The notes below the pieces were generated by a model. The model saw only the letters and a program-made list of their open reading frames with translations. It was not told where the DNA came from and made no database searches. Positions 1 through 64,000 of a stretch of 64,000 nucleotides of DNA are shown one piece after another (position 1 is the first letter of the stretch; the number at the start of each line of letters is the position of its first letter). Position numbers and translations under genes: made by a program. Where the stretch lies: contig NZ_CP088923.1 of assembly GCF_021545845.1 (NCBI RefSeq), positions 1,798,001 through 1,862,000 of the forward strand, in the 5' to 3' direction. This DNA comes from Rhodanobacter thiooxydans. GTDB lineage: Bacteria; Pseudomonadota; Gammaproteobacteria; Xanthomonadales; Rhodanobacteraceae.

Positions 1-343
1 GCGTCTTGCCGGCTGTTCGGTTTGCACCCCCGGCATGTCGGGGGGTCGCCCCTCGTCATGCTTGCCGCCCCGCCTGCCTGCCGCCGGTGACGGAGCGGGT
101 GGCAACCGGCGAACGCGCATCGTCTATCGTATCAAGCACGGGCCGTGCCACGGTGCCGCACGTGGCCGATTCCCCGGCCGTGGCCGCTTGCCGGCGCCCG
201 CGGGCGGCCAGGAGGCGGCACGAGGCAGCCGAGAATTGGTTCAATGCGGACGCGGAGGGTCATCCGGTCGGCTGTCCAAACATTGTACGCAGCCCGGGGC
301 GGCGGCCAGTGACTATCCTCAGCCCCGGCGGCGGCGGCCCGGC
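1..343. other. Region without a supportable gene
   Basis: The stretch downstream of the mfd stop codon holds only open frames with no recognisable composition or motif. The plus-strand frames run on antisense to mfd and look like high-GC shadows. I see GC-rich, partly repetitive sequence but no convincing promoter, terminator or RNA gene. A gene reading in from the left edge cannot be excluded. Confidence 0.5.
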
Positions 344-3300
344 TCAGGCCGGCCGGCGCGCGCCCAGCGTCACCAGCACGTCCTGCGCGCTGCGGATGCG
401 CTCGCTGGCGCCGGGCAGCTCGAGGATCACCTTCAGCTTGTCCTGGCCATCCAGCTTGTATACGCGCGGCTGGCGCTGAATCAGCTGGATGATGGTCATC
501 GGGTCGATCTCGGGTTTTTCGCGGAACACGATGCGGCCGCCGTTGGCGCCGAAATCGAGCTTGCGGATGCCGAGCGGGGTGGCCATCAGCTTCAGGCTGG
601 CCACGGCAAAAAGCTGCCTGGTCGGCTCCGGCAGCAGGCCGAAACGGTCGATCATCTCCACCTGCAGGTCGCGCAGCTCGTCCTCGTTGCGCGCGCTGGC
701 GATGCGTTTGTACAGGGTCAGCCGGGCGTGCACGTCGGGCAGGTAGTCATCGGGAATCAAGGCGGCCAGGTGCAGCTCGACCTCGGTTTCGTGTTCGCTG
801 CTCAGGTCGAAGTCCGGCACCTTGCCCGACTTCAGCGCGCGCACCGCGCGGTCCAGCAATTCGGTGTACAGGCCGAAGCCGATCTCCTGGATCTGGCCGG
901 ACTGCTCGTCGCCGAGCAGCTCGCCGGCGCCGCGGATTTCCAGGTCGTGGGTGGCCAGGGTGAAGCCGGCGCCGAGTTCCTCCAGCGAGGCCAGCGCCTC
1001 CAGCCGCTTCTGCGCGTCGGCGGTGATCGAGCGGCGGTCGGGCACCACCAGGTACGCATACGCGCGGTGGTGCGAACGCCCGACGCGGCCGCGCAGCTGG
1101 TGCAGCTGGGCCAGGCCGAAGTGGTCGGCGCGGTCAATGATGATGGTGTTGGCGGTGGGGATGTCGATGCCGGTTTCGATGATGGTGGTGCACACCAGCA
1201 CGTTGAAGCGCTGGCGGTGGAAATCCGCCATCACCTGTTCCAGCTCGCGCTCGGGCATCTGGCCGTGGGCGATGCGGATGCGCGCATCCGGCACCAGCTC
1301 CTCCAGCTCGCGCACGGTGCGCTCGATGCTCTGCACCTCGTTGTGCAGGAAATACACCTGGCCGCCGCGCGACAGCTCGCGTTGCAGCGCCTCGCGGATC
1401 GTCGCCGGGTCCCATGCCGAGATGAAGGTGCGCACCGCCGAGCGGTGCTCCGGCGGCGTGGCGATCAATGAAAGATCGCGCAGGCCGGCCATCGCCATGT
1501 TCAGCGTGCGCGGGATCGGCGTGGCGGTCATGGTCAGCAGGTCCACTTCGGCGCGCAGCTTCTTCAGCTGCTCCTTCTGGCGTACGCCGAAGCGCTGCTC
1601 CTCGTCCACGATCACCAGGCCCAGGTTCCTGAACTTGACGTCCGGCTGCAGCAGTTTGTGGGTACCCACGATCACGTCGATCTGGCCGTCGGCGAGGCGC
1701 TTCAGCGCCTCGTTCACTTCCTTGGCTGACTTGAAGCGCGACAGCACGTCCACCCGCACCGGCCAGTCGGCGAACCTGTCCGCAAAGTTGCGGTAGTGCT
1801 GCTGGGCGAGCAGGGTGGTCGGCACCAGCACGGCGACCTGCTTGCCGGCGGTGGCGGTGGCGAACGCGGCGCGCAGCGCCACCTCCGTCTTGCCGAAGCC
1901 GACGTCGCCGCAGATCACCCGGTCCATCGCGCGCGGCGCGGCCAGGTCGGCCAGCACGGCCTCGATCGCGCTCTCCTGGTCGGGGGTTTCCTCGAACGGG
2001 AAGGTGCTGCCGAACTCCTCCACCAGCTGGCGGTCGATCGGCAGCGATTCACCGCCGCGCGCCTGCCGCTGCGCGTAGATCGCCAGCAGCTCGGCGGCCA
2101 CGTCGCGTACTTTTTCGGCGGCCTTGCGGCGCGCACGCTCCCACGCATCGCCGCCCAGCGAATGCAGTGGCGCCAGCTCCGGCGCGGTGCCGGAGTAGCG
2201 GCTGACCAGGCCCAGCTGCGCTACCGGCACGTACAGCTTGTCGCCCTTGGCGTATTCGATGGTGAGGAACTCGCCGTCCATGCCGCCCACGTCCATCGAC
2301 ACCAGGCCCTGGTAGCGGCCCACGCCGTGGTCGACGTGCACGATCGGCGCACCGGGGGTGAGCTCGGTGAGGTCGCGGATGATCGCCTCGGGGTCGCGCG
2401 CGGCGCCGCGGCGCCGCTTGCGCTCGCGCTCGCTGCGCACCCGCTCGCCATACAGCTCGCGCTCGGTGAGCACGGCGAGGGCGGGCTTGGTCAGCGCGAA
2501 GCCTTGCTCCAGCGGGGCGATGGTGATCGCGAATTTGACTCCCTCTGCTTCTGCCCCCTCCCCTGCTTGCAGGGGAGGGTTGTGACCGAAGGGAATCCCT
2601 TGCAGAGGGTGGAGTGCTCTTGCTTCTGCTTCCTCGCCAGCCGGAGCAACCCCCTCCCAACCTCCCTCTGCTTGCAGGGGGAGGAGAAAGGCCCGCCAAT
2701 CCTCAAGGACCTCGGGCTTCAACCCCGCCGCCGCCAGCGTCTCGATCAACGCCTCGCGCCGCCCCGCCGAGTCCGCCGCGATCAGCACCCGGCCCGGGTA
2801 GCTGGCCAGGAAATGCCGCAGCGACGTACCCGGTTCCTCGCCCTTGCGATTCAGCGGCAGCTCCGGTGCCGGCTGGGTGCCGGTGTCGATGGCGTGTTCA
2901 TGGCCGGGCTCGACCACTTCCACGCGCAATCGCTTGTTGAGCTGCTCGCGCAGCTTTTCCGGAGGCAGGTACAGCTCGGCCGGAGGCAGCACCGGACGCT
3001 CGATGTCGTGCGCGCGCTGGTCGTAGCGTTCGGCGGTCTGCACCCAGAACTGGTCGGCGGCCTCACCGGCGCCCTCGCCGAGCACGAACAGCGCGTCGTC
3101 GGCGAGGTAGTCGAACAAGGTTGCGGTTTGTTCGAAGAACAATGGCAAGTAATACTCGATGCCGCCGGGCGTCACGCCTTCCTTCATGTCCTGGTACAGC
3201 GGGCAGTGGCGCACGTCGATCGGGAAGCGCTCGCGCAGGTTGCCGCGGAACAGCTTGGCCGCTTCCCCGGTGAGCGGGAATTCGCGTGCGGGCAGCAGCT

Positions 3301-3934
3301 CGACCTTGTCCACCGGCTGCTGCGAGCGCTGCGTTTCGGGGTCGAAGCTGCGGATCGACTCCACCTCGTCGTCGAACAGCTCGATGCGGTACGGCTCGGC
3401 CGTGCCCATCGGAAAGATGTCCAGCAATGCACCGCGCACGGCGAAGTCGCCGGGCTCGGCCACCTGTGGCACGTGGCGGTAGCCGGAGGCTTCCAGCCGG
3501 CGCTGCTCGGTGGCGAGGTCGAGCTTCTGGCCTTTCGCCAGCACCAGCCCGGAGCCGGTGATGTGCGAACGCGGGGCAATACGCTGCATCAACGTGGCCA
3601 CCGGCACCACCAGCACGCCGCGCTTCACGCCCGGCAAGCGGTACAAGGTGGCGATGCGCTGCGAGACGATCTCCGGGTGCGGGCTGAACGCGTCGTAGGG
3701 CAGCGTTTCCCAGTCGGGGAAATGCAGCACCGGCAGACCGCCGGCGAAGATCTTCAGCTCCGCTTCCAGCGCCTGCGCGCGCTGGGTGTCGCGTGCCACC
3801 ACCACCAGCAGGCCCTCGTGCGAGCGCGCCGCCTCGGCCAGCAGCAACGCCCGGGCGGAGCCGTGCGGCGGCGTCCAGTAGCGGCGCTGCTTCGGGGTGG
3901 TGGGAAGGGGCGGGTGCTTGATCGGGCTGGACAT
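344..3934 (-). CDS. mfd: Transcription-repair coupling factor Mfd
   Basis: Mfd removes RNA polymerase stalled at DNA lesions and recruits UvrA to the template strand. The protein shows the UvrB-like N-terminal part, the RNA-polymerase-interacting domain (VHVDHGVGRYQGL), and a superfamily 2 helicase with Walker A GDVGFGKTEV near residue 679 and a DEEQ box near 776, followed by the C-terminal TRCF domain. The ATG at 3934 is chosen over a TTG three codons upstream. At about 1196 residues it is some 48 longer than E. coli Mfd (1148). The surplus fits a low-complexity, palindromic in-frame insert at about residues 415-465 between the N-terminal repair domains and the polymerase-binding domain. Identification is secure; the effect of the insert is unknown. 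Confidence 0.97.
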   Translation of the reverse strand: MSSPIKHPPLPTTPKQRRYWTPPHGSARALLLAEAARSHEGLLVVVARDTQRAQALEAELKIFAGGLPVLHFPDWETLPYDAFSPHPEIVSQRIATLYRLPGVKRGVLVVPVATLMQRIAPRSHITGSGLVLAKGQKLDLATEQRRLEASGYRHVPQVAEPGDFAVRGALLDIFPMGTAEPYRIELFDDEVESIRSFDPETQRSQQPVDKVELLPAREFPLTGEAAKLFRGNLRERFPIDVRHCPLYQDMKEGVTPGGIEYYLPLFFEQTATLFDYLADDALFVLGEGAGEAADQFWVQTAERYDQRAHDIERPVLPPAELYLPPEKLREQLNKRLRVEVVEPGHEHAIDTGTQPAPELPLNRKGEEPGTSLRHFLASYPGRVLIAADSAGRREALIETLAAAGLKPEVLEDWRAFLLPLQAEGGWEGVAPAGEEAEARALHPLQGIPFGHNPPLQAGEGAEAEGVKFAITIAPLEQGFALTKPALAVLTERELYGERVRSERERKRRRGAARDPEAIIRDLTELTPGAPIVHVDHGVGRYQGLVSMDVGGMDGEFLTIEYAKGDKLYVPVAQLGLVSRYSGTAPELAPLHSLGGDAWERARRKAAEKVRDVAAELLAIYAQRQARGGESLPIDRQLVEEFGSTFPFEETPDQESAIEAVLADLAAPRAMDRVICGDVGFGKTEVALRAAFATATAGKQVAVLVPTTLLAQQHYRNFADRFADWPVRVDVLSRFKSAKEVNEALKRLADGQIDVIVGTHKLLQPDVKFRNLGLVIVDEEQRFGVRQKEQLKKLRAEVDLLTMTATPIPRTLNMAMAGLRDLSLIATPPEHRSAVRTFISAWDPATIREALQRELSRGGQVYFLHNEVQSIERTVRELEELVPDARIRIAHGQMPERELEQVMADFHRQRFNVLVCTTIIETGIDIPTANTIIIDRADHFGLAQLHQLRGRVGRSHHRAYAYLVVPDRRSITADAQKRLEALASLEELGAGFTLATHDLEIRGAGELLGDEQSGQIQEIGFGLYTELLDRAVRALKSGKVPDFDLSSEHETEVELHLAALIPDDYLPDVHARLTLYKRIASARNEDELRDLQVEMIDRFGLLPEPTRQLFAVASLKLMATPLGIRKLDFGANGGRIVFREKPEIDPMTIIQLIQRQPRVYKLDGQDKLKVILELPGASERIRSAQDVLVTLGARRPA
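2541..2690. repeat. Palindromic repeat DNA inserted in frame within mfd
   Basis: Two related palindromes lie here: CCCCTCCCCTGCTTGCAGGG followed by GAGGG near 2555-2579, and CCTCCCTCTGCTTGCAGGGG followed by GAGG near 2661-2684. Between them is a diverged part with GAGGGTGGAG. Such short TGCTTGCA-centred palindromes look like dispersed intergenic repeats rather than protein-coding sequence. Here they stay in the mfd reading frame and encode a Gly/Ala/Glu/Pro-rich loop. Boundaries are approximate. Confidence 0.7.
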
Positions 3935-3992
3935 AGCCGACAAGTGTAACGCGGCGGTCCGGCCGGACCTGCTGGGTGGGGCTGGCCGTGGT

Positions 3993-4598
3993 CTACAGCT
4001 TCAGCGTGATCTGCGCGGTGCCCGGTTCGTCCGGGATCATCCGCTGGCTGAAGCCCAGCTCCTTGCACAGTTCCAGCATTGGCCGGTTCTCCAGCAGCAC
4101 GTAGCCCCACAGCTCGGCGAGGCCGCGGCGGCGGCAGTCGTCGACCAGGTGCTGCATAAGCAGCGCACCGAGGCCGCGGCGGCTCCAGTCCTGTTCCACC
4201 AGCACCGAGAACTCGGCGCTGTCGGTGGCCTCGTCCATGTAGATACGGCCCACGCCGCGCATCTCGGCCGGCTTGATGGATTCGTCCATCAGCACATAGG
4301 CGGTCTCCAGCATGGGATCGATGCGGCACAGCCGCTGCGCCATCGGCGTGGGCAGCTCGGACATCGCGTGCAGGAAGCGGCGGCGGATGTCCTCCGGTGA
4401 CAGCCGGGTGAAGCAGCGCTGCATCGCCGCCACGTCGCCCGGCTCGATCGCGCGCAGCACCAGTTCGCGGCCGTCCTGGGTACGCACCTGCTCGCCGCGC
4501 GTCGACGGCACCACCTTGGGGCGCGCAAAGCGCTCGCTGCTGCGTGGCGGCAGCGAGGCATAGCGGGACGGCGCAGAAAAGTCGATGGCGGGATTCAT
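3993..4598 (-). CDS. GNAT-family N-acetyltransferase
   Basis: A 201-residue protein with a single GNAT fold, resembling the acetyltransferase domain found at the C-terminus of Pat-type protein acetyltransferases. The acetyl-CoA loop is seen in the stretch LVEQDWSRRGLGALLMQHLV, with the C-terminal strand and helix after it (LLENRPMLELCKELGF). It would transfer acetyl from acetyl-CoA to an amine; the substrate cannot be told. The ATG at 4598 has GGAATTGCC ahead of it and removes an implausible 26-residue extension. It lies just upstream of mfd on the same strand, 58 bp away, so the two may be co-transcribed. Confidence 0.85.
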   Translation of the reverse strand: MNPAIDFSAPSRYASLPPRSSERFARPKVVPSTRGEQVRTQDGRELVLRAIEPGDVAAMQRCFTRLSPEDIRRRFLHAMSELPTPMAQRLCRIDPMLETAYVLMDESIKPAEMRGVGRIYMDEATDSAEFSVLVEQDWSRRGLGALLMQHLVDDCRRRGLAELWGYVLLENRPMLELCKELGFSQRMIPDEPGTAQITLKL

Positions 4599-4796
4599 GG
4601 CAATTCCATACTTTTGCGTATTGTGTGCAACGCAACATGAATTTGCAATGGCGAGCCCCGCGGTAAGCTGACGCATCTGCGGCGAACCGTCGCTGCTATT
4701 GGCTTGCCCATGTTGCAGTACGGGGTGGTATGGGCGTGGCAGACAGGGAGCGCATCACTCCGCACAATGCAGGGCTGGATTTCCCCGGAGCACGGC

Positions 4797-5198
4797 ATGA
4801 CCCGCAAACCGGCAAACGGTCTCACCGCGGCCCAACTGGAAGCGCTGTGCGGCCACTGGCCCGGCGTCACCCGTGATACCAAATGGGGCGTCGACATGGT
4901 GTTCAGCGTCGGCGGCAAGATGTTCGCGGTGATGCCGTCGGACGGCAGTGAAGGCGGGCGGCTGTCGTGCAAGGTGGCCGACGACCGTTTCCTCGAACTC
5001 ACCGACCAGCCCGGCATCGTCCCCGCGCCGTACCTGGCGCGCGCGCACTGGATCTCGATCACCGAACCGCAGCGTTTCGCCACGGCGGAGCTGGAGGCGT
5101 TCATCCTCGACGCCTATACGCTGGTGCGCGCGAAACTGACGAAAAAACTGCGGGCGGCGCTGGGGCCGTTGCCAACCGTCAAGGTGAAGCAGAAATGA
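4797..5198 (+). CDS. MmcQ/YjbR family protein
   Basis: A 133-residue protein of the YjbR (CyaY-like fold) family. Signatures are an early L-x-x-L-C-x-H-W-P-G segment, TKWGVDMVFSVGGKMFAVM, and a C-terminal helix with LVRAKLTKKLRA. Its biochemical function is unknown; some members have a DNA-binding-like fold. The ATG at 4797 is taken because family members begin close to this motif; the frame is open further upstream. The stop codon overlaps the next ATG (ATGA), so it is translationally coupled to the VOC protein. Confidence 0.85.
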   Translation: MTRKPANGLTAAQLEALCGHWPGVTRDTKWGVDMVFSVGGKMFAVMPSDGSEGGRLSCKVADDRFLELTDQPGIVPAPYLARAHWISITEPQRFATAELEAFILDAYTLVRAKLTKKLRAALGPLPTVKVKQK

Positions 5199-5587
5199 AA
5201 CAGCATCTCGGCGCGCTCGCGCTGCTGGTCGCCGACTACGACGAGGCGATCGCCTGGTACACCCGTGCGTTGGGTTTCGAGCTGGTGGAGGATACCGACC
5301 TGGGCGGCGGCAAGCGCTGGGTGCTGCTGGCGCCGCCGGGTTCCCGCGAAACGCGTTTGCTGCTGGCGAAGGCGAACGGCGACGAGCAGACCTCGCGCAT
5401 CGGCAACCAGACCGGCGGTCGCGTGTTCCTGCTGCTGCACACCGACGACTTCCAGCGCGACTGGCAACGCATGCGCGCCGAAGGCGTGCACTTCTGCGAG
5501 GAACCGCGGCAAGAGGCCTACGGCACGGTGGCGGTGTTCGAGGATCTGTACGGCAACGGCTGGGATCTGCTGGAACCGAAACGCTGA
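5195..5587 (+). CDS. VOC-superfamily (glyoxalase/bleomycin-resistance fold) protein
   Basis: A 130-residue single-domain VOC protein with two beta-alpha-beta-beta-beta modules. The N-terminal module carries LALLVADYDEAIAWYTRALGF and the C-terminal end FEDLYGNGWDLLEPKR. The terminal glutamate and early histidine of VOC metal sites are present in typical places. The family includes glyoxalases, dioxygenases and resistance proteins, and the substrate cannot be deduced. The start overlaps the stop of the YjbR gene. Confidence 0.87.
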   Translation: MKQHLGALALLVADYDEAIAWYTRALGFELVEDTDLGGGKRWVLLAPPGSRETRLLLAKANGDEQTSRIGNQTGGRVFLLLHTDDFQRDWQRMRAEGVHFCEEPRQEAYGTVAVFEDLYGNGWDLLEPKR

Positions 5588-5615
5588 GCGCTTGCAAAAG
5601 ATCGCGCGCCAATGC

Positions 5616-5676
5616 GTAGGGCGGGCACTGCCCGCCGCTCTGGCCATCAAGGGCCGGCGGGCAGTGCCCGCCCTAC
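5616..5676. repeat. GTAG-headed inverted repeat
   Basis: Two arms, GTAGGGCGGGCACTGCCCGC at 5616 and its inverted counterpart ending GCCCGCCCTAC at 5676, flank a short spacer. Each arm is itself palindromic. The GTAG head matches the SMAG-type REP elements described in Stenotrophomonas. Confidence 0.75.
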
Positions 5677-5763
5677 GAGGCTGCTCTTGCGAATCCCGAA
5701 TCCCGAATCCCGAATCCCGAATCCCGGCCTTCAAGAGCATCGCCCGCCAGCGGGCTGCTACCA
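5677..5763. repeat. Partial REPIN with five GAATCCC heptamers
   Basis: Five perfect tandem GAATCCC units occupy 5691-5725. The right arm GCATCGCCCGCCAGCGGGCT follows at 5738, ending in CTACC. Read on the minus strand the arm begins GGTAGCAGCCCGCTGGCGGG, and its TAG is the stop codon of the DUF2058 gene. The left arm that matches this right arm is not obvious; the unrelated GTAG repeat at 5616-5676 sits in its place. Confidence 0.8.
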
Positions 5764-6297
5764 GATCAGGTCGTCCGGCACTTCGAACTGCTTGTAGTAC
5801 TCGTCGTCCGGGTCGTTGCCGCCGGCGGTATCTGCGCGGCCGTGGTCCAGCACGACCATCGCCGCGTCGCGTTCGTACACCTTGTCGGCGGCCTCGCGCG
5901 GCAGCAGTTCGTAGCCTTCGCCGTGGCGCACGATCACCAGCGTGCCGCCGGCCAGCTGCGCGCGCAGCGCCGCGTTCACCAGCACGTCCCTGATCCGGTC
6001 GCCGTCGGTGAAGCGATAAGCGATTTCCCCCTCGCGCTTCACCTTGTGCGCCTCGACGATCTGCCGAATCTGCGCACGCGCTTCGTTCGCGCGCGTCTGC
6101 GCATTGCGTTCCGCGGCGATGGCGCGGTCGCGCTCGGCCTTCTCCGCCTGCAGCCGCCGCGCTTGCAGTTCTTCGGCACTCGGCGCCACCGGCGCCTTGC
6201 CCTGGTGCTTCTTTGCCTGCTCGCGCGCGGCCTGCGCCACCTGGTTCTTCTTGACCAGGCCGGCCTTGAGCAGTTGTTCCTGGAGTGGATTGCGCAT
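5758..6297 (-). CDS. DUF2058 family protein (YaiL-like)
   Basis: A 179-residue protein of the DUF2058 family. It starts MRNPLQEQLLKAGLVKKNQ, continues with a highly charged Lys/Ala/Glu/Gln coiled-coil region of about 70 residues, and ends with a globular part (AYRFTDGDRIRDVLVN and an EYYKQFEVPDDLIW tail) typical of the family. Function is not established; it is thought to associate with the nucleoid or RNA. The stop codon TAG lies inside the GTAG head of the adjacent REP-type repeat, so the natural 3' end may have been replaced. Confidence 0.88.
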   Translation of the reverse strand: MRNPLQEQLLKAGLVKKNQVAQAAREQAKKHQGKAPVAPSAEELQARRLQAEKAERDRAIAAERNAQTRANEARAQIRQIVEAHKVKREGEIAYRFTDGDRIRDVLVNAALRAQLAGGTLVIVRHGEGYELLPREAADKVYERDAAMVVLDHGRADTAGGNDPDDEYYKQFEVPDDLIW

Positions 6298-6353
6298 CGG
6301 ACTTGCCGGGGGACGTCTTGTGGGGATGCAGGAGAGCGGTGCGTTGCGGCGGC

Positions 6354-7256
6354 TCAGTCCGCGTTGTCCGGCTCGAAGAAGCTCCAGCGCACATCGCCGA
6401 ATTGCGCTTTCATCGCCGCCTCGACAGTGTTGATCGCATCGATCAGGTTGGCCGTGGGCTGCATGCGGGCTTTCACCGCCACCATCACGTCCGGGCCCAT
6501 CTGCAGGGTGATCAGGTTCAGCACCTCGGCAACTTCGGGGCGGCTTTTGAGGAAGCTCATCAGCTCGTCGCGGCGGCGCGGCTCGACGCCCTGGCCGATC
6601 AGCAGCGCCTTCACCTCGATCGCCACCAGCACCGCCACCACGATCAGCAGCACGCCGATCGCGATGGTGCCGCCGGCGTCGAACATCAGGTTGCCGGTGA
6701 GCATGGTGGCGCCGACGGCGAGCGAGGCCAGGCACAGGCCGACCAGGGCGGCCAGGTCCTCGCCGAAGATCACCAGCAGTTCGCTGGAGCGAGTTTCGCG
6801 GAACCATGTCCACAGGTCCTGGTCGCCGCGCGCCTTGTTCACTTCCTGCAGGCAACCGCGCATCGAGATGCCCTCGACCACGATGCCGAACACCAGCACG
6901 CCCAGCGCCAGCCACGGCCACTTCAGCGGCTCGGGGTTGGTGAGTTTGTGGATGCCCTCGTAGATCGAAAACATGCCGCCCACGCTGAACAGCAGGATCG
7001 CCACCAGGAACGACCAGAAGTACAGCGCACGCCCCCAGCCCAGCGGGAATTCGTCGGACGGAGGCCGCTTCGCCTGGCGGATGCCGAGCAGCAGCAGGCC
7101 CTGGTTGCCGCAGTCGGCCAGCGAGTGCACCGCTTCGGCCATCATCGCGCCCGAGCTGGTGACGAAGGCGGCGAACAGCTTGGCCACGAAGATGGCGAAG
7201 TTGGCGCCCAGCGCGAGGAAGATGGCCTTGATGGGATTGGCATGACTGGACGACAT
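6354..7256 (-). CDS. Cation diffusion facilitator family transporter
   Basis: A 300-residue inner-membrane protein with about six transmembrane segments and a cytoplasmic C-terminal domain, of the CDF/ZnT family that exchanges divalent metal ions for protons. The second helix carries MMAEAVHSLADCGNQ, the HSxxD metal-site signature. The later helix motif GEDLAALVGL supplies the second acidic pair. The C-terminal domain (residues about 215-300) has the ferredoxin-like shape. Metal specificity (Zn, Mn or Fe) cannot be read. It lies 56 bp upstream of the DUF2058 gene on the same strand. Confidence 0.9.
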   Translation of the reverse strand: MSSSHANPIKAIFLALGANFAIFVAKLFAAFVTSSGAMMAEAVHSLADCGNQGLLLLGIRQAKRPPSDEFPLGWGRALYFWSFLVAILLFSVGGMFSIYEGIHKLTNPEPLKWPWLALGVLVFGIVVEGISMRGCLQEVNKARGDQDLWTWFRETRSSELLVIFGEDLAALVGLCLASLAVGATMLTGNLMFDAGGTIAIGVLLIVVAVLVAIEVKALLIGQGVEPRRRDELMSFLKSRPEVAEVLNLITLQMGPDVMVAVKARMQPTANLIDAINTVEAAMKAQFGDVRWSFFEPDNAD

Positions 7257-7321
7257 GCGGCTTCAGTCCCTGGAATGAGGCCGTCCAGTGTACCGGCGGC
7301 ACAGGACGTTGTGCGGGGCGA

Positions 7322-7840
7322 TCAGTGGATGCCCACCCCCACACCCACGCCGAAGCGGACGTTGTTGCGGCCCTTGTTCATCTCGTCGGTGGTCCACACG
7401 TGCGATTGCGCCACGCCGACCAGCGGGAACACATAGTCGGCCTCGCCGACCTTGCCGGCGCGGCTGCCGTTGAGCTTGCCGTTGACGGTCATCAGCGCGC
7501 CAGAGGGGTAGTCCAGCGGTTCCACGTAGCCGGACATCACCGCGATGAAGCGGCCGTTGCCGCTGTCGTTCGCCTTCGGGCGCTGCGAGGCATCCAGCGG
7601 GTAGGCCAGCAGCTCGATCTCGCTGTGATCGGCGAACACCTTGACCTGCACGATGCGCCCGCCCCAGATCACCTCGCGGTTGCTGAAGTTCTCCGGCGAT
7701 TGCGCGACCTGGAACGGCGCGGCGGTGACCGCGGCGCCGCTGGCCTTGTAGATCGGTGGCGGGGCGCAGGCGGCCAGCAGCATCAGCAGAGCGGCCGGCG
7801 CGGCGAGGCGGATCGGCTGGGAGGCGAGGCGGATGCGCAT
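7322..7840 (-). CDS. slp: Slp-family outer membrane lipoprotein
   Basis: A 172-residue exported protein with a lipobox at the end of its hydrophobic signal (ALLMLLAAC), so the cysteine near residue 25 is probably lipidated. The mature part fits the Slp/YeaY family (FSNREVIWGGRIVQVKVF; ELLAYPLD; PLVGVAQSHVW). Slp is a starvation- and acid-inducible outer membrane lipoprotein in E. coli. AGGAG precedes the ATG. The tail GVGVGVGIH is unusual low-complexity sequence but lies in frame before a normal stop. Confidence 0.88.
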   Translation of the reverse strand: MRIRLASQPIRLAAPAALLMLLAACAPPPIYKASGAAVTAAPFQVAQSPENFSNREVIWGGRIVQVKVFADHSEIELLAYPLDASQRPKANDSGNGRFIAVMSGYVEPLDYPSGALMTVNGKLNGSRAGKVGEADYVFPLVGVAQSHVWTTDEMNKGRNNVRFGVGVGVGIH

Positions 7841-7877
7841 GGTCGTGCTCCTGGGGGGAAGCCTGGATGCGCCGAGC

Positions 7878-8792
7878 TTAGCGGCGCCCCGGGGTTCGCG
7901 GTAGTCGCGACGCCGGCAATGGGCTGGGCGTGTTCAGCTGGCTGCCGGCTTCGTCCAGCAGCCAGTCCAGTTTCCATTCGGCCGGGCGCTCCTGCGAGAG
8001 CAGGCTGGCCAGCATGCGCAGCGGTTCGCGCAGGGTGTCGTCCAGTTTCCACGGCGCGTTGAGGATGACCATGCCCGAGCCGTTGAGGCGCAGCGGCGAA
8101 TCGTCCGGATGCACCAACAACTCGGCGCGCAGGATGCGCTTCACCCCGCTGTGCTGCAGCTTGCGCAGGAACGGCTGCACCTGGCTGCGCAGCTTGATCG
8201 GGTACCACACCGCGTAGACGCCGGTGGGCCAGCGCGGCAGGGCGGTCTTCAGCGCCTGCTCGATCAGCTTGTACTCGGCCTCCTGCGCCTCGTAGGGCGG
8301 GTCGATCAGCACCAGGCCGCGCTTCTCCTTCGGCGGCAGCAGCGCCTTCAGCGCCTCATAGCCGTCGCGCTGGTGCACGTGCACCTGTGGGTTGCCGCGG
8401 AACAGTTCGCGCAATTTCGCCGCTTCCTCGGCATGCAGCTCGCACAGCTGCGCGCTGTCGCCCGGGCGCAGCGCCCGGGCGACCTGCAGCGGCGAGCCGG
8501 GGTAGTACTTCAGGCCGTGCTCGTTGCCTTCGCCGCCGAGGATACCGTCGCGCCAGCGCCGCAGCAGCGGCGGCAGCTTCTCGGCCGGGTGCAGGCGAGC
8601 GATGCCGTCGTGATACTCGCCGGTCTTCTTGGCCTCGTGGCCTTCCAGCGCATAGCTGCCGCTGCCGGCATGGGTGTCGACATAGCAGAACGGCGTGGAT
8701 TTGGCCTGCAACGCCTCGACCAGCGCCAGCAGCACGACGTGCTTGAGGACATCGGCGAAATTGCCGGCGTGATAGGCGTGGCGGTAGTTCAT
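7878..8792 (-). CDS. rlmJ: 23S rRNA (adenine(2030)-N6)-methyltransferase RlmJ
   Basis: RlmJ methylates A2030 of 23S rRNA using S-adenosylmethionine. The protein begins MNYRHAYHAGNFADVLKHVV, a highly conserved family start, has YVDTHAGSGSYAL as the SAM-binding segment and VLIDPPYE as the DPPY catalytic motif. The ATG at 8792 gives 304 residues. The last 20 residues are Pro/Arg-rich and look like a read-through extension relative to the usual length of about 280. Confidence 0.95.
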   Translation of the reverse strand: MNYRHAYHAGNFADVLKHVVLLALVEALQAKSTPFCYVDTHAGSGSYALEGHEAKKTGEYHDGIARLHPAEKLPPLLRRWRDGILGGEGNEHGLKYYPGSPLQVARALRPGDSAQLCELHAEEAAKLRELFRGNPQVHVHQRDGYEALKALLPPKEKRGLVLIDPPYEAQEAEYKLIEQALKTALPRWPTGVYAVWYPIKLRSQVQPFLRKLQHSGVKRILRAELLVHPDDSPLRLNGSGMVILNAPWKLDDTLREPLRMLASLLSQERPAEWKLDWLLDEAGSQLNTPSPLPASRLPRTPGRR

Positions 8793-8957
8793 GGCGGTCA
8801 CGGCGGCGGGGTGGACCAGTATAGAGGGGCTGGGGCCATGCTCCCCGGGGCGCGACGTAACCTTTCCTGCACATTGGCCGGTGCAGGCTGCGCCTGTTGC
8901 AGCGTTGCAACCGGCCGGACGTGCGGCTCCGGCTGTCCATCTGCGCGGAGAATCATC

Positions 8958-9314
8958 ATGACGTTTTCGCCAAGAATCATCGTTCCGATGGCCGCTGTCG
9001 GCCTTTGCCTGGCATTTGGCACGGTCAGCGCCCAGGACACTGGGGGCATGGCGCCGGCATCGCCGTCGAGCAGCATGGGGCACATGGACCAGATGGGCGG
9101 CATGCATCAAGGCATGCATCAAAAGATGATGCACCACAACAAGAACGGCAGCATGCACATGATGCCGGCCACAGTGAGCTCGGTCGACACCAAGACCGGC
9201 CTGGTCGAGGCGGACTCGGAAGGCATGTCGCTGCGCCTGCACTTCCCGCCCGCTTCGGTGGCGAACCTGAAGGCTGGCGACAAGATCACGCTGCACATGG
9301 GCTACACCAAGTAG
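8958..9314 (+). CDS. Met/His-rich periplasmic copper-associated protein
   Basis: A 118-residue exported protein with a cleavable signal (ending TVSAQ). A methionine/histidine-rich segment of about 45 residues follows (MGHMDQMGGMHQGMHQ), able in principle to bind Cu(I). The C-terminal 50 residues (PATVSSVDTKTGLVEADSEG, LKAGDKITLHMGYTK) look like a small beta-barrel similar to CusF-type proteins. It is the first plus-strand gene of the copper cluster. Function is inferred from composition and position. Confidence 0.75.
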   Translation: MTFSPRIIVPMAAVGLCLAFGTVSAQDTGGMAPASPSSSMGHMDQMGGMHQGMHQKMMHHNKNGSMHMMPATVSSVDTKTGLVEADSEGMSLRLHFPPASVANLKAGDKITLHMGYTK

Positions 9315-9348
9315 CGTTGGGCGACCCTCCGCGGTGGGCGTGCCGGCG

Positions 9349-9391
9349 AGGTCCGGTGGACCCTCGTCCAGGGTTGAGGCCCGCCGGCACG
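9349..9391 (+). promoter_or_regulatory. Hairpin upstream of the copL-like gene
   Basis: GCGTGCCGGCG at 9348-9358 pairs with CGCCGGCACG at 9382-9391 across a purine/pyrimidine loop. There is no following T-run. It lies between the Met/His-rich gene and the leader gene and could be a processing or attenuation structure. Confidence 0.4.
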
Positions 9392-9408
9392 AACCCTATG
9401 CTGTGCCG

Positions 9409-9804
9409 ATGAACCGCCCACTGCGCCATGCCGCATGCTTGCCGTCGCTCCGGGCGATGGCCTGGTTGGCGTGGCTGATCCTCGCGCTGGTGCCGCTGCA
9501 CGGCATGCCGCGCGGGATGGTCGGCGACGCGAGTGGTGCGACGCCTGCGGCGGCCATCGCGCACGCGGCCGATCACGGTCGGCAGGTCATGCCGGCTCCG
9601 ACGGACTGTTGCGGCGATCTGCACCACGACCAGCACGGGTCGACGGGACCGGCCCAGTGCGCGGCGGTATGCGACAGCGTGCTGCCGTCGCCGGTCATGG
9701 CCGGGCTCGTGCCGGTGGCGCCGGAGTCGCCGCATGTTTCTTCCTCCGTCCTGGCGGCGCCCAGTGTTGTCCACGCAGTGCCATTGCGGCCCCCGGTCGG
9801 CTGA
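9409..9804 (+). CDS. copL: CopL-like metal-responsive leader protein
   Basis: A 131-residue small protein with an N-terminal hydrophobic export segment (AWLAWLILALVPL), a Cys/His-rich middle (TDCCGDLHHDQHG; CAAVC) and the C-terminal sequence LRPPVG at the stop. In Xanthomonas copL sits directly upstream of copA and is needed for copper-regulated copAB expression; position and composition match. A 101-nt gap with two strong hairpins separates it from copA. The RPP tail is shared with two other leaders in this window. Assignment rests on context and composition rather than on sequence identity. Confidence 0.65.
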   Translation: MNRPLRHAACLPSLRAMAWLAWLILALVPLHGMPRGMVGDASGATPAAAIAHAADHGRQVMPAPTDCCGDLHHDQHGSTGPAQCAAVCDSVLPSPVMAGLVPVAPESPHVSSSVLAAPSVVHAVPLRPPVG

Positions 9805-9822
9805 TTCCACCCGCTGCGATAG

Positions 9823-9887
9823 CGCTTTCGCGCCCGCCCTGCAGCGGGCGTGAAAGCGGCCCTTGATCGGCATCGGCCGCCGATGCC
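9823..9887 (+). promoter_or_regulatory. Tandem hairpins between leader and copA
   Basis: The first stem pairs 9823-9836 with 9845-9858: 14 base pairs including one G-T, loop CCCTGCAG. The second pairs GGCATCGG (9869-9876) with CCGATGCC (9880-9887), loop of three, and ends a few bases before the copA ribosome binding site AAGGAAG. Neither has a T-run, which suggests control of translation or RNA stability rather than termination. Confidence 0.65.
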
Positions 9888-9905
9888 CCCTCGAAGGAAG
9901 TGAAC

Positions 9906-11663
9906 GTGAATCCATTTTCCCCATTGCCCGCGACCGACCTGTCGCGGCGGCGTTTCGTGCAGGGCCTGGCCCTGGGCAGCGCGGTGGCCGGCTTTGGCCT
10001 GCTGCGTCCTCCGAACGCCTGGGCGCTGACCAGCCCGGGACAGCCCACCGTGCTCAGTGGTACCGACTTTGCGCTGGACGTCGTCGAGACCGCCGTCAAC
10101 TTCACCGGCGCGGCGCGGCCCGCGATCACGGTCAATGGCAGCGTGCCCGGTCCCTTGTTGCGCTGGAGGCAGGGCACCACGGTAAACCTGCGCGTGACCA
10201 ACCGCTTGCGTGTGCCGACTTCGATCCACTGGCACGGCATCATCCTGCCGTTCCAGATGGATGGTGTGCCCGGCATCAGTTTCGGCGGCATCGCGCCGGG
10301 CGAAAGCTTTCTGTACCGGTTCCAGGTGCGCCAGAGCGGCACCTACTGGTATCACTCGCACTCGGGTTTCCAGGAGCAGAACGCGTTGTACGGCCCGCTG
10401 GTGATCGAGCCGGACGGCCCCGAGCGCTACCCGACCGACCGCGATTACGTGGTGATGCTCAACGACTGGACCGACGAGGATCCCGAGCGCATCTATGCCA
10501 AGCTGAAAAAGCAGAGCGACTACTACAACTTCGCCCAGCCGACGGTGCCGGATTTCCTCCGCGACGTGCGCGCGAAGGGTCTGAGTCAGGCGCTGGCCAT
10601 GCGCAAGATGTGGAACCAGATGCGCATGAACCCGACCGACCTGAGCGACGTCTCCGGCTATACCTATACCTACCTGATGAACGGCGCCGCGCCCGCGGGC
10701 AACTGGACCGGCATCTTCAAGCCCGGCGAGAAGATCCGGCTGCGCTTCATCAACGGCTCGTCGTCCACCATCTTCGACGTGCGCATTCCCGGCCTGAAGA
10801 TGACGGTGATCGCCGCCGATGGCCAGGACGTACAGCCGGTGCCGGTCGACGAGTTCCGCTTCTCGCCGGCCGAAATCTACGACGTCATCGTCGAGCCGCA
10901 GGAGGAGCGGGCGTACACGCTGTTCGCTCAGTCGATCGACCGCAGCGGCTACGCGCGCGGCACGCTGGCGCCGCGCGCCGGGATGGAGGCGGAGGTGCCA
11001 TCGGTGGACAAGCGCGTGTGGCTGGACATGCGCGACATGATGGGCGCGATGTCGCACGCGGACCACGGCGGCCAAGCCGCGATGCCCGGCATGGATCACG
11101 GCGGCATGGACCACGGCAGCATGTCCGGCATGGCGGCTGCACCCGTCGTGCGCCACGCCCGCGCCGAATACGGCCCCGGCGTGGACATGCACGTCGACAT
11201 GCCGCGCAGCAACCTCGACGATCCGGGCACCGGCCTGCGCGACAACGGCCGCCGCGTGCTGACCTATGCCGACCTGCACACCATCGGCGGCCCGATCGAC
11301 GCACGCGAGCCCAGCCGCGAGATCGAACTGCACCTGACCGGCAACATGGAGCGTTTCATGTGGTCGTTCGACGGCATCAAGTATTCCGACGCCAGGCCGG
11401 TGCACTTCAATACCGGCGAACGCCTGCGCATCGTGCTGGTCAACGACACCATGATGAACCACCCGATCCACCTGCACGGCATGTGGAGCGAGCTGGAAAA
11501 TCCCGGCGGGCAGTTTCAGGTGCGCAAGCACACCGTCAACGTGCAGCCGGCGCAACGCGTCAGCTACGCGGTGACGGCCGACGCGCCGGGGCGCTGGGCC
11601 TACCACTGCCACCTGCTGTATCACATGGAAGCGGGCATGTTCCGCGAGGTGGTGGTGGCATGA
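9906..11663 (+). CDS. copA: Copper resistance multicopper oxidase CopA
   Basis: A 585-residue periplasmic multicopper oxidase that oxidises Cu(I) to less toxic Cu(II). A twin-arginine signal is seen (SRRRFVQGLALG, residues 13-24). Copper ligands lie in HWHGII (about 107), HSHSGFQEQ (about 150), HPIHLHGMW (about 519) and YHCHLLYHMEAGM (about 565). A Met/His-rich insert (MPGMDHGGMDHGSMSGM, about 392-408) is typical of CopA. The GTG at 9906 is preferred to a GTG two codons upstream, since AAGGAAG ends just before it at good spacing. The stop overlaps the start of copB (ATGA). Confidence 0.95.
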   Translation: MNPFSPLPATDLSRRRFVQGLALGSAVAGFGLLRPPNAWALTSPGQPTVLSGTDFALDVVETAVNFTGAARPAITVNGSVPGPLLRWRQGTTVNLRVTNRLRVPTSIHWHGIILPFQMDGVPGISFGGIAPGESFLYRFQVRQSGTYWYHSHSGFQEQNALYGPLVIEPDGPERYPTDRDYVVMLNDWTDEDPERIYAKLKKQSDYYNFAQPTVPDFLRDVRAKGLSQALAMRKMWNQMRMNPTDLSDVSGYTYTYLMNGAAPAGNWTGIFKPGEKIRLRFINGSSSTIFDVRIPGLKMTVIAADGQDVQPVPVDEFRFSPAEIYDVIVEPQEERAYTLFAQSIDRSGYARGTLAPRAGMEAEVPSVDKRVWLDMRDMMGAMSHADHGGQAAMPGMDHGGMDHGSMSGMAAAPVVRHARAEYGPGVDMHVDMPRSNLDDPGTGLRDNGRRVLTYADLHTIGGPIDAREPSREIELHLTGNMERFMWSFDGIKYSDARPVHFNTGERLRIVLVNDTMMNHPIHLHGMWSELENPGGQFQVRKHTVNVQPAQRVSYAVTADAPGRWAYHCHLLYHMEAGMFREVVVA

Positions 11664-12898
11664 GTACGAACCGCCGGATCATTGCATTTTCCGGGCGCCG
11701 CCCGTTGCTGCTGGCCGCGCTGCTGCTGGCCATGCCGCTGGCGGCGACGGCGCAGAGCGCGCCGGCCTCGTCGGGCAGCACCGCACCGATGGACATGGGC
11801 GCAATGCCGGGCATGGACCACGCCGGCATGCACGGCATGACGATGCCGGCCAGCACCGGCAGCAGTGCGCCACCGGCGGCGAAGACGCCGGTCAAAAAGG
11901 CGAAGAAGCCGCACGCCCCGGCCACGCCGGCCGCTGCGCCCGCCGGCGCGCACCCCATGCACGACATGGACCATGGCGCGATGCCGTCGATGGACCACGG
12001 CTCGATGCATGGGATGAACCATGGAGCGTCGTCCACCACGCCCGCGGCCTCCAGTCATGTCATGGCGGGCACGGAGCAGCAGGCGATGCCGGAGATGGAT
12101 CACGGCGCGATGCCCGGCATGGACCATGGCGCGGCACACGGCACGGGAGCGGTGCCGGCCATGGCGATGGGGCCGATGCAGGGCGGCCGCGCACCTGCGG
12201 ATGCACGCAGCGGCGATTATTCCGACGGCATCGCCGCCAGCCCTGCGCATGGACTGCACCTGCACGGCAGCGCGTTGGCCGGCATGTTGCTGGTCGATCA
12301 ACTGGAAGCGTTCCACGGCCGCGACGGCAACGGCCAGACGTGGGAAGCCGAAGGCTGGTACGGCAACGACAGCGACAAGCTGTGGCTGCGCAGCGAAGGC
12401 GAACGCAGCCGCGGCAAACTCGAAGATGGCAGCGTGGAGGCTTTCTGGAACCGCAACGTCGCCACCTTCTGGAGTACGCAACTGGGCGTGCGCCACGACT
12501 TCGGCGAAGGCCCGACGCGCGACTGGGCCGCGTTCGGCGTGCAGGGCCTGGCCCCGTACTGGTTCGAGATCCAGGCCACCGCCTATGTCGGGCCTTCCGG
12601 ACGCACCGCGGCACGCCTGCGTGCCGACTACGAGCTGCTGTTCACCCAGCGGCTGATCCTGCAGCCGGAACTGGAGGTCAACCTGTACGGCAAATCCGAC
12701 CCGGCGCGCGGCATCGGCAGCGGCGTCTCGGATGCGAAGCTGGGGCTGCGCCTGCGCTATGAGATACGGCGTGAATTCGCGCCGTACATCGGCGTAGTCT
12801 GGGCGCGCCATTTCGGTGCCACGGCCGATTTCGCCCACGCCAATCATCAAGCAGTCTTCGACCGGCAATGGGTTGCCGGCCTGCGCATCTGGTTCTGA
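11660..12898 (+). CDS. copB: Copper resistance outer membrane protein CopB
   Basis: A 412-residue exported protein. The signal peptide (LLLAALLLAMPLAATAQ) is followed by about 150 residues dense in Met/His repeats of the form MDHGAMPGMDHG. The C-terminal beta-barrel of about 220 residues has family hallmarks (WEAEGWYGNDSDKLWLRSEG; LGVRHDFGEGP; LEVNLYGKSDP; and a terminal aromatic ending LRIWF). CopB is an outer membrane copper-binding or export factor. It is translationally coupled to copA. Confidence 0.95.
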   Translation: MSTNRRIIAFSGRRPLLLAALLLAMPLAATAQSAPASSGSTAPMDMGAMPGMDHAGMHGMTMPASTGSSAPPAAKTPVKKAKKPHAPATPAAAPAGAHPMHDMDHGAMPSMDHGSMHGMNHGASSTTPAASSHVMAGTEQQAMPEMDHGAMPGMDHGAAHGTGAVPAMAMGPMQGGRAPADARSGDYSDGIAASPAHGLHLHGSALAGMLLVDQLEAFHGRDGNGQTWEAEGWYGNDSDKLWLRSEGERSRGKLEDGSVEAFWNRNVATFWSTQLGVRHDFGEGPTRDWAAFGVQGLAPYWFEIQATAYVGPSGRTAARLRADYELLFTQRLILQPELEVNLYGKSDPARGIGSGVSDAKLGLRLRYEIRREFAPYIGVVWARHFGATADFAHANHQAVFDRQWVAGLRIWF

Positions 12899-12907
12899 GG
12901 AGAGCCC

Positions 12908-13999
12908 ATGAAACGACTCATCATCACCTTTGTGATTCTCTGCGCCGTCGTCATCGCTGGCGTCGGCGCCTTCGTCTGGTCCGGCGTCTACGACATCGGT
13001 GCCGACGCCCACCACACGAAACCCGTCTACGCGCTGATGCAGGCGCTGCGCGAGCGCTCGATCGATCATCACGCGAAGGACGTCGTCGTGCCGAACCTCG
13101 GCGACCCGCAGCTGATCCTCAAGGGCGCCGGCCAGTACGCGGCGATGTGCACCGGCTGCCACCTGGCACCGGGCATGGCCGAGAACGAGATGCGCCCGGG
13201 CCTGTACCCGTTGCCGCCCGAGTTGGCAAAATTCCGGCCCGACCCGCGCGAGGCGTTCTGGGTGATCAAGCACGGCGTCAAGATGAGTGCGATGCCGGCG
13301 TGGGGTGCCAGCCACGATGACGCCACGATCTGGAGCATGGTCGCGTTCCTGCAGAAGCTGCCCGACATGACGCCGGCGCAATACAAGGACATCGTGGCCA
13401 AGGCCCCGCAGGACCACGACATGGACGAGGCGGGCGGCCACAGCCACAGCCATGGTGGGGCCGCCGACGAGGATGCGCATGGTGCGGCGGCGATGGAGGG
13501 CATGGCTGCGACCGGCCAAGCGGGACACAGCCATGACGCTGCTGATGGCGATGCCCACGAACACTCCGCCGCGCCAGCAGTCGAGGCGCCGCTGTCGATG
13601 GAAGGCATGAAGCCGGGCGCAGCGCCGACGGCCGAAGCGGTGGCGCGGACATTCCAGACTGCGTTGCAGCATGGCGACCGCGAGGCCGTGCTCGCGCTGC
13701 TGGCGCCCGACGTCGGCGTCAGCGAAGGCGGCCACACGCAGACACGCGACGAGTACGTCGCCGGCCATCTGGGCGAGGACATCGCGTTCCTGAAGGCCGC
13801 GAAGCTGACGCCGGTCTCGCTGGGCTCGATGCCGATGGGCGACACCGCGATGGTCGGCAGCGAAAGCGAGATCGGGGCCACGATGAAGGGCAAGCCGGTT
13901 ACACTGCGCAGCCGCGAGATGCTCAAGCTCAGGAAGGACGGCGATAGCTGGAAGATCGTGTCCGTCCAGTGGCAAACCACCCCGACAACCGGAGAATGA
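12908..13999 (+). CDS. Membrane-anchored cytochrome c fused to an NTF2-like domain
   Basis: A 363-residue protein with an N-terminal membrane anchor (ITFVILCAVVIAGVGAFVW). A class I cytochrome c domain has haem motif CTGCH at residues 81-85 and a probable axial Met in KMSAMPAWG (M126 or M129). A His/Asp/Ala-rich linker (GGHSHSHGG, about 175-225) leads to a C-terminal SnoaL/NTF2-like domain (about 235-360; FQTALQHGDREAVLALLAPD). It starts 9 bp after copB and so belongs to the cop operon. A role as periplasmic electron acceptor or copper chaperone for CopA is inference. The domain pairing is unusual. Confidence 0.85.
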   Translation: MKRLIITFVILCAVVIAGVGAFVWSGVYDIGADAHHTKPVYALMQALRERSIDHHAKDVVVPNLGDPQLILKGAGQYAAMCTGCHLAPGMAENEMRPGLYPLPPELAKFRPDPREAFWVIKHGVKMSAMPAWGASHDDATIWSMVAFLQKLPDMTPAQYKDIVAKAPQDHDMDEAGGHSHSHGGAADEDAHGAAAMEGMAATGQAGHSHDAADGDAHEHSAAPAVEAPLSMEGMKPGAAPTAEAVARTFQTALQHGDREAVLALLAPDVGVSEGGHTQTRDEYVAGHLGEDIAFLKAAKLTPVSLGSMPMGDTAMVGSESEIGATMKGKPVTLRSREMLKLRKDGDSWKIVSVQWQTTPTTGE

Positions 14000-14001
14000 T
14001 G

Positions 14002-14454
14002 ATGAAACGATGGTTTTCCCGCATGGGTATCAGCCTGCTGTTTGCCATGCTGTTCGCGCCGGCGGCGTTGGCCGCGAATGCGTTCGACGTCTACCGCGAC
14101 CCATCTTGCGGCTGCTGTGGCGCGTGGGTCGACCACATGCGCGCGCAGGGGTACACCGTGACCGTGCACCAGGACCAGCCGATGGCGGCGGTGAAGGCGC
14201 GTTTCGGCGTGCCGTCCGGTGCGGTGTCTTGTCACACCGCGGTGATCGACGGCTACGTGATCGAGGGGCACGTGCCGGTGGAGGACATCCGCCGCCTGCT
14301 CGCCGAACGGCCGGACGCGCGCGGTCTGGCCGCGCCCGGCATGCCGGTGGGTTCGCCTGGCATGGAGATGGGCGCGCCCAAACGCTACGACGTGGTGCTG
14401 ATCGGCCGCGACGGCTCGACCCGGGTCTACGCGACGCACGGCCCGGCCGCGTGA
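14002..14454 (+). CDS. DUF411 family exported metal-binding protein
   Basis: A 150-residue periplasmic protein of the DUF411 family, common in copper and silver resistance clusters. After the signal peptide (ending ALAAN) comes YRDPSCGCCGAWVDHM with cysteines at 36, 38 and 39, plus a further conserved Cys-His (SCHTAVIDGYVIEGHVP). Three consecutive in-frame ATGs occur; the third (14002) has GGAG seven bases upstream and is chosen. The earliest overlaps the preceding stop. Metal binding is expected but the role is not established. Confidence 0.9.
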   Translation: MKRWFSRMGISLLFAMLFAPAALAANAFDVYRDPSCGCCGAWVDHMRAQGYTVTVHQDQPMAAVKARFGVPSGAVSCHTAVIDGYVIEGHVPVEDIRRLLAERPDARGLAAPGMPVGSPGMEMGAPKRYDVVLIGRDGSTRVYATHGPAA

Positions 14455-14487
14455 GCGAAGCCGGTGTCCCGATCGCGTTCCGCTGAC

Positions 14488-14528
14488 TTGATCCGCGTCA
14501 ATGACGCGCCCGCTGCCGACGCTATAGT
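14488..14528 (+). promoter_or_regulatory. Candidate FNR/ANR box with -10 element
   Basis: TTGATCCGCGTCAA (14488-14501) differs from the FNR consensus TTGAT-N4-ATCAA at one base. TATAGT at 14523-14528 would place the start of transcription near 14535, centring the box close to -41, the class II activator position. That start site leaves almost no leader before the ATG at 14538. Confidence 0.5.
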
Positions 14529-14537
14529 GCCCGTGAG

Positions 14538-14942
14538 ATGAAACCCGCCTTCCGCCTCCGTCCGCTCACCCGCCGCCGCCTTGCGTGGCTGGTGGTCGTG
14601 CTGCTGCTGTGGCAGCAGGTGGCGGTGGCGGCGTATGCCTGCGTCTCCGCGCCGGCGCCGGTCGCCACGACCGCGGCGGCTATGGTGGTGATGGATGACG
14701 GTTGCACGGACATGACGGCGCCGGTCGATCCGCTGTGCCGGCAGCACTGCCAGCCCAACCACGCCACCCAGGTCGATGCGCGCAGCGCCTCGGTGCCGGC
14801 CAGCACGCTAGCCGCGTTGCCGCCGGAGTTGCCGTCCGTGGCTGCGGTAGCGTTGCCGTCGCATCGCGCCTTGGTGCGGCAGGAGCAGCTGCGTGCACCG
14901 GCCCCCATTCCCCGATTGTTGTTCTGCTCGCTCCTGATTTGA
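14538..14942 (+). CDS. Small exported Cys-containing leader protein
   Basis: A 134-residue protein with an N-terminal Arg-rich, hydrophobic segment (LAWLVVVLLLWQQVAVAAYA), a middle with DGCTDM and CRQHCQPNH, and a hydrophobic C-terminus (RLLFCSLLI). It resembles DUF2946/CopL-type proteins placed before metal transport operons. Unlike the other three leaders here it lacks an Arg-Pro-Pro end. It precedes the CusC-like gene by 86 nt that contain two hairpins. Function is inferred from position and composition. Confidence 0.6.
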   Translation: MKPAFRLRPLTRRRLAWLVVVLLLWQQVAVAAYACVSAPAPVATTAAAMVVMDDGCTDMTAPVDPLCRQHCQPNHATQVDARSASVPASTLAALPPELPSVAAVALPSHRALVRQEQLRAPAPIPRLLFCSLLI

Positions 14943-14947
14943 TCTGA

Positions 14948-14997
14948 CACGTCGCTGTATCCACTGACGTGGCATCGCCGTGCCTGTTCTGGCACGG
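14948..14997 (+). promoter_or_regulatory. Two hairpins between leader and the RND operon
   Basis: CACGTC (14948) pairs with GACGTG (14965-14970), and CCGTGCC (14978-14984) pairs exactly with GGCACGG (14991-14997) over a six-base loop. There is no T-run. They occupy the leader-to-target gap, as in the cop and czc operons. Confidence 0.5.
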
Positions 14998-15028
14998 TGC
15001 AGATTCCAGATCGAGGGAGTGTCCTTCC

Positions 15029-16300
15029 ATGTTATCCATGTATTTCGCCCGACGCCTGCTGGCGCCGGGTTTGGCCACGCTCCTGTGGGGAGCAGTGGCC
15101 ACGGCGGCAGCCGCCGCCGAACCGCCGCTGACGTTTGCAACGGCTGTCCAGCGCGGGCTGGCGCATGCCCCGCAAGTTGAGGCACGTGCCGCTGATGTCG
15201 CAGCCATGCACGAGGAGGCAGCGCGTGCCGGACGCTTGCCGGACCCGGCGCTGAGCTTCGGAGTCGCCAGTTATCCGGTGACCGCGCCGGGCGCCTTCAG
15301 CTTGCGCTCGGACGGCGCGACCATGCGCACGGTAGGCGTGATGCAAGCTATTCCGTCGCGCGCGGCTCGCGTTGCCGAGCGCGGATTGGCCAACGCACAA
15401 ATCGACGCGGCAGCAGCGAACCGCGTGGCCACCACGCAGACCGTGCAGGAGCGTGTCGCCGACGCGTGGATCGACGTATGGGCAACGGAACTTGCGCGCT
15501 CGCTGTTGGTTGAATTGCGCGGTGAGAGCACGCTGGCGGTAGAGACCACGCAGGCGCGATTGCATGGCGGCGAAGGCGGGGCGTCCGATGCACTGGCCGC
15601 GCGTGCGGCGGCTTCCCTGCTCGACAATCGCCTGGAGGCCACTGACGCGGACCTCGCGGCGGCGCAGGCCAGTCTGCAGCGCTGGGTAGGCCCCATCACT
15701 GGCCCACTTGCCGAGGCGCCGGACTTCGGTCGGTTGCCGGTGAGTGAGCAAAGCCTGCAGCGATCCATCGACGAGCAGGCGCCGATGCAGGCGTGGGAGG
15801 CGCGCGAACGGGTGGCGCAAGCCGCGCTTGACCAGGCGCGTGCAGCCAAGCACCCGGACTGGAGCGTCAGTGCCGAATATGGCAAGCGTGCGCCACGGAT
15901 GTCGGACATGGTCACGGTGCAGTTCAGCGTCAGCCTGCCGCTGTTTACCCGCAACCGACAGGATCGCGGCATCAGCGCGAGGCAAGCGCAGCGCGATGCC
16001 GTCCAGGCTGACCATGAAGATGCTCGGCGCGCCCAGCAGGAAGCTGTCGCGCGCGCCGCGGCAACCTGGGAGGGCTGGAATCGCCAGATCGCGCGCTATC
16101 AGCAAACACTGCTGCCGCTGGCGCGTGACCGCGCGCAAACAGCGCTGGCCGGTTATCGCGGTGGTGGCGTGCTGCAACCTTGGTTGGACGCCCGTCGCGA
16201 CGAGATCGAACTGCGCCTGAGCTATGCCGCCGCGCTCGCTTCACGCGCACGGTTGTGGGCATCGCTGGCCTATCTATTGCCTTCGGAGGTGACGCCATGA
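15029..16300 (+). CDS. cusC: TolC-family outer membrane channel of a Cus-type efflux system
   Basis: A 423-residue outer membrane efflux protein with a signal peptide (ending ATAAAAAE) and the repeated alpha-helical barrel layout of the TolC family (LTFATAVQRGLAHAPQVEAR at the first helix; WSVSAEYGKRAPRMSDMVTV). It would form the outer membrane exit duct for the RND pump encoded next. ATG 15029 lies about 10 bases after GAGGGA; a second ATG at 15038 is possible. The stop overlaps the adaptor start (ATGA). The cusC label rests on operon context; sequence alone gives CusC/CzcC-like. Confidence 0.85.
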   Translation: MLSMYFARRLLAPGLATLLWGAVATAAAAAEPPLTFATAVQRGLAHAPQVEARAADVAAMHEEAARAGRLPDPALSFGVASYPVTAPGAFSLRSDGATMRTVGVMQAIPSRAARVAERGLANAQIDAAAANRVATTQTVQERVADAWIDVWATELARSLLVELRGESTLAVETTQARLHGGEGGASDALAARAAASLLDNRLEATDADLAAAQASLQRWVGPITGPLAEAPDFGRLPVSEQSLQRSIDEQAPMQAWEARERVAQAALDQARAAKHPDWSVSAEYGKRAPRMSDMVTVQFSVSLPLFTRNRQDRGISARQAQRDAVQADHEDARRAQQEAVARAAATWEGWNRQIARYQQTLLPLARDRAQTALAGYRGGGVLQPWLDARRDEIELRLSYAAALASRARLWASLAYLLPSEVTP

Positions 16301-17616
16301 AGCGTCCATTGATCATTTTTTCCGCCGTTTTTTTCGCGGCGCTATTGCTCCTGGCAGGCTACCTCGGCGGCCGCCGCCAACATGTCGGCACAGCAGCCCC
16401 CGCGGGCACACCGGTTTCCTCGTCGGCCTCTGCCAAAGAGATCCTGTACTGGTACGACCCAATGGAGCCGGCGCAGCACTTCCCGAAGCCCGGCAAATCA
16501 CCCATGGGCATGGAAATGGTGCCCAAGTACGCGGATGACGGCGAGCAGGCTGGTGGCGTACGCATCGACCCAGGTACGGTACAGAATCTGGGCATCAGGA
16601 CTACGCCGGTCGAACGCCGTGTCTTGTCTACTGCGGTATGGGTGCCAGGCACCGTCACGTGGAATCCGCGCGAAGCCACCACGGTCAGCGCCCGCGTCGA
16701 CGCGGTGATCAACAAGCTGTGGGTGCGTGCGCCGTATACGCAGGTGACGGCAGGCGAGCCGCTGGCCGAACTGCTGGCGCCGCAGTGGGGCAGCGCGCTG
16801 GCCGAGTACGACGCGCTGCAGGGCGCGCAATCGGCTGACGCAAAGGCCTTGCGCGTCGCCGCCCGCGAGCGCCTGCGGGTGCTCGGCCTGACCGCCGCGG
16901 AGATCCGCACGGCACGCCGTGGCGCGGGCGCGGCGATCACGCTGGATGCGCCGCAAACAGGCATGGTCACCGCGCTGGAGGTACAAGAAGGCCAGCGGGT
17001 CGGTGCCGGGCAGACGCTGATGACGTTGAACAGCCTGGCGACGGTCTGGGTCGAGGCGGCGTTGCCGCAGGCGGTCGCCGGCACGGTGCATAGTGGTACG
17101 CCGGTCACGGTGAGCGCCGATGCGCTGCCCGGACAGGTGTTTCAGGGCAGCGTGGAGACGCTGCTGCCGGACCTCGACAACGCCACGCGCACCCAGCGCG
17201 CGCGCATCGTGCTGGCCAACCCGCGCGCTCAGCTGAGTCCGGGCATGTTCGTCACCGTGCAGTTGAACCCGGTCGCCGGCGAGGCGGTAGCGGTGGTGCC
17301 GAGCGACGCGCTGATCGCGACCGGCGTGCAGACGCGGGTGATCGTGGCGGAGGCGGACGGCCGTTTCCGCCCCCTCGCCGTGCGCACCGGCCGTTCGGCT
17401 GACGGTTACACGGAAATCCTGGACGGCCTGCAGGGTGGCGAGAAGGTTGTTGTCTCCGGCCAGTTCCTGATCGACTCGGAGGCCAGCCTGTCTGGTGCGC
17501 TGGAGCGTCTGGGTGAGGGCGGGACGGTTCCTGCAGCGGCCACCAGCGCCTCCCAGCCGGCCACCTCCCATACCTCGCATGCGGGGCACGCGATGCCGAT
17601 GGGAGGCCACCCATGA
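16297..17616 (+). CDS. cusB: RND periplasmic adaptor with heavy-metal-binding domain (CusB-like)
   Basis: A 439-residue membrane fusion protein linking pump and outer membrane channel. After the N-terminal anchor comes a small heavy-metal-binding domain (residues about 49-80: [20 protein letters not shown], then GMEMVPKY), typical of CusB-type adaptors. Barrel-sandwich and beta-barrel domains follow ([38 protein letters not shown]), and the Met/His tail [13 protein letters not shown] ends the protein. Both its ends overlap neighbours by ATGA, so cusCBA is one translational unit. Confidence 0.92.
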
Positions 17617-20600
17617 TCGCCGCCCTCATCCGCGCCGCCATCGCCAACCGCGTGTTCGTACTGCTGGCCGCGTTGGCGCTGGCGGCGGCCGGCGTGTTCT
17701 CGCTGACGCGCACGCCGCTGGATGCCTTGCCGGACCTGTCCGACACCCAGGTGATCATCCGCACCAGTTGGGCCGGGCAATCGCCGCAGGTGGTGGAGGA
17801 CCAGATCACCTATCCGCTGGCCACCACCATGCTGTCGGTGCCCGGCGCCAAGACGGTGCGCGCGTATTCGTTCTTTGGCGACTCCTACGTCTATGTGCTG
17901 TTCGACGACAGCACCGACCTGTACTGGGCCCGCTCGCGCGTGCTGGAGTACCTGAGCCAGGTGCGCGATCAATTGCCGGTCGGGGTCAACCCGTCGCTGG
18001 GCCCCGACGCCACGGGCCTGGGCTGGGTCTACGAATATGCGCTGGTCGATCGCACAGGCAAGCATGACCTCGGCGAACTGCGCGCGCTGCAGGACTGGTT
18101 CCTGCGCTATCAGCTGAAGACCGTGCCGGATATCGCCGAAGTGGCCAGCCTCGGTGGCATGGAACGCGCCTGGCAGATCGTGCCGGACCCGCGAGCGCTG
18201 ACCGCGCGCGGCATCACCGTGGCGCAGCTGACTGACGCGGTGCGCGCGGCCAACGGCGCCGGCGGCGGCTCGGTGGTCGAGCAGGGCGAGGCGGAGCTGA
18301 TGGTGCGCAGCGAAGGCTACCTGCGCAGCCGCGAAGACTTCGAGAACGTGCCGATCAGCACCAACACGAACGGTGTGCCGGTGCTGCTGCGCGAGGTCGC
18401 CACGGTGCGGCGCGGGCCGAGCTTCCGGCGCGGCATCGTCGAGCTGGATGGCCAGGGCGAAGTGGTCGGCGGCGTCGCCGTGCTGCGCTCGGGCAAGAAC
18501 GCGAAGGCCGCGATCGAGGCGGTCAAGGCGAAGCTCACCGAACTCAAGCGCAGCCTGCCAGCCGGCGTCGAGATCGTGCCGACCTACGACCGCTCACAAC
18601 TTATCGACGCGGCGGTGGAAAACCTGTGGGGCAAGCTGCTGGAAGAGTTCCTGGTGGTCGCGCTGGTATGCGTGCTGTTCCTCGGCCACCTGCGTTCGGC
18701 GCTGGTGGCGGTGGTCAGCCTGCCGCTGGGCGTGCTGGCCGCGTTCATCGCGCTGCACCTGCAGGGCGTGTCGGCGAACCTGATGTCGCTCGGCGGCATC
18801 GCCATCGCGATCGGCGCGATGGTCGATGCGGCGGTGGTGATGATCGAGAACACGCACAAGCACCTGGAGCACTGGCGCGACGCGCACGACGGCGGGGAAC
18901 CGCAGGGCGCGGTGCGCTGGTCGGTGGTGGTCGAGGCGGCGGCGGAGGTGGGGCCGGCGCTGTTCATCAGCCTGCTGATCATCGCGCTGTCGTTCATCCC
19001 GGTGTTCGCGCTGCAGGGGCAGGAGGGCAAGCTGTTCAAGCCGCTGGCGTTCACCAAGACCTACGCGATGGCGGCGGCGGCCGGGCTGGCGGTGACCCTG
19101 GTGCCGGTGCTGATGGGCTACCTGATCCGCGGGCGCATCCGACCGGAACACACCAACCCGCTCAACCGCGGATTGATTGCGCTGTACCGGCCGATCCTGG
19201 AGGCGGTGCTGCACCATCCGAAGACGACCCTGGCGCTGGCCGGGCTGCTGCTGCTCACTGCGTTGCTGCCGCTCAGCCGGCTCGGCAGCGAGTTCATGCC
19301 GGCGATGGACGAAGGCACACTGCTGTACATGCCCACCGCGCTACCCGGATTGTCCGCGGGCAAGGCCTCGCAACTGCTGCAGCTCACCGACCGCATGATC
19401 AAGACCGTGCCCGAGGTCGATCACGTGTTCGGCAAGGCTGGTCGTGCCAACACGGCGACCGACCCGGCGCCGCTGGAGATGTTCGAGACCACCATCACCT
19501 TCAAGCCCAAGGACCAATGGCGACCGGGCATGACGATGGCGAAGATCAAGGCGGAGCTGAACAAGGCGGTACAGGTACCGGGCCTGACCAATCTGTTCGT
19601 GCCGCCGCTGCGCAACCGCATCGACATGCTGGCCACCGGCATCAAGAGCCCGATCGGCATCAAGGTACTCGGCCCCGATCCATCGACATTGCAGGAGGTG
19701 ACCGATCGCATCGAGACGGTGGCTCGGCAGGTGCCTGGCGTAGGTTCGGCCATTGCCGAGCGGGCGGCCAGCGGTCGCTATGTCGACGTGCGCATTCGGC
19801 GCGTCGATGCCGCGCGCTACGGCCTGACCCAGCAGCAGGTGCAACAGCTGGTGGCGACGGTGGTCGGCGGCGATTCGATCGGGCAAACCGTCGAAGGCCG
19901 CGAGCGCTATCCCATCGTGCTGCGCTACCCGCGGGCCGAGCGCGATTCACTCGCTGCATTGAAGGTATTGCCGATCGTCGCCGCCAACGGCGCGCAGCTG
20001 ACGCTGGCGCAAGTGGCCGACATCAAGGTGGTCGCCGGCCCGCCCCAGCTCAAGAGCGAGAACGGCCAGTTGGCGAGCTACCTCTACGTCGACACCGCCG
20101 GCCGCGACCTGGGCACGGTGGTGGCGGACCTGCAACGTGCGGTGGCGCGCGATGTCAAGTTGCCGCCAGGCATCACGGTGGCGTGGTCGGGCCAGTTCGA
20201 ATACCTGGAGCAGGCGATGCAACGGCTGACCCTGGTGGTGCCGGTCGTGCTGCTGATCGTCTTCGTGCTGATCTACGCGGTGTTCCGTCGGATGAGCGAG
20301 GCGGCGCTGATCATGGCCAGCGTGCCGCTGGCGCTGGTCGGCGGCCTGTGGCTGATCTGGCTGCTCGGGCATGCGGTGTCGATCGCGACGATGATCGGCT
20401 TCATCGCGCTGGCCGGCGTCGCCGCCGAGTTCGGCGTGGTGATGATGCTGTACCTGCGCCACGCGTGGGACCGCCAGCTGGCGGCCGATCCGCACTCGGG
20501 GCCGGCCGAGCTGGATGAGGCGATCCGCGAGGGCGCGGTGCAGCGTGTGCGGCCGAAGGCGATGACGGTGGCGGTGATTCTTGCCGGCCTGTTTCCGATC

Positions 20601-20750
20601 CTGCTCGGCCACGGCGCCGGTTCGGAGGTGATGCAGCGTATCGCGGCGCCGATGATCGGCGGCATGCTCACCGCGCCGCTGCTGTCGATGCTGGTCATTC
20701 CCGCGGCGTTCCGGGTGCTGGTCCTGCGCCGCTTGCGCAGGAACGTCTAG
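17613..20750 (+). CDS. cusA: Cu(I)/Ag(I) efflux RND transporter CusA
   Basis: A 1045-residue heavy-metal RND pump using proton-motive force to drive Cu(I)/Ag(I) out of the cell. The proton-relay Asp is D405 ([19 protein letters not shown]). The three copper-ligand methionines of E. coli CusA are found at the identical numbers: M573 ([10 protein letters not shown]), M623 (PLEMFET) and M672 (NRIDMLATG). This supports monovalent metal specificity. It overlaps cusB and is followed 38 bp later by cusF. Confidence 0.96.
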
Positions 20751-20788
20751 AACGCATGTCTCCAACCCAACCGAAGGAAATCCACGCA

Positions 20789-21130
20789 ATGAAAAAAGCT
20801 CTTTTCGCCCTGGCGCTCACCGGCGCACTGGTCGCTGTACCGGCCTTTGCGCTGCAGATGGATCCGAACATGCCCGCCATGCAGCACCAGGCCAAGCCGG
20901 CGGAAGCCCAAGGCGTCGGCATCGTGAAAGCCATTGATACCAACGAGGGCACCGTCACCCTTCAGCATCTGGCTATCGCCTCGATCGGCTGGCCGGCCAT
21001 GACCATGGCTTTCAAGGCTGGCTCACCGGATGTGCTCAAGGCCGCCAAGGTGGGCGACGAAGTGCAGTTCACCGTGCACCCGGCCGGCATGGCGAGCACC
21101 GTGACTTCCATTAAGCCCCTGCAAAAGTAG
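20789..21130 (+). CDS. cusF: Periplasmic copper-binding protein CusF-like
   Basis: A 113-residue exported OB-fold metallochaperone. The signal peptide (MKKALFALALTGALVAVPAF) precedes a short Met-rich segment and the CusF signature GWPAMTMAFK, where Trp, two Met and a nearby His coordinate Cu(I)/Ag(I). It delivers metal to CusB. ATG 20789 follows GAAGGAAA. It is the last gene of the cus operon and is followed by a perfect hairpin. Confidence 0.93.
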   Translation: MKKALFALALTGALVAVPAFALQMDPNMPAMQHQAKPAEAQGVGIVKAIDTNEGTVTLQHLAIASIGWPAMTMAFKAGSPDVLKAAKVGDEVQFTVHPAGMASTVTSIKPLQK

Positions 21131-21147
21131 TTGCTGAAGCATTCATC

Positions 21148-21172
21148 GTGAGCGGACGGATGGTCCGCTCAC
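21148..21172 (+). terminator. Hairpin after cusF
   Basis: GTGAGCGGAC and GTCCGCTCAC form a perfect 10-bp stem with a five-base loop, 17 nt after the cusF stop. No clear T-run follows, so Rho assistance may be needed. Confidence 0.6.
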
Positions 21173-21179
21173 GCACGTC

Positions 21180-21670
21180 GTAAAACACGGCTCGCATAGC
21201 GCGCCTGCGGGAGCGGGGCGAGATCCCGCGGGTTCCGGTCTACCTTACAGCCCGATGGCCATCGATGCGACCCACATTGGCCACCGCCATCACGACGAAC
21301 ACCACGTATCGGACGAAGACTGCCGCCGCATGTTCGAACTGGCGACCTTCGTCAACAGCGTCGAGGAGTCCACGGCGCTCAATCGCCAGCGCGGGCCGAT
21401 GATCATCATCTCGGCCAGCGGCATGACGACCGGCGGGAGCGTGCTGCATCACATCGAAGCGTTCGGCCCCGATGATCGCAATGCCATCGTGCTCGTGGGC
21501 TACCAGGCCGGTGGCACGCGGGGCGCGGCCCTGGCGGGGGTACGTCGACGCTGCGGACGTTCGGTCGCGAAGTTCCCATCCACGCCGAGGTCATCCAGCT
21601 GGAGCGGTTCTCCGGTCAATGCCGCTGGATCGTCGGTGGAATCGACACGGCCCCGCCACCCCTCCATCAC
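21180..21670 (+). pseudogene. Remnant of a beta-CASP metallo-beta-lactamase RNase
   Basis: The frame around 21249 reads SPMAIDATHIGHRHHDEHH, then PMIIISASGMTTGGSVLHHI and VGYQAGGTRG, the central and C-terminal motifs of the MBL-fold beta-CASP exonuclease family. Near 21536-21541 the frame shifts; the continuation LRTFGREVPIHAEVIQLERF is found in the +1 frame up to about 21670. The whole N-terminal metallo-beta-lactamase domain is absent. It is therefore truncated and frameshifted, and it abuts the convergent end of hutH. Confidence 0.75.
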
Positions 21671-23196
21671 GTGGAAGGCTCGGCAAGGACGTGGCCGAAC
21701 ACCGTCGCGAAGGCATCGGCGGCGATCAGGTCGTCGGCGTGGGCGATGTCTGCGGCGAAATAGCGGTCCCTGGCGTAGCGCGGCACGACCCGGCGCACGA
21801 TGGCATGCGCGGCTTCGAGCGGCTCGGAGGAGCGCAGCGGGCGCCGGAAGTCGAGGCCCTGGCAGGCGGCCAGCAATTCGATCGCCACGATGCGCCGGAC
21901 GTTGACCGCCACGTCGATGGCCTTGCGTGCGGCGAACGTGGCCATGCTGACGTGATCCTCCTGATTGGCCGAGGTGGGGATCGAATCGGTGCTGGCCGGG
22001 TGCACGAGCGTCTTGTTCTCGCTGGCCAGGGACGCGGCAGTGACGTGGGCGATCATGAAACCGGAGTTGATGCCCGGTTCGTCGACGAGAAACGCGGGCA
22101 GGCCGGACAGCGTGGCGTCGATCAGCAGCGCGATCCGGCGCTCGGCCAGCGCACCGACTTCGGCGATCGCGATGGTGATCTGGTCGGCCGCGAACGCGAC
22201 CGGTTCGGCGTGGAAGTTGCCGCCGGACAGCACTTCGCCGTCGTCCGGAAAGACCAGCGGGTTGTCGGAAACCGCATTGGCTTCGATCTGCAGCGTGGTG
22301 GCCGCCTGGTTCAGCAGATCCAGGCATGCCCCCATGACCTGGGGCTGGCAACGCAGGCTGTAGGGGTCCTGGACGCGCGCGTCGTCGTGGCGGTGCGACT
22401 CGCGAATCGCGCTGCCCGCCAGCAACTGCCGGTAGAACCCGGCGGCGCGTATCTGGCCGGGCTGGCCGCGCACGGCATGGATGCGTGGGTCGAAGGGGGT
22501 ATCCGAGCCAGCGGCCGCATCGACCGAAAGCGAACCGGCGACGACGGCGGCGGAAAACGCCCGCTCGGCGGCAAACAACGCCATCAGTGCGATGCCGGTC
22601 GAGGCCTGGGTGCCGTTGAGCAGGGCCAGGCCTTCCTTGGCGGCCAGACGTATCGGCACGATGCCGGCATGCGCCAGGGCATCCGCGGCGGGTATCCGCA
22701 CGCCGTTCACGCGCACGTCGCCCTCGCCCATCGCGGCCAGGGTCAGGTGAGCCAGAGGGGCCAGGTCGCCCGAGGCGCCGACGGAGCCCTGCGCAGGGAT
22801 GCAGGCGTAGATCTGCGCGTTGTGCAAGGCAACGAGCGTCTGCACCACCTCCCAGCGCACGCCCGAATAGCCGCGGGCCAGGGAGGCAATCTTGAGCACC
22901 AGGATCAATTGGACGGTGGCGTCTTCGAGCAGGCAGCCCACCCCTGCGGCGTGGGAGCGGACGAGATTGGCCTGCAACTGTTCGAGCTGGTCGTCGACGA
23001 TCCGGACGTGGGCCAGCTTGCCGAAGCCGGTATTGATGCCGTACACGGGCGCACCTGCGGCGACCACGGTTTGCACGGCGGTGGCGGCGGCGCGCACCGG
23101 CGCCTCGCATTCCGGCGCCAGTTCGATCGGCGCATGCGAAGCGGCAAGGCCGCGCAGCTGGGCCAGCGTCAACCGGCTGGGAGTAAGCATTAGCAT
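21667..23196 (-). CDS. hutH: Histidine ammonia-lyase HutH
   Basis: HutH deaminates L-histidine to urocanate, the first step of histidine degradation. The 509-residue protein has [12 protein letters not shown] (catalytic Tyr52) and [11 protein letters not shown], in which Ala141-Ser142-Gly143 cyclise to the MIO prosthetic group. Further family segments include [14 protein letters not shown] and [15 protein letters not shown] [11 protein letters not shown]. The ATG at 23196 is 8 nt from the hutU stop; a second ATG two codons later is possible. It is the last gene of hutC-hutU-hutH. Confidence 0.96.
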
Positions 23197-23203
23197 GGGA
23201 TGG

Positions 23204-24907
23204 TCATCCGGTTATGGCGGGCAGGTTCAGGCCGTGTTCGCGCGCACACTGCAACGCCGTTGCATAGCCGGCGTCGGCATGGCGCATGACGCCGGTCGCC
23301 GGGTCGTTCCACAGCACGCGTTCGAGGCGCCTGGCTGCCGCGTCCGTGCCATCGCAGACGATCACGACGCCCGAGTGCTGCGAGAAGCCCATGCCGACGC
23401 CGCCGCCGTGGTGGAGGCTGACCCAGGTGGCGCCGCCGGATGCGGCCAGCAATGCGTTGAGCAGCGGCCAATCGGAAACGGCGTCGGATCCGTCGCGCAT
23501 GGCCTCGGTTTCGCGATTGGGGCTGGCGACCGAACCGCAGTCGAGGTGGTCGCGGCCGATGACGATGGGCGCGGTCAGCTCTCCGGTGCGCACCATCTCG
23601 TTGAAGGCCACGGCCGCGCGATGGCGCTGACCCAGGCCGAGCCAGCAGATGCGCGCCGGCAAGCCCTGGAAAGCGATGCGCTCCCGGGCCTGGTCCAGCC
23701 AGTCGTGCAGGCGTGCGTCTTCCGGAAAGAGTTCCTTGATCTTCGCATCGGTGCGATAGATGTCTTCCGGATCGCCGGACAGCGCGACCCAGCGGAACGG
23801 CCCCTTGCCCTGGCAGAACAGCGGACGGATGCAGGCCGGCACGAAACCGGGGAAGGCAAACGCGTCCTGCACGCCCTGGTCGAAGGCGACCTGGCGGATG
23901 TTGTTGCCATAGTCGATCGTCGGTACTCCCATGCGGTGGAAGGCCAGCATCGCGTTGACGTGCGTTGCGCAACTGGCGGCAGCGGCCTGGGTCAGCGCGT
24001 CCTGCTGCGACGGGGCGCCGCGGCGGGCCGCCTCCCATTGCGCAAGCGTCCAGCCGGCCGGCAGGTAACCGTTGATCAGGTCGTGCGCCGAGGTCTGGTC
24101 GGTCACGGCGCCGGGGCGCGCCGCGCCGGTGCGCGCAAGTTCGGCGAAGCGGGGCATGAGATCGGCGGCGTTGCCGAGCAGACCGACCGAGACAGGCGTG
24201 GCCGCATTCCCGACGATCGTCAGGGCTTCCTCGATGCTGTGCGCCTTGCGGTCGAGGTAGCGTGTGCGCAGGCGGAAGTCGATGCGCGACTCCTGGCATT
24301 CGATGACGATGCAGCTGGCGCCGGCCAGCACGGCGGCGAGCGGTTGTGCGCCTCCCATGCCGCCCAGGCCGGCCGTAAGTATCCACTTGCCCGACCAGTC
24401 GCCGGCGTAGTGTTGGCGCCCAAGCTCGACGAAGGTTTCGTAGGTGCCCTGCACGATGCCTTGCGAGCCGATGTAGATCCAGGAACCGGCCGTCATCTGG
24501 CCGTACATCATCAATCCTTTGCGATCGAGCTCGTTGAAGTGATCCCAGGTAGCCCAGTGCGGTACCAGGTTCGAGTTGGCGAGGAGCACCCGCGGAGCAT
24601 CGGCGTGGGTGCGAAAGACGCCCACCGGCTTGCCGGATTGCACCAGCAGCGTCTGGTCGTCCTCCAGCGTGCGCAGCGATTCGAGAATGAGGTCGAAGCA
24701 GCGCCAGTCTCTGGCGGCGCGGCCGATCCCGCCGTAAACCACGAGATCTTCCGGCCGCTCGGCCACATCCGGATCGAGATTGTTCTGCAGCATCCGGTAG
24801 GCGGCTTCAGCCAGCCAGTTCTTGCAGGTCAGTGCGGTACCGCGCGGCGCCCGCACCGTGCGCGGGCCCGCCTTGGGCATGGCAAGCGTATCCATGGGTG
24901 TTTCCAT
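23204..24907 (-). CDS. hutU: Urocanate hydratase HutU
   Basis: HutU converts urocanate to imidazolonepropionate with tightly bound NAD+. The 567-residue sequence has the family segments [51 protein letters not shown] (dinucleotide-binding) and the conserved region around [20 protein letters not shown]. Its start codon overlaps the hutC stop by one base, so hutC, hutU and hutH form one operon. No hutI, hutG or hutF occurs in the window, so later pathway steps must lie elsewhere or be missing. Confidence 0.96.
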
Positions 24908-25632
24908 CAGGGAGTTTTGAAATCGCCGACATTGAAATCGCCGACGAAGCGGAACTTGCCGGCGGGATAGCTGAGGCGGACGTAGCTGGCGATCTGGTCG
25001 CGCGACCAGGTGCGGCGTGTCAGCGTCAGCAATGGGCTTCCCGGCTCGACATCGAGCAGGCGTGCCAGCCGTTTGCTTGCGGCCTCGGCCTCGATGACAT
25101 GCTCGATTCGCTGCAAGGGCGCCGTGCGCATCAGGTACTGATGCGGAATTTCCTTGTAGAAATCGATCTCCAGATAGTCCGGCGCGCAGACCGGATTCAC
25201 GAAGCGGTCTTCCAGCTGCAGTGGTTCGCCGTCGGCCCGGTGCAGCAGGCGCGAATGGTAGAGCTTGGTTCCGGCAGGCAGGGCGAACTGGCGCGCCGTG
25301 ACGGGGCGCGCGGAAACAAGTTCGCGGGTCAATATCTCCACGGTATGCGCCTGCCCGCGGGAGACGATTTCATTCCGGATGCTGCGCACTTCGAACATCG
25401 CCGACTCGGCCTTGCGCTCCGCAACGAACGTTCCCGCACCCTGCGTGCGGGTGAGCATGCCGGCATCGGTCAGCTCGCGCATGGCGCGGTTGACGGTCAT
25501 GCGGGAGATGCCAAAGCGGGAGGCCAGCTCGTTTTCGCTGGGTACCTTGCTCAATGGCGGCCAGTCGCCGTTGGTGATGTGGCGGAGGATATGGCGCTTG
25601 AGTTTGAGGTACTGCGGCTGGCGTCCGTTCAT
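24907..25632 (-). CDS. hutC: Histidine utilisation repressor HutC (GntR/UTRA)
   Basis: A 241-residue GntR-family regulator: N-terminal winged helix (residues about 9-75; [20 protein letters not shown]) and C-terminal UTRA ligand domain with HutC-type features ([40 protein letters not shown]). HutC represses hut genes until urocanate binds. It is the first gene of the operon it controls. A probable operator lies 15 bp upstream of its ATG and another at the far side of the divergent promoter region. Confidence 0.95.
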
Positions 25633-25644
25633 CGCCAGAGCATT

Positions 25645-25661
25645 GCATGTCTATACAACTT
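25645..25661 (-). promoter_or_regulatory. HutC operator, hutCUH side
   Basis: Read on the minus strand the site is TTGTATAGACATG, a near-palindrome of the form TGT-NTAN-ACA typical of HutC sites. It lies just ahead of the hutC start, suited to autorepression of the hut operon. Confidence 0.75.
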
Positions 25662-25734
25662 GTGGAAGACGTCGTCGCGCACCGGGTACCGCGCTGCGGT
25701 GCATGATTGACAGCCCGATTTTGGACGTGGTACT

Positions 25735-25752
25735 AGATGGTATAGACAACTT
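25735..25752 (+). promoter_or_regulatory. Second HutC-type operator, TonB-module side
   Basis: ATGGTATAGACAAC shares the nine bases GTATAGACA with the hutC-proximal site. It lies about 25 bp upstream of the divergent small gene that heads the TonB receptor module. This suggests HutC also represses that module. Confidence 0.65.
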
Positions 25753-25774
25753 TACGAGTCGGCAGCGCCACGCC

Positions 25775-26137
25775 ATGCCCACCTGCGTCCTACTGTTGCG
25801 GTGCCTTCTGGTTGCGGCTTTCTGCCTCGATGCCAGTGTGGCGCAGTGGCGCTCGGCCGAGATGGCCGGGGTGCAGGCCCAGCGCGGCCAGGCCGGTATC
25901 CGTTCGATCGCGTATGGTTGTGACGACAATGCCGACTCGGTGCACGAACGCAAGGGGGATGCGGATTGTGACTGTACCCCGGGGTGCGCCTGCATGTGCG
26001 TATCGCCGGCCGCATCCGTCGACCAGGCGGTAGTGTTTGCCGCCCAGCATGTTCTCGATACGCATCCCTCCGTGATGGCGGTCATGCACACGGTTCGCAC
26101 CGCCATCTCCTCCGTCTTCCGACCTCCCATCGGTTGA
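25775..26137 (+). CDS. Cys-rich exported leader protein ahead of the TonB receptor
   Basis: A 120-residue protein with an N-terminal hydrophobic signal (CVLLLRCLLVAAFCLDASVA), a striking cysteine cluster (DCDCTPGCACMCV, about residues 64-76) and the terminal sequence FRPPIG. In size, export signal, Cys motif and position it resembles DUF2946-like upstream ORFs such as Bordetella CruR, which control translation of a downstream TonB receptor gene in response to copper. The start at 25775 lacks a strong ribosome binding site. Family membership is inference. Confidence 0.65.
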   Translation: MPTCVLLLRCLLVAAFCLDASVAQWRSAEMAGVQAQRGQAGIRSIAYGCDDNADSVHERKGDADCDCTPGCACMCVSPAASVDQAVVFAAQHVLDTHPSVMAVMHTVRTAISSVFRPPIG

Positions 26138-26187
26138 TCTCGTCGGCCCGCCCTCTGTGGCGGCATGTTTTGCCTTGAGCAATTTTC

Positions 26188-26208
26188 TGCCGCGCAGTCG
26201 CGCTGGCA
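26188..26208 (+). promoter_or_regulatory. Hairpin in the leader-to-TonB gap
   Basis: TGCCGCGC pairs with GCGCTGGCA (one bulged T), loop AGTC. It lies within the 127-nt gap between the leader stop and the receptor start and has no T-run. Confidence 0.45.
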
Positions 26209-26264
26209 GCGTCGCAGGCATTCACCGATCAGATCATCCCAGACCGAGTTGGGGGGAGTTTTCC

Positions 26265-28973
26265 ATGTTCTACGAGCGCAATCACCTTGCGCTGGCTATC
26301 GGCGCGCTGTTGTCCGCCGGTTTTGCCAGCACCACCTTTGCCCAGTCCACCGCCGCGCCGCCGGCCACCAACCTTGAGGCGGTCGCAGTGACTGGCAGCC
26401 ACATCAAGGGAGCCGAGATCTCCGGCGTCGGCCCGGTAACCGTCATCGATGCCGACGAGATCGCGCGTTCCGGCGTGGTGTCGGTGGAAAATCTGCTCCA
26501 GCGGCTGCCGGCCTCGGCCGGTTTTGCCGGCAACCAGACCAATGCCTATTGGGCCGACAATGGCTACGGCACCGCGCAGGTGAACCTGCGTGGCCTCGGC
26601 ATCAACCGGACGCTCGTTCTGCTCAACGGCCGGCGTATCGTCAACGGAGGCACCGGAGCCAACAGCTCCGCTGACCTGAACGTCATTCCCGTGGCGCTGA
26701 TCGACCGCATCGAGATGCTGAAGGATGGTGCGTCGGCGATCTACGGTGCCGATGCGGTGGCCGGCGTGGTCAACATCATCACCAAGAAGAAGTTCAACGG
26801 CGTCGAGGCCTCGGTTCGCTACGGCCGGACCTTCCAGCAGGACGGCGACGAGAAGGCGGTCGATCTGGCCTGGGGGATGAGCTCTGACCGGGGCTCGTTG
26901 ATGGCGGCGATCAACTACGCCGAAACCGGAGAGGTCAACATGGCGGATCGCGCGCCGTGCTCGTTCGGCGAAGTCGGCGGAAAGCTCGTGTGCGTCGGCA
27001 GCTCCTCGACGATCGGCGGCCGGGCCGTTCTGGCCGATGGCCGGAGAGTCAATTTCAATCAGGACCCCAACGGCCCGGCGAATGGCTATCACACCTACTC
27101 ACCGGCGCGCGACAACTACAATTCCAATCCGTATCTCAATGCGGTCAATCCGATCAAGCGTTTGAGCCTCAGTTCGTTCGGCAATTTGGCGTTGACGGAG
27201 GAGGTTCGTGTCTTTACCGAATTGATGTACACGAACCGGCGTTCGGACCAGCTCGCCACGCCAGGCGCGATAGGCATATACCGCCCGATCCGTATCGCGG
27301 CTGATCACCCGACCAACCCGACGGGTCAGAGCCTCTTGCTGCAGCGCAGAAGGTTGCAGGAAGCGGGTCCCCGCAACTTCTATCAGGAAGTCGACAGTTT
27401 CCGCGCGGTAGTGGGGCTGGAGGGCCGGATCGGTACCCGCTGGGATTGGTCGGCGGCGGTGAACTGGGGGCGCAGCACCGGCATCGATGGTTCCACCAAC
27501 ATCGCCAATCTGGATCGCGTCGACCAGACGTTGAACACGAGCATCTGCAGCAATGCGGCAGGTGCAGCCATTCCCTGCGGCAACTACCTCGGTTACGGCA
27601 ACCTGACTCCCAGGGTGCTCGACTACATCCTTTTCAAGAGCCGCGACAACGGCGGCAACGACCAGAAGAGTTTCACGGCGAACCTCAGCGGTGAGCTGTT
27701 CGAACTGCCGGCCGGCGTCGTCGGCGTGGCAACCGGCGTGGAGATTCGCAAGGAACGCGGCTGGCGCGACCCGGACCAGCTCACGGTGCTGGGCATCGCC
27801 AACACCAACAAGCAGGATCCGATAGCGGGCGAATACACGGCCAAGGAAGCCTTCGCCGAAGTCGCAGTTCCCCTGTTGCAGGACAAGTTCCTCGCGCAGT
27901 CGCTGAACCTCAGCGCGGCAGCGCGGTATTCCAGCTACGACCTGTTCGGCAACGACAGCAACTACAAGGTCGGCCTGGACTGGCAGATGGTGCCGTCGCT
28001 CAAGCTGCGCGCGAACTACGCCACCGCTTTCCGCATTCCCAATGTGCCCGAGCTCTTCGGCGGAGTGTCGGAGGGCAATCTGACCACGACCGATCCCTGC
28101 AACGGCTGGAGCAAGCTGCCGGCGTCGTCGGTGGTTGCGCAGAACTGCCGCGCTTCCGGCGTGCCGGCCGGCTATACCCAGCTGGGGAACACGGTACTGA
28201 CGACCGTTGGCGGCAACCCGAAACTGCAGCCCGAGGCCGCAAAGACGATGACGGCGGGAGTGGTGTGGACGCCAAACTTCGTGAACGACCTGACGGTCAC
28301 GCTGGACTACTACAAGATCAAGATCGACAACGCGATCCAGCGTATCGCCGGTTCGACCAAGCTTGCGGTGTGCTACAACACGCCCGGTTTTTCGCATCCG
28401 TTCTGCTCAGCGTCGAACTTCACCCGCAATCGGCAGACTGGCGAGATTGATTTCCTTTCGGCCCAGCCGGTCAATGCCGCGAGTGAAAGGCTCTCGGGCG
28501 TCGACCTGGGGGCGGTCTACCAGTTCGATCTGGCCGGCTGGAAGGCGTCCCTCAGCGCGGACGTCTCGTACCTGAAGAACTACGACGTGAAACCGTTCCT
28601 GGGTGCGGACGACATCCACTATGCGGGGAAGATCACCGGCGGTCGCGGCAGCTACGCGCACTGGCGTTCGTTCACTTCGCTGACGATGGTGCGCGGGCCG
28701 TGGTCTGGCTCCTACAGCGTGCAGTACATCGGCGCCGCCGACGACATCAACGCCTCGCGCGGCGATATCGGCGACCACGCACCGGGCTTGACCTATCACA
28801 ACGTGCAGCTGAAGTACGTGGTGAACACGTTCCTCGACGTTGCTTTCGGCGTCGACAATCTCTGGGACAAGCAGGCGCCATTCATCCAGAGCTATACCGA
28901 CGCGAACACCGACACCATGACCTACGACCTGCTCGGTCGGCGCTGGAACGCGAAGCTCACCTACCGCTGGTGA
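26265..28973 (+). CDS. TonB-dependent outer membrane receptor
   Basis: A 902-residue receptor that would import a scarce ligand across the outer membrane using TonB energy. A signal peptide ends at STTFAQS. The plug domain (about 35-160) contains the segments VNLRGLGINRTLVLLNGRR and DRIEMLKDGASAIYGADAVA. The 22-strand barrel ends in a typical aromatic tail (NAKLTYRW). ATG 26265 has a strong GGGGGGAG six bases upstream. The ligand cannot be read. PepSY partners downstream suggest a metal chelate; the HutC operator upstream suggests a histidine- or urocanate-related one. Confidence 0.93.
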   Translation: MFYERNHLALAIGALLSAGFASTTFAQSTAAPPATNLEAVAVTGSHIKGAEISGVGPVTVIDADEIARSGVVSVENLLQRLPASAGFAGNQTNAYWADNGYGTAQVNLRGLGINRTLVLLNGRRIVNGGTGANSSADLNVIPVALIDRIEMLKDGASAIYGADAVAGVVNIITKKKFNGVEASVRYGRTFQQDGDEKAVDLAWGMSSDRGSLMAAINYAETGEVNMADRAPCSFGEVGGKLVCVGSSSTIGGRAVLADGRRVNFNQDPNGPANGYHTYSPARDNYNSNPYLNAVNPIKRLSLSSFGNLALTEEVRVFTELMYTNRRSDQLATPGAIGIYRPIRIAADHPTNPTGQSLLLQRRRLQEAGPRNFYQEVDSFRAVVGLEGRIGTRWDWSAAVNWGRSTGIDGSTNIANLDRVDQTLNTSICSNAAGAAIPCGNYLGYGNLTPRVLDYILFKSRDNGGNDQKSFTANLSGELFELPAGVVGVATGVEIRKERGWRDPDQLTVLGIANTNKQDPIAGEYTAKEAFAEVAVPLLQDKFLAQSLNLSAAARYSSYDLFGNDSNYKVGLDWQMVPSLKLRANYATAFRIPNVPELFGGVSEGNLTTTDPCNGWSKLPASSVVAQNCRASGVPAGYTQLGNTVLTTVGGNPKLQPEAAKTMTAGVVWTPNFVNDLTVTLDYYKIKIDNAIQRIAGSTKLAVCYNTPGFSHPFCSASNFTRNRQTGEIDFLSAQPVNAASERLSGVDLGAVYQFDLAGWKASLSADVSYLKNYDVKPFLGADDIHYAGKITGGRGSYAHWRSFTSLTMVRGPWSGSYSVQYIGAADDINASRGDIGDHAPGLTYHNVQLKYVVNTFLDVAFGVDNLWDKQAPFIQSYTDANTDTMTYDLLGRRWNAKLTYRW

Positions 28974-28983
28974 CTTCGTCGGA

Positions 28984-29011
28984 AGCTGCCGGCGCGATGG
29001 CGCCGGCAGCT
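28984..29011 (+). terminator. Perfect 12-bp hairpin after the TonB receptor
   Basis: AGCTGCCGGCGC and GCGCCGGCAGCT flank the tetraloop GATG, 10 nt after the receptor stop. With no T-run it may be a partial terminator or a 3' stabiliser that lets the receptor be made in excess over the PepSY proteins. Confidence 0.6.
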
Positions 29012-29056
29012 ATCCGGTCATGCGCCCCCGGGTTGTCCGTCAGCAGGATATTTTCG

Positions 29057-29752
29057 ATGAAACTCGCATTTTGGGCGCGGCGCGCCCATCGCTGGATCGC
29101 CCTGATCGTGGGCGTGCAGGCACTCCTCTGGACGCTGAGCGGTCTTTACATGACCGCCATCTCGATCGACCTCATCCATGGCGACCACCTGGCGCACGTC
29201 GCGGCCGAGCCGCTTCGCGAGCCGGCCGTGCAGGTCGACGCCGGCACGTTGAGCGAGCGTTATCCGCACTCGACGGGTTTCAAGCTCAAGCAGTTGATGG
29301 GGCAGGCGGTATACGAGCTGCGCCAGGGCGGGAAAACCGTCCTGGTCGATGCCTCGACCGGCGCCGAGTTGCCCGCGCTGGGCGAGCAGCAGGTGCGACA
29401 GTTGGCCTCGTCGCTCTACCGCGGCGATGGCGCCATTCAATCCGTGCATCTGCTGGAGAAGGTGCCGAGCGAGGTGGCCAAGCGGCCGGTACCCATGTGG
29501 CAAGCCAATTTCTCGGATCGCGGCCACACGACGCTGTACCTGTCCGCGACGACGGGCGAATTGCTGGCGCGGCGGCACGACTTCTGGCGCCTGTACGATT
29601 TTCTCTGGATGTTCCACATCATGGACTACGAGACGCGTTCGAACGTGAACAACGGTCTGATGCGGGTAGCGGCTTCCATCGGACTGCTTTTTGCGCTCAG
29701 CGGGATCTGGCTGCTGGTGCACAGTTTCCGCAAGAGGAAGGCGACGACATGA
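29057..29752 (+). CDS. PepSY-domain inner membrane protein
   Basis: A 231-residue protein with an N-terminal transmembrane helix that carries RRAHRWIALIVGVQALLWTL, a periplasmic region with PepSY-like repeats (VYELRQGGKTVLVDASTGAE; HTTLYLSATTGELLARR), and a C-terminal helix preceded by DFLWMFHIMDYE. His residues at the membrane faces could bind haem, as in PepSY-type ferric reductases. Its stop overlaps the next start (ATGA). It probably pairs with the longer PepSY-reductase protein as a membrane electron path. Confidence 0.85.
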   Translation: MKLAFWARRAHRWIALIVGVQALLWTLSGLYMTAISIDLIHGDHLAHVAAEPLREPAVQVDAGTLSERYPHSTGFKLKQLMGQAVYELRQGGKTVLVDASTGAELPALGEQQVRQLASSLYRGDGAIQSVHLLEKVPSEVAKRPVPMWQANFSDRGHTTLYLSATTGELLARRHDFWRLYDFLWMFHIMDYETRSNVNNGLMRVAASIGLLFALSGIWLLVHSFRKRKATT

Positions 29753-31581
29753 AGCCGTGGATCCGCAAACTGCATAAATGGATCGGCCTGATCGTCGCGG
29801 CGCAATTCGTGGTCTGGACGGGAAGCGGCCTGATCATGAGCCTGCTCGATCATGACGCCGTCGAAGGCCGGACCCATCGCGCCCAGGCGCGTGAAATACC
29901 GGATTGGCCCACCGGCATGCTTGCACCGCAACGCGTGTTGGCGGATGCAGGGCGTTCGGTACAGACGCTGGAAACCATGTGGCTGGCGGATCGCCCGGTC
30001 TACCGGCTTGCCGAAAAGGCCGAGGCGTGGCTGGTGGACGCGCACACCGGGCACAGCGTGACCGTGGATGCCACGATCGCGGCGATCATCGCCGCCCGCG
30101 ACTATGTCGGCGACGGTCGACCGGAGGCACCGGAGTTCCTGCCGAAGGCCAATTTCGAGACCCGCGGTTACCAGGGCCCGGTCTGGCGCGTGGCGTTCGG
30201 CGACAGCGCCGATACGACGATCTACCTGTCGGCCCGCGATGGCCATATCCTCGAGCGCCGCAACGCGACCTGGCGGCTGTTCGATACGGTCATGATGCTG
30301 CACTTCATGGATTACACGGGGCAGCAGAACTTCAACAATCCATTGGTGGTCCTGGCGGCTTCGGGGGGACTATGGATGGCGCTGTCGGGACTGTGGCTGC
30401 TCGTTGCAAGTTTCCGCCTGAGTGAATTCGTCCCGCTTCGCTGGCGCCGGAAACGGAGCCTGGCGGTCTACGCGCCGGACGGGACGAAGCTCTGCCTGGT
30501 GGATTCGCGCGAAGGCGACAGCGTGTTTCTGGCGCTGGGGCGAAGCGGCCTGCACCTGCCGTCCAATTGCGGTGGCGGGCAGAGCTGCGGGTTGTGCGCG
30601 GTCCGTTTGCGTGGCAACGCGCCACCCTCGACGAGTTCCGATCGCGAGCATCTCAGCGCCAGCAGCCTGAAGCTGGGTTATCGATTGGCCTGCAACGTTC
30701 CGGTGCACGCCGATCTCGAGCTGGAGGTGCCCGGTGGTGCCGAGCTGTGGAACGAGCAGACGGCGATCGTCGAGAGCATCACCGCGGTGACTCCGTTCCT
30801 GCGCGAGATAAGGCTCTTGCCGTCGTCGCCCATCAGGCGGGGGTTTCAGCCGGGTTCGTATCTCCAGGTTCACGTTCCCGACTACGCGCTGCCGCGCCAG
30901 CATATTTCACACCCGGAAGAACATCGTGACGAATGGGGCGCGCTGAACCTGCCGCCGGTGCTGGTCAGCAAGGAGCCGGTCCGGCGTTCGTATTCGCTGT
31001 CGCTGCCGGTGGAGAAGGCCGGGTGGCATCTCACCTTGCTGGCCCGTTTCAGCGTGGGAAGCCCGGGCAGCAAACACCGGTTCGTGGGCAAGGGTTCGGC
31101 CTACCTGTATTCGCTCAAGCCGGGCGACGCGATCCGCTTCAGCGGGCCGTTCGGCGACTTCGCCCTGCGTCCGGGCGATCGCGAAAAGATCTTTATCGGC
31201 GGCGGTGCAGGCATGGCTCCATTGCGGGCGATGATCCACTCCCGGCTCGACCAGGGCGGGCAAGAGCGAATCCATTTCTGGTATGGAGCCCGTCATCGCG
31301 GGGAGGCGCCCTACATCGACGAGATGGCCGAACTGGCATCGCGTCATTCCAACTTCACCTGGCATCTCGTGTTGTCGGAAACGGCCGGACATGGCGCCAT
31401 GTCGATCGAAGGTCTGGTACACGAGGCCACCCACCAGGGTTTGCTGCGCGATCATCCTGACTTGCAGTCCTGCGAGTTTTACCTGTGCGGCCCTCCAGGC
31501 ATGTTGTCGGCCACCATCAAGCTGCTGCGAAGCCTGGGTGTCGATGACGAGCGCATAGCCTTCGACGACTTCAAGATATGA
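29749..31581 (+). CDS. PepSY membrane protein fused to an NqrF-like ferredoxin reductase
   Basis: A 610-residue fusion. Residues 1-230 repeat the PepSY layout of the preceding gene (KLHKWIGLIVAAQFVVWTGS; FDTVMMLHFMDYTGQQNFNN). Residues about 240-330 form a 2Fe-2S ferredoxin with cysteines 274, 280, 283 and 315, the C-x5-C-x2-C-x31-C spacing of NqrF. Residues about 335-610 form the FAD/NAD(P)H reductase, with RRSYS at 412-416, GGGAGMAPLRAM near 483 and CGPPGM near 580. It would carry electrons from NADH through flavin and iron-sulphur to the membrane or periplasm, plausibly to reduce an imported metal chelate. Confidence 0.92.
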   Translation: MKPWIRKLHKWIGLIVAAQFVVWTGSGLIMSLLDHDAVEGRTHRAQAREIPDWPTGMLAPQRVLADAGRSVQTLETMWLADRPVYRLAEKAEAWLVDAHTGHSVTVDATIAAIIAARDYVGDGRPEAPEFLPKANFETRGYQGPVWRVAFGDSADTTIYLSARDGHILERRNATWRLFDTVMMLHFMDYTGQQNFNNPLVVLAASGGLWMALSGLWLLVASFRLSEFVPLRWRRKRSLAVYAPDGTKLCLVDSREGDSVFLALGRSGLHLPSNCGGGQSCGLCAVRLRGNAPPSTSSDREHLSASSLKLGYRLACNVPVHADLELEVPGGAELWNEQTAIVESITAVTPFLREIRLLPSSPIRRGFQPGSYLQVHVPDYALPRQHISHPEEHRDEWGALNLPPVLVSKEPVRRSYSLSLPVEKAGWHLTLLARFSVGSPGSKHRFVGKGSAYLYSLKPGDAIRFSGPFGDFALRPGDREKIFIGGGAGMAPLRAMIHSRLDQGGQERIHFWYGARHRGEAPYIDEMAELASRHSNFTWHLVLSETAGHGAMSIEGLVHEATHQGLLRDHPDLQSCEFYLCGPPGMLSATIKLLRSLGVDDERIAFDDFKI

Positions 31582-31798
31582 CGCATGGCTGGTTCCGTGG
31601 AGCGAAGCAGGCACGCTGCCCGTTGGTTGACGCCGTCATCGGTTTCCGACCTGGAATCGCACCGGGCACCGATGCCGGCGACAGCAGCGGCGCCTCCGTT
31701 GCTGGTGCCGCGGCTGATCGTCGCGGCGGGTGAACGGCATGTGGTGCGTCGCATCGCCGGTTGCCTTCGTGGCTTTTCCTGCGCATAGTGGGCGGGTC

Positions 31799-32188
31799 AT
31801 GAGCGTACTTCGTACTCTTCGCCGCTTGCCCCATCGTCGCCCCGTCATGGTGCGCACGGTGCTGCTGTTCGCGCTGGCGATGGTGCTGTCGGCCTTGATG
31901 CCGAGATGGATCACGCATAGCCATGACGGCGCGCACACGGCAGTGCACGCGATCGCCGCCGATGCCGCCGCCGATCACCAGCATGCCGACAGTGCCGGCG
32001 AGCCGGTGGTGCCGTTGCCGGACGGCTCGCACGTCCATGCGCATTACCTGGCCGGCGCAGCGGCAACCCTGCCGCAAGTCGTCGTTGCGCTGTGCGCACC
32101 GGTGCAGGCAGACGCCTGCACGCCCTGGCAGGATGCCTCCGCACCCGACGGTTCGCTGACCCGCCTGCATCGCCCTCCCATCGTCTGA
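31799..32188 (+). CDS. His-rich exported leader protein ahead of czcCBA
   Basis: A 129-residue protein with a hydrophobic N-terminal segment (VMVRTVLLFALAMVLSAL), histidine-rich stretches (THSHDGAHTAVHA; DHQHADSAG; GSHVHAHY), two cysteines (LCAPVQADAC) and the terminal sequence HRPPIV. The His content suits Zn/Co/Ni rather than Cu. It lies 66 nt before czcC. ATG 31799 follows a GGCGGG-like site; an internal ATG 16 codons later would still give a signal sequence. Function is inferred from position and from the shared tail. Confidence 0.6.
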   Translation: MSVLRTLRRLPHRRPVMVRTVLLFALAMVLSALMPRWITHSHDGAHTAVHAIAADAAADHQHADSAGEPVVPLPDGSHVHAHYLAGAAATLPQVVVALCAPVQADACTPWQDASAPDGSLTRLHRPPIV

Positions 32189-32203
32189 CGGCAACGTCCC
32201 GAC

Positions 32204-32218
32204 GGCCGCCTCGCGGCC
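32204..32218 (+). promoter_or_regulatory. Hairpin between leader and czcC
   Basis: GGCCGC (32204-32209) pairs with GCGGCC (32213-32218) over a three-base loop, 16 nt after the leader stop and before the GGGAG ribosome site of czcC. Confidence 0.45.
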
Positions 32219-32254
32219 TGAACTCGTTGACTGTGCATTCGATGGGAGATCGTC

Positions 32255-33498
32255 GTGTTTTCTTTACGCTGTCTGTGCCTCCTGCTGCTGGCGGGCGGTT
32301 TCGGTGCGCCTGCGGTGGCGGGCGAGGCCCTTTCGCTGCCGCAAGCGGTGGCTCGTGCACTTGCGCACAACCCGGCCATTCGTGCCGGCGACCGGACCGT
32401 CGTCGCCGCCGAACGGCAGGCGGACCTTGCCGGTCTTGCGCCGCCCTGGGTGGTGGGGGCGGAGGTGGAGAACGTGGCCGGCAGCGGATCGCTGGCCGGC
32501 GTCGGAGCGGCAGAGACCACCTTGCGGCTGGGCCGTGTCCTCGAACGGGGCGGCAAGCGCGACGCTCGCGTGGCCGCGGGTGCCATCGACATCGAGCGGT
32601 CGCGCAATGCGCTGGAACAGGTCCGTCTGGAGCTGGCCACCGAGGCCGCACGGCGCTTCGTCGAAGTGCTCGCCGACCAGGCGCGCACCACCCTGGCGGC
32701 GCAGGACCTCGCCCTCGCGCACGAGCTGACGGCGACCGTGCGGCGCTGGGTGCAGGCCGGCCGCAGTCCGGAGTCGGACCTCGACCTGATGCAGATCGCC
32801 GAGGCGCGCGCCGACATCGAGGTGGAGCACGCGTCCCACGAGCTGGCCAGTGCTAGGGTCTCCCTGGCCGCGCTGTGGCATGCCGCCGAGCCTGATTTCG
32901 ACGCGGTGGCCGGCAACCTGTTCGAGTTGCCCGCGGTACCGTCGTATGCAGCCCTCATTTCGCGCCTGCCCGACAACCCCGCTTTGCGCGGCCTGGCGCT
33001 GGACGCGCACGCGGCACGGGCGCGCGAGCGCGTCGCCGCCGCCAGCGCCAAGCCGGACGTTACCTGGCACGTCGGCGTGCGGCGGCTGTCGACGTTCAAC
33101 GACACGGCGCTGATCGCCGGGGTATCGCTGCCGCTGGGCAGTGCCGGACGCTCGGCGCTCAGCGTAGCCCAGTCGGAGGCCGAGACCGAGGCGGCCGACG
33201 CGCGCGCACAGGCGCAGCAGATGGACGTGCGCCAGCGGCTGTTCTCCGCGTACCAGGAAATGGTCCACGCGCGTACCGCCTTCGAGGCGCATCGCGACCG
33301 CATGATCCCGAAGGCCGAAGCCGCGCTGGCGCTGACCCGCAAGGGTTTCGAGGCGGGGCGCTTCAGCTTCGTCGCGCTGTCGCAGGCCCAGCGCACGCTG
33401 CTCGAACTGCGCAACGCGCAGATCGACGCCGCCGTCCGTTACCACATCTTGTTGACCGACATCGAACGGATGACGGTCTCGGCCGGAGTTTCGTCGCC

Positions 33499-33502
<4 letters not shown>
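32255..33502 (+). CDS. czcC: TolC-family outer membrane channel CzcC-like
   Basis: A 415-residue outer membrane efflux protein with a signal peptide (ending APAVAGE) and TolC-type helical segments (LSLPQAVARALAHNPAIRAG; AALALTRKGFEAGRFSFVAL, the latter typical of CzcC proteins). It starts with GTG after GGGAG. It would be the exit duct of the divalent-cation pump. The stop overlaps the adaptor start. Confidence 0.9.
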
Positions 33503-37924
<4,422 letters not shown>

Positions 37925-37927
37925 GAC

Positions 37928-37958
37928 GCCATCGGCCACTGCCGAAGTGGTCGATGGC
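37928..37958. terminator. Hairpin between convergent czcA and eamA-type gene
   Basis: GCCATCGGCCACT pairs with AGTGGTCGATGGC, 13 bp with one G-T, loop GCCGA. A second small stem (GGCACC/GGTGCC) follows at 37962-37981. It is placed to stop transcription from both sides. Confidence 0.6.
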
Positions 37959-37987
37959 CCGGGCACCTGTCAGCGGGTGCCGATGGA

Positions 37988-38917
37988 TCAGTCGACCAGG
38001 GAGTGGCTTTCGGTCGTGCCGAGCAGTTCGGGCTGCCTGGTGCTGCGCGCGCGCCGGTTCATCAGCGGGTGCATGAACACTGCGGCCAGGATCACCGCCA
38101 CGCCGGCATAGAACCAGCCGTCCAGCTCACGCTGCTCGCCCAGCAGCACGATCGCCAGCACGATCGCGTAGACCGGCTCCAGGTTGGTCACCATCTGTGT
38201 GCCGAACGCGCTCATGTGGCGCAGCGCCACCAACGCCAGCGTGAACGGCAGCAAGGTGCAGCCGAACGCGAGCACCAGCAGCAGCAGCGCATCGTGCGCG
38301 CCCGGCAGCATGAAGGCCGGGCCGGCGTGCGGAATGAATGGCGCGATCAGGGTGAGGAAGATGGTGCCGGTGCCCAGCTCGATGAAGGTCACCGTGAGCG
38401 GGTCGCCGTGCTCGACCAGGCGCTTGTTGAGCGAGCCGAAGAACGCCACGAACAGCGCCGACAGCACACCCACCGCGATCCCTGCACGCATGTCGTGCGG
38501 CACGCCGCCCACCACCATCACCACGCCCGGCACCACCGCCACGCCGATCAGCAGCTCGCGCGGATCGAACCGGCGCTTGGCGATCCACGGTTCGATGAAG
38601 GCCAGGAACACCGGACCCAGCGCGATGCAGGTGGCGCCGACCGAGGCGTTCGACAGCTTGATCGCCGCGTAGAAGGTGAGCCAGTGCAGCGACACCAGCA
38701 CGCCGATGCCGGCATACGCCCAGATCAGCCGCGCCGGCATCGCGCGCAAACCACGCCAGACCCGCGGCATCAGCAGCAGCGCCGCCACCACCAGCAGCAT
38801 GCGCCACCACACCAGCGGCAATGCGGGCAGCGTGATCAGCTTGCCGAGGATTGCGGTGAAACCCCACAGCAACACGCAGAAATGGATCTGCAGGCGGGCC
38901 TGGTTGACGGGTTGCAT
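37988..38917 (-). CDS. EamA/DMT-family transporter
   Basis: A 309-residue inner membrane protein with about ten transmembrane helices in two EamA repeats (first: LLWGFTAILGKLITLPALPL; second: FGSLNKRLVEHGDPLTVTFI and NLEPVYAIVLAIVLLGE). Proteins of this kind export metabolites or amino acids; the substrate is not evident. It is transcribed toward czcA and separated from it by a hairpin. Confidence 0.9.
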   Translation of the reverse strand: MQPVNQARLQIHFCVLLWGFTAILGKLITLPALPLVWWRMLLVVAALLLMPRVWRGLRAMPARLIWAYAGIGVLVSLHWLTFYAAIKLSNASVGATCIALGPVFLAFIEPWIAKRRFDPRELLIGVAVVPGVVMVVGGVPHDMRAGIAVGVLSALFVAFFGSLNKRLVEHGDPLTVTFIELGTGTIFLTLIAPFIPHAGPAFMLPGAHDALLLLVLAFGCTLLPFTLALVALRHMSAFGTQMVTNLEPVYAIVLAIVLLGEQRELDGWFYAGVAVILAAVFMHPLMNRRARSTRQPELLGTTESHSLVD

Positions 38918-39011
38918 GGGGGCATCGTGCGAGAGTAGGGAGCCGGCATTCTAGCGCCGGGCCTCGCCGCGAATATCGCCAAGGCACACCGGTTGTCACA
39001 GCAACGCACCG

Positions 39012-39111
39012 GTAGGAGCCCGCTGGCGGGCGATGCTTTTGAAGCTGGGATTCGGGATTCGGGATTCGGGATTCGCAAGAGCAAAAGCATCGCCCGCCAG
39101 CGGGCTCCTAC
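39012..39111. repeat. REPIN with GTAG arms and four GGGATTC heptamers
   Basis: The left arm GTAGGAGCCCGCTGGCGGGC (39012) and the inverted right arm ending GCGGGCTCCTAC (39111) each contain their own palindrome. Between them are four GGGATTC units (39047-39074), the same heptamer as at 5691 in the other orientation. The TAG of the right arm, read on the minus strand, is the stop codon of the AsmA-like gene. Confidence 0.88.
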
Positions 39112-41249
39112 CGGCGGGGGCGCGTCCGCATCATCGTGCCGGAGCTGCGCAACTGCTGCAGCACGCTGCGGCAGGTGTTGTCGCCATCGCCGCCGTGGCT
39201 GGGCGCAACCAGGGCGAGCAGGGCTGCGACCGGGGCGGCGACTGCGCCCAGCGCTACGGCGCCGGCGCCGCGCGCCAGCAGCGGGCCGGCGTGCACGCCG
39301 ACGTCCGGATTCTTCAGCGTGCCGTGGACGTACAGCGGCGAGCGCAGCGAGAACACGCGGAAGCCCTTGGTGTGCGGCTTCACGTCGAGGTCGAGTTTCT
39401 CGTCGGCGAAGTTCACCGTACCGGTCACGTTGACCACCGCGTCGCCGGTGTCGAACACGAACAGGCGCATGTCGAACAGGCCGTGGGTCGCGGCCATGTC
39501 GGCAGCGGCGCAGTTGATCGGCACCGTCTTGTCGCCGAACAGCTTGCCGATGACGATGTTGGCCACGTTGAGGCCGGCGGTTTCCAGCAGGGTCTTGCTG
39601 ATCGCGCCATCGTTCATCAGCAGCTTCAGTTCGCCGTTCGCGCTGCCGAGCAGGGCGGCGACCGAGTTGCCCTGCGCATCGAGCGTGGCGTCGCCGTTGA
39701 TCTCGCCGAGGCTGCTGCGCATCGGTTCGAAGGTCGGGAACAGCTGCTTGAGCTTGAGCCGCCGCGCGCCGAGTTTCAGCACGCCGCGCATCGGCGTGCG
39801 GCTGCCGTCGAGGGTAAGGTTGCTGCGCACCGTGCCGCCGGCCAGGCCGAAGCTCAGCGGGTCGAGGTACAGCGCGCCGTTGTTCAGGACCAGGTGGGTG
39901 CCGAGCGAGTCGATCGGCAGCGCCGCGCCGCGCACGATGCGTGCGCCGGTGAAGGTGACGTCCGCGTCCATCGCCTGCCAGCGGTCGGTGCGGAACGGTT
40001 CGACCGGCAGCAGCTTGTCGGCCGGCTGCGGCGTGGCGTCGCCGCGCCGTTCCTTGCCGGCGCGGGAATCGGCGCCGATCAGCGGGGCCAGGTCGGCGAA
40101 CTGCAGCAGCTTCGAGTGCAGGTCACCGCTCAGCTTCGGCCGTGCACCGCCGGTGACGAACAGCAGGTTGCCGGAAAGATCGCTGCCGCCGACGCGGCCG
40201 CGGAAACCCTGGTAGTCGTAGCGGCTGCCGTGGCGGTGCAGCTCGGCCTTGAGGTGGCCCTCGGTGGCGTAGGGCGGTGTGTCGGGCAGGGTGATGCCGG
40301 TGATCGGGTAGAGCCTGGCCATGCTGGAGCCGGAGAACCACAGGCGCACGTCGAGCGCGCCCAGGTGCAGCGGATCGGTCAGTGTGCCGACCAGCGCGAT
40401 GTGGCTGTCGCCGATGCGCAGGTCGGCCTGCAGCGGGAACGGCATGCTCTTGTCCTGCAGCGCCAGCACGGCGCCGGTGCGGCCCTTGCCCTTGAGCGGG
40501 CTGCCCTGGTAGCTGCCTTCGGCGGTCCAGCCGAACTGGTAGGCGGTCGACGCGGTCGCCTGGCCGACCCGTTCCGGCGTGGCCTCGCCGCCGGCCATGG
40601 CCCTGGTCGCGGCCGCGCCGGCCGTCTTGCCGGCCTGCTCGCGCGCATCACTGGATTGCTGCGCCACGATCTGCTCGTAGGGAATGGCTTGCTGCAGCGG
40701 CTCCACCACCAGCTGCAGCTTCACCCGGCGTGCGGCATCGTCGAGCGTGAGCAGCCCCTGGTCGAAGCCGATCGTGCCCAGCTGCAGTTTCCAGGCGGAG
40801 GGCACGGTGCTTTGCGGCAGCGCGAAATCCCAGCTGGCGCGGCCCGACTTGTCGCGCTCCAGGTCGACCGTGGGGCGCACCAGTTGCAGCGTGGGCACCT
40901 CGATGCGATGCGCCAGCAACGCCGGCAACGACAACCGGAAGCGCAGCGCGTCAAGGTGGGCGAACTGCGGCTGCGCAGCCCAGTCCGGGTTGGCGATGCG
41001 GATGTCACGCGCGGTGAACTCGGGCCACGGCAGCCACGAACCGGGCCAGCCGGCGAGGCGGTCGCGTCGCCAGTCCACGGTCAGTGCGCCGTTGATCGCG
41101 AACGGTCGCCCGATCGCCTGGCTGACCTTGTCGCCGATGAACGGCTTCATGCGGTTCCAGTCGAACGTGGCGACGGCGAGCAGCAGCACCGCGAGCAGCA
41201 CCAGCAGCGTGCCTGCGATCCAGCTGAGTACTTTTCGGCTGCGTTGCAT
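39108..41249 (-). CDS. AsmA family protein
   Basis: A 713-residue protein anchored by an N-terminal helix (VLSWIAGTLLVLLAVLLLAV) followed by a large periplasmic part of the AsmA family (MKPFIGDKVSQAIGRPFAIN; GALTVDWRRDRLAGWPG; LKLLMNDGAISKTLLE; C-terminal HEMxLFV-like FDMRLFVFDTGDAVVNVTG). AsmA proteins are bridge-like proteins tied to outer membrane lipid homeostasis. The stop codon is formed by the GTAG head of the flanking REPIN, so the last few residues (RTRPRR) may not be ancestral. Confidence 0.9.
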   Translation of the reverse strand: MQRSRKVLSWIAGTLLVLLAVLLLAVATFDWNRMKPFIGDKVSQAIGRPFAINGALTVDWRRDRLAGWPGSWLPWPEFTARDIRIANPDWAAQPQFAHLDALRFRLSLPALLAHRIEVPTLQLVRPTVDLERDKSGRASWDFALPQSTVPSAWKLQLGTIGFDQGLLTLDDAARRVKLQLVVEPLQQAIPYEQIVAQQSSDAREQAGKTAGAAATRAMAGGEATPERVGQATASTAYQFGWTAEGSYQGSPLKGKGRTGAVLALQDKSMPFPLQADLRIGDSHIALVGTLTDPLHLGALDVRLWFSGSSMARLYPITGITLPDTPPYATEGHLKAELHRHGSRYDYQGFRGRVGGSDLSGNLLFVTGGARPKLSGDLHSKLLQFADLAPLIGADSRAGKERRGDATPQPADKLLPVEPFRTDRWQAMDADVTFTGARIVRGAALPIDSLGTHLVLNNGALYLDPLSFGLAGGTVRSNLTLDGSRTPMRGVLKLGARRLKLKQLFPTFEPMRSSLGEINGDATLDAQGNSVAALLGSANGELKLLMNDGAISKTLLETAGLNVANIVIGKLFGDKTVPINCAAADMAATHGLFDMRLFVFDTGDAVVNVTGTVNFADEKLDLDVKPHTKGFRVFSLRSPLYVHGTLKNPDVGVHAGPLLARGAGAVALGAVAAPVAALLALVAPSHGGDGDNTCRSVLQQLRSSGTMMRTRPRR

Positions 41250-41479
41250 CCGTCACTCCCGCGGCGGTTGGCCTGCGCGTCGAGCCATATGCCCAGTGAT
41301 AGCCGCCGGCATGCAAAAGTTGTGTGGTGGTGGCCGGTTGCTTTCAGACCCCGTTCACACGCGGTCGCCGGCGCAGCCTGCAGCGGAGTCGGGCGGCGGC
41401 AGCGATCGCGGCGCGGATGCGTTCCTTGGCGGACAGCGGGGCGGCAGCGCCGGGGGCCATGCCGCGTTCGCTCGCTGCA

Positions 41480-41505
41480 AAGGCTGCCCGCTGGCGGGCA
41501 GCGTT
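41480..41505. terminator. Hairpin near the end of the cyclophilin gene
   Basis: GCTGCCCGC and GCGGGCAGC pair across TG at about 41481-41501, just after the minus-strand stop of the cyclophilin gene. Purine-rich sequence flanks it (T-rich on the minus strand only weakly). The remaining sequence to 41249 shows nothing else. Confidence 0.45.
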
Positions 41506-41508
41506 GCT

Positions 41509-42444
41509 TCAGTGCGTCGGCTTCGCCTCGCGCACCGGCACGTCGATGCCGCACAGGTCGACCTTGCCGGCCGGTCGCGCGTAGAACGCGTTGCGGCCGT
41601 TGCGCTTGGCTTCGACCAGCGTGGCGAAGGTGGCGCTGTCGGTGCGCAGCGCCTCGATCGCCGGACGCTGCGTGGCGGGGAGATCGGCGACCAGGCGCAC
41701 GGATTCGATGCTGACGCGTTGCTCCGGCTTCGCGTAGAAGCCCATCGGCTCGGGGCCGCGCGGCAGGCCGGAGAGCAGCGGCATGCCTTCCAGCACGCGG
41801 CCGGCGACGGCGAGGTTGCGGTCGAGCCGGCGCGGCGCCTGCCCGATCACCGCGTACAGCGAGCTGCCGCTGCCGGTTTCCGGCGCGACGTCGCGCGCCA
41901 CGCCGACCATGCCGTAGCAGTGCGTCAGCCATTGCTGCCCGCTGGCGGGATCGCGCGCCACCGGGAAGCCTTCGCTGAAACCCACCTGGGGCGCGTACAC
42001 GTCGCCATCCGGCAGTGGTGTCCACGGCAGCTTCGCGTCGATCGCGCGGGTGAACTCCGGGGGCAGCGTCTTGCTGGCCTTGCCCAGCGATCGGAGCTTG
42101 CTCTTGTCGCCGTCGTCGTCGTTGGGGTCGCCCCACTGAGTGACGAAGTTGTCCTGCACGCGGACGATCGCCAGCCCGTCGAAGTAGTGCTGGCGCACCA
42201 GGGTGCGGATGTTGGCGGCGTGCAGCGGAGTGAAGTCCGGCGCCAGCTCGATCAGCACGCGCCCGCTCGGCAGCTGCATCAGCAGCAGGTTCTGCGGGTC
42301 CGGCGTGCGCCATTCGACCGGCGCGGACTTGGCCAGGATCTCCTTCGCGGTCGGCGTGGGCTTGTCCTGTTCGGCGGCGACGGCAGGCGGCACCAGCAGG
42401 CTGCCGGCCAGGGCAAGCGCGGTGACGAGGTGGCGGCGGAGCAT
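41509..42444 (-). CDS. Periplasmic cyclophilin-type peptidylprolyl isomerase
   Basis: A 311-residue exported protein (signal ending PPAVAAE). The cyclophilin core begins at about residue 50 (MQLPSGRVLIELAPDFTPLH; IRTLVRQHYFDGLAIVRVQD; FVTQWGDP). The length exceeds the usual 165-190 residues, and the core is interrupted by a segment with DGDVYAPQVGFSEGFPVARD. It should assist folding of exported proteins by proline isomerisation. ATG 42444 has AGGGGGA upstream. Confidence 0.88.
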   Translation of the reverse strand: MLRRHLVTALALAGSLLVPPAVAAEQDKPTPTAKEILAKSAPVEWRTPDPQNLLLMQLPSGRVLIELAPDFTPLHAANIRTLVRQHYFDGLAIVRVQDNFVTQWGDPNDDDGDKSKLRSLGKASKTLPPEFTRAIDAKLPWTPLPDGDVYAPQVGFSEGFPVARDPASGQQWLTHCYGMVGVARDVAPETGSGSSLYAVIGQAPRRLDRNLAVAGRVLEGMPLLSGLPRGPEPMGFYAKPEQRVSIESVRLVADLPATQRPAIEALRTDSATFATLVEAKRNGRNAFYARPAGKVDLCGIDVPVREAKPTH

Positions 42445-42657
42445 GGCATTCCCCCTGCGCAAACGATGAGCGAGGGCGGCAACTTAGCAGAGTGCCGACG
42501 GGCACGACACCAAAGGCTCTGCAACAGCACTGTCTTGCAAACCGGGCATGTTTGTCGCCCGTGGTGGCAGCGCCAGTCCAGTCGCCGGATGTACCGGGCG
42601 GGTCCGCAATGCATTTGCCAAGCAATTGAAACACAAAAGAAATATTTGGATTCCCCC

Positions 42658-42684
42658 TCAAGTAAACGAGGTGGCCGCCGTTAG
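42658..42684 (+). promoter_or_regulatory. Sigma-28 (FliA) type promoter for the chemoreceptor operon
   Basis: TCAAGT (42658-42663), a 13-base spacer and GCCGTTAG (42677-42684) match the flagellar sigma factor pattern TCAAG..N..GCCGATAA used for chemotaxis genes in Pseudomonas and relatives. It lies about 30 bp ahead of the MCP start. The spacer and -10 also form a hairpin with GGCGGCCTCG downstream. Confidence 0.65.
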
Positions 42685-42714
42685 CTTGGCGGCCTCGTCC
42701 ACTCCGGTCCCTCC

Positions 42715-44361
42715 ATGCGCCTGCGCTCGTTCGCCTTTCCTGCCTTCTCCTCGTTCGGTGCGCGCCTGGCGGTGCGACTGGCCGGCACCGTGGTGCTGCT
42801 TCTGCTGGTGTGTGCCGGGTCCGCCCTGTTGCTGGCAGGGGCCGACACGCGGCTGCGGCACGTGGTGTCGGACACCCTCGCGCCAGTGGCGTCCGTGGGA
42901 CGGATCCAGAACGACTACAACGACATGCTGCAGTCGGTGACGCACGCCGCGCTGACCGAATTGCCCTCGTCCGTCGATGACGCCGAGATCCAGGTCAAGA
43001 CCCGCCGCATCGATGTCCGCAAGCACTGGGGGCCGCTCGGGGCGAGCGGCCTCGGCACCCGGCAGCGGCAATTGCTGGCGCTGACGGAAACCCATCGCAT
43101 CGCGGCGGATGCGGCCGTCGACGAGGTCATCGCCCTGCTCAAGGCCGAGCAGTTCGACCTGGCGCGGCTCAAGGTCTCCAACGACGTGGAGAACGCCTTC
43201 GGTCCGCTCAAGAGCGACTTTTCCAACCTGTTCGCGCTGGCACTTGCCGACGGCGAGGCGCAAGCGGTGCTGCAGCACCAGGCGAACCGGCGCGGCCTGT
43301 ATTTGTTGGTTCTGCTGGTGGTCGCCGCGCTGGGGCTGACGCTGTGGATGGACCTGCGCATCATGCGCTCGCTGACCGGCCGCCTGGCTGTCGCGGCGCG
43401 GGCGGCCGCGCGCATCGCGAAGGGATCGCTGGGCGAGCCGATCGAACCTGGGCACGACGACGAGATCGGTCGCCTGCTGCGCAGCCTCGATGGCATGGAC
43501 CGCCAGCTGGCCGCGGTGATCGGCCTGGTGCGTGACCGGTCGCGCCTGCTCGACCATCATGCTGCCGACATCGCCGCTGGCAATGACGCGCTCGGTCGGC
43601 GCACCGAGCTGCAGGCGCAGCAACTGCGGCGCACCTCCGGCGCCATGGCCAGCATCGCGGCGACCCTCACCGAAAACGCGCGGCTGGGCAGGGACGCCGA
43701 TCGCGCGGCGGGCGAGGCGCGCGAGCAGACCGCGCACGGTCGCCTTGCCGTCGACGAAGCCATTGGTTCGATGGAAGCCATCGACCGCACCAGCCGCCGC
43801 ATGGGAGACATGCTGGATCTGATCGACCAGGTGGCCTTCCAGACCCGGCTGCTTTCCCTCAATGCAGCCATCGAGGCTGCCCGGGCCGGCGCACACGGCC
43901 GCGGGTTCGCTGCCGTGGCCGTCGAGGTGCGCCAGCTGGTCCAGCGCTGCGCGGAGGCGGCGCGGGACATCCGCGGGCTGGTCAAGGCGAGCGACGACGC
44001 CGTGCGCAGTGGGCTGGGCCGGGTCGCCCAGGCCGGCGGGGTGATCGAAAGCATCGGCAGCAGCGTCGATCGCCTGGCCGAGGCGATGGCGGCCATGCTG
44101 GTGGCCGGCCGCGGGCAGGCCGGCGAGATCACCGCGGTGAACCAGGCGGTGATCGACATGGATGCGATGACGCGGGAGAACGCCGCGCTCGGCGAACAGG
44201 CCGCCATGGCGAGCCGCGCGATGCGGGAGAGCGCCACGGCCCTGCTGGATGAAGTCGGCTTCTTCACCCTGGCGGAGGCGCCGGACCCGCCGCCGGTCGA
44301 AGACGAGCCCGTCACACCTGCGCGTCCCTTGGTCGCCCGCCTTCTTCCGGCCCTCACCTGA
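42715..44361 (+). CDS. Methyl-accepting chemotaxis protein
   Basis: A 548-residue transmembrane receptor. TM1 is at about 17-40 (VRLAGTVVLLLLVCAGSALL), followed by a four-helix periplasmic sensor of about 150 residues, TM2 near 195-212, HAMP, and a long signalling hairpin whose tip reads QVAFQTRLLSLNAAIEAARA. It would control CheA and flagellar rotation. The tip departs from the usual QTNILALNAA by Arg for Asn, and methylation sites are not obvious. It is preceded by a FliA-type promoter and followed 18 bp later by a cyclic-di-GMP gene. Confidence 0.92.
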   Translation: MRLRSFAFPAFSSFGARLAVRLAGTVVLLLLVCAGSALLLAGADTRLRHVVSDTLAPVASVGRIQNDYNDMLQSVTHAALTELPSSVDDAEIQVKTRRIDVRKHWGPLGASGLGTRQRQLLALTETHRIAADAAVDEVIALLKAEQFDLARLKVSNDVENAFGPLKSDFSNLFALALADGEAQAVLQHQANRRGLYLLVLLVVAALGLTLWMDLRIMRSLTGRLAVAARAAARIAKGSLGEPIEPGHDDEIGRLLRSLDGMDRQLAAVIGLVRDRSRLLDHHAADIAAGNDALGRRTELQAQQLRRTSGAMASIAATLTENARLGRDADRAAGEAREQTAHGRLAVDEAIGSMEAIDRTSRRMGDMLDLIDQVAFQTRLLSLNAAIEAARAGAHGRGFAAVAVEVRQLVQRCAEAARDIRGLVKASDDAVRSGLGRVAQAGGVIESIGSSVDRLAEAMAAMLVAGRGQAGEITAVNQAVIDMDAMTRENAALGEQAAMASRAMRESATALLDEVGFFTLAEAPDPPPVEDEPVTPARPLVARLLPALT

Positions 44362-44379
44362 GCAGACGGTCAAGCCCAC

Positions 44380-46185
44380 ATGAGCATGGTCATCGGTCCA
44401 GACAATCGCGGTCCATCCCTGCTCGACCAGGCGGCCGGCGGCAGCGGGCTGCGGGCGGTGTTCCAGCCGGTGGTGCGGCTCGAGGACATGACCGTGGTTG
44501 CGCACGAGGGCCTGTGCCGGCCGGCGGAAGGCGCGCAGGACCTCAGCGTGCTCGACATGCTCGACCTGGCCCGCGCCAAGGGCCGGCTCGGCGAGTTCGA
44601 GCTGCTGGCCGCCCGCACCGTCTGCACCGCCTTCGCCAGGCAGTCCGCGGGCGGCCGCCTGCTGGTCAATCTCAGCGCGCACGCCATCCTGGACGGCGGG
44701 CTGCAGCCGGACCTGCTGATCGCGGTCCTGTCGGGCGCCGGCATCAGCATCGACCGCATCACGGTCGAGATCACCGAGCGCGACATCGTGCAGAACCCCA
44801 CCGAGCTCGCGCACGCCGTCGGCTATCTGCGCGCCCGCGGTACGCGCATCGCGCTGGATGATTTCGGCAACGGCCATTCCAACTTCGAAATGTGGAACGA
44901 GCTTCACCCCGAAATAGTGAAGATCGATCGCTACCTTGTGCACGGACTGGCGCGCAGCGCCGAAAAACTCGCGATCGTCCGCGCACTGTGCAGCGTCGCC
45001 GAGACGCTCGGCGCCGACCTGGTGGGCGAAGGCGTGGAGGATGCCGCGGACCTGCGGCTGCTGCGGGAGCTGGGCATCTCCTACGTCCAGGGCTTCCTGC
45101 TGGGGAGGCCGCAGGCCGAGGCCGCTGCCGCGGTCAGCGACGAGGCCCGCGAGGCGATCCGCGGGCACGTGGTGCCGGTACCGCCGCGACCGCGCGGCCC
45201 GGTCACGCTGCGGCCGGTGCGGGCCGGGCATCTGGTAATTTCTGCCCCGGCCGTCACCCTGCAGCAGACCAACGACGACGTGGCGGTGCTGTTCGCGCGG
45301 CACAACGAACTGCACGCCATAGCGGTCACCGACGCGGAACGCCCAGTGGGCCTCATCAATCGCCGCGTGTTCACCGAGCGCCTTGCACAGCCGTTCGCGC
45401 GCGAGCTGTTCGGGCGGAAATCCTGCGACGCCTTCATGCACGTCGCGCCCCTGCTGTGCGAGGAGGGCCAGTCGCTGGAGAGCATGGCCGACGTGCTGCG
45501 CGGCGAGGACCAGCGCTACCTGACCGACGGTTTCATCATCACCCGCGGCGGGCGCTACCTCGGGCTCGGCACCGGCGAGTCGCTGGTGCGGCGCGTGACC
45601 GAGCAGCGCATCGAGGCGGCGCGCTACGCCAACCCGCTCACCTTCCTGCCGGGCAACATCCCGGTGACCGAGCATATGGAGCGGCTGCTGCGCGAACAGC
45701 GCATCTTCGTCGCCGCCTACGTCGACCTGAACGACTTCAAGCCATTCAACGACCAGTACGGCTACTTCCGCGGCGACGAGATGATCCGCCTGCTGGCGGC
45801 GACCCTCACCGCGCGGATCGATCCGGCGCGCGACTTCGTCGGCCACATCGGCGGCGACGATTTCATCCTGCTGTTCCAGAGCGCCGACTGGGAGCCGCGC
45901 TGCCGCACCATCATCGCCGAGTTCAACGAGCGTTCGCGGGCCCTGTTCGACGCCGAGGACCTCGCCCAGGGCGGCATCGAGGGCGAGGATCGCCGTGGCG
46001 CGAGGCAGTTCTTCGCGCTGGCCACCGCGTCGATCGGTGCGGTGCGCATCCAGGCCCCGTTTCCCCGACGCCCGGAAGTGATCGCCACGCTGGCGGCCCG
46101 CGCCAAGCGGCACGCCAAGCGCGAGCGGCTGGGCTTCCACGTGTTGCTGGCCCCCGCGAGCGAGGCGACGGAGCCTGCCCGCTGA
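44380..46185 (+). CDS. EAL-CBS-GGDEF cyclic-di-GMP signalling protein
   Basis: A 601-residue cytoplasmic protein. The EAL domain (about 20-260) has EGL at 43-45 in place of EAL, with NLSAHAI, VEITERD, DDFGNGHSN, GEGVEDA and VQGFLLGRP, so most phosphodiesterase residues remain. Paired CBS-like repeats span about 280-410 (LQQTNDDVAVLFARHNELHA). The GGDEF domain (about 425-590) has VDLNDFKPFNDQYGY but GGDDF at its active loop. It probably hydrolyses or senses c-di-GMP under CBS nucleotide control. It lies behind the chemoreceptor gene and likely shares its promoter. Confidence 0.92.
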   Translation: MSMVIGPDNRGPSLLDQAAGGSGLRAVFQPVVRLEDMTVVAHEGLCRPAEGAQDLSVLDMLDLARAKGRLGEFELLAARTVCTAFARQSAGGRLLVNLSAHAILDGGLQPDLLIAVLSGAGISIDRITVEITERDIVQNPTELAHAVGYLRARGTRIALDDFGNGHSNFEMWNELHPEIVKIDRYLVHGLARSAEKLAIVRALCSVAETLGADLVGEGVEDAADLRLLRELGISYVQGFLLGRPQAEAAAAVSDEAREAIRGHVVPVPPRPRGPVTLRPVRAGHLVISAPAVTLQQTNDDVAVLFARHNELHAIAVTDAERPVGLINRRVFTERLAQPFARELFGRKSCDAFMHVAPLLCEEGQSLESMADVLRGEDQRYLTDGFIITRGGRYLGLGTGESLVRRVTEQRIEAARYANPLTFLPGNIPVTEHMERLLREQRIFVAAYVDLNDFKPFNDQYGYFRGDEMIRLLAATLTARIDPARDFVGHIGGDDFILLFQSADWEPRCRTIIAEFNERSRALFDAEDLAQGGIEGEDRRGARQFFALATASIGAVRIQAPFPRRPEVIATLAARAKRHAKRERLGFHVLLAPASEATEPAR

Positions 46186-46321
46186 GCCGCATCGGAGCGA
46201 TGTGGTTGCGGTGCCATGTTCGCGGATGCGGTCCGGCCGGGCATGACTTCAGGCCTATGCACTAGTATCAAGTTCACACTATGGTTCACTCAATGCCATG
46301 CGGCAGTGCGGGTGAGCTGAA

Positions 46322-46687
46322 GTGGACGACAGCGCCAGCCAGTTGAAGAAGTTCCAGAAGGAGCTGTCCAGCGGCACCGTGTCGCTGGTGCTGCTGGCGG
46401 TGCTGGGGCAGTCGCGCCAGCCGATGTACGGCTACCAGATCGCCAAGCGGCTCGAAGAAACGGGCGAGGGAGTGCTGGCCGGCAAGCAGAGCGCGCTGTA
46501 TCCCGTGCTGCGCAACCTGGAGGCGGCCGGCCTGCTCGCCAGCGAGGTCGAGCCGTCCGTCAGCGGGCCGCCGCGCCGCTATTACCGCATCACCCGACCG
46601 GGGCGCGAGGTACTGCGCGAATGGGTCGCCGCATGGAACGCCACCCGCGATTCCGTCGACAACGTCTTGCAAGGAGGGGTGTCATGA
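46322..46687 (+). CDS. PadR-family transcriptional regulator
   Basis: A 121-residue regulator with an N-terminal winged helix (LVLLAVLGQSRQPMYGYQIA; QSALYPVLRNLEAAGLLASE; PPRRYYRITRPGREVLREW) and a short C-terminal dimerisation helix, the compact PadR subtype. It starts with GTG. The upstream region has two GTTCAC repeats around 46273-46291 that may be part of its operator. Its stop overlaps the next start, pairing it with the membrane protein that follows. Confidence 0.9.
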   Translation: MDDSASQLKKFQKELSSGTVSLVLLAVLGQSRQPMYGYQIAKRLEETGEGVLAGKQSALYPVLRNLEAAGLLASEVEPSVSGPPRRYYRITRPGREVLREWVAAWNATRDSVDNVLQGGVS

Positions 46688-47601
46688 ACGCGCCACGCAC
46701 CATCGTCGAATACCTTGAACAGTTGCGTGTCGCGCTGCGCGGCGCCGACCCGGCGCTGGTCCAGGACGCTTTGTACGACGCCGAGGAACACCTGCGCGCC
46801 GAACTGGCCGAGCAGCCCGGGCGCAGCGAAGCGGCGATGCTGGAGCACGTCGTCGGCAGCTACGGCGCGCCGGATGAGGTGGCTGAGATCTACCGCGACC
46901 AGGAGATCAAGATCCAGCGCGCACTGCGTCCGCCGCCGTCGCCGAAGCGGCGCTCGCTGGCCGGGCGCTTCTTCGGCGTCGCCGCCGACCCGCGCACCTA
47001 CGGCGCGCTGTTCTACATGCTGTTGGCGCTGGCCACCGGCATCTTCTACTTCACCTGGGCGGTGACCGGCCTGTCGCTGTCGCTGGGGCTGTCGGTGCTG
47101 ATCATCGGCTTGCCGTTCATCGTGCTGTTCTTCGGCAGCGTGCGCGTGCTGTCGCTGGTGGAAGGGCGCATCGTGGAGGCGATGCTGGGCATGCGCATGC
47201 CGCGCCGGCCGGTGTATCCCACCCAGGGCATGAGCCTGATGCAGCGTATCGGCAGCATGTTCACCGACGTGCATACCTGGACCACTCTTTGCTACATGTG
47301 GCTGATGCTGCCGTTGGGCATCGTGTATTTCACGCTGGCGGTGACCCTGCTCAGCGTGTCGGTGGCGTTCATCGGCGCGCCGCTGGCGATGCTGTTCCGC
47401 GACGACAGCTGGTTGTCCTGGCCGCGCCAGGTCACCGTGGACTGGGGTTTCGGCGCACATGTGCCGGGTTGGGGCGACGCGATCGCGATGTGCGTGATCG
47501 GCATCGTGCTGCTGTTCGCCACCCTGCATCTGGCGCGCACGCTGGGCCGGGTGCACGGCCAGGTCGCCAAGCACATGCTGGTGCCACGCGCGGCGGATTG
47601 A
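46684..47601 (+). CDS. HAAS-type membrane sensor protein paired with PadR
   Basis: A 305-residue protein. Residues 1-75 form a small alpha-helical HAAS-like signalling domain (IVEYLEQLRVALRGADPALV). It continues with about six transmembrane segments in two similar blocks (FYMLLALATGIFYFTWAVTG and CYMWLMLPLGIVYFTLAVTL), as in putative sensor domains encoded beside PadR regulators. It may modulate PadR in response to membrane state. This role is an inference from gene pairing in other genomes. Confidence 0.8.
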   Translation: MNAPRTIVEYLEQLRVALRGADPALVQDALYDAEEHLRAELAEQPGRSEAAMLEHVVGSYGAPDEVAEIYRDQEIKIQRALRPPPSPKRRSLAGRFFGVAADPRTYGALFYMLLALATGIFYFTWAVTGLSLSLGLSVLIIGLPFIVLFFGSVRVLSLVEGRIVEAMLGMRMPRRPVYPTQGMSLMQRIGSMFTDVHTWTTLCYMWLMLPLGIVYFTLAVTLLSVSVAFIGAPLAMLFRDDSWLSWPRQVTVDWGFGAHVPGWGDAIAMCVIGIVLLFATLHLARTLGRVHGQVAKHMLVPRAAD

Positions 47602-47644
47602 GGACCACCCGGTTACCATGCGGCCTTTGCCGGACCGACCGCCG

Positions 47645-48253
47645 ATGCCCAAGACCTACGACCGCGCCTATTTCGACAAGTGGTACCGCGACCGGCGGCA
47701 TGCGGTGGGCTCGCCGGCGGAGCTGAAGCGCAAGATGGCGATGGTGGTGGCGCAGGCCGAGTACTACCTGGGCCGGCCGGTGCACAACGTACTCGACGTG
47801 GGCTGCGGCGAGGCGACCTGGCGCGCGCCGCTGCGAGCGCTGCGGCCGGGCATCGTATATCGCGGACTGGACGCCAGCGAGTACGTGGTGGCGCGTTACG
47901 GGCGCAGCCGCCACATCGGGCTGGCGCGGTTCGGCCAGCTGGAGCAATTGCGCTTCGATACCCGCTTCGACCTGATCGTGTGTACCGACGTGCTGCATTA
48001 CCTGAAGCCGGCGGAGATCCGCGCCGGGCTGCAGGGCATCGGCGAGATGCTCGAAGGCGTGGCGTTCCTGGAGGTGTTCACCAGCCGCGACGACGTGGCC
48101 GGCGACCACCACGGTTTCGTGGCGCGCGCGCCGGCCTGGTATCTGCGCGAGTTCGGCAAGGTGGGGTTGCTGCCGTGCGGCTCGCACTGCTACCTGGGGC
48201 CACGGCTGGAACGCCACATCGCGGCGCTGGAGCGGGCGCAGCTGCCGGCCTGA
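47645..48253 (+). CDS. Class I SAM-dependent methyltransferase
   Basis: A 202-residue methyltransferase with motif I VHNVLDVGCGEATW, a second strand with YRGLDASEYVV, and FDLIVCTDVLHYL as motif post-II. The substrate is unknown. The start ATGCCCAAGACC follows the divergently spaced end of the HAAS gene by 43 bp. Confidence 0.88.
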   Translation: MPKTYDRAYFDKWYRDRRHAVGSPAELKRKMAMVVAQAEYYLGRPVHNVLDVGCGEATWRAPLRALRPGIVYRGLDASEYVVARYGRSRHIGLARFGQLEQLRFDTRFDLIVCTDVLHYLKPAEIRAGLQGIGEMLEGVAFLEVFTSRDDVAGDHHGFVARAPAWYLREFGKVGLLPCGSHCYLGPRLERHIAALERAQLPA

Positions 48254-48272
48254 CGCCCGGGTTACGGTGCGT

Positions 48273-48371
48273 GTAGGAGCGCACCCTGTCCACAAGGGAC
48301 TTCCTTCGGTCGTGCGCGATGCTCTGATGTTGATCGGAGCCAAGAGCATCGCGCACAGGGTGCGCTCCTAC
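48273..48371. repeat. GTAG-headed inverted repeat with nested stems
   Basis: Outer arms GTAGGAGCGCACCCTGT (48273) and CAGGGTGCGCTCCTAC (ending 48371) enclose a second stem GTGCGCGATGCTCT/AGAGCATCGCGCAC (48312-48325/48343-48356). A third small stem (GTCC/GGAC) lies near 48288-48300. The head matches the other GTAG repeats but the arm sequence differs and no heptamers are present, so it is a separate subfamily. Confidence 0.78.
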
Positions 48372-48401
48372 AAAAACCAGGCTGCGTGGGCGTTTTTCCC
48401 A

Positions 48402-49037
48402 TTATTCGACGGTCTTGTGCTTGTAGCGGCACAGGTCGCGGATCGGGCAGTGCGGGCAGTCCGGCTTGCGCGCCTTGCATACGTAGCGGCCGTGCAGGAT
48501 CAGCCAGTGGTGGGCGTCGTGTTTGAACTCTGGCGGCACCACCTTCGCCAGCTTGTCCTCGACCGCGCGCACGTCCTTGCCGGGGGCGAGGCCGGTGCGG
48601 TTGGCGACGCGGAAGATGTGCGTGTCCACCGCGATGGTCGGCTCGCCGAAGGCGGTGTTGAGTATCACGTTGGCGGTCTTGCGACCCACCCCGGGCAGCG
48701 CTTCCAGCGCCTCGCGCGTGTGCGGCACCTCGCCGCCGTGCTGCTCGATCAGCAGCCGGCACAGCGCGATCACGTTCTTCGCCTTGGCGTTGAACAGGCC
48801 GATCGTGCTGATGTACTTCTTCAGCCCCTCCTCGCCCAGCGCGAGGATCGCCTGCGGCGTGTTGGCTACCGGATAGAGTTTCTTCGTGGCCTTGTTCACG
48901 CCCACGTCGGTGGCCTGCGCAGACAGCACCACGGCTACCAGCAACTCGAACGGGGTGGAGTAGGCGAGTTCGGTGGTCGGATGCGGGTTCAGCTCGCGCA
49001 GGCGGGTGAACAGCTCGACCACGTCGGCGCGTTTCAT
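48402..49037 (-). CDS. nth: Endonuclease III (Nth)
   Basis: A bifunctional DNA glycosylase/AP-lyase for oxidised pyrimidines. From ATG 49037 it has 211 residues, the length of E. coli Nth, so the catalytic Lys of LPGVGRKTAN and the Asp of AVDTHIFRV fall at 120 and 138. The 4Fe-4S motif CKARKPDCPHCPIRDLC closes the protein. An ATG two codons upstream is also possible. It is transcribed downstream of rsxB, separated by an inverted repeat. Confidence 0.96.
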   Translation of the reverse strand: MKRADVVELFTRLRELNPHPTTELAYSTPFELLVAVVLSAQATDVGVNKATKKLYPVANTPQAILALGEEGLKKYISTIGLFNAKAKNVIALCRLLIEQHGGEVPHTREALEALPGVGRKTANVILNTAFGEPTIAVDTHIFRVANRTGLAPGKDVRAVEDKLAKVVPPEFKHDAHHWLILHGRYVCKARKPDCPHCPIRDLCRYKHKTVE

Positions 49038-49055
49038 GGGCATGGCGAAACGTCC

Positions 49056-49139
49056 GTCATGCCAGCGCAAGCTGGCATCCAGTGTCTTGCCGCTGCCCCG
49101 GCCTGACAGTCACTGGGTTCCAGCTTGCGCTGGAACGAC
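49056..49139. repeat. GCGCAAGC-centred inverted repeat pair
   Basis: GTCATGCCAGCGCAAGCTGG (49056) with CATCCAGTG continuing, and the inverted arm from CACTGG at 49111 through TTGCGCTGGAACGAC, enclose a short spacer. The design matches the repeat at 60651-60722. Confidence 0.75.
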
Positions 49140-49158
49140 GATGAGCGGCTTCGCGTTT

Positions 49159-49761
49159 TCATGACGATTTGTCCTGCTTCGCACGGGCGCGCGCCAGCGC
49201 GGCCAGCACCGGGTTGCTGGATGCGGCGGTGTCCACCGCTGTCTTGCGCATGGCCAGTTCCGCCTCGCGCTCGGTCGCTTCGCGTGCCAGTCGCGCCTCG
49301 CGGCGCTGGAAATGTCCGCGCGCCGCGTCGGCGTGCGTCTGATCGATCTGTTCCATCGGCATCGGTTCGAGCACGATGCAGTCGACCGGGCAGGCCGGCA
49401 CGCACAGTTCGCAGCCGGTGCAGTCGTCGGCGAGCACGGTGTGCATCAGCTTCGACGCACCCACGATGGCATCGACCGGGCAGGCCTGGGTGCACTTGGT
49501 GCAGCCGATGCAGTCGGCTTCGACGATGCGCGCCAGCATGCGCGGCTTCTCCACGCCGCAGGCGCGGTCCAGCGGCAACATGGGTCGCTCCAGCAGCGCC
49601 GCCAGCTTCGCGATGCCGGCCGTACCGCCGGGCGGGCAGCGGTTGATCGCCGCCTCGCCGCGCGCGATCGCCTCCGCATACGGCCGGCAGCCGTGATAGC
49701 CGCACTGCTCGCATTGCGTCTGCGGCAGCAGGGCGTCGATGCGGTCGGCGAGGTCGGTCAT
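49159..49761 (-). CDS. rsxB: RnfB/RsxB-like iron-sulphur protein
   Basis: A 200-residue electron carrier. The N-terminal domain has [16 protein letters not shown] with a later Cys (NRCPPGG), the RnfB 4Fe-4S domain. Two ferredoxin clusters follow ([16 protein letters not shown] and [16 protein letters not shown]), and the C-terminus is Ala-rich and charged. The N-terminal membrane helix of classical RnfB is missing and no other rnf/rsx gene is near. It may therefore work as a soluble ferredoxin-like carrier, perhaps for the nearby Nth cluster or SoxR; that is conjecture. Confidence 0.88.
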
Positions 49762-49766
49762 GGGAG

Positions 49767-49845
49767 CGGGGAATAGGGAGTAGGGAATAGCAAAGAGCGC
49801 TGTGCGCCAGGCTGGCGGCTTTTTTATTCCCTATTCTCTATTCCC
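49767..49845. repeat. GGGAATAG-type inverted repeat with internal hairpin
   Basis: GGGGAATAGGGAGTAGGGAA at 49767 and the inverted ATTCCCTATTCTCTATTCCC at 49826 flank GCGCCAGGCTGGCGGC followed by six T. The GGGAATA unit resembles the GGGATTC heptamer of the REPINs. The inner hairpin plus T-run would work as a plus-strand terminator, though no plus-strand gene enters it. Confidence 0.6.
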
Positions 49846-49855
49846 TTTTCCTCGC

Positions 49856-51982
49856 CTAACGCACCGTGGCGCCTGGCTTGGCGCCCGGATCGGCGTCGAG
49901 CAGGAACAGGTCGCTGCCGCCGTCACCAGCGGACAGGATCATGCCCTCGGACAGGCCGAAGCGCATCTTGCGCGGGGCGAGGTTGGCGATGAACACCACG
50001 TTGCGGCCGACCAGCTTTCCCGGCTCGGCGTAGGCGGCGCGGATGCCGGAGAAAATCTGCCGGGTGCCCAGTGCGCCGGCATCGAGTTCGAAGCGCAGCA
50101 GCTTGTCCGAGCCGTCCACGAACCCGCAGGCGATGACCTTGCCGATGCGCAGGTCGAGCCTGGCGAAGTCGTCGATGCCGATGGTGTCGGGGGCCGGGAC
50201 TCGGGATGACCCGACATTCGTCGCTTGAGAGCCGGGATTCGGCGCAGCGGGTGCGGTCGGCGTGGCGGTGTCGTTCATGGCTTTTTTCTTTTTCGGGGCG
50301 GCGGGAGCGCCCAGCGAATCCTTCGATGCTTCGATCATCGCTTCGATGCGCTTGGGGTCGATGCGGCCGAGCAGCGGCTCGAAGGTGTTGATGGCGTGGT
50401 TGCGCAGGCCGGCGCGGGCGTCGTCGAAGTCGGCGATCGGCGCGGCCAGGAACCGTTCGGCGGCGGCCACGGTGATCGGCAGGATCGGCTTGAGCATGCC
50501 GGCCAGCAGGCGGAACGCGGTCAGCGCGAACGAGCACACCTGGTGCAGTTCGTCGCGGCGGCTCTCGTCCTTGGCCATCGCCCACGGCGCCTTGGCGGCG
50601 ATGTGGCCGTTGACCAGGTCGGCCATCAGCACGAAGCGGCGGGTGACCTCGGCGAAGTCGCCGCTGTCGTACAGCGCGGCGATGCCGTCGTAGTGTTCCA
50701 GCAGGGTGTTCCACAGCGCGGTTTCCTCTGCGCCGAACTGCGGCGCCAGGCGGCCGTCGAAGAACTTGTGCACGAAGCCGGCGGTGCGGCTGGCGATGTT
50801 CACCCACTTGCCGACCAGGTGCGAGTTGACGCGCTCCTCGAACGCCTTGAGGTCGAGGTCCACGTCGACCGGCGCGTCGCTGAGCATGCTGGCGAAGTAG
50901 TAGCGCAGGAATCCCGGATGCAGGCCGGCGTCCAGGTAAGTGCGCGCCTGGATGAAGGTGCCGCGCGACTTGGACATCTTCGCGCCGTTCACCGTCAGGT
51001 AGCCGTTGACGTGCAGCGCGGTGGGCACGCGCATCTGCGCGCCGTGCAGCATGGCCGGCCAGAACAGTCCGTGGAAATTGATGATGTCCTTGCCGATGAA
51101 GTGGTGCATCTCGGCCGTGCTGCCGGGGGCGAGGAAGTCGTCGAACTTGAGGCGGGCGGTGCGGTCGCACAGCGCCTTGAAGCTGGCCAGGTAGCCTACC
51201 GGCGCGTCCAGCCACACGTAGAAGAACTTGCCCGGCGCGTCGGGGATCGGGAAGCCGAAATAGGGGGCGTCGCGCGAGATGTCCCAGTCCCGCAGGCCGC
51301 CGTCCAGCCATTCGCGAAGCTTCGCCGCGACGCCGCTGTTCGCCACCGGTTTGCCGTGGGTGAGCCTGCCGGCGAACCAGTCGCGCAGCAGTCCCTCGAA
51401 CTTGCCCAGTTCGAAGAAGTAATGCTCCGAGTCCTTCAGCACCGGCGCAGCGCCAGATACCACCGAGTACGGATTGATCAGGTCGGTGGGCGCGTAGGTG
51501 GCGCCGCAGTGCTCGCAGTTGTCGCCGTACTGGTCGGGCGTACCGCAGTTGGGGCACACGCCCTTGATGTAGCGGTCCGGCAGGAACATCTGCTTGTCGG
51601 GGTCGAACAGCTGCTGGATGTTGCGCTTGGCGATGTAGCCGCCGTCACGCAACCGCGTGTAGATCAGCGTCGACAGCTCGCGGTTCTCGTCCGAATGGGT
51701 GCTGTGGTACTGGTCGAAGGCCACGCCGAACGCGGCGAAGTCGGCCTCGTGGCCCTCGCGGATGCCGGCGATGAAGGCCTCCGGCGTCATGCCGGCCTTC
51801 TCCGCGGCCAGCATGATCGGCGTGCCGTGCGCATCGTCGGCGCACACGTAGACCACCTTGTTGCCGCTCATCCGCTGCGCGCGTACCCAGATGTCGGCCT
51901 GGATGTAGCCCAGCAGGTGGCCCATGTGCAGCGGGCCGTTGGCGTAGGGAAGGGCGTTGGTGACGAGCAGGCGGCGACTCAT
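49856..51982 (-). CDS. metG: Methionyl-tRNA synthetase MetG
   Basis: Charges tRNA-Met with methionine. The 708-residue protein has TNALPYANGPLHMGHLLGYI (HIGH-type motif HMGH), a zinc-knuckle with CPNCGTPDQYGDNCEHC, KMSKSRGTF (KMSKS), an alpha-helical anticodon domain, and a C-terminal tRNA-binding domain (FARLDLRIGKVIACGFVDGS). The linker before the last domain contains a stretch encoded by repeat-like DNA. ATG 51982 gives the conserved start MSRRLLVTNALPY. Confidence 0.97.
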   Translation of the reverse strand: MSRRLLVTNALPYANGPLHMGHLLGYIQADIWVRAQRMSGNKVVYVCADDAHGTPIMLAAEKAGMTPEAFIAGIREGHEADFAAFGVAFDQYHSTHSDENRELSTLIYTRLRDGGYIAKRNIQQLFDPDKQMFLPDRYIKGVCPNCGTPDQYGDNCEHCGATYAPTDLINPYSVVSGAAPVLKDSEHYFFELGKFEGLLRDWFAGRLTHGKPVANSGVAAKLREWLDGGLRDWDISRDAPYFGFPIPDAPGKFFYVWLDAPVGYLASFKALCDRTARLKFDDFLAPGSTAEMHHFIGKDIINFHGLFWPAMLHGAQMRVPTALHVNGYLTVNGAKMSKSRGTFIQARTYLDAGLHPGFLRYYFASMLSDAPVDVDLDLKAFEERVNSHLVGKWVNIASRTAGFVHKFFDGRLAPQFGAEETALWNTLLEHYDGIAALYDSGDFAEVTRRFVLMADLVNGHIAAKAPWAMAKDESRRDELHQVCSFALTAFRLLAGMLKPILPITVAAAERFLAAPIADFDDARAGLRNHAINTFEPLLGRIDPKRIEAMIEASKDSLGAPAAPKKKKAMNDTATPTAPAAPNPGSQATNVGSSRVPAPDTIGIDDFARLDLRIGKVIACGFVDGSDKLLRFELDAGALGTRQIFSGIRAAYAEPGKLVGRNVVFIANLAPRKMRFGLSEGMILSAGDGGSDLFLLDADPGAKPGATVR
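50187..50240. repeat. Repeat-like segment within the metG linker
   Basis: GGGACTCGGGATGACCCGAC and GAGAGCCGGGATTCGG resemble the GGGATTCG heptamer family found in the REPIN loops. They remain in the metG reading frame, encoding part of a linker rich in Pro, Ser and Asn. Extent is approximate. Confidence 0.5.
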
Positions 51983-52109
51983 GGCGGCATTCGGTCGAAA
52001 TGACTGCGGATTATGCCACGCCGCCGCCGCGGCATGGCCGGCACGCTTGGCAGGGCAAGGTTTCGGCGATCCGGGCCGACCGCCCGGACGGGCGGAACGG
52101 ACGTGCGTG

Positions 52110-52150
52110 GATTGCACGTTCATGCGTGTTTGTGTACGTTCATGCGTATT
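52110..52150 (+). promoter_or_regulatory. Direct repeat upstream of the MFS-HAD-DeoR operon
   Basis: ACGTTCATGCGT occurs at 52117-52128 and again at 52137-52148, 20 bp apart centre to centre, i.e. on the same face of the helix. It is a candidate operator for the DeoR-type regulator encoded in the operon. Confidence 0.5.
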
Positions 52151-52169
52151 GAATCGCAGGGCCACGAGC

Positions 52170-53336
52170 GTGCAGTACAGCGACAGTTCCACGGCGGCGG
52201 GTGCGCGCAGCAGATTGGCCCCGGCCATCCTTGCGACCCGCCTGATCTTCCTGATCTCCGGCATCGGCATGGCCGCGTGGGCACCGATGGTGCCGTACGC
52301 GAAGGCGCGGCTGGGCCTGGACGAGGCCCAGCTCGGCTTGTTGTTACTGGCTTTCGGCGGCGGCTCGATGGCCTCGATGCCGCTGGTCGGCTGGCTCACC
52401 CACCGCTTCGGCAGCCGCCGCGTGATCGGCGTCGGCGGCTTGCTGCTGTGCCTGGCGCTGCCGCTGCTGGCGACGGCACCCGGCGTGGCCAGCCTGGCGT
52501 TCGGACTGGCGTACTTCGGTGCCGCGCTGGGCGCGGTGGACGTGGCGATGAACGCGCATGCGGTGGAAGTGGAGCGCCGTGACGGCCGCCCGCTGATGTC
52601 GGGTTTCCACGGCCTGTTCAGCATCGGCGGCCTGGGCGGGGCGGCCGGCATGAGCCTGCTGCTCGCGCTGGGCCTGCCGCTCGCCATGGCGGCCGTCGCC
52701 ATCTCCCTGCTGCTGGCCATCGTGGTGGCGAGCCAATGGCCCCGTCTGCTCGACGGAGCTGGCGAAACCGCCGGGCGCGCGGCAGCACTCGGCATGTCGC
52801 GCGGCGTCGTGCTGCTGCTGGGCCTGCTGTGCTTCGTCAGCTTCTTCGCCGAGGGCGCGATGCTGGACTGGAGCGCGGTGTTCCTGCGCGAGTTCCGCGG
52901 TTTCCCGGCGGCGTCGGCGGGCATCGGCTATGCCGCCTTCTCGGTGGCGATGGCGCTGGGCCGGCTCAGCGGCGATCGTGTCGTTGCGCGCTACGGCCCG
53001 GTGTGGACGGTGCGCATCGGCGCCTGCATCGCGGCGGCGGGTTTCCTGCTGGCGTCGACGCTGGCGTGGCCGGGTGCGGCGCTGCTCGGCTTCGTACTGG
53101 TGGGGCTGGGCGCGGCCAACATCGTGCCGGTGATGTTCGGTGCGGCCGGGCGCTTGCCCGGCACCTCGCCGGGCGTGGCCATCGCCACGGTGACCACGCT
53201 GGGTTATGCCGGCCTGCTCAGCGGCCCGGCGCTGATCGGTTTCCTCGCCCAGGCCAGCTCGCTCGCAGTGGCGCTGGCGGCGGTGGCCGGCCTGCTGCTG
53301 CTGACCGCCGCTTCGGCAAGGCTGGTGCGGCCATGA
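52170..53336 (+). CDS. MFS transporter
   Basis: A 388-residue major facilitator with about 12 transmembrane helices. It shows the MFS loop 2-3 motif GWLTHRFGSRRVIG and a first helix LIFLISGIGMAAWAPMVPYA of the YbjJ-like group. Substrate is unknown; neighbours suggest a phosphorylated or sugar-like compound. The GTG at 52170 is chosen because upstream ATG codons fall in the direct-repeat operator region, but the ATG at 52122 remains possible. The stop overlaps the HAD gene start. Confidence 0.85.
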   Translation: MQYSDSSTAAGARSRLAPAILATRLIFLISGIGMAAWAPMVPYAKARLGLDEAQLGLLLLAFGGGSMASMPLVGWLTHRFGSRRVIGVGGLLLCLALPLLATAPGVASLAFGLAYFGAALGAVDVAMNAHAVEVERRDGRPLMSGFHGLFSIGGLGGAAGMSLLLALGLPLAMAAVAISLLLAIVVASQWPRLLDGAGETAGRAAALGMSRGVVLLLGLLCFVSFFAEGAMLDWSAVFLREFRGFPAASAGIGYAAFSVAMALGRLSGDRVVARYGPVWTVRIGACIAAAGFLLASTLAWPGAALLGFVLVGLGAANIVPVMFGAAGRLPGTSPGVAIATVTTLGYAGLLSGPALIGFLAQASSLAVALAAVAGLLLLTAASARLVRP

Positions 53337-53962
53337 GTGCGCCGCGCTTCGACACCGTGGTGTTCGACTTCGGCGGCGTGCTGCTGGACTGGAACCCGCG
53401 CCATCTGTATCGCCGGTTGTTCGATGACGAGGCGGCGATGGAGCGCTTCCTGGCCGAGGTGTGCACCGCGCACTGGAACGAGCAGCAGGATGCGGGACGC
53501 CCCTGGCGCGAGGCCATCGACGGGCTCAGCGCGCAGCATCCGCAGCATGCCGAACTGATCGCCGCCTACCGCGAGCGCTGGGACGAGATGCTGCGTGGGC
53601 CGATCGAGGGCAGCGTGGCCATCCTCGGCGAGTTGCGCGCACGCGGCGTGCCGCTGTACGCGCTGACCAACTGGTCACAGGAAACCTTTCCGCTGGCGCG
53701 GCAACGCTACGGCTTCATGGACGCGTTCCGCGGCATCGTGGTGTCGGGCGAGGAGCGCTTGATCAAGCCCGACCCGGCGATTTTCCACGTGCTGTTGTCG
53801 CGCCATGGGCTGGATGCCGCGCGCACGGTGTACATCGACGACGCGCCGCGCAATGTCGAGGCTGCGGCGCGGCTGGGCATGCACGCGCTGCACTTCCGCG
53901 ATCCAGCCACCTTGCGCGCGGAGCTGTGCCGTGCGGGCCTGCTGGAGGCGGCGCATGGCTAA
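53333..53962 (+). CDS. HAD-family hydrolase
   Basis: A 209-residue haloacid-dehalogenase-type phosphatase. Motif I is VVFDFGGVLLDWN; note that it keeps the first Asp while Gly replaces the second catalytic Asp, as in the YihX/epoxide-hydrolase-N subgroup. Motif II is in YALTNWS, motif III in LIKPDPAIF and motif IV in VYIDDAPRNVEAA. YihX-type members dephosphorylate sugar phosphates such as alpha-glucose-1-phosphate. It overlaps both neighbours and is part of an MFS-HAD-DeoR operon. Confidence 0.9.
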   Translation: MSAPRFDTVVFDFGGVLLDWNPRHLYRRLFDDEAAMERFLAEVCTAHWNEQQDAGRPWREAIDGLSAQHPQHAELIAAYRERWDEMLRGPIEGSVAILGELRARGVPLYALTNWSQETFPLARQRYGFMDAFRGIVVSGEERLIKPDPAIFHVLLSRHGLDAARTVYIDDAPRNVEAAARLGMHALHFRDPATLRAELCRAGLLEAAHG

Positions 53963-54752
53963 GCCGACGCGGCCCGGCGAATTGCTGCCGCAGGAGCGCC
54001 AGCGCGAGATCCTGCAGCGCCTGCGCAGCCGCGGACGGGTGGTGGCGGCAGAACTGGCGGCGGAGTTGGCGGCGTCGGAGGATTCGATCCGCCGCGACCT
54101 GCGCGAGCTGGCCGCGCAGGGCTTGTGCAAGCGCGTCTACGGCGGCGCGCTGCCGCTCTCGGCCGCCGTCGCACCGTTGAAACAGCGGCGCGGCGAGCAG
54201 GTCGGCCGCAAGCTGGCGCTGGCGCGCAAGGCGGTGAGCCTGGTGCGCCCGGGACAGGTGCTGCTGATCGACGCCGGCTCCACCAACGCCGCGATCGCCG
54301 CGACCCTGCCCGAGCGGTTGGGCCTCACCGTGGTCACCAATGCGCCGGACATCGCGCTGGCGCTGATCGAGCGCGAAGGTTTCGAGATCCTGCTGCTGGG
54401 CGGTCGCATCGACCCGCGGATCGGCGGTGCGGTGGGTGCGCAGACCCTGCAGGAGCTGCAGCGCGTGCGCGCCGACCTGTGTTTCCCCGGCGCCTGCGCC
54501 ATCGACGCGGGCACTGGCCTGTGGGGCTTCGATAGCGAGGAGTCGCTGCTGAAGCGGGCGATGGTCGAGGCCAGCGGCGAGACCGTGGTGGTGGCCACCA
54601 GCGACAAACTGGGTACGCTGGCCACGCACCGCATCGCACGCATCGAGGAGGTGCAGCATCTGGTGCTCGAGCATGCCGTAGGGCGCCAGGCACGCGCCGC
54701 GTTCAGCGCCCGCGGCGTCAGCGTGCACCGGGCCGAACCGACGGCCGACTGA
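53955..54752 (+). CDS. DeoR/GlpR-family transcriptional regulator
   Basis: A 265-residue repressor. The N-terminal helix-turn-helix reads ERQREILQRLRSRGRVVAAE with SEDSIRRDLRELAAQGLCKR. The C-terminal sugar-phosphate sensor domain carries IDAGSTNAAIAATLP and a conserved WGFDSEESLLKRAM region. It overlaps the HAD gene by 8 bp. It probably controls this operon in response to a phosphosugar. Confidence 0.92.
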   Translation: MAKPTRPGELLPQERQREILQRLRSRGRVVAAELAAELAASEDSIRRDLRELAAQGLCKRVYGGALPLSAAVAPLKQRRGEQVGRKLALARKAVSLVRPGQVLLIDAGSTNAAIAATLPERLGLTVVTNAPDIALALIEREGFEILLLGGRIDPRIGGAVGAQTLQELQRVRADLCFPGACAIDAGTGLWGFDSEESLLKRAMVEASGETVVVATSDKLGTLATHRIARIEEVQHLVLEHAVGRQARAAFSARGVSVHRAEPTAD

Positions 54753-54769
54753 GCGGCCGCACGTGAAAA

Positions 54770-54798
54770 CGCCCCGCACCGACGGGCGGTGCGGGGCG
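54770..54798. terminator. Bidirectional hairpin between convergent genes
   Basis: CGCCCCGCACC and GGTGCGGGGCG form a perfect 11-bp stem with a GACGGGC loop. It lies between the deoR-type gene and the convergent DUF2147 gene; AAAA precedes it, giving a T-run for the minus-strand transcript. Confidence 0.75.
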
Positions 54799-54821
54799 TC
54801 GGGTCAGGCGTGGAGGTGGGG

Positions 54822-55286
54822 TCAGTCCTGGCGTTCCCAGATCTGCGAGCGGCCGAGCAGGGCGAAGCCGATGTAGCCATGCACGTCGAGCTTGCTGCCG
54901 CCGTCCACCAGCTTGAGCTTCACCTTGTAGACCTTGCCGTTCTTCGGATCGAGGATCTTGCCGCCACTCCATTCGTCGCCATCCTGGCTGACGCCCCACA
55001 TGAAGGTCATGCCGACGATCGGCTGGTTCTTGCGCTCGCCGTCGCACTTGGCGCAGACCGGATGCTCGCCGTCGCGCGCCACGTCCTCGGGCGTGCGGTT
55101 CAACAACTGCATGATCTTCGCCTGGTACTCGCCGTTGTGCTCGGTGATCTCGACGATCGACTTCGGCTGGTGGGTGCTGTCGTCGATGGTCTTCCAGGTG
55201 CCGACCGGGGTGTCGTTGGCGGCCAGCGCTGCGCCGGCAGCCAGCAGCAGGCCGGCGGCGAAGGTGAGACGAACTGCTTGCTTCAT
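54822..55286 (-). CDS. DUF2147 family exported protein
   Basis: A 154-residue periplasmic protein with a clear signal peptide (LTFAAGLLLAAGAALAAND) and the DUF2147 core (PVGTWKTIDDSTHQPKSIVE; WSGGKILDPKNGKVYKVKLK; ALLGRSQIWER). Two cysteines (PVCAKCDG) could form a disulphide or metal site. The family is a small lipocalin-like beta-barrel of unknown function. Confidence 0.9.
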   Translation of the reverse strand: MKQAVRLTFAAGLLLAAGAALAANDTPVGTWKTIDDSTHQPKSIVEITEHNGEYQAKIMQLLNRTPEDVARDGEHPVCAKCDGERKNQPIVGMTFMWGVSQDGDEWSGGKILDPKNGKVYKVKLKLVDGGSKLDVHGYIGFALLGRSQIWERQD

Positions 55287-55370
55287 GGGTGCTCCTCCGT
55301 ACGAAAGCGTATGGGGTGAGGCTGGCGGGCTGGCGCGGCGGCGTCAAGCTGCATTGCGCCAAGCCCGTCG

Positions 55371-55412
55371 CTGACCTGGATCAGCGGGGCCGCAGCGGCG
55401 GGCTGGCATAAT
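55371..55412 (+). promoter_or_regulatory. Possible FNR/ANR-type box and -10 element before mrp
   Basis: CTGACCTGGATCAG (55371-55384) is a symmetrical, weaker match to the FNR consensus. CATAAT at 55407-55412 would set transcription start near 55419, so the box centre is again near -41. Confidence 0.4.
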
Positions 55413-55443
55413 GTCAGTCCCGCAAACGCCCCGATACCGAACC

Positions 55444-56538
55444 ATGACCCAGGCCAACGAAGCCCTGGTCCGCCAGATCCTTGGCGGCCTCATCGACACC
55501 CATACCGGCGCGCCGCTGGCCGAGGCGCTGCGTGCGGTCGGTGTGGACGGGACGAAGGTGTCAGTGGACCTGCAACTGGGCTACCCGGCCGCCGGCGCCG
55601 TCGACGCCCTCGCCGCGCGCGTGCGCCAGGCGCTGGAAGCCGATCCGACGATCGACGCGGCCGTCGTGTCGATCACCAGCCGCATCCACGTGCACAAGGT
55701 GCAGGGCACGCTGGGGCCGCTGCCGAACGTGAAGAACATCATCGTGGTGGCCTCAGGCAAGGGCGGCGTGGGCAAGTCCACGGTGTCGGCGAACCTGGCG
55801 CTGGCGCTGCAGGCCGAAGGCGCGAAGGTCGGTGTGATGGATGCGGACATCTACGGCCCCAGCCAGCCGACCATGCTCGGCGTGCACGGCAAGCCGGCTT
55901 CGCCGGACGGCAAGAGCATCATCCCGATGCAGGCGCACGGCATGCCGGTGATGTCGATCGGCTTCCTGGTGGAAGAAGACACGCCGATGATCTGGCGCGG
56001 CCCGATGGTCACCCAGGCGATGATGCAGCTGCTCACCGACACGCGCTGGGAGCAGCTCGACTACCTGATCGTCGACCTGCCGCCGGGCACCGGCGACATC
56101 CAGCTCACGCTGTCGCAGAAGGTGCCGGTGGCCGGCGCGGTGATCGTTACCACGCCGCAGGACATCGCCCTGCTGGATGCGCGCAAGGCGCTCAAGATGT
56201 TCGAGAAGGTCGAGGTGCCGGTGCTCGGCGTGGTGGAGAACATGGCCACCCACGTCTGCTCCAACTGCGGCCATGAGGAGAACATCTTCGGCGAGGGCGG
56301 CGGCGAGCGCATGGCCACGCAGTACGGCGCGGCCTATCTCGGCTCGCTGCCGCTGGACATCCGCATCCGCGAGCAGACCGACGGCGGCAACCCCACGGTG
56401 GCGGCGATCCCCGACTCCGACCTCGCCATGCGTTATCGCGAGATCGCCCGCAACGTGGCCGGCCGGCTGTCGCGGCAGCCGCGCAACAAGTCGCTGGGGC
56501 TGGGCAAGATCGTGGTGCAGGGCGTGCCGGCGGCGTGA
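55444..56538 (+). CDS. mrp: Mrp/ApbC-type iron-sulphur cluster carrier ATPase
   Basis: A 364-residue P-loop ATPase that carries Fe-S clusters to target proteins. The N-terminal MIP18-like domain (about 1-90) is followed by the deviant Walker A ASGKGGVGKSTVSANLALAL, DADIYGPSQPTMLG, LPPGTGDIQLTL and the cluster-binding CxxC in HVCSNCGHEE. ATG 55444 removes an 11-residue extension. The stop overlaps a GTG opening a short remnant frame. Confidence 0.95.
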   Translation: MTQANEALVRQILGGLIDTHTGAPLAEALRAVGVDGTKVSVDLQLGYPAAGAVDALAARVRQALEADPTIDAAVVSITSRIHVHKVQGTLGPLPNVKNIIVVASGKGGVGKSTVSANLALALQAEGAKVGVMDADIYGPSQPTMLGVHGKPASPDGKSIIPMQAHGMPVMSIGFLVEEDTPMIWRGPMVTQAMMQLLTDTRWEQLDYLIVDLPPGTGDIQLTLSQKVPVAGAVIVTTPQDIALLDARKALKMFEKVEVPVLGVVENMATHVCSNCGHEENIFGEGGGERMATQYGAAYLGSLPLDIRIREQTDGGNPTVAAIPDSDLAMRYREIARNVAGRLSRQPRNKSLGLGKIVVQGVPAA

Positions 56539-56642
56539 CGGTGACGGCACGGCGCGTGCTGTGCCTGTGCAGCAGCCTGCGCCGCGTGTCGTCCAACCGC
56601 GCGGCGCTGGACATCCTGACCGACCTTCCATCCCGCCCGTAG
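56535..56642 (+). pseudogene. N-terminal remnant of an NADPH-dependent FMN reductase
   Basis: Starting at a GTG that overlaps the mrp stop, 35 codons read RRVLCLCSSLRRVSSNRAAL, the flavin-phosphate loop typical of NADPH-dependent FMN reductases. The frame ends at TAG inside the GTAG head of the adjacent REPIN. No continuation is seen beyond the element, so the rest of the gene has been lost. Confidence 0.65.
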
Positions 56643-56727
56643 GAGCCCGCTGGCGGGCGATAGCTTTTGCGAATCCCGAATCCCAAATCCCGGCTTTCAA
56701 AGCTATCGCCTGCCAGCGGGCTCCTAC
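56639..56727. repeat. REPIN with GTAG arms and three heptamers
   Basis: Left arm GTAGGAGCCCGCTGGCGGGC (56639) and inverted right arm ending GCGGGCTCCTAC (56727) match the element at 39012-39111. The loop has two GAATCCC units and a variant AAATCCC (56671-56691). Confidence 0.87.
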
Positions 56728-56832
56728 GGAGCGATGGCGAACCGGTCGGCTGGCGTGGGGGCGTCCCGACCATGTATTTTTACCGCTTTGCGCCCGGTTG
56801 ACTCGGGCTGCCCGCAATCGACCGGAGACCGT

Positions 56833-57402
56833 GTGAGCATCAAATCCGACAAGTGGATCCGCCGCATGGCCCAGGGCCACGGCATGATCGAGCCGTTCGA
56901 GCCGGGGCAGATGAAGCAGGGCGCCGACGGCGGCCGCGCCGTGTCCTGGGGCACCTCCAGCTACGGCTACGACGTGCGCTGCGCGCGCGAGTTCAAGATC
57001 TTCACCAACATCAACTCCACCATCGTCGACCCCAAGTCGTTCGACCCGACCAGCTTCGTCGACGTCGAGGCGGACGTGTGCATCATCCCGCCCAACTCGT
57101 TTGCATTGGCGCGCACGGTGGAGTACTTCCGCATCCCGCGCAACGTGCTGGTGGTGTGCCTGGGCAAGAGCACCTACGCGCGCTGCGGCATCATCGTCAA
57201 CGTGACGCCGCTGGAGCCGGAGTGGGAAGGCCATGTGACGCTGGAGTTCTCCAACACCACGCCGCTGCCCGCGAAAATCTACGCCAACGAGGGCGTGGCG
57301 CAGATGCTGTTCCTCGAATCCGATGAGGAATGCGAGACCAGCTACAAGGACCGTGGCGGCAAGTACCAGGGCCAGCAGGGCGTGACCCTGCCGCGCACCT
57401 GA
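56833..57402 (+). CDS. dcd: dCTP deaminase Dcd
   Basis: Converts dCTP to dUTP for thymidylate synthesis. The 189-residue protein has the family start [25 protein letters not shown], and the nucleotide-binding/catalytic region [20 protein letters not shown] with the following E of [10 protein letters not shown]. The GTG at 56833 has GGAG at good spacing. Confidence 0.96.
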
Positions 57403-57497
57403 TCGTTCCCCTGAACGGGCGGCGCCGGACGCTGCCCACGATCATGGCCGGGCGCTACACTCGCCTGGCGCACCGACCCGTTTTCCAGGAGACACCG

Positions 57498-57992
57498 ATG
57501 ATCCGTTTTTCGTCCCTGCTTATCCGTGCAGCCGCGGCAGCCATGCTTGGCAGCCTGCTGGTGCTGGCTGGCTGCCATCGCGGCAGTACCAAGGATGAGA
57601 TCAGCGCCGCCCAGGCGCAAAGCCAGTTCGACACCACCGTCAAGGCCTATAAGAGCGGCCAGTTCCTGCTGGACGACGCGGTACTGTCGGCGCTGGATCT
57701 GGGCAGCCATTTCGCCTACCTGAAGGAGCAGGGCAAGCTGCCGAAGACCGTGCTGCTGGAGCGCAGCGACGATTCCAAGGTGCGCAAGCAGCATCTCGAA
57801 TACATGGCGCGCATGCAGCTCGACTACGGCTTCGCCGTGTACTACGACGACGACGGCACGTTGAAGAAGATCAACCCGGTGGATACCAAGGCGCGCCGGC
57901 TGGAGGATTACCGCGCGCCGGTGCAGATGAACGACGAGATGAAGGGCAAGTCCGCTGCCGGCGGCAGCTACGATCCTTCGCAGCAGCACTGA
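57498..57992 (+). CDS. Uncharacterised lipoprotein
   Basis: A 164-residue predicted lipoprotein: signal with lipobox LLVLAGC, then a mature domain with no family I recognise (QFDTTVKAYKSGQFLLDDAV; LEYMARMQLDYGFAVYYDDD). The C-terminus is hydrophilic and Gly/Ser-rich. ATG 57498 follows AGGAG. It stands alone between dcd and a terminator. Confidence 0.75.
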   Translation: MIRFSSLLIRAAAAAMLGSLLVLAGCHRGSTKDEISAAQAQSQFDTTVKAYKSGQFLLDDAVLSALDLGSHFAYLKEQGKLPKTVLLERSDDSKVRKQHLEYMARMQLDYGFAVYYDDDGTLKKINPVDTKARRLEDYRAPVQMNDEMKGKSAAGGSYDPSQQH

Positions 57993-58013
57993 CGCCCGGC
58001 GGTTTCCCGGCGA

Positions 58014-58042
58014 AAAGCCCGCGGCCAGCGCCGCGGGCTTTT
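58014..58042 (+). terminator. Rho-independent terminator
   Basis: AAAGCCCGCGGC pairs with GCCGCGGGCTTTT around a CAGC loop. The T-run on the plus strand and A-run on the minus strand suit termination from both the lipoprotein gene and the convergent HIT gene. Confidence 0.85.
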
Positions 58043-58061
58043 CATTGGCCATCACTGTGGC

Positions 58062-58478
58062 TCAGGCGGCCAATGCCCGCCTCAGCGCCGCGATCGACGT
58101 GGCGGCGTCTTTCTCGTCACGGGCCACGCGGGCACCATGCCCCCAGACCGGCCCCGGCCACGCCGCATCGCCTTCGACCCGCGCGATCACGTGCACGTGC
58201 AACTGCCGCACGATGTTGCCGAGCGCGCCGAGGTTGAGCTTGTCGCAGGGTGTCACCGCGCGCAGCGCGGCGGCGGCGCGGTTCACTTCCTGCCACAGCA
58301 CGGCCTGTTCGTCGCCGTGCAGGTCGGCAATCTCCACCAGCCCGGCGCGGCGCGGCACCAGCACCAGCCACGGCCAGCGCGCGTCGTCCATCAGCCGCAC
58401 GTCGCACAGCGGCAGCGAGGCGACCGTGTGGGTATCTGCCGCCAGCCGCGGATTGAGTACAAAGCCGGTCTCGCTCAT
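58062..58478 (-). CDS. HIT-family protein
   Basis: A 138-residue histidine-triad protein, a nucleotide-binding hydrolase. The family segments are LCDVRLMDDARWPWLVLVPR, then CDKLNLGALGNIVRQLHVHV with the HxH of the active site. The canonical HxHxHxx is represented by LHVHVIAR, in which the last His is replaced by Arg or shifted. The start overlaps the dienelactone hydrolase stop (ATGA). Confidence 0.88.
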   Translation of the reverse strand: MSETGFVLNPRLAADTHTVASLPLCDVRLMDDARWPWLVLVPRRAGLVEIADLHGDEQAVLWQEVNRAAAALRAVTPCDKLNLGALGNIVRQLHVHVIARVEGDAAWPGPVWGHGARVARDEKDAATSIAALRRALAA

Positions 58479-59143
58479 GCGCTGGCCAGCTGCCGGTCGA
58501 AGAACGCCAGCGTGCGCTCCAGCGCCAGCTTCGCGCTGGGCTCGTGGTAGGGCGTGCTGCCGTCGCGGTTGAAGGCGTGGTCGGCCGGGTAGGTGAAGAG
58601 TTCCATCTGCGGCAGCGCCTCGCGGTGCTTTGCCACCATCTCCGGCGTGATGCTGCGGTCCTTCTCGCCGAAGTGGAACATCACCGGCGCCTGCGGCGTC
58701 TCGTGCAGGAACGGCAGGTTGCGCGCGCCGTAGTAACTCACCGAGGGCAGGCCCAGGCGCAATGCGGCGAGCAGGGCCACGGTGCCGCCCCAGCAATAGC
58801 CGACGGTGCCGATCTTGCCGGCCGAGGCGATCGACTCGGCCGCGCTGGCGACGTCCTCCAGCGCCCGCTCCAGCCCCAGCTCCGCAACCAGTTGCTTGCC
58901 CTTGTTGGCGCCGACCTGGTCATAGCCCAGTTCCACGCCGCTCTCCAGATGGTCGAAGAACGCCGGCGCGATCGCGGTGTAGCCGTGCGCGGCGAAGCCG
59001 TCGGCCACACGGCGGATGTGTGCGGTGACGCCGAAGATTTCCTGGATCACCACGATGCCACCCTTCGGCTTGCCGTGCGGCTGGGCGAGGTAGCCGCCGA
59101 TGCACTGGGTGCGGGTGGTGGGGATGTTGATGTGCTGGCCCAT
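58475..59143 (-). CDS. Dienelactone hydrolase family protein
   Basis: A 222-residue alpha/beta hydrolase. The nucleophile elbow is GTVGYCWGGTVAL (Cys), with the acid in HFGEKDRSI and the His in YPADHAFNRDG, the Cys-Asp-His triad of dienelactone hydrolases. Natural substrate is unknown. It is divergent from rimO and co-transcribed with the HIT gene. Confidence 0.93.
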   Translation of the reverse strand: MGQHINIPTTRTQCIGGYLAQPHGKPKGGIVVIQEIFGVTAHIRRVADGFAAHGYTAIAPAFFDHLESGVELGYDQVGANKGKQLVAELGLERALEDVASAAESIASAGKIGTVGYCWGGTVALLAALRLGLPSVSYYGARNLPFLHETPQAPVMFHFGEKDRSITPEMVAKHREALPQMELFTYPADHAFNRDGSTPYHEPSAKLALERTLAFFDRQLASA

Positions 59144-59206
59144 GGCTGGCTCCTTGGCGGGGATCGCGTGAAGTCTAGCCGCGCCGGTGGCCGCGCCGCA
59201 CTGCCG

Positions 59207-59212
59207 TATAAT
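59207..59212 (+). promoter_or_regulatory. -10 element of rimO
   Basis: A perfect TATAAT within GTATAATTTGC, 35 bp before the rimO ATG. No good -35 hexamer is seen. Confidence 0.6.
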
Positions 59213-59246
59213 TTGCGGTTACTCCGCATGTTCCCGGTGGCCCCGC

Positions 59247-60584
59247 ATGTCCCAGACCGCCCACAAGATCGGCTTCGTCAGTCTCGGCTGCCCCAAGGCG
59301 CTGGTCGACTCCGAGCGCATCCTCACCCAGCTCAAGGTCGAGGGCTACCAGATCGTGCCCAGCTACGGCGAGGCCGACGCGGTGGTGGTGAACACTTGCG
59401 GCTTCATCGACGCCGCGGTGCAGGAGTCATTGGACTCGATCGGCACCGCGCTCAATGAGAACGGCAAGGTGATCGTCACCGGCTGCCTGGGCAAGCGCGA
59501 GGCGTTGATCCGCGAGGCCTATCCCGACGTGCTGTCGATCAGCGGCCCGCAGGACTACGCCAGCGTGATGAGCGCGGTGCACCAGGCGTTGCCGCCGCAG
59601 CGCAACAAGTTCATCGACATCGTGCCGGACACTGGCGTGAAGCTCACCCCGAAGCACTACGCCTACTTGAAGATTTCCGAAGGCTGCAATCACCGCTGCA
59701 GCTTCTGCATCATCCCGTCGATGCGCGGCAACCTGGTCTCGCGCCCGGTGGACGAAGTGCTGGTGGAGGCCGAGAAGCTGGTCAAGGGCGGTGTGAAGGA
59801 ACTGCTGGTGATCTCGCAGGACACCAGCGCCTACGGCGTGGACCTGAAGTACGCCGAGCGCCCGTGGCGCGGCAAGGCGTACCGCACGCGCATGACCGAG
59901 CTGTGCGAAGGCCTGGCCGAGCTGGGCGCGTGGACGCGCCTGCACTACGTCTATCCGTACCCGCACGTGGACGAGCTGATGCCGCTGATGGCGGAAGGGA
60001 AACTGCTGCCGTACCTCGACATCCCGTTCCAGCACGCCAGCCCGCGCATCCTGAAACTGATGAAGCGCCCCGGCAACATCGACAAGACGCTGGAGCGCAT
60101 CCGCAACTGGCGCGCCCAGGTCCCTGACCTCACCATCCGCAGCACCTTCATCGTGGGCTTCCCCGGCGAGACCGACGCCGAGTTCGAGGAGCTGCTGGAT
60201 TTTCTGCGTGAGGCCGAGCTGGACCGCGTGGGCGCGTTCGCCTATTCGCCGGTGGACGGCGCCAAGGCCAACGAGCTGCCCGGTGCGGTCTCCGAGGAGC
60301 TGAAGGAAGACCGCCTGGAACAATTCATGGCCGTACAGGCGGAAATCTCCGCCGCCAAGCTGCAGCGCAAGATTGGCCGCACGCTCAAGGTGCTGGTGGA
60401 CGAGGCGAACGCCGACGGCGCCGTGGCCCGCTCCGCCGCCGATGCACCCGAGATCGACGGCAGCGTGCTGATCGCCGACGGCCAGCACCTCAAGCCCGGC
60501 CAGTTCGTCGACGTGGTGGTCGAGGCGGCCAGTGACCACGACCTCACCGCGCGCCTGGCGCGTCCGACGCTCAAGGTGATCTGA
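59247..60584 (+). CDS. rimO: Ribosomal protein S12 methylthiotransferase RimO
   Basis: A 445-residue radical-SAM enzyme adding a methylthio group to Asp of ribosomal protein S12. The N-terminal UPF0004 domain supplies cluster cysteines in [21 protein letters not shown] and [10 protein letters not shown]. The radical-SAM motif CNHRCSFC is at residues 147-154. The C-terminal TRAM domain ends the protein. ATG 59247 gives the conserved family start. Confidence 0.97.
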
Positions 60585-60650
60585 AGGACGGCCAGGGACG
60601 ACCGTTCCGGCATCGATGAGTAGCGGCATCGGAGCTGCTTTTCTGCTCGC

Positions 60651-60722
60651 CATTCCCGCGCAAGCGGGAATCCGGTTTACCGTTTGGCAAGATCAGGATG
60701 GATTCCCGCTTGCGCGGGAATG
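60651..60722. repeat. Perfect 23-bp inverted repeat of the ATTCCCGC family
   Basis: CATTCCCGCGCAAGCGGGAA (60651, continuing TCC) is exactly complementary to the arm at 60700-60722, with a 26-bp spacer. Similar short CATTCCCGC repeats are dispersed in many proteobacteria. The second arm runs up to the start region of the DUF3025 gene. Confidence 0.82.
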
Positions 60723-60743
60723 ACGTCGTCGAGGGGTTTCGAG

Positions 60744-61562
60744 GTGTCCGACAGGCGCATGAAGAAAACCCGCTACGTGGCTCCGTCCTGCGACGCGGTC
60801 GATCCGCAGGTGTTCGGACGGATGCCGCTGGCGGCGTGGCGCGAACATGCCGGGCTGATCGATGGCCGCGACTGGCCGACGATCGACACGCTCAACGCCT
60901 GCCGCCCGGCCGGCATGCGCGAACACTTCGTGGCGCAAACCCACGAGCTGCTCGCCGATGGCCTGCACTACGAGCAGCGCATCGCCGAACGCGATGAAAT
61001 AGCCACCCGCGAAAACAACTGGCACGACCTGTTCAACGCGCTGGTCTGGCTGCGTTACCCGAGCCTCAAGCGCACGCTCAACGCGCGGCAGGTGGCCGGG
61101 ATCGCCAGCATGGGGCCGAAGCGGCGCTCGCGCGCGCAGTATGCGTTGACCCATTTCGACGAAGCCGGCGTGATCGTCGCCGTGCGCGATCCCGCGCTGC
61201 TGGCGTTGTGGGATGCGCATGACTGGCATGGCCTGTTCTGGCGCCGACGGCAGGCATGGCTGGACGGTTCGATCCAGCTGGAGCTGTTCGGTCACGCGCT
61301 GCTGGAGCTGGCCTTGAGTCCGGGCCGGCTGCTGGTGGGCAAGGCGCTGGCGTTTCGCTCGGGCGGCGACGCCGACCTGTCCGTGCGTTGCGCCGCGGCG
61401 GTCGGTGCGGAACGCCTGCTGCTCGATCCACTGGAGCTGCGGCCGCTGCCGCTGTCGGGCATTCCGGGCTGGCATCCGGACAATGCCGACGAAGCCTTCC
61501 ATCGCCATGCCGCCTGTTATCAGCCGCGGCGCGCCGGGCGCGCGTACCCGCCGGCTGCCTGA
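60744..61562 (+). CDS. DUF3025 family protein
   Basis: A 272-residue protein with the DUF3025 hallmark ENNWHDLFNALVWLRYPSLK followed by RTLNARQ, and later QLELFGHALLELALSPG. Function is unknown. The GTG at 60744 has GAGGGG at seven bases; an ATG at 60759 is an alternative. Upstream in-frame codons come from the inverted repeat and are unlikely to be translated. Confidence 0.88.
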   Translation: MSDRRMKKTRYVAPSCDAVDPQVFGRMPLAAWREHAGLIDGRDWPTIDTLNACRPAGMREHFVAQTHELLADGLHYEQRIAERDEIATRENNWHDLFNALVWLRYPSLKRTLNARQVAGIASMGPKRRSRAQYALTHFDEAGVIVAVRDPALLALWDAHDWHGLFWRRRQAWLDGSIQLELFGHALLELALSPGRLLVGKALAFRSGGDADLSVRCAAAVGAERLLLDPLELRPLPLSGIPGWHPDNADEAFHRHAACYQPRRAGRAYPPAA

Positions 61563-61608
61563 GCAATCCCCGCGCCATGCGGCCCGCTGCTCCCGCCGCG
61601 ATGCCGCG

Positions 61609-62115
61609 TCAGGCTCCGTCGTAGTCGACCGCGAGCACGGCAAACGTGGTCAATCCGCCCGGCAGCTCGGCGCTGAACTCGTCGTCGATGTGCTTCTTCA
61701 GCACTGCCCGCGCCAGCGGCGAGTCGACGCTGATCCAGCCGCGTTTCGCATCGGTCTCGTCCGGGCCCACGATGCGGTAGCGGTGAACCTCGCCGGTGGC
61801 GACGTTCTCCAGTTCGATGCAGGCGCCGAAGAACACTGCCTGGCGGTCGCCCGGTACGCCTTCGGCCACCTTGAGCGACGGGATGCGCTTGCTGAGGTAG
61901 CGCACGCGGCGGTCGATCTCGCCGAGCTGCTTCTTGCGGTAGGTGTACTCGGCGTTTTCCGAGCGGTCGCCCTCGGCGGCGGCCGCGGCCAGCGCCTTCA
62001 CCACCTCCGGGCGCAGCACGTGCCACAGCTGGTCGAGCTCGGCCTTCAGCCGCTCGAAACCCTCGCGGGTGACGATCGCGGTGGAGCCGGGCGAGGGCGG
62101 ACGCCAGCGGCTCAT
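61609..62115 (-). CDS. greB: Transcription elongation factor GreB
   Basis: A 168-residue Gre factor that rescues backtracked RNA polymerase by stimulating transcript cleavage. An N-terminal coiled coil has the acidic tip [20 protein letters not shown] and the C-terminal FKBP-like domain reads [20 protein letters not shown]. The tip sequence identifies GreB rather than GreA. The start overlaps the stop of the upstream membrane protein gene. Confidence 0.94.
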
Positions 62116-63359
62116 GCCGGGGCCAGCTGGCGCCGTTGCGCGTCGATCTCGCTGCGCAATGGGTGGTCCGGCCACGCGGTGGCGAGCCGGTCCAGCAGCG
62201 CCACGGCCTCGGCGTGCTGGTCGGCGTGGGCCGCGAGCTGCCGCGCGGCCAGCAGGCCGTAGTACGGCGCGTGTGCGTCGCGCGGCCAGTGCGCGAGGTA
62301 GCCGCGGCACAGCTGGATGGCGAGCCGGCCCATGCCCAGCCGTGCGGCCAGGTCGGCCAGCTCGCCGCAGGTGCGCGGGTCGTCCGGCACGAACGCGGCG
62401 TCGATGCCGCAGCACTCCTGCAGCACGCCGAGCGCGCGGCGCGATTCCTTCTGGGCGATCAGCGCAGCGATCCAGATCTGGCCATGCACCAGCAGATCGT
62501 CGCGCAGGCCCTGCCGTTGCAGCAGCTCGCGATAAAGCTGGTGCACCGCTGCCGGTGCGGCGCGATCCTGCAGGCGGGCGGCCAGTCGCCGCAGCGCCGC
62601 CAGTGGGTCGTCGACGGCGAGCTGGCGCGCCTCGTCGACCAGCCTGCTGTCGGCATCCTGGCCGGAGGCAGCGGCGAGTTTCTCGGCTTCCGGTTCGATG
62701 CCGAAGCGCTCGTGGCGCTGGTGGATCAGCGCACCCATCAGGTGGAAGGCCAGCACGACCAGGTAGGTGTAGGCGAAGGCGAACAGCGGCAGCGCCAGCA
62801 GCCGCGGCAGCAGCGCGGTGGTGACCGAGGCCAGCACGATGAGCAGACCGAGCAGCAGGTTGATCGCCACGGGAATCAGGTAGGCGGCACCGAAACCGCC
62901 GATCACGCGCACCCAGTTCAACGGGTTGATCGCCAGCGCCAGGTTGCCGTCGAACGCCAGCGACATGTCGATCGCCGGCAGCACCAGGGCGGACAGGATC
63001 AGCACCGGCCACAGCAATCGCGGAAAGAACACGATGGCGACCACGCACAGTGCGACCACCAGCAGGTGGATCGCGGTCAGGCCCCAGCCGCTCGCACTGT
63101 TGCCGTCGCTGCCGACGTCGGGCGGGTCGGCGTAGCCGTTGGCGGTGTGCAGCAGGCAGTCGGCGGCGTAACGCCAGGTGGCGGCCCACACCAGCGCGCT
63201 GGCCAGCGCACCGGTCCACGACGGCAGCAGGCCGACGTAGTGGATCAGCGCCAGCACCACGCAGGTGGGCAGCGCGGCGCCCCGCAGCGGATAGCCGAAA
63301 GCGGCCGCGAGGCGCTCGCCGAACGGCGTGTCGGCAGCGACGACTTCGACGCGCGGCAT
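62112..63359 (-). CDS. Membrane protein with C-terminal helical repeats
   Basis: A 415-residue protein of unknown function. Residues about 20-210 contain five or six transmembrane segments ([59 protein letters not shown]). Residues about 230-415 are soluble, Ala/Leu-rich, TPR-like helices ([40 protein letters not shown]). ATG 63359 abuts the repeat element, whose GGAG may serve as ribosome site. Overlap with greB suggests one operon. Confidence 0.75.
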
Positions 63360-63360
63360 C

Positions 63361-63628
63361 AGAGCCTGCTCCATGTCCTCGCATGGCCTGCGCCGGGAGC
63401 TGTTTGCGCGTAGACCAAGGAAGAACGAAGGAGTGGACGTCCGTCCACGACCGAGTGATGACGCAGGAATGCGGGCAAACAGACCCGGCCCTTCGGGTTG
63501 CCTCGCCGTGGCCGCCATGCGGCAGCGCGCGGCTTGACCTGCCAGCCAGGCAGGCGCTGCGCCACGCGCCACCACCTGACGGCCACGGCAAGGCAACGCG
63601 GGCTATGCGAAGACATGGAGCAGGCTCT
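63361..63628. repeat. 268-bp element with inverted ends and nested palindromes
   Basis: Ends 63361-63387 and 63602-63628 are inverted copies with 25 of 27 bases matching (AGAGCCTGCTCCATGTC...). A second pair (63495-63513 with 63581-63599, two mismatches) is nested inside. Further stems TGTTTGC/GCAAACA and GTGGAC/GTCCAC are present. It fills the whole space between two minus-strand genes and contains no credible coding frame. Confidence 0.7.
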
Positions 63629-63631
63629 CAC

Positions 63632-64000
63632 TCAGCGCTTGCCGCCGAAGATGCCGCCCGGCACGCCGCGCAGGATCTGCCGGCCGAGTTGGCTGCCCAT
63701 CGTGCGCACCACCTGCTTGCCCATCGTCTCGACCATGCCCTGACGGCGCTTGGTGCCGAACAGCACGTCGTGCACCGCGCCGCCCCAGCCCGCTTCCTCG
63801 GCCTTGCCTGGCGTGTCTGCCGCCGCGGCGTCGGCACTCGCCTTGTCGTCGGCGCGCTTGGCCAGCATCTCGGCGGCCGATTCGCGGTTGAGCGGGTTGT
63901 CGTACTTGCCGCCCACCGGCGAGCGCTGGCGGACGGTGGCGCGCTCGGCGTCAGTGATCGCGCCGATGCGGCAGCAGGGCGCCGTCACCAGCACCTGCTC
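63632..64000 (-). CDS. HerA-like ATPase (DUF853), C-terminal part, cut by window edge
   Basis: The visible 122 residues match the C-terminus of the DUF853/HerA-like helicase family: VLVTAPCCRIGAITDAERAT, then a variable Lys/Ala linker, then KRRQGMVETMGKQVVRTMGS and a Gly-rich end. The ATPase core lies beyond the right edge. The role in DNA processing is not established. Confidence 0.8.
   Translation of the reverse strand, partial: EQVLVTAPCCRIGAITDAERATVRQRSPVGGKYDNPLNRESAAEMLAKRADDKASADAAAADTPGKAEEAGWGGAVHDVLFGTKRRQGMVETMGKQVVRTMGSQLGRQILRGVPGGIFGGKR

Follow-up and report, generated by a model that had tools for sequence, protein, structure and literature searches.

HutC-type sites between hutC and a divergent TonB/PepSY module

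Why should a TonB-dependent receptor and two PepSY_TM proteins be encoded divergently from histidine-utilization genes, and what would they take up? In the window, the whole 64-kb stretch of Rhodanobacter thiooxydans DNA that was analyzed, the minus strand carries hutH (histidine ammonia-lyase, 21667 to 23196; NF006871, 725 bits against a cutoff of 524; TIGR01225, 680 bits against 539), hutU (urocanate hydratase, 23204 to 24907; TIGR01228, 917 bits against 375), and hutC (24907 to 25632), which encodes the GntR/UTRA histidine-utilization repressor (TIGR02018, 287.5 bits against an NCBIfam cutoff of 220; Pfam GntR and UTRA). A genome search indicated that hutH is the sole full-length strong HutH gene present; a second lyase-like gene (41 to 48%) was matched as two pieces. 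The plus strand carries, in order, a leader upstream open reading frame (uORF) of 120 amino acids (25775 to 26137), a TonB-dependent receptor of 902 amino acids (26265 to 28973; Pfam TonB_dep_Rec_b-barrel, 125.5 bits; Plug, 75 bits), a PepSY_TM protein of 231 amino acids (29057 to 29752), and a fusion of 610 amino acids (29749 to 31581) in which Pfam and NCBIfam domains and an AlphaFold2 model indicate PepSY_TM, 2Fe-2S ferredoxin, and NqrF-like FAD/NAD reductase parts. Every element of the divergent transcript described by an earlier reading made from the letters alone (here, the sequence-only reading) was present.

The same reading had placed two HutC-type sites at the gap between hutC and the leader, and both proved real. 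Operator 1, TGTCTATACA (25648 to 25657), lies ahead of hutC, and operator 2, GGTATAGACA (25739 to 25748), lies just downstream of a candidate leader promoter. The HutC-type core pattern.GT[AC]TA[GT]AC. matched the whole 64-kb window at these two places only, and pattern comparison indicated that operator 2 agrees with the HutC-subfamily consensus NyGTMTAKACNy given in PMC4494728. The strict form TGTMTAKACA occurred at a single place in the 4.2-Mb genome, ahead of hutC, and no site within two mismatches of TGTATAGACA was found across the 4.1-kb locus of hutI. The candidate promoter, picked out by eye on the plus strand (25707 to 25735), has TTGACA (25707 to 25712), a 17-nt spacer, and a weak GTACTA (25730 to 25735); a strict sigma-70 scan of 25600 to 26300 returned no promoter, so the candidate did not pass it. 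Repressor bound at operator 2, just past this promoter, would block the start of transcription.

Related loci were compared for HutC cores. Over 30 loci (573,721 bp), 41 of 43 cores fell within the hutC/leader/receptor promoter region, and of the 35 module copies with a readable 5′ end, 30 had a core preceding the leader or the receptor, also where hutC is unlinked, although the copies are akin to one another and such tallies are not independent events. The second operator is thus conserved in related genomes. The 35-copy tally omits two loci in which the receptor 5′ end lies off the contig or piece (L003 and L070) and those lacking a receptor match (L008 to L014, L075, L101 to L103, and L109). 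Operator 1 was kept in the 18 copies whose hutC is adjacent and divergent, and on plasmids all 12 cores detected (seven stretches, 155,699 bp) lay at receptor or hut/hutC genes. The five genomes of genus g38, in which hutC is unlinked to the module, contained 2, 3, 3, 3, and 4 strict sites, of which hutF/hutC and the module accounted for one each in every genome, and contained zero sites for the reversed strict pattern. Beyond those two, one strict site each was seen in G158, G312, and G217 and two in G257 (ORF view only). A HutC homologue occurs in P. wuyuanensis (G353, L058), whose module has no core, and neither HutC nor a core was found for the modules at L055, L056, L018, and L019. As five of the 35 copies have no core, HutC control appears to be common, not universal. 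We conclude that the predicted control of the module by HutC is well supported by comparison.

A CopL-family leader with a fixed Cys-to-RPPI distance

The leader contains a CxCxxxCxCxC cluster, then 40 residues, and ends in a C-terminal FRPPIG; by eye, its N terminus is hydrophobic. It scored 48.8 bits against the CopL-family model NF033807 (cutoff, 40), a cutoff exceeded by seven of the eight module leaders scanned, the eighth (L006) reaching 37.4. The Cys-X-Cys cluster was exactly 40 residues from the RPPI motif in 27 of 28 leaders, and RPPI was spelled with CGA CCT in 27 of 28, codons that are rare in the module genes (4.9% of Arg codons and 6.7% of Pro codons, respectively). At L019, a leader-like ORF 548 nt upstream ends in RPPTV and departs from the 40-residue spacing. 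The sequence-only reading had taken the leader for a Cys-cluster metal sensor like Bordetella CruR. The anatomy of a metal-sensing uORF stood, but the family did not: the leader matched no Pfam family, DUF2946 included, and membership in DUF2946/CruR was dropped on that ground in favor of CopL. We infer that the leader is built like a metal-sensing arrest-peptide uORF, from which a response to copper is predicted. No leader was found in the short receptor upstream regions of the sphingomonad, Massilia, and Indioceanicola copies or of L074, which suggests that metal gating is a lineage addition.

A predicted mRNA mask over the receptor ribosome-binding site

The RPPIG codons, CGACCTCCCATCGGT (26120 to 26134), form the predicted arrest site and may also act as an anti-Shine-Dalgarno element. 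The mRNA of the RPPI codons was predicted to pair over the ribosome-binding site of the receptor in a stem within 26123 to 26256 (26123 to 26146 with 26225 to 26256). MAFFT alignment of the intergenic mRNA was poor in its 3′ part; pairing was therefore judged from pairwise duplexes and by swapping partners between loci, not with a covariance model. The 5′ and 3′ segments of a locus paired better with each other than with those swapped in from other loci (P = 5e-5, n = 19); L057, ranked 19 of 19, had no mask. This test took in 19 of 26 leaders, with L005, L062, L063, L069, L071, and L073 set aside as near-duplicates or close kin and L056 set aside because its piece does not end at the start codon. 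Removal of the 25 nt that would lie under a stalled ribosome raised the mean unpaired value of the Shine-Dalgarno sequence from 0.19 to 0.37, a partial freeing, over 25 of the 26 leaders (L056 again out). The value rose from 0.02 to 0.12 for the window leader and dropped from 0.18 to 0.06 for L065. A search of 25500 to 32300 against Rfam riboswitches returned no family at gathering score, and a riboswitch reading was dropped. The leader would be a compact two-signal switch, the arrest codons of which are predicted to double as an RNA mask.

PepSY proteins and an NqrF-like reductase

The PepSY_TM protein and the fusion matched PF03929 at 36.1 and 41.2 bits, respectively (cutoff, 28.8), and the pairs His11/His187 in the former and His9/His185 in the latter were invariant in 31 sequences each. 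The C-terminal part of the fusion scored 256 bits against the NqrF model TIGR01941, below the cutoff of 295; the identification as NqrF was therefore dropped, and an NqrF-like domain is assigned instead. An AlphaFold2 model of the fusion had a mean pLDDT of 83.2, and its best PDB folds were NqrF chains; the receptor model (mean pLDDT, 59.0) was left out of fold searches. Sequence matches of the receptor in the PDB were BtuB and siderophore and heme receptors, with no chain named CrtA as judged by chain names, and phmmer of the PepSY protein alone against the PDB gave nothing meaningful up to E = 10. We conclude that the domains and the invariant histidines support a reductase role, the activity itself being a prediction.

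Recurrence of the module and its copper-resistance neighbors

The synteny search proposed by the sequence-only reading found the same arrangement (CopL-family leader, TonB receptor, PepSY_TM protein, and PepSY-ferredoxin-NqrF-like fusion) elsewhere in Xanthomonadales as well as on plasmids of alpha-, beta-, and gammaproteobacteria, some copies being without the leader. One of the eight Xanthomonas plasmid records with the fusion was opened, as were seven stretches from the 24 plasmid records with the receptor. Copper-resistance genes adjoin the module on plasmids of X. perforans, Massilia, Sphingomonas, and Sphingopyxis, and on two sphingomonad plasmids hutC sits beside the module among such genes, with no hut enzymes within the stretch viewed. 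Moreover, cus genes adjoin the Indioceanicola copy, and Cus/CopA-type genes lie near distant PepSY pairs. CusA/CzcA neighbors (TIGR00914) are not copper specific. No CusA/CzcA-type neighbor was seen at L008, L075, L103, or L109, the last of which (G778) has a PepSY pair without a receptor, HutC core, or copper neighbor in 18 kb. Presence of one arrangement in many bacteria and on copper-resistance plasmids suggests handling of histidine-bound copper. The proposal of a module that would import a metal and reduce it with NADH gained partial support: the reductase part from the domains and invariant histidines, and the metal part from the copies among copper-resistance genes. We conclude that the metal of the module is probably copper.

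A two-input model and its alternatives

One way to join these observations is that the module is a two-input importer and reductase for copper-histidine, a reading to which we give about even chances and in which ligand and transport are predictions. HutC would hold the leader promoter until freed by urocanate, which HutH makes from histidine, such that the module would be transcribed along with the hut genes. The exported nascent leader, to judge from its anatomy, would bind copper with its Cys cluster and alter ribosome dwell at the RPP codons. A ribosome there would cover the anti-Shine-Dalgarno element, leaving the stem open and the receptor translated, and the stem would close when the ribosome departs. 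By likeness to CopL and CutF, copper is expected to switch the receptor on, although the related leader CruR is reported to act with the opposite sign (PMC9426467); the result would be an AND gate, in which histidine and copper, and hence copper-histidine, are present. The receptor may then carry Cu(II)-histidine into the periplasm, where the PepSY pair could reduce Cu(II) to Cu(I), probably as a two-heme wire that receives electrons from NADH through FAD and 2Fe-2S. Reduction would loosen histidine for catabolism, and the freed copper would be passed on, either to cuproproteins or to efflux genes, which often lie close by. More tentatively, the module may be a mobile system of alpha-, beta-, and gammaproteobacterial copper islands, in which a HutC-controlled receptor and a heme-wired NADH reductase strip copper from histidine, histidine becomes food, and Cu(I) goes to the efflux genes of the island; Xanthomonadales would have added the leader, with arrest codons serving as anti-Shine-Dalgarno, and with it the histidine-AND-copper gate. 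If the two-input reading is true, a single regulated unit would link amino acid catabolism with the handling of copper, a copper-linked TonB receptor family would gain a testable ligand, and the histidine-utilization genes on some copper-resistance plasmids, those of crop-associated Xanthomonas included, would be accounted for.

Other readings explain part of the evidence. The module could serve copper acquisition, as Bordetella CrtA/CrpH does, with another copper ligand feeding copper enzymes, the leader off when copper is plentiful, and HutC merely tuning expression to amino acid catabolism. The order leader-receptor-PepSY matches cruR-crtA-crpH as described in PMC12914433, PMC13038864, and PMC9426467, and the 40-residue leader gap is near the 45-residue spacing of CruR. 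Residence within copper-resistance islands would be odd for a copper-hunger system, however, the leader is of the CopL family, CrtA was absent by name from the solved-structure matches of the receptor, and a nonhistidine ligand leaves unexplained why HutC sites track the module over three proteobacterial classes; we consider this reading unlikely. Equally unlikely is that the receptor is simply the outer membrane part of the hut regulon, bringing in histidine, urocanate, an imidazole compound, or a His-peptide as food, with metal incidental. The strong HutC link fits, as does a HutC-regulated TonB transporter predicted in Caulobacterales and Sphingomonadales for potential histidine uptake (PMC5343134), but the two PepSY proteins, the NADH reductase, the Cys-cluster leader, and life in copper islands, twice with hutC and no hut enzymes in the stretch viewed, would all go unexplained.

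A histidine-like chelate of iron, zinc, nickel, or cobalt is less probable again. PepSY_TM proteins of known activity, as presented in PMC13038864, reduce ferrisiderophores, and Acinetobacter is described as obtaining zinc from His-Zn via hut genes (PMC10903455); against these stand the Cys-rich, CopL-type leader and the copper-resistance neighbors, and because zinc has no redox activity, the reductase would be idle for zinc. Finally, operator 2 could be a chance match and the module a mere neighbor of hut, given that HutC-type cores are short and that five copies have none. This reading was dropped as very improbable on the concentration of cores in the promoter region, their presence in most copies, and their persistence in other classes and in genomes where hutC is unlinked.

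Relation to known systems

The sequence-only reading had known of no described system with this combination. The HutC-TonB link by itself is not new, since HutC control of a TonB transporter gene, through a HutC site that precedes it, had already been predicted for Caulobacterales and Sphingomonadales (RegPrecise; PMC5343134). Sphingomonad module copies were found here, a likeness of site and transporter class; the account there is of histidine uptake and, in the part that concerns this regulon, does not mention PepSY, a leader, or copper. The cruR-crtA(bfrG)-crpH operon of Bordetella pertussis likewise has a Cys-containing uORF, a TonB receptor, and then a PepSY_TM protein, with a Pro arrest motif in the uORF at a set distance from the Cys motif (PMC9426467, PMC12914433, and PMC13038864). 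In that operon, copper is reported to turn expression of the receptor off through CruR, and Rho-dependent termination is described (PMC9426467), whereas a Shine-Dalgarno mask is predicted here. The present module also differs in its HutC operator at the promoter, in a CopL-family leader with RPPI rather than DUF2946 with RAPP, and in a second PepSY domain, fused to a ferredoxin/NqrF-like reductase.

As presented in PMC9973294, CutF (Rhodobacter capsulatus) and CopL (Xanthomonas copLAB) are exported nascent copper-sensing peptides with a C-terminal Pro motif that act in cis on a stem hiding the ribosome-binding site of the following gene. The copL gene of pLH3.1 has the CxCxC-40-RPPIG geometry of the module leaders. 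CutF and CopL precede copper oxidases, whereas here a TonB receptor follows under HutC, and the predicted copL stem lies just after the arrest codons, whereas here the anti-Shine-Dalgarno element would lie within them. Use of His-Zn by Acinetobacter baumannii is similar in that histidine catabolism frees a metal; that system, as described in PMC10903455, concerns zinc and the inner membrane protein HutT, and the portion bearing on it does not mention a TonB receptor, reductase, or leader. The FoxB/CrpH reductases and NqrF share with the module the PepSY_TM family, paired invariant histidines, and NqrF-like electron input, but here there are two single-PepSY chains with putative heme, one of them fused to the reductase.

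Operators and distribution of the hut-linked module

In the window, hutC, hutU, and hutH run leftward from 25632 on the minus strand, and a 120-amino-acid leader, a TonB receptor, a PepSY_TM protein, and a PepSY-Fer2-FAD-NAD fusion run rightward, in that order, on the plus strand. Between hutC and the leader lie two 10-bp sites, operator 1 (TGTCTATACA, 25648-25657) and operator 2 (GGTATAGACA, 25739-25748), the sole HutC-type cores returned by a window scan. Both fit the HutC-subfamily consensus NyGTMTAKACNy (PMC4494728, available text) and are similar to TGTA-N2-TACA, a site footprinted in Pseudomonas (PMC12977541, available text). An arginase-family gene, in the hutG position, comes next after hutH in three named relative loci; none was found in the post-hutH slot of the window (21131-21666), where the start of an ORF resembles, by eye, a metallo-beta-lactamase-fold RNase fragment.

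The sequence-only reading had called for a search for this synteny in other Xanthomonadales, and it was found: hutH-hutU-hutC is divergent from leader-receptor-PepSY-fusion also in a Rhodanobacter MAG, Lysobacter concretionis (two copies), Luteimonas mephitis, and Lysobacter sp. A03. The fusion, whose best named genome match is a Rhodanobacter assembly (87%), occurs at an E value of ≤1e-60 in 3 of 147 genomes drawn from the family (window included) and has a match in 64 of 398 genomes of the order, 22 of the 64 being full length at at least 54% identity (window included) and the others mostly spanning one protein half. Of the 20 loci in the order-level fetch, 11 have hutC next to the module; two loci (L060 and L063) have hutC without hutU or hutH matches, and L064 has hutC and hutH only. 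L. concretionis Ko07 carries the whole cassette twice, on separate contigs (L004 and L005), with receptors 62% and 76% identical to that of the window.

Both sites were present in 18 of 18 copies with an adjacent divergent hutC, and a core precedes the leader or receptor in 30 of 35 copies overall; operator 2, whose conservation in related genomes was one of the checks set for the earlier claim, is kept in these 30. The decisive test lies in genomes whose hutC does not adjoin the module. In five genomes of one genus (g38), TGTATATACA lies ahead of the module leader, and hutC is elsewhere, beside hutF (both hutC products scanned passed TIGR02018; hutF was scanned in one genome and hutI in another). 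Strict sites (TGTMTAKACA) numbered 3, 3, 2, 3, and 4 genome-wide, against none for the reversed pattern, and in every genome the module and hutF/hutC had one each. In L074, which comes from another family, hutC is the fourth gene of the receptor operon, with TGTATATACA at -191 and no leader. The plasmid copies of Massilia, Indioceanicola (two), Sphingomonas, Sphingopyxis, and Croceicoccus have a core 55 to 109 nt upstream of the receptor. Four of the five core-less copies are in genomes (G351, G261, G091, and G032) with no HutC homolog at an E value of ≤1e-25; the fifth is in a probable P. wuyuanensis genome, which has one. Judging from these site patterns, the module is very likely under HutC control. 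A HutC-regulated TonB transporter has been predicted for Caulobacterales and Sphingomonadales (PMC5343134, available text); among the matches listed from the open-licence literature, no description of a copper-linked receptor/PepSY module controlled by HutC was found. Further strict sites in the g38 genomes lie at L100, L093, L087, L088, and L092.

Copper context

On plasmid pLH3.1 of Xanthomonas perforans, hutG-hutH-hutU-hutC, leader, receptor, and PepSY pair are surrounded by copA, copB, P-type ATPases, a Cus-type RND system, and cueR. Histidine-utilization genes and the module are here together on a plasmid that confers copper resistance on a pathogen of tomato; the fusion is on pLH3.1 and seven further Xanthomonas plasmids (gene content read from pLH3.1). 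The available text of PMC11651105, on a Xanthomonas copper island, mentions TonB-dependent receptors and contains none of the terms histidine, hut, and PepSY. In Massilia sp. H6, copA, copB, copC, and copD surround the receptor and PepSY pair. Sphingomonas MM-1 and Sphingopyxis indica have receptor, two PepSY genes, and hutC, with copA/copB close by and no hut enzymes within the ~20 kb shown; hut enzymes accompany the Croceicoccus copy. In L009, L010, L011, L013, and L101, distant PepSY pairs have CopA-type ATPases or CusA/CzcA pumps as neighbors, and L012 has a neighbor called by similarity to CusA; neither type was found near the pair in L008, L075, L103 (short pieces or no match), or L109. 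Judging from these neighborhoods, the module's metal is probably copper. Copper-histidine binding is generally known to be strong (see also PMC10903455, available text), and copper-histidine is a putative receptor ligand, to which we give an even chance.

The PepSY protein and the fusion both belong to PF03929, with His11/His187 and His9/His185, respectively, invariant in 31 sequences, and the C-terminal part of the fusion has a predicted NqrF-like structure. By analogy with FoxB/CrpH (PMC13038864, available text), we infer that the pair could form a two-heme wire. In the three sphingomonad copies (L110, L111, and L112), which are those of Sphingomonas, Sphingopyxis, and Croceicoccus, the reductase is not fused to the second PepSY, so electrons must come from another donor.

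A putative arrest peptide ahead of the receptor

The window leader belongs to the CopL family, as does the copL heading copA on pLH3.1 (104.5 bits), which has the same CxCxC-40-RPPIG geometry as the module leaders plus one Cys after it. Exactly 40 residues separate the last cluster Cys from the C-terminal RPPI, the predicted arrest site, in 26 leaders and the module leader of pLH3.1, compared to 45 between CXXC and RAPP in CruR (PMC9426467, available text). RP is spelled CGA CCT in 26 of 26 leaders and the pLH3.1 leader, CGA being 4.9% of Arg codons and CCT 6.7% of Pro codons in module genes; a divergent leader-like ORF (L019) ends in RPPTV and has CGA CCG instead.

CCTCC is predicted to pair with receptor GGGGAG/GGGAG, and TGATCTTGTC-like and GACAAGATCA-like arms extend the helix, which would mask the receptor's ribosome-binding site. 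In a partner-swap test, own pairs reached -29.3 kcal/mol versus -24.7 for swapped pairs (P = 5e-5; n = 19), and the second helix by itself gave a P value of 8.5e-4 (n = 19). Simulated ribosome cover raised mean Shine-Dalgarno openness modestly, from 0.19 to 0.37 (0.02 to 0.12 for the window leader), with no gain in some leaders. The leader is probably an arrest peptide.

A second leader-like ORF (31811-32188, plus strand; 125 amino acids, His-rich, ending in LHRPPIV) precedes czcC at 32255 and had no Pfam or NCBIfam match. A predicted stem of -43.6 kcal/mol joins its codons CGCCCTCCCATCG to CGATGGGAG, the ribosome-binding site of czcC. Genome G000 has two further below-cutoff CopL-like matches, at C1:2430764-2442563 and C2:75233-87032, and their equal scores on the two contigs suggest a duplicated stretch.
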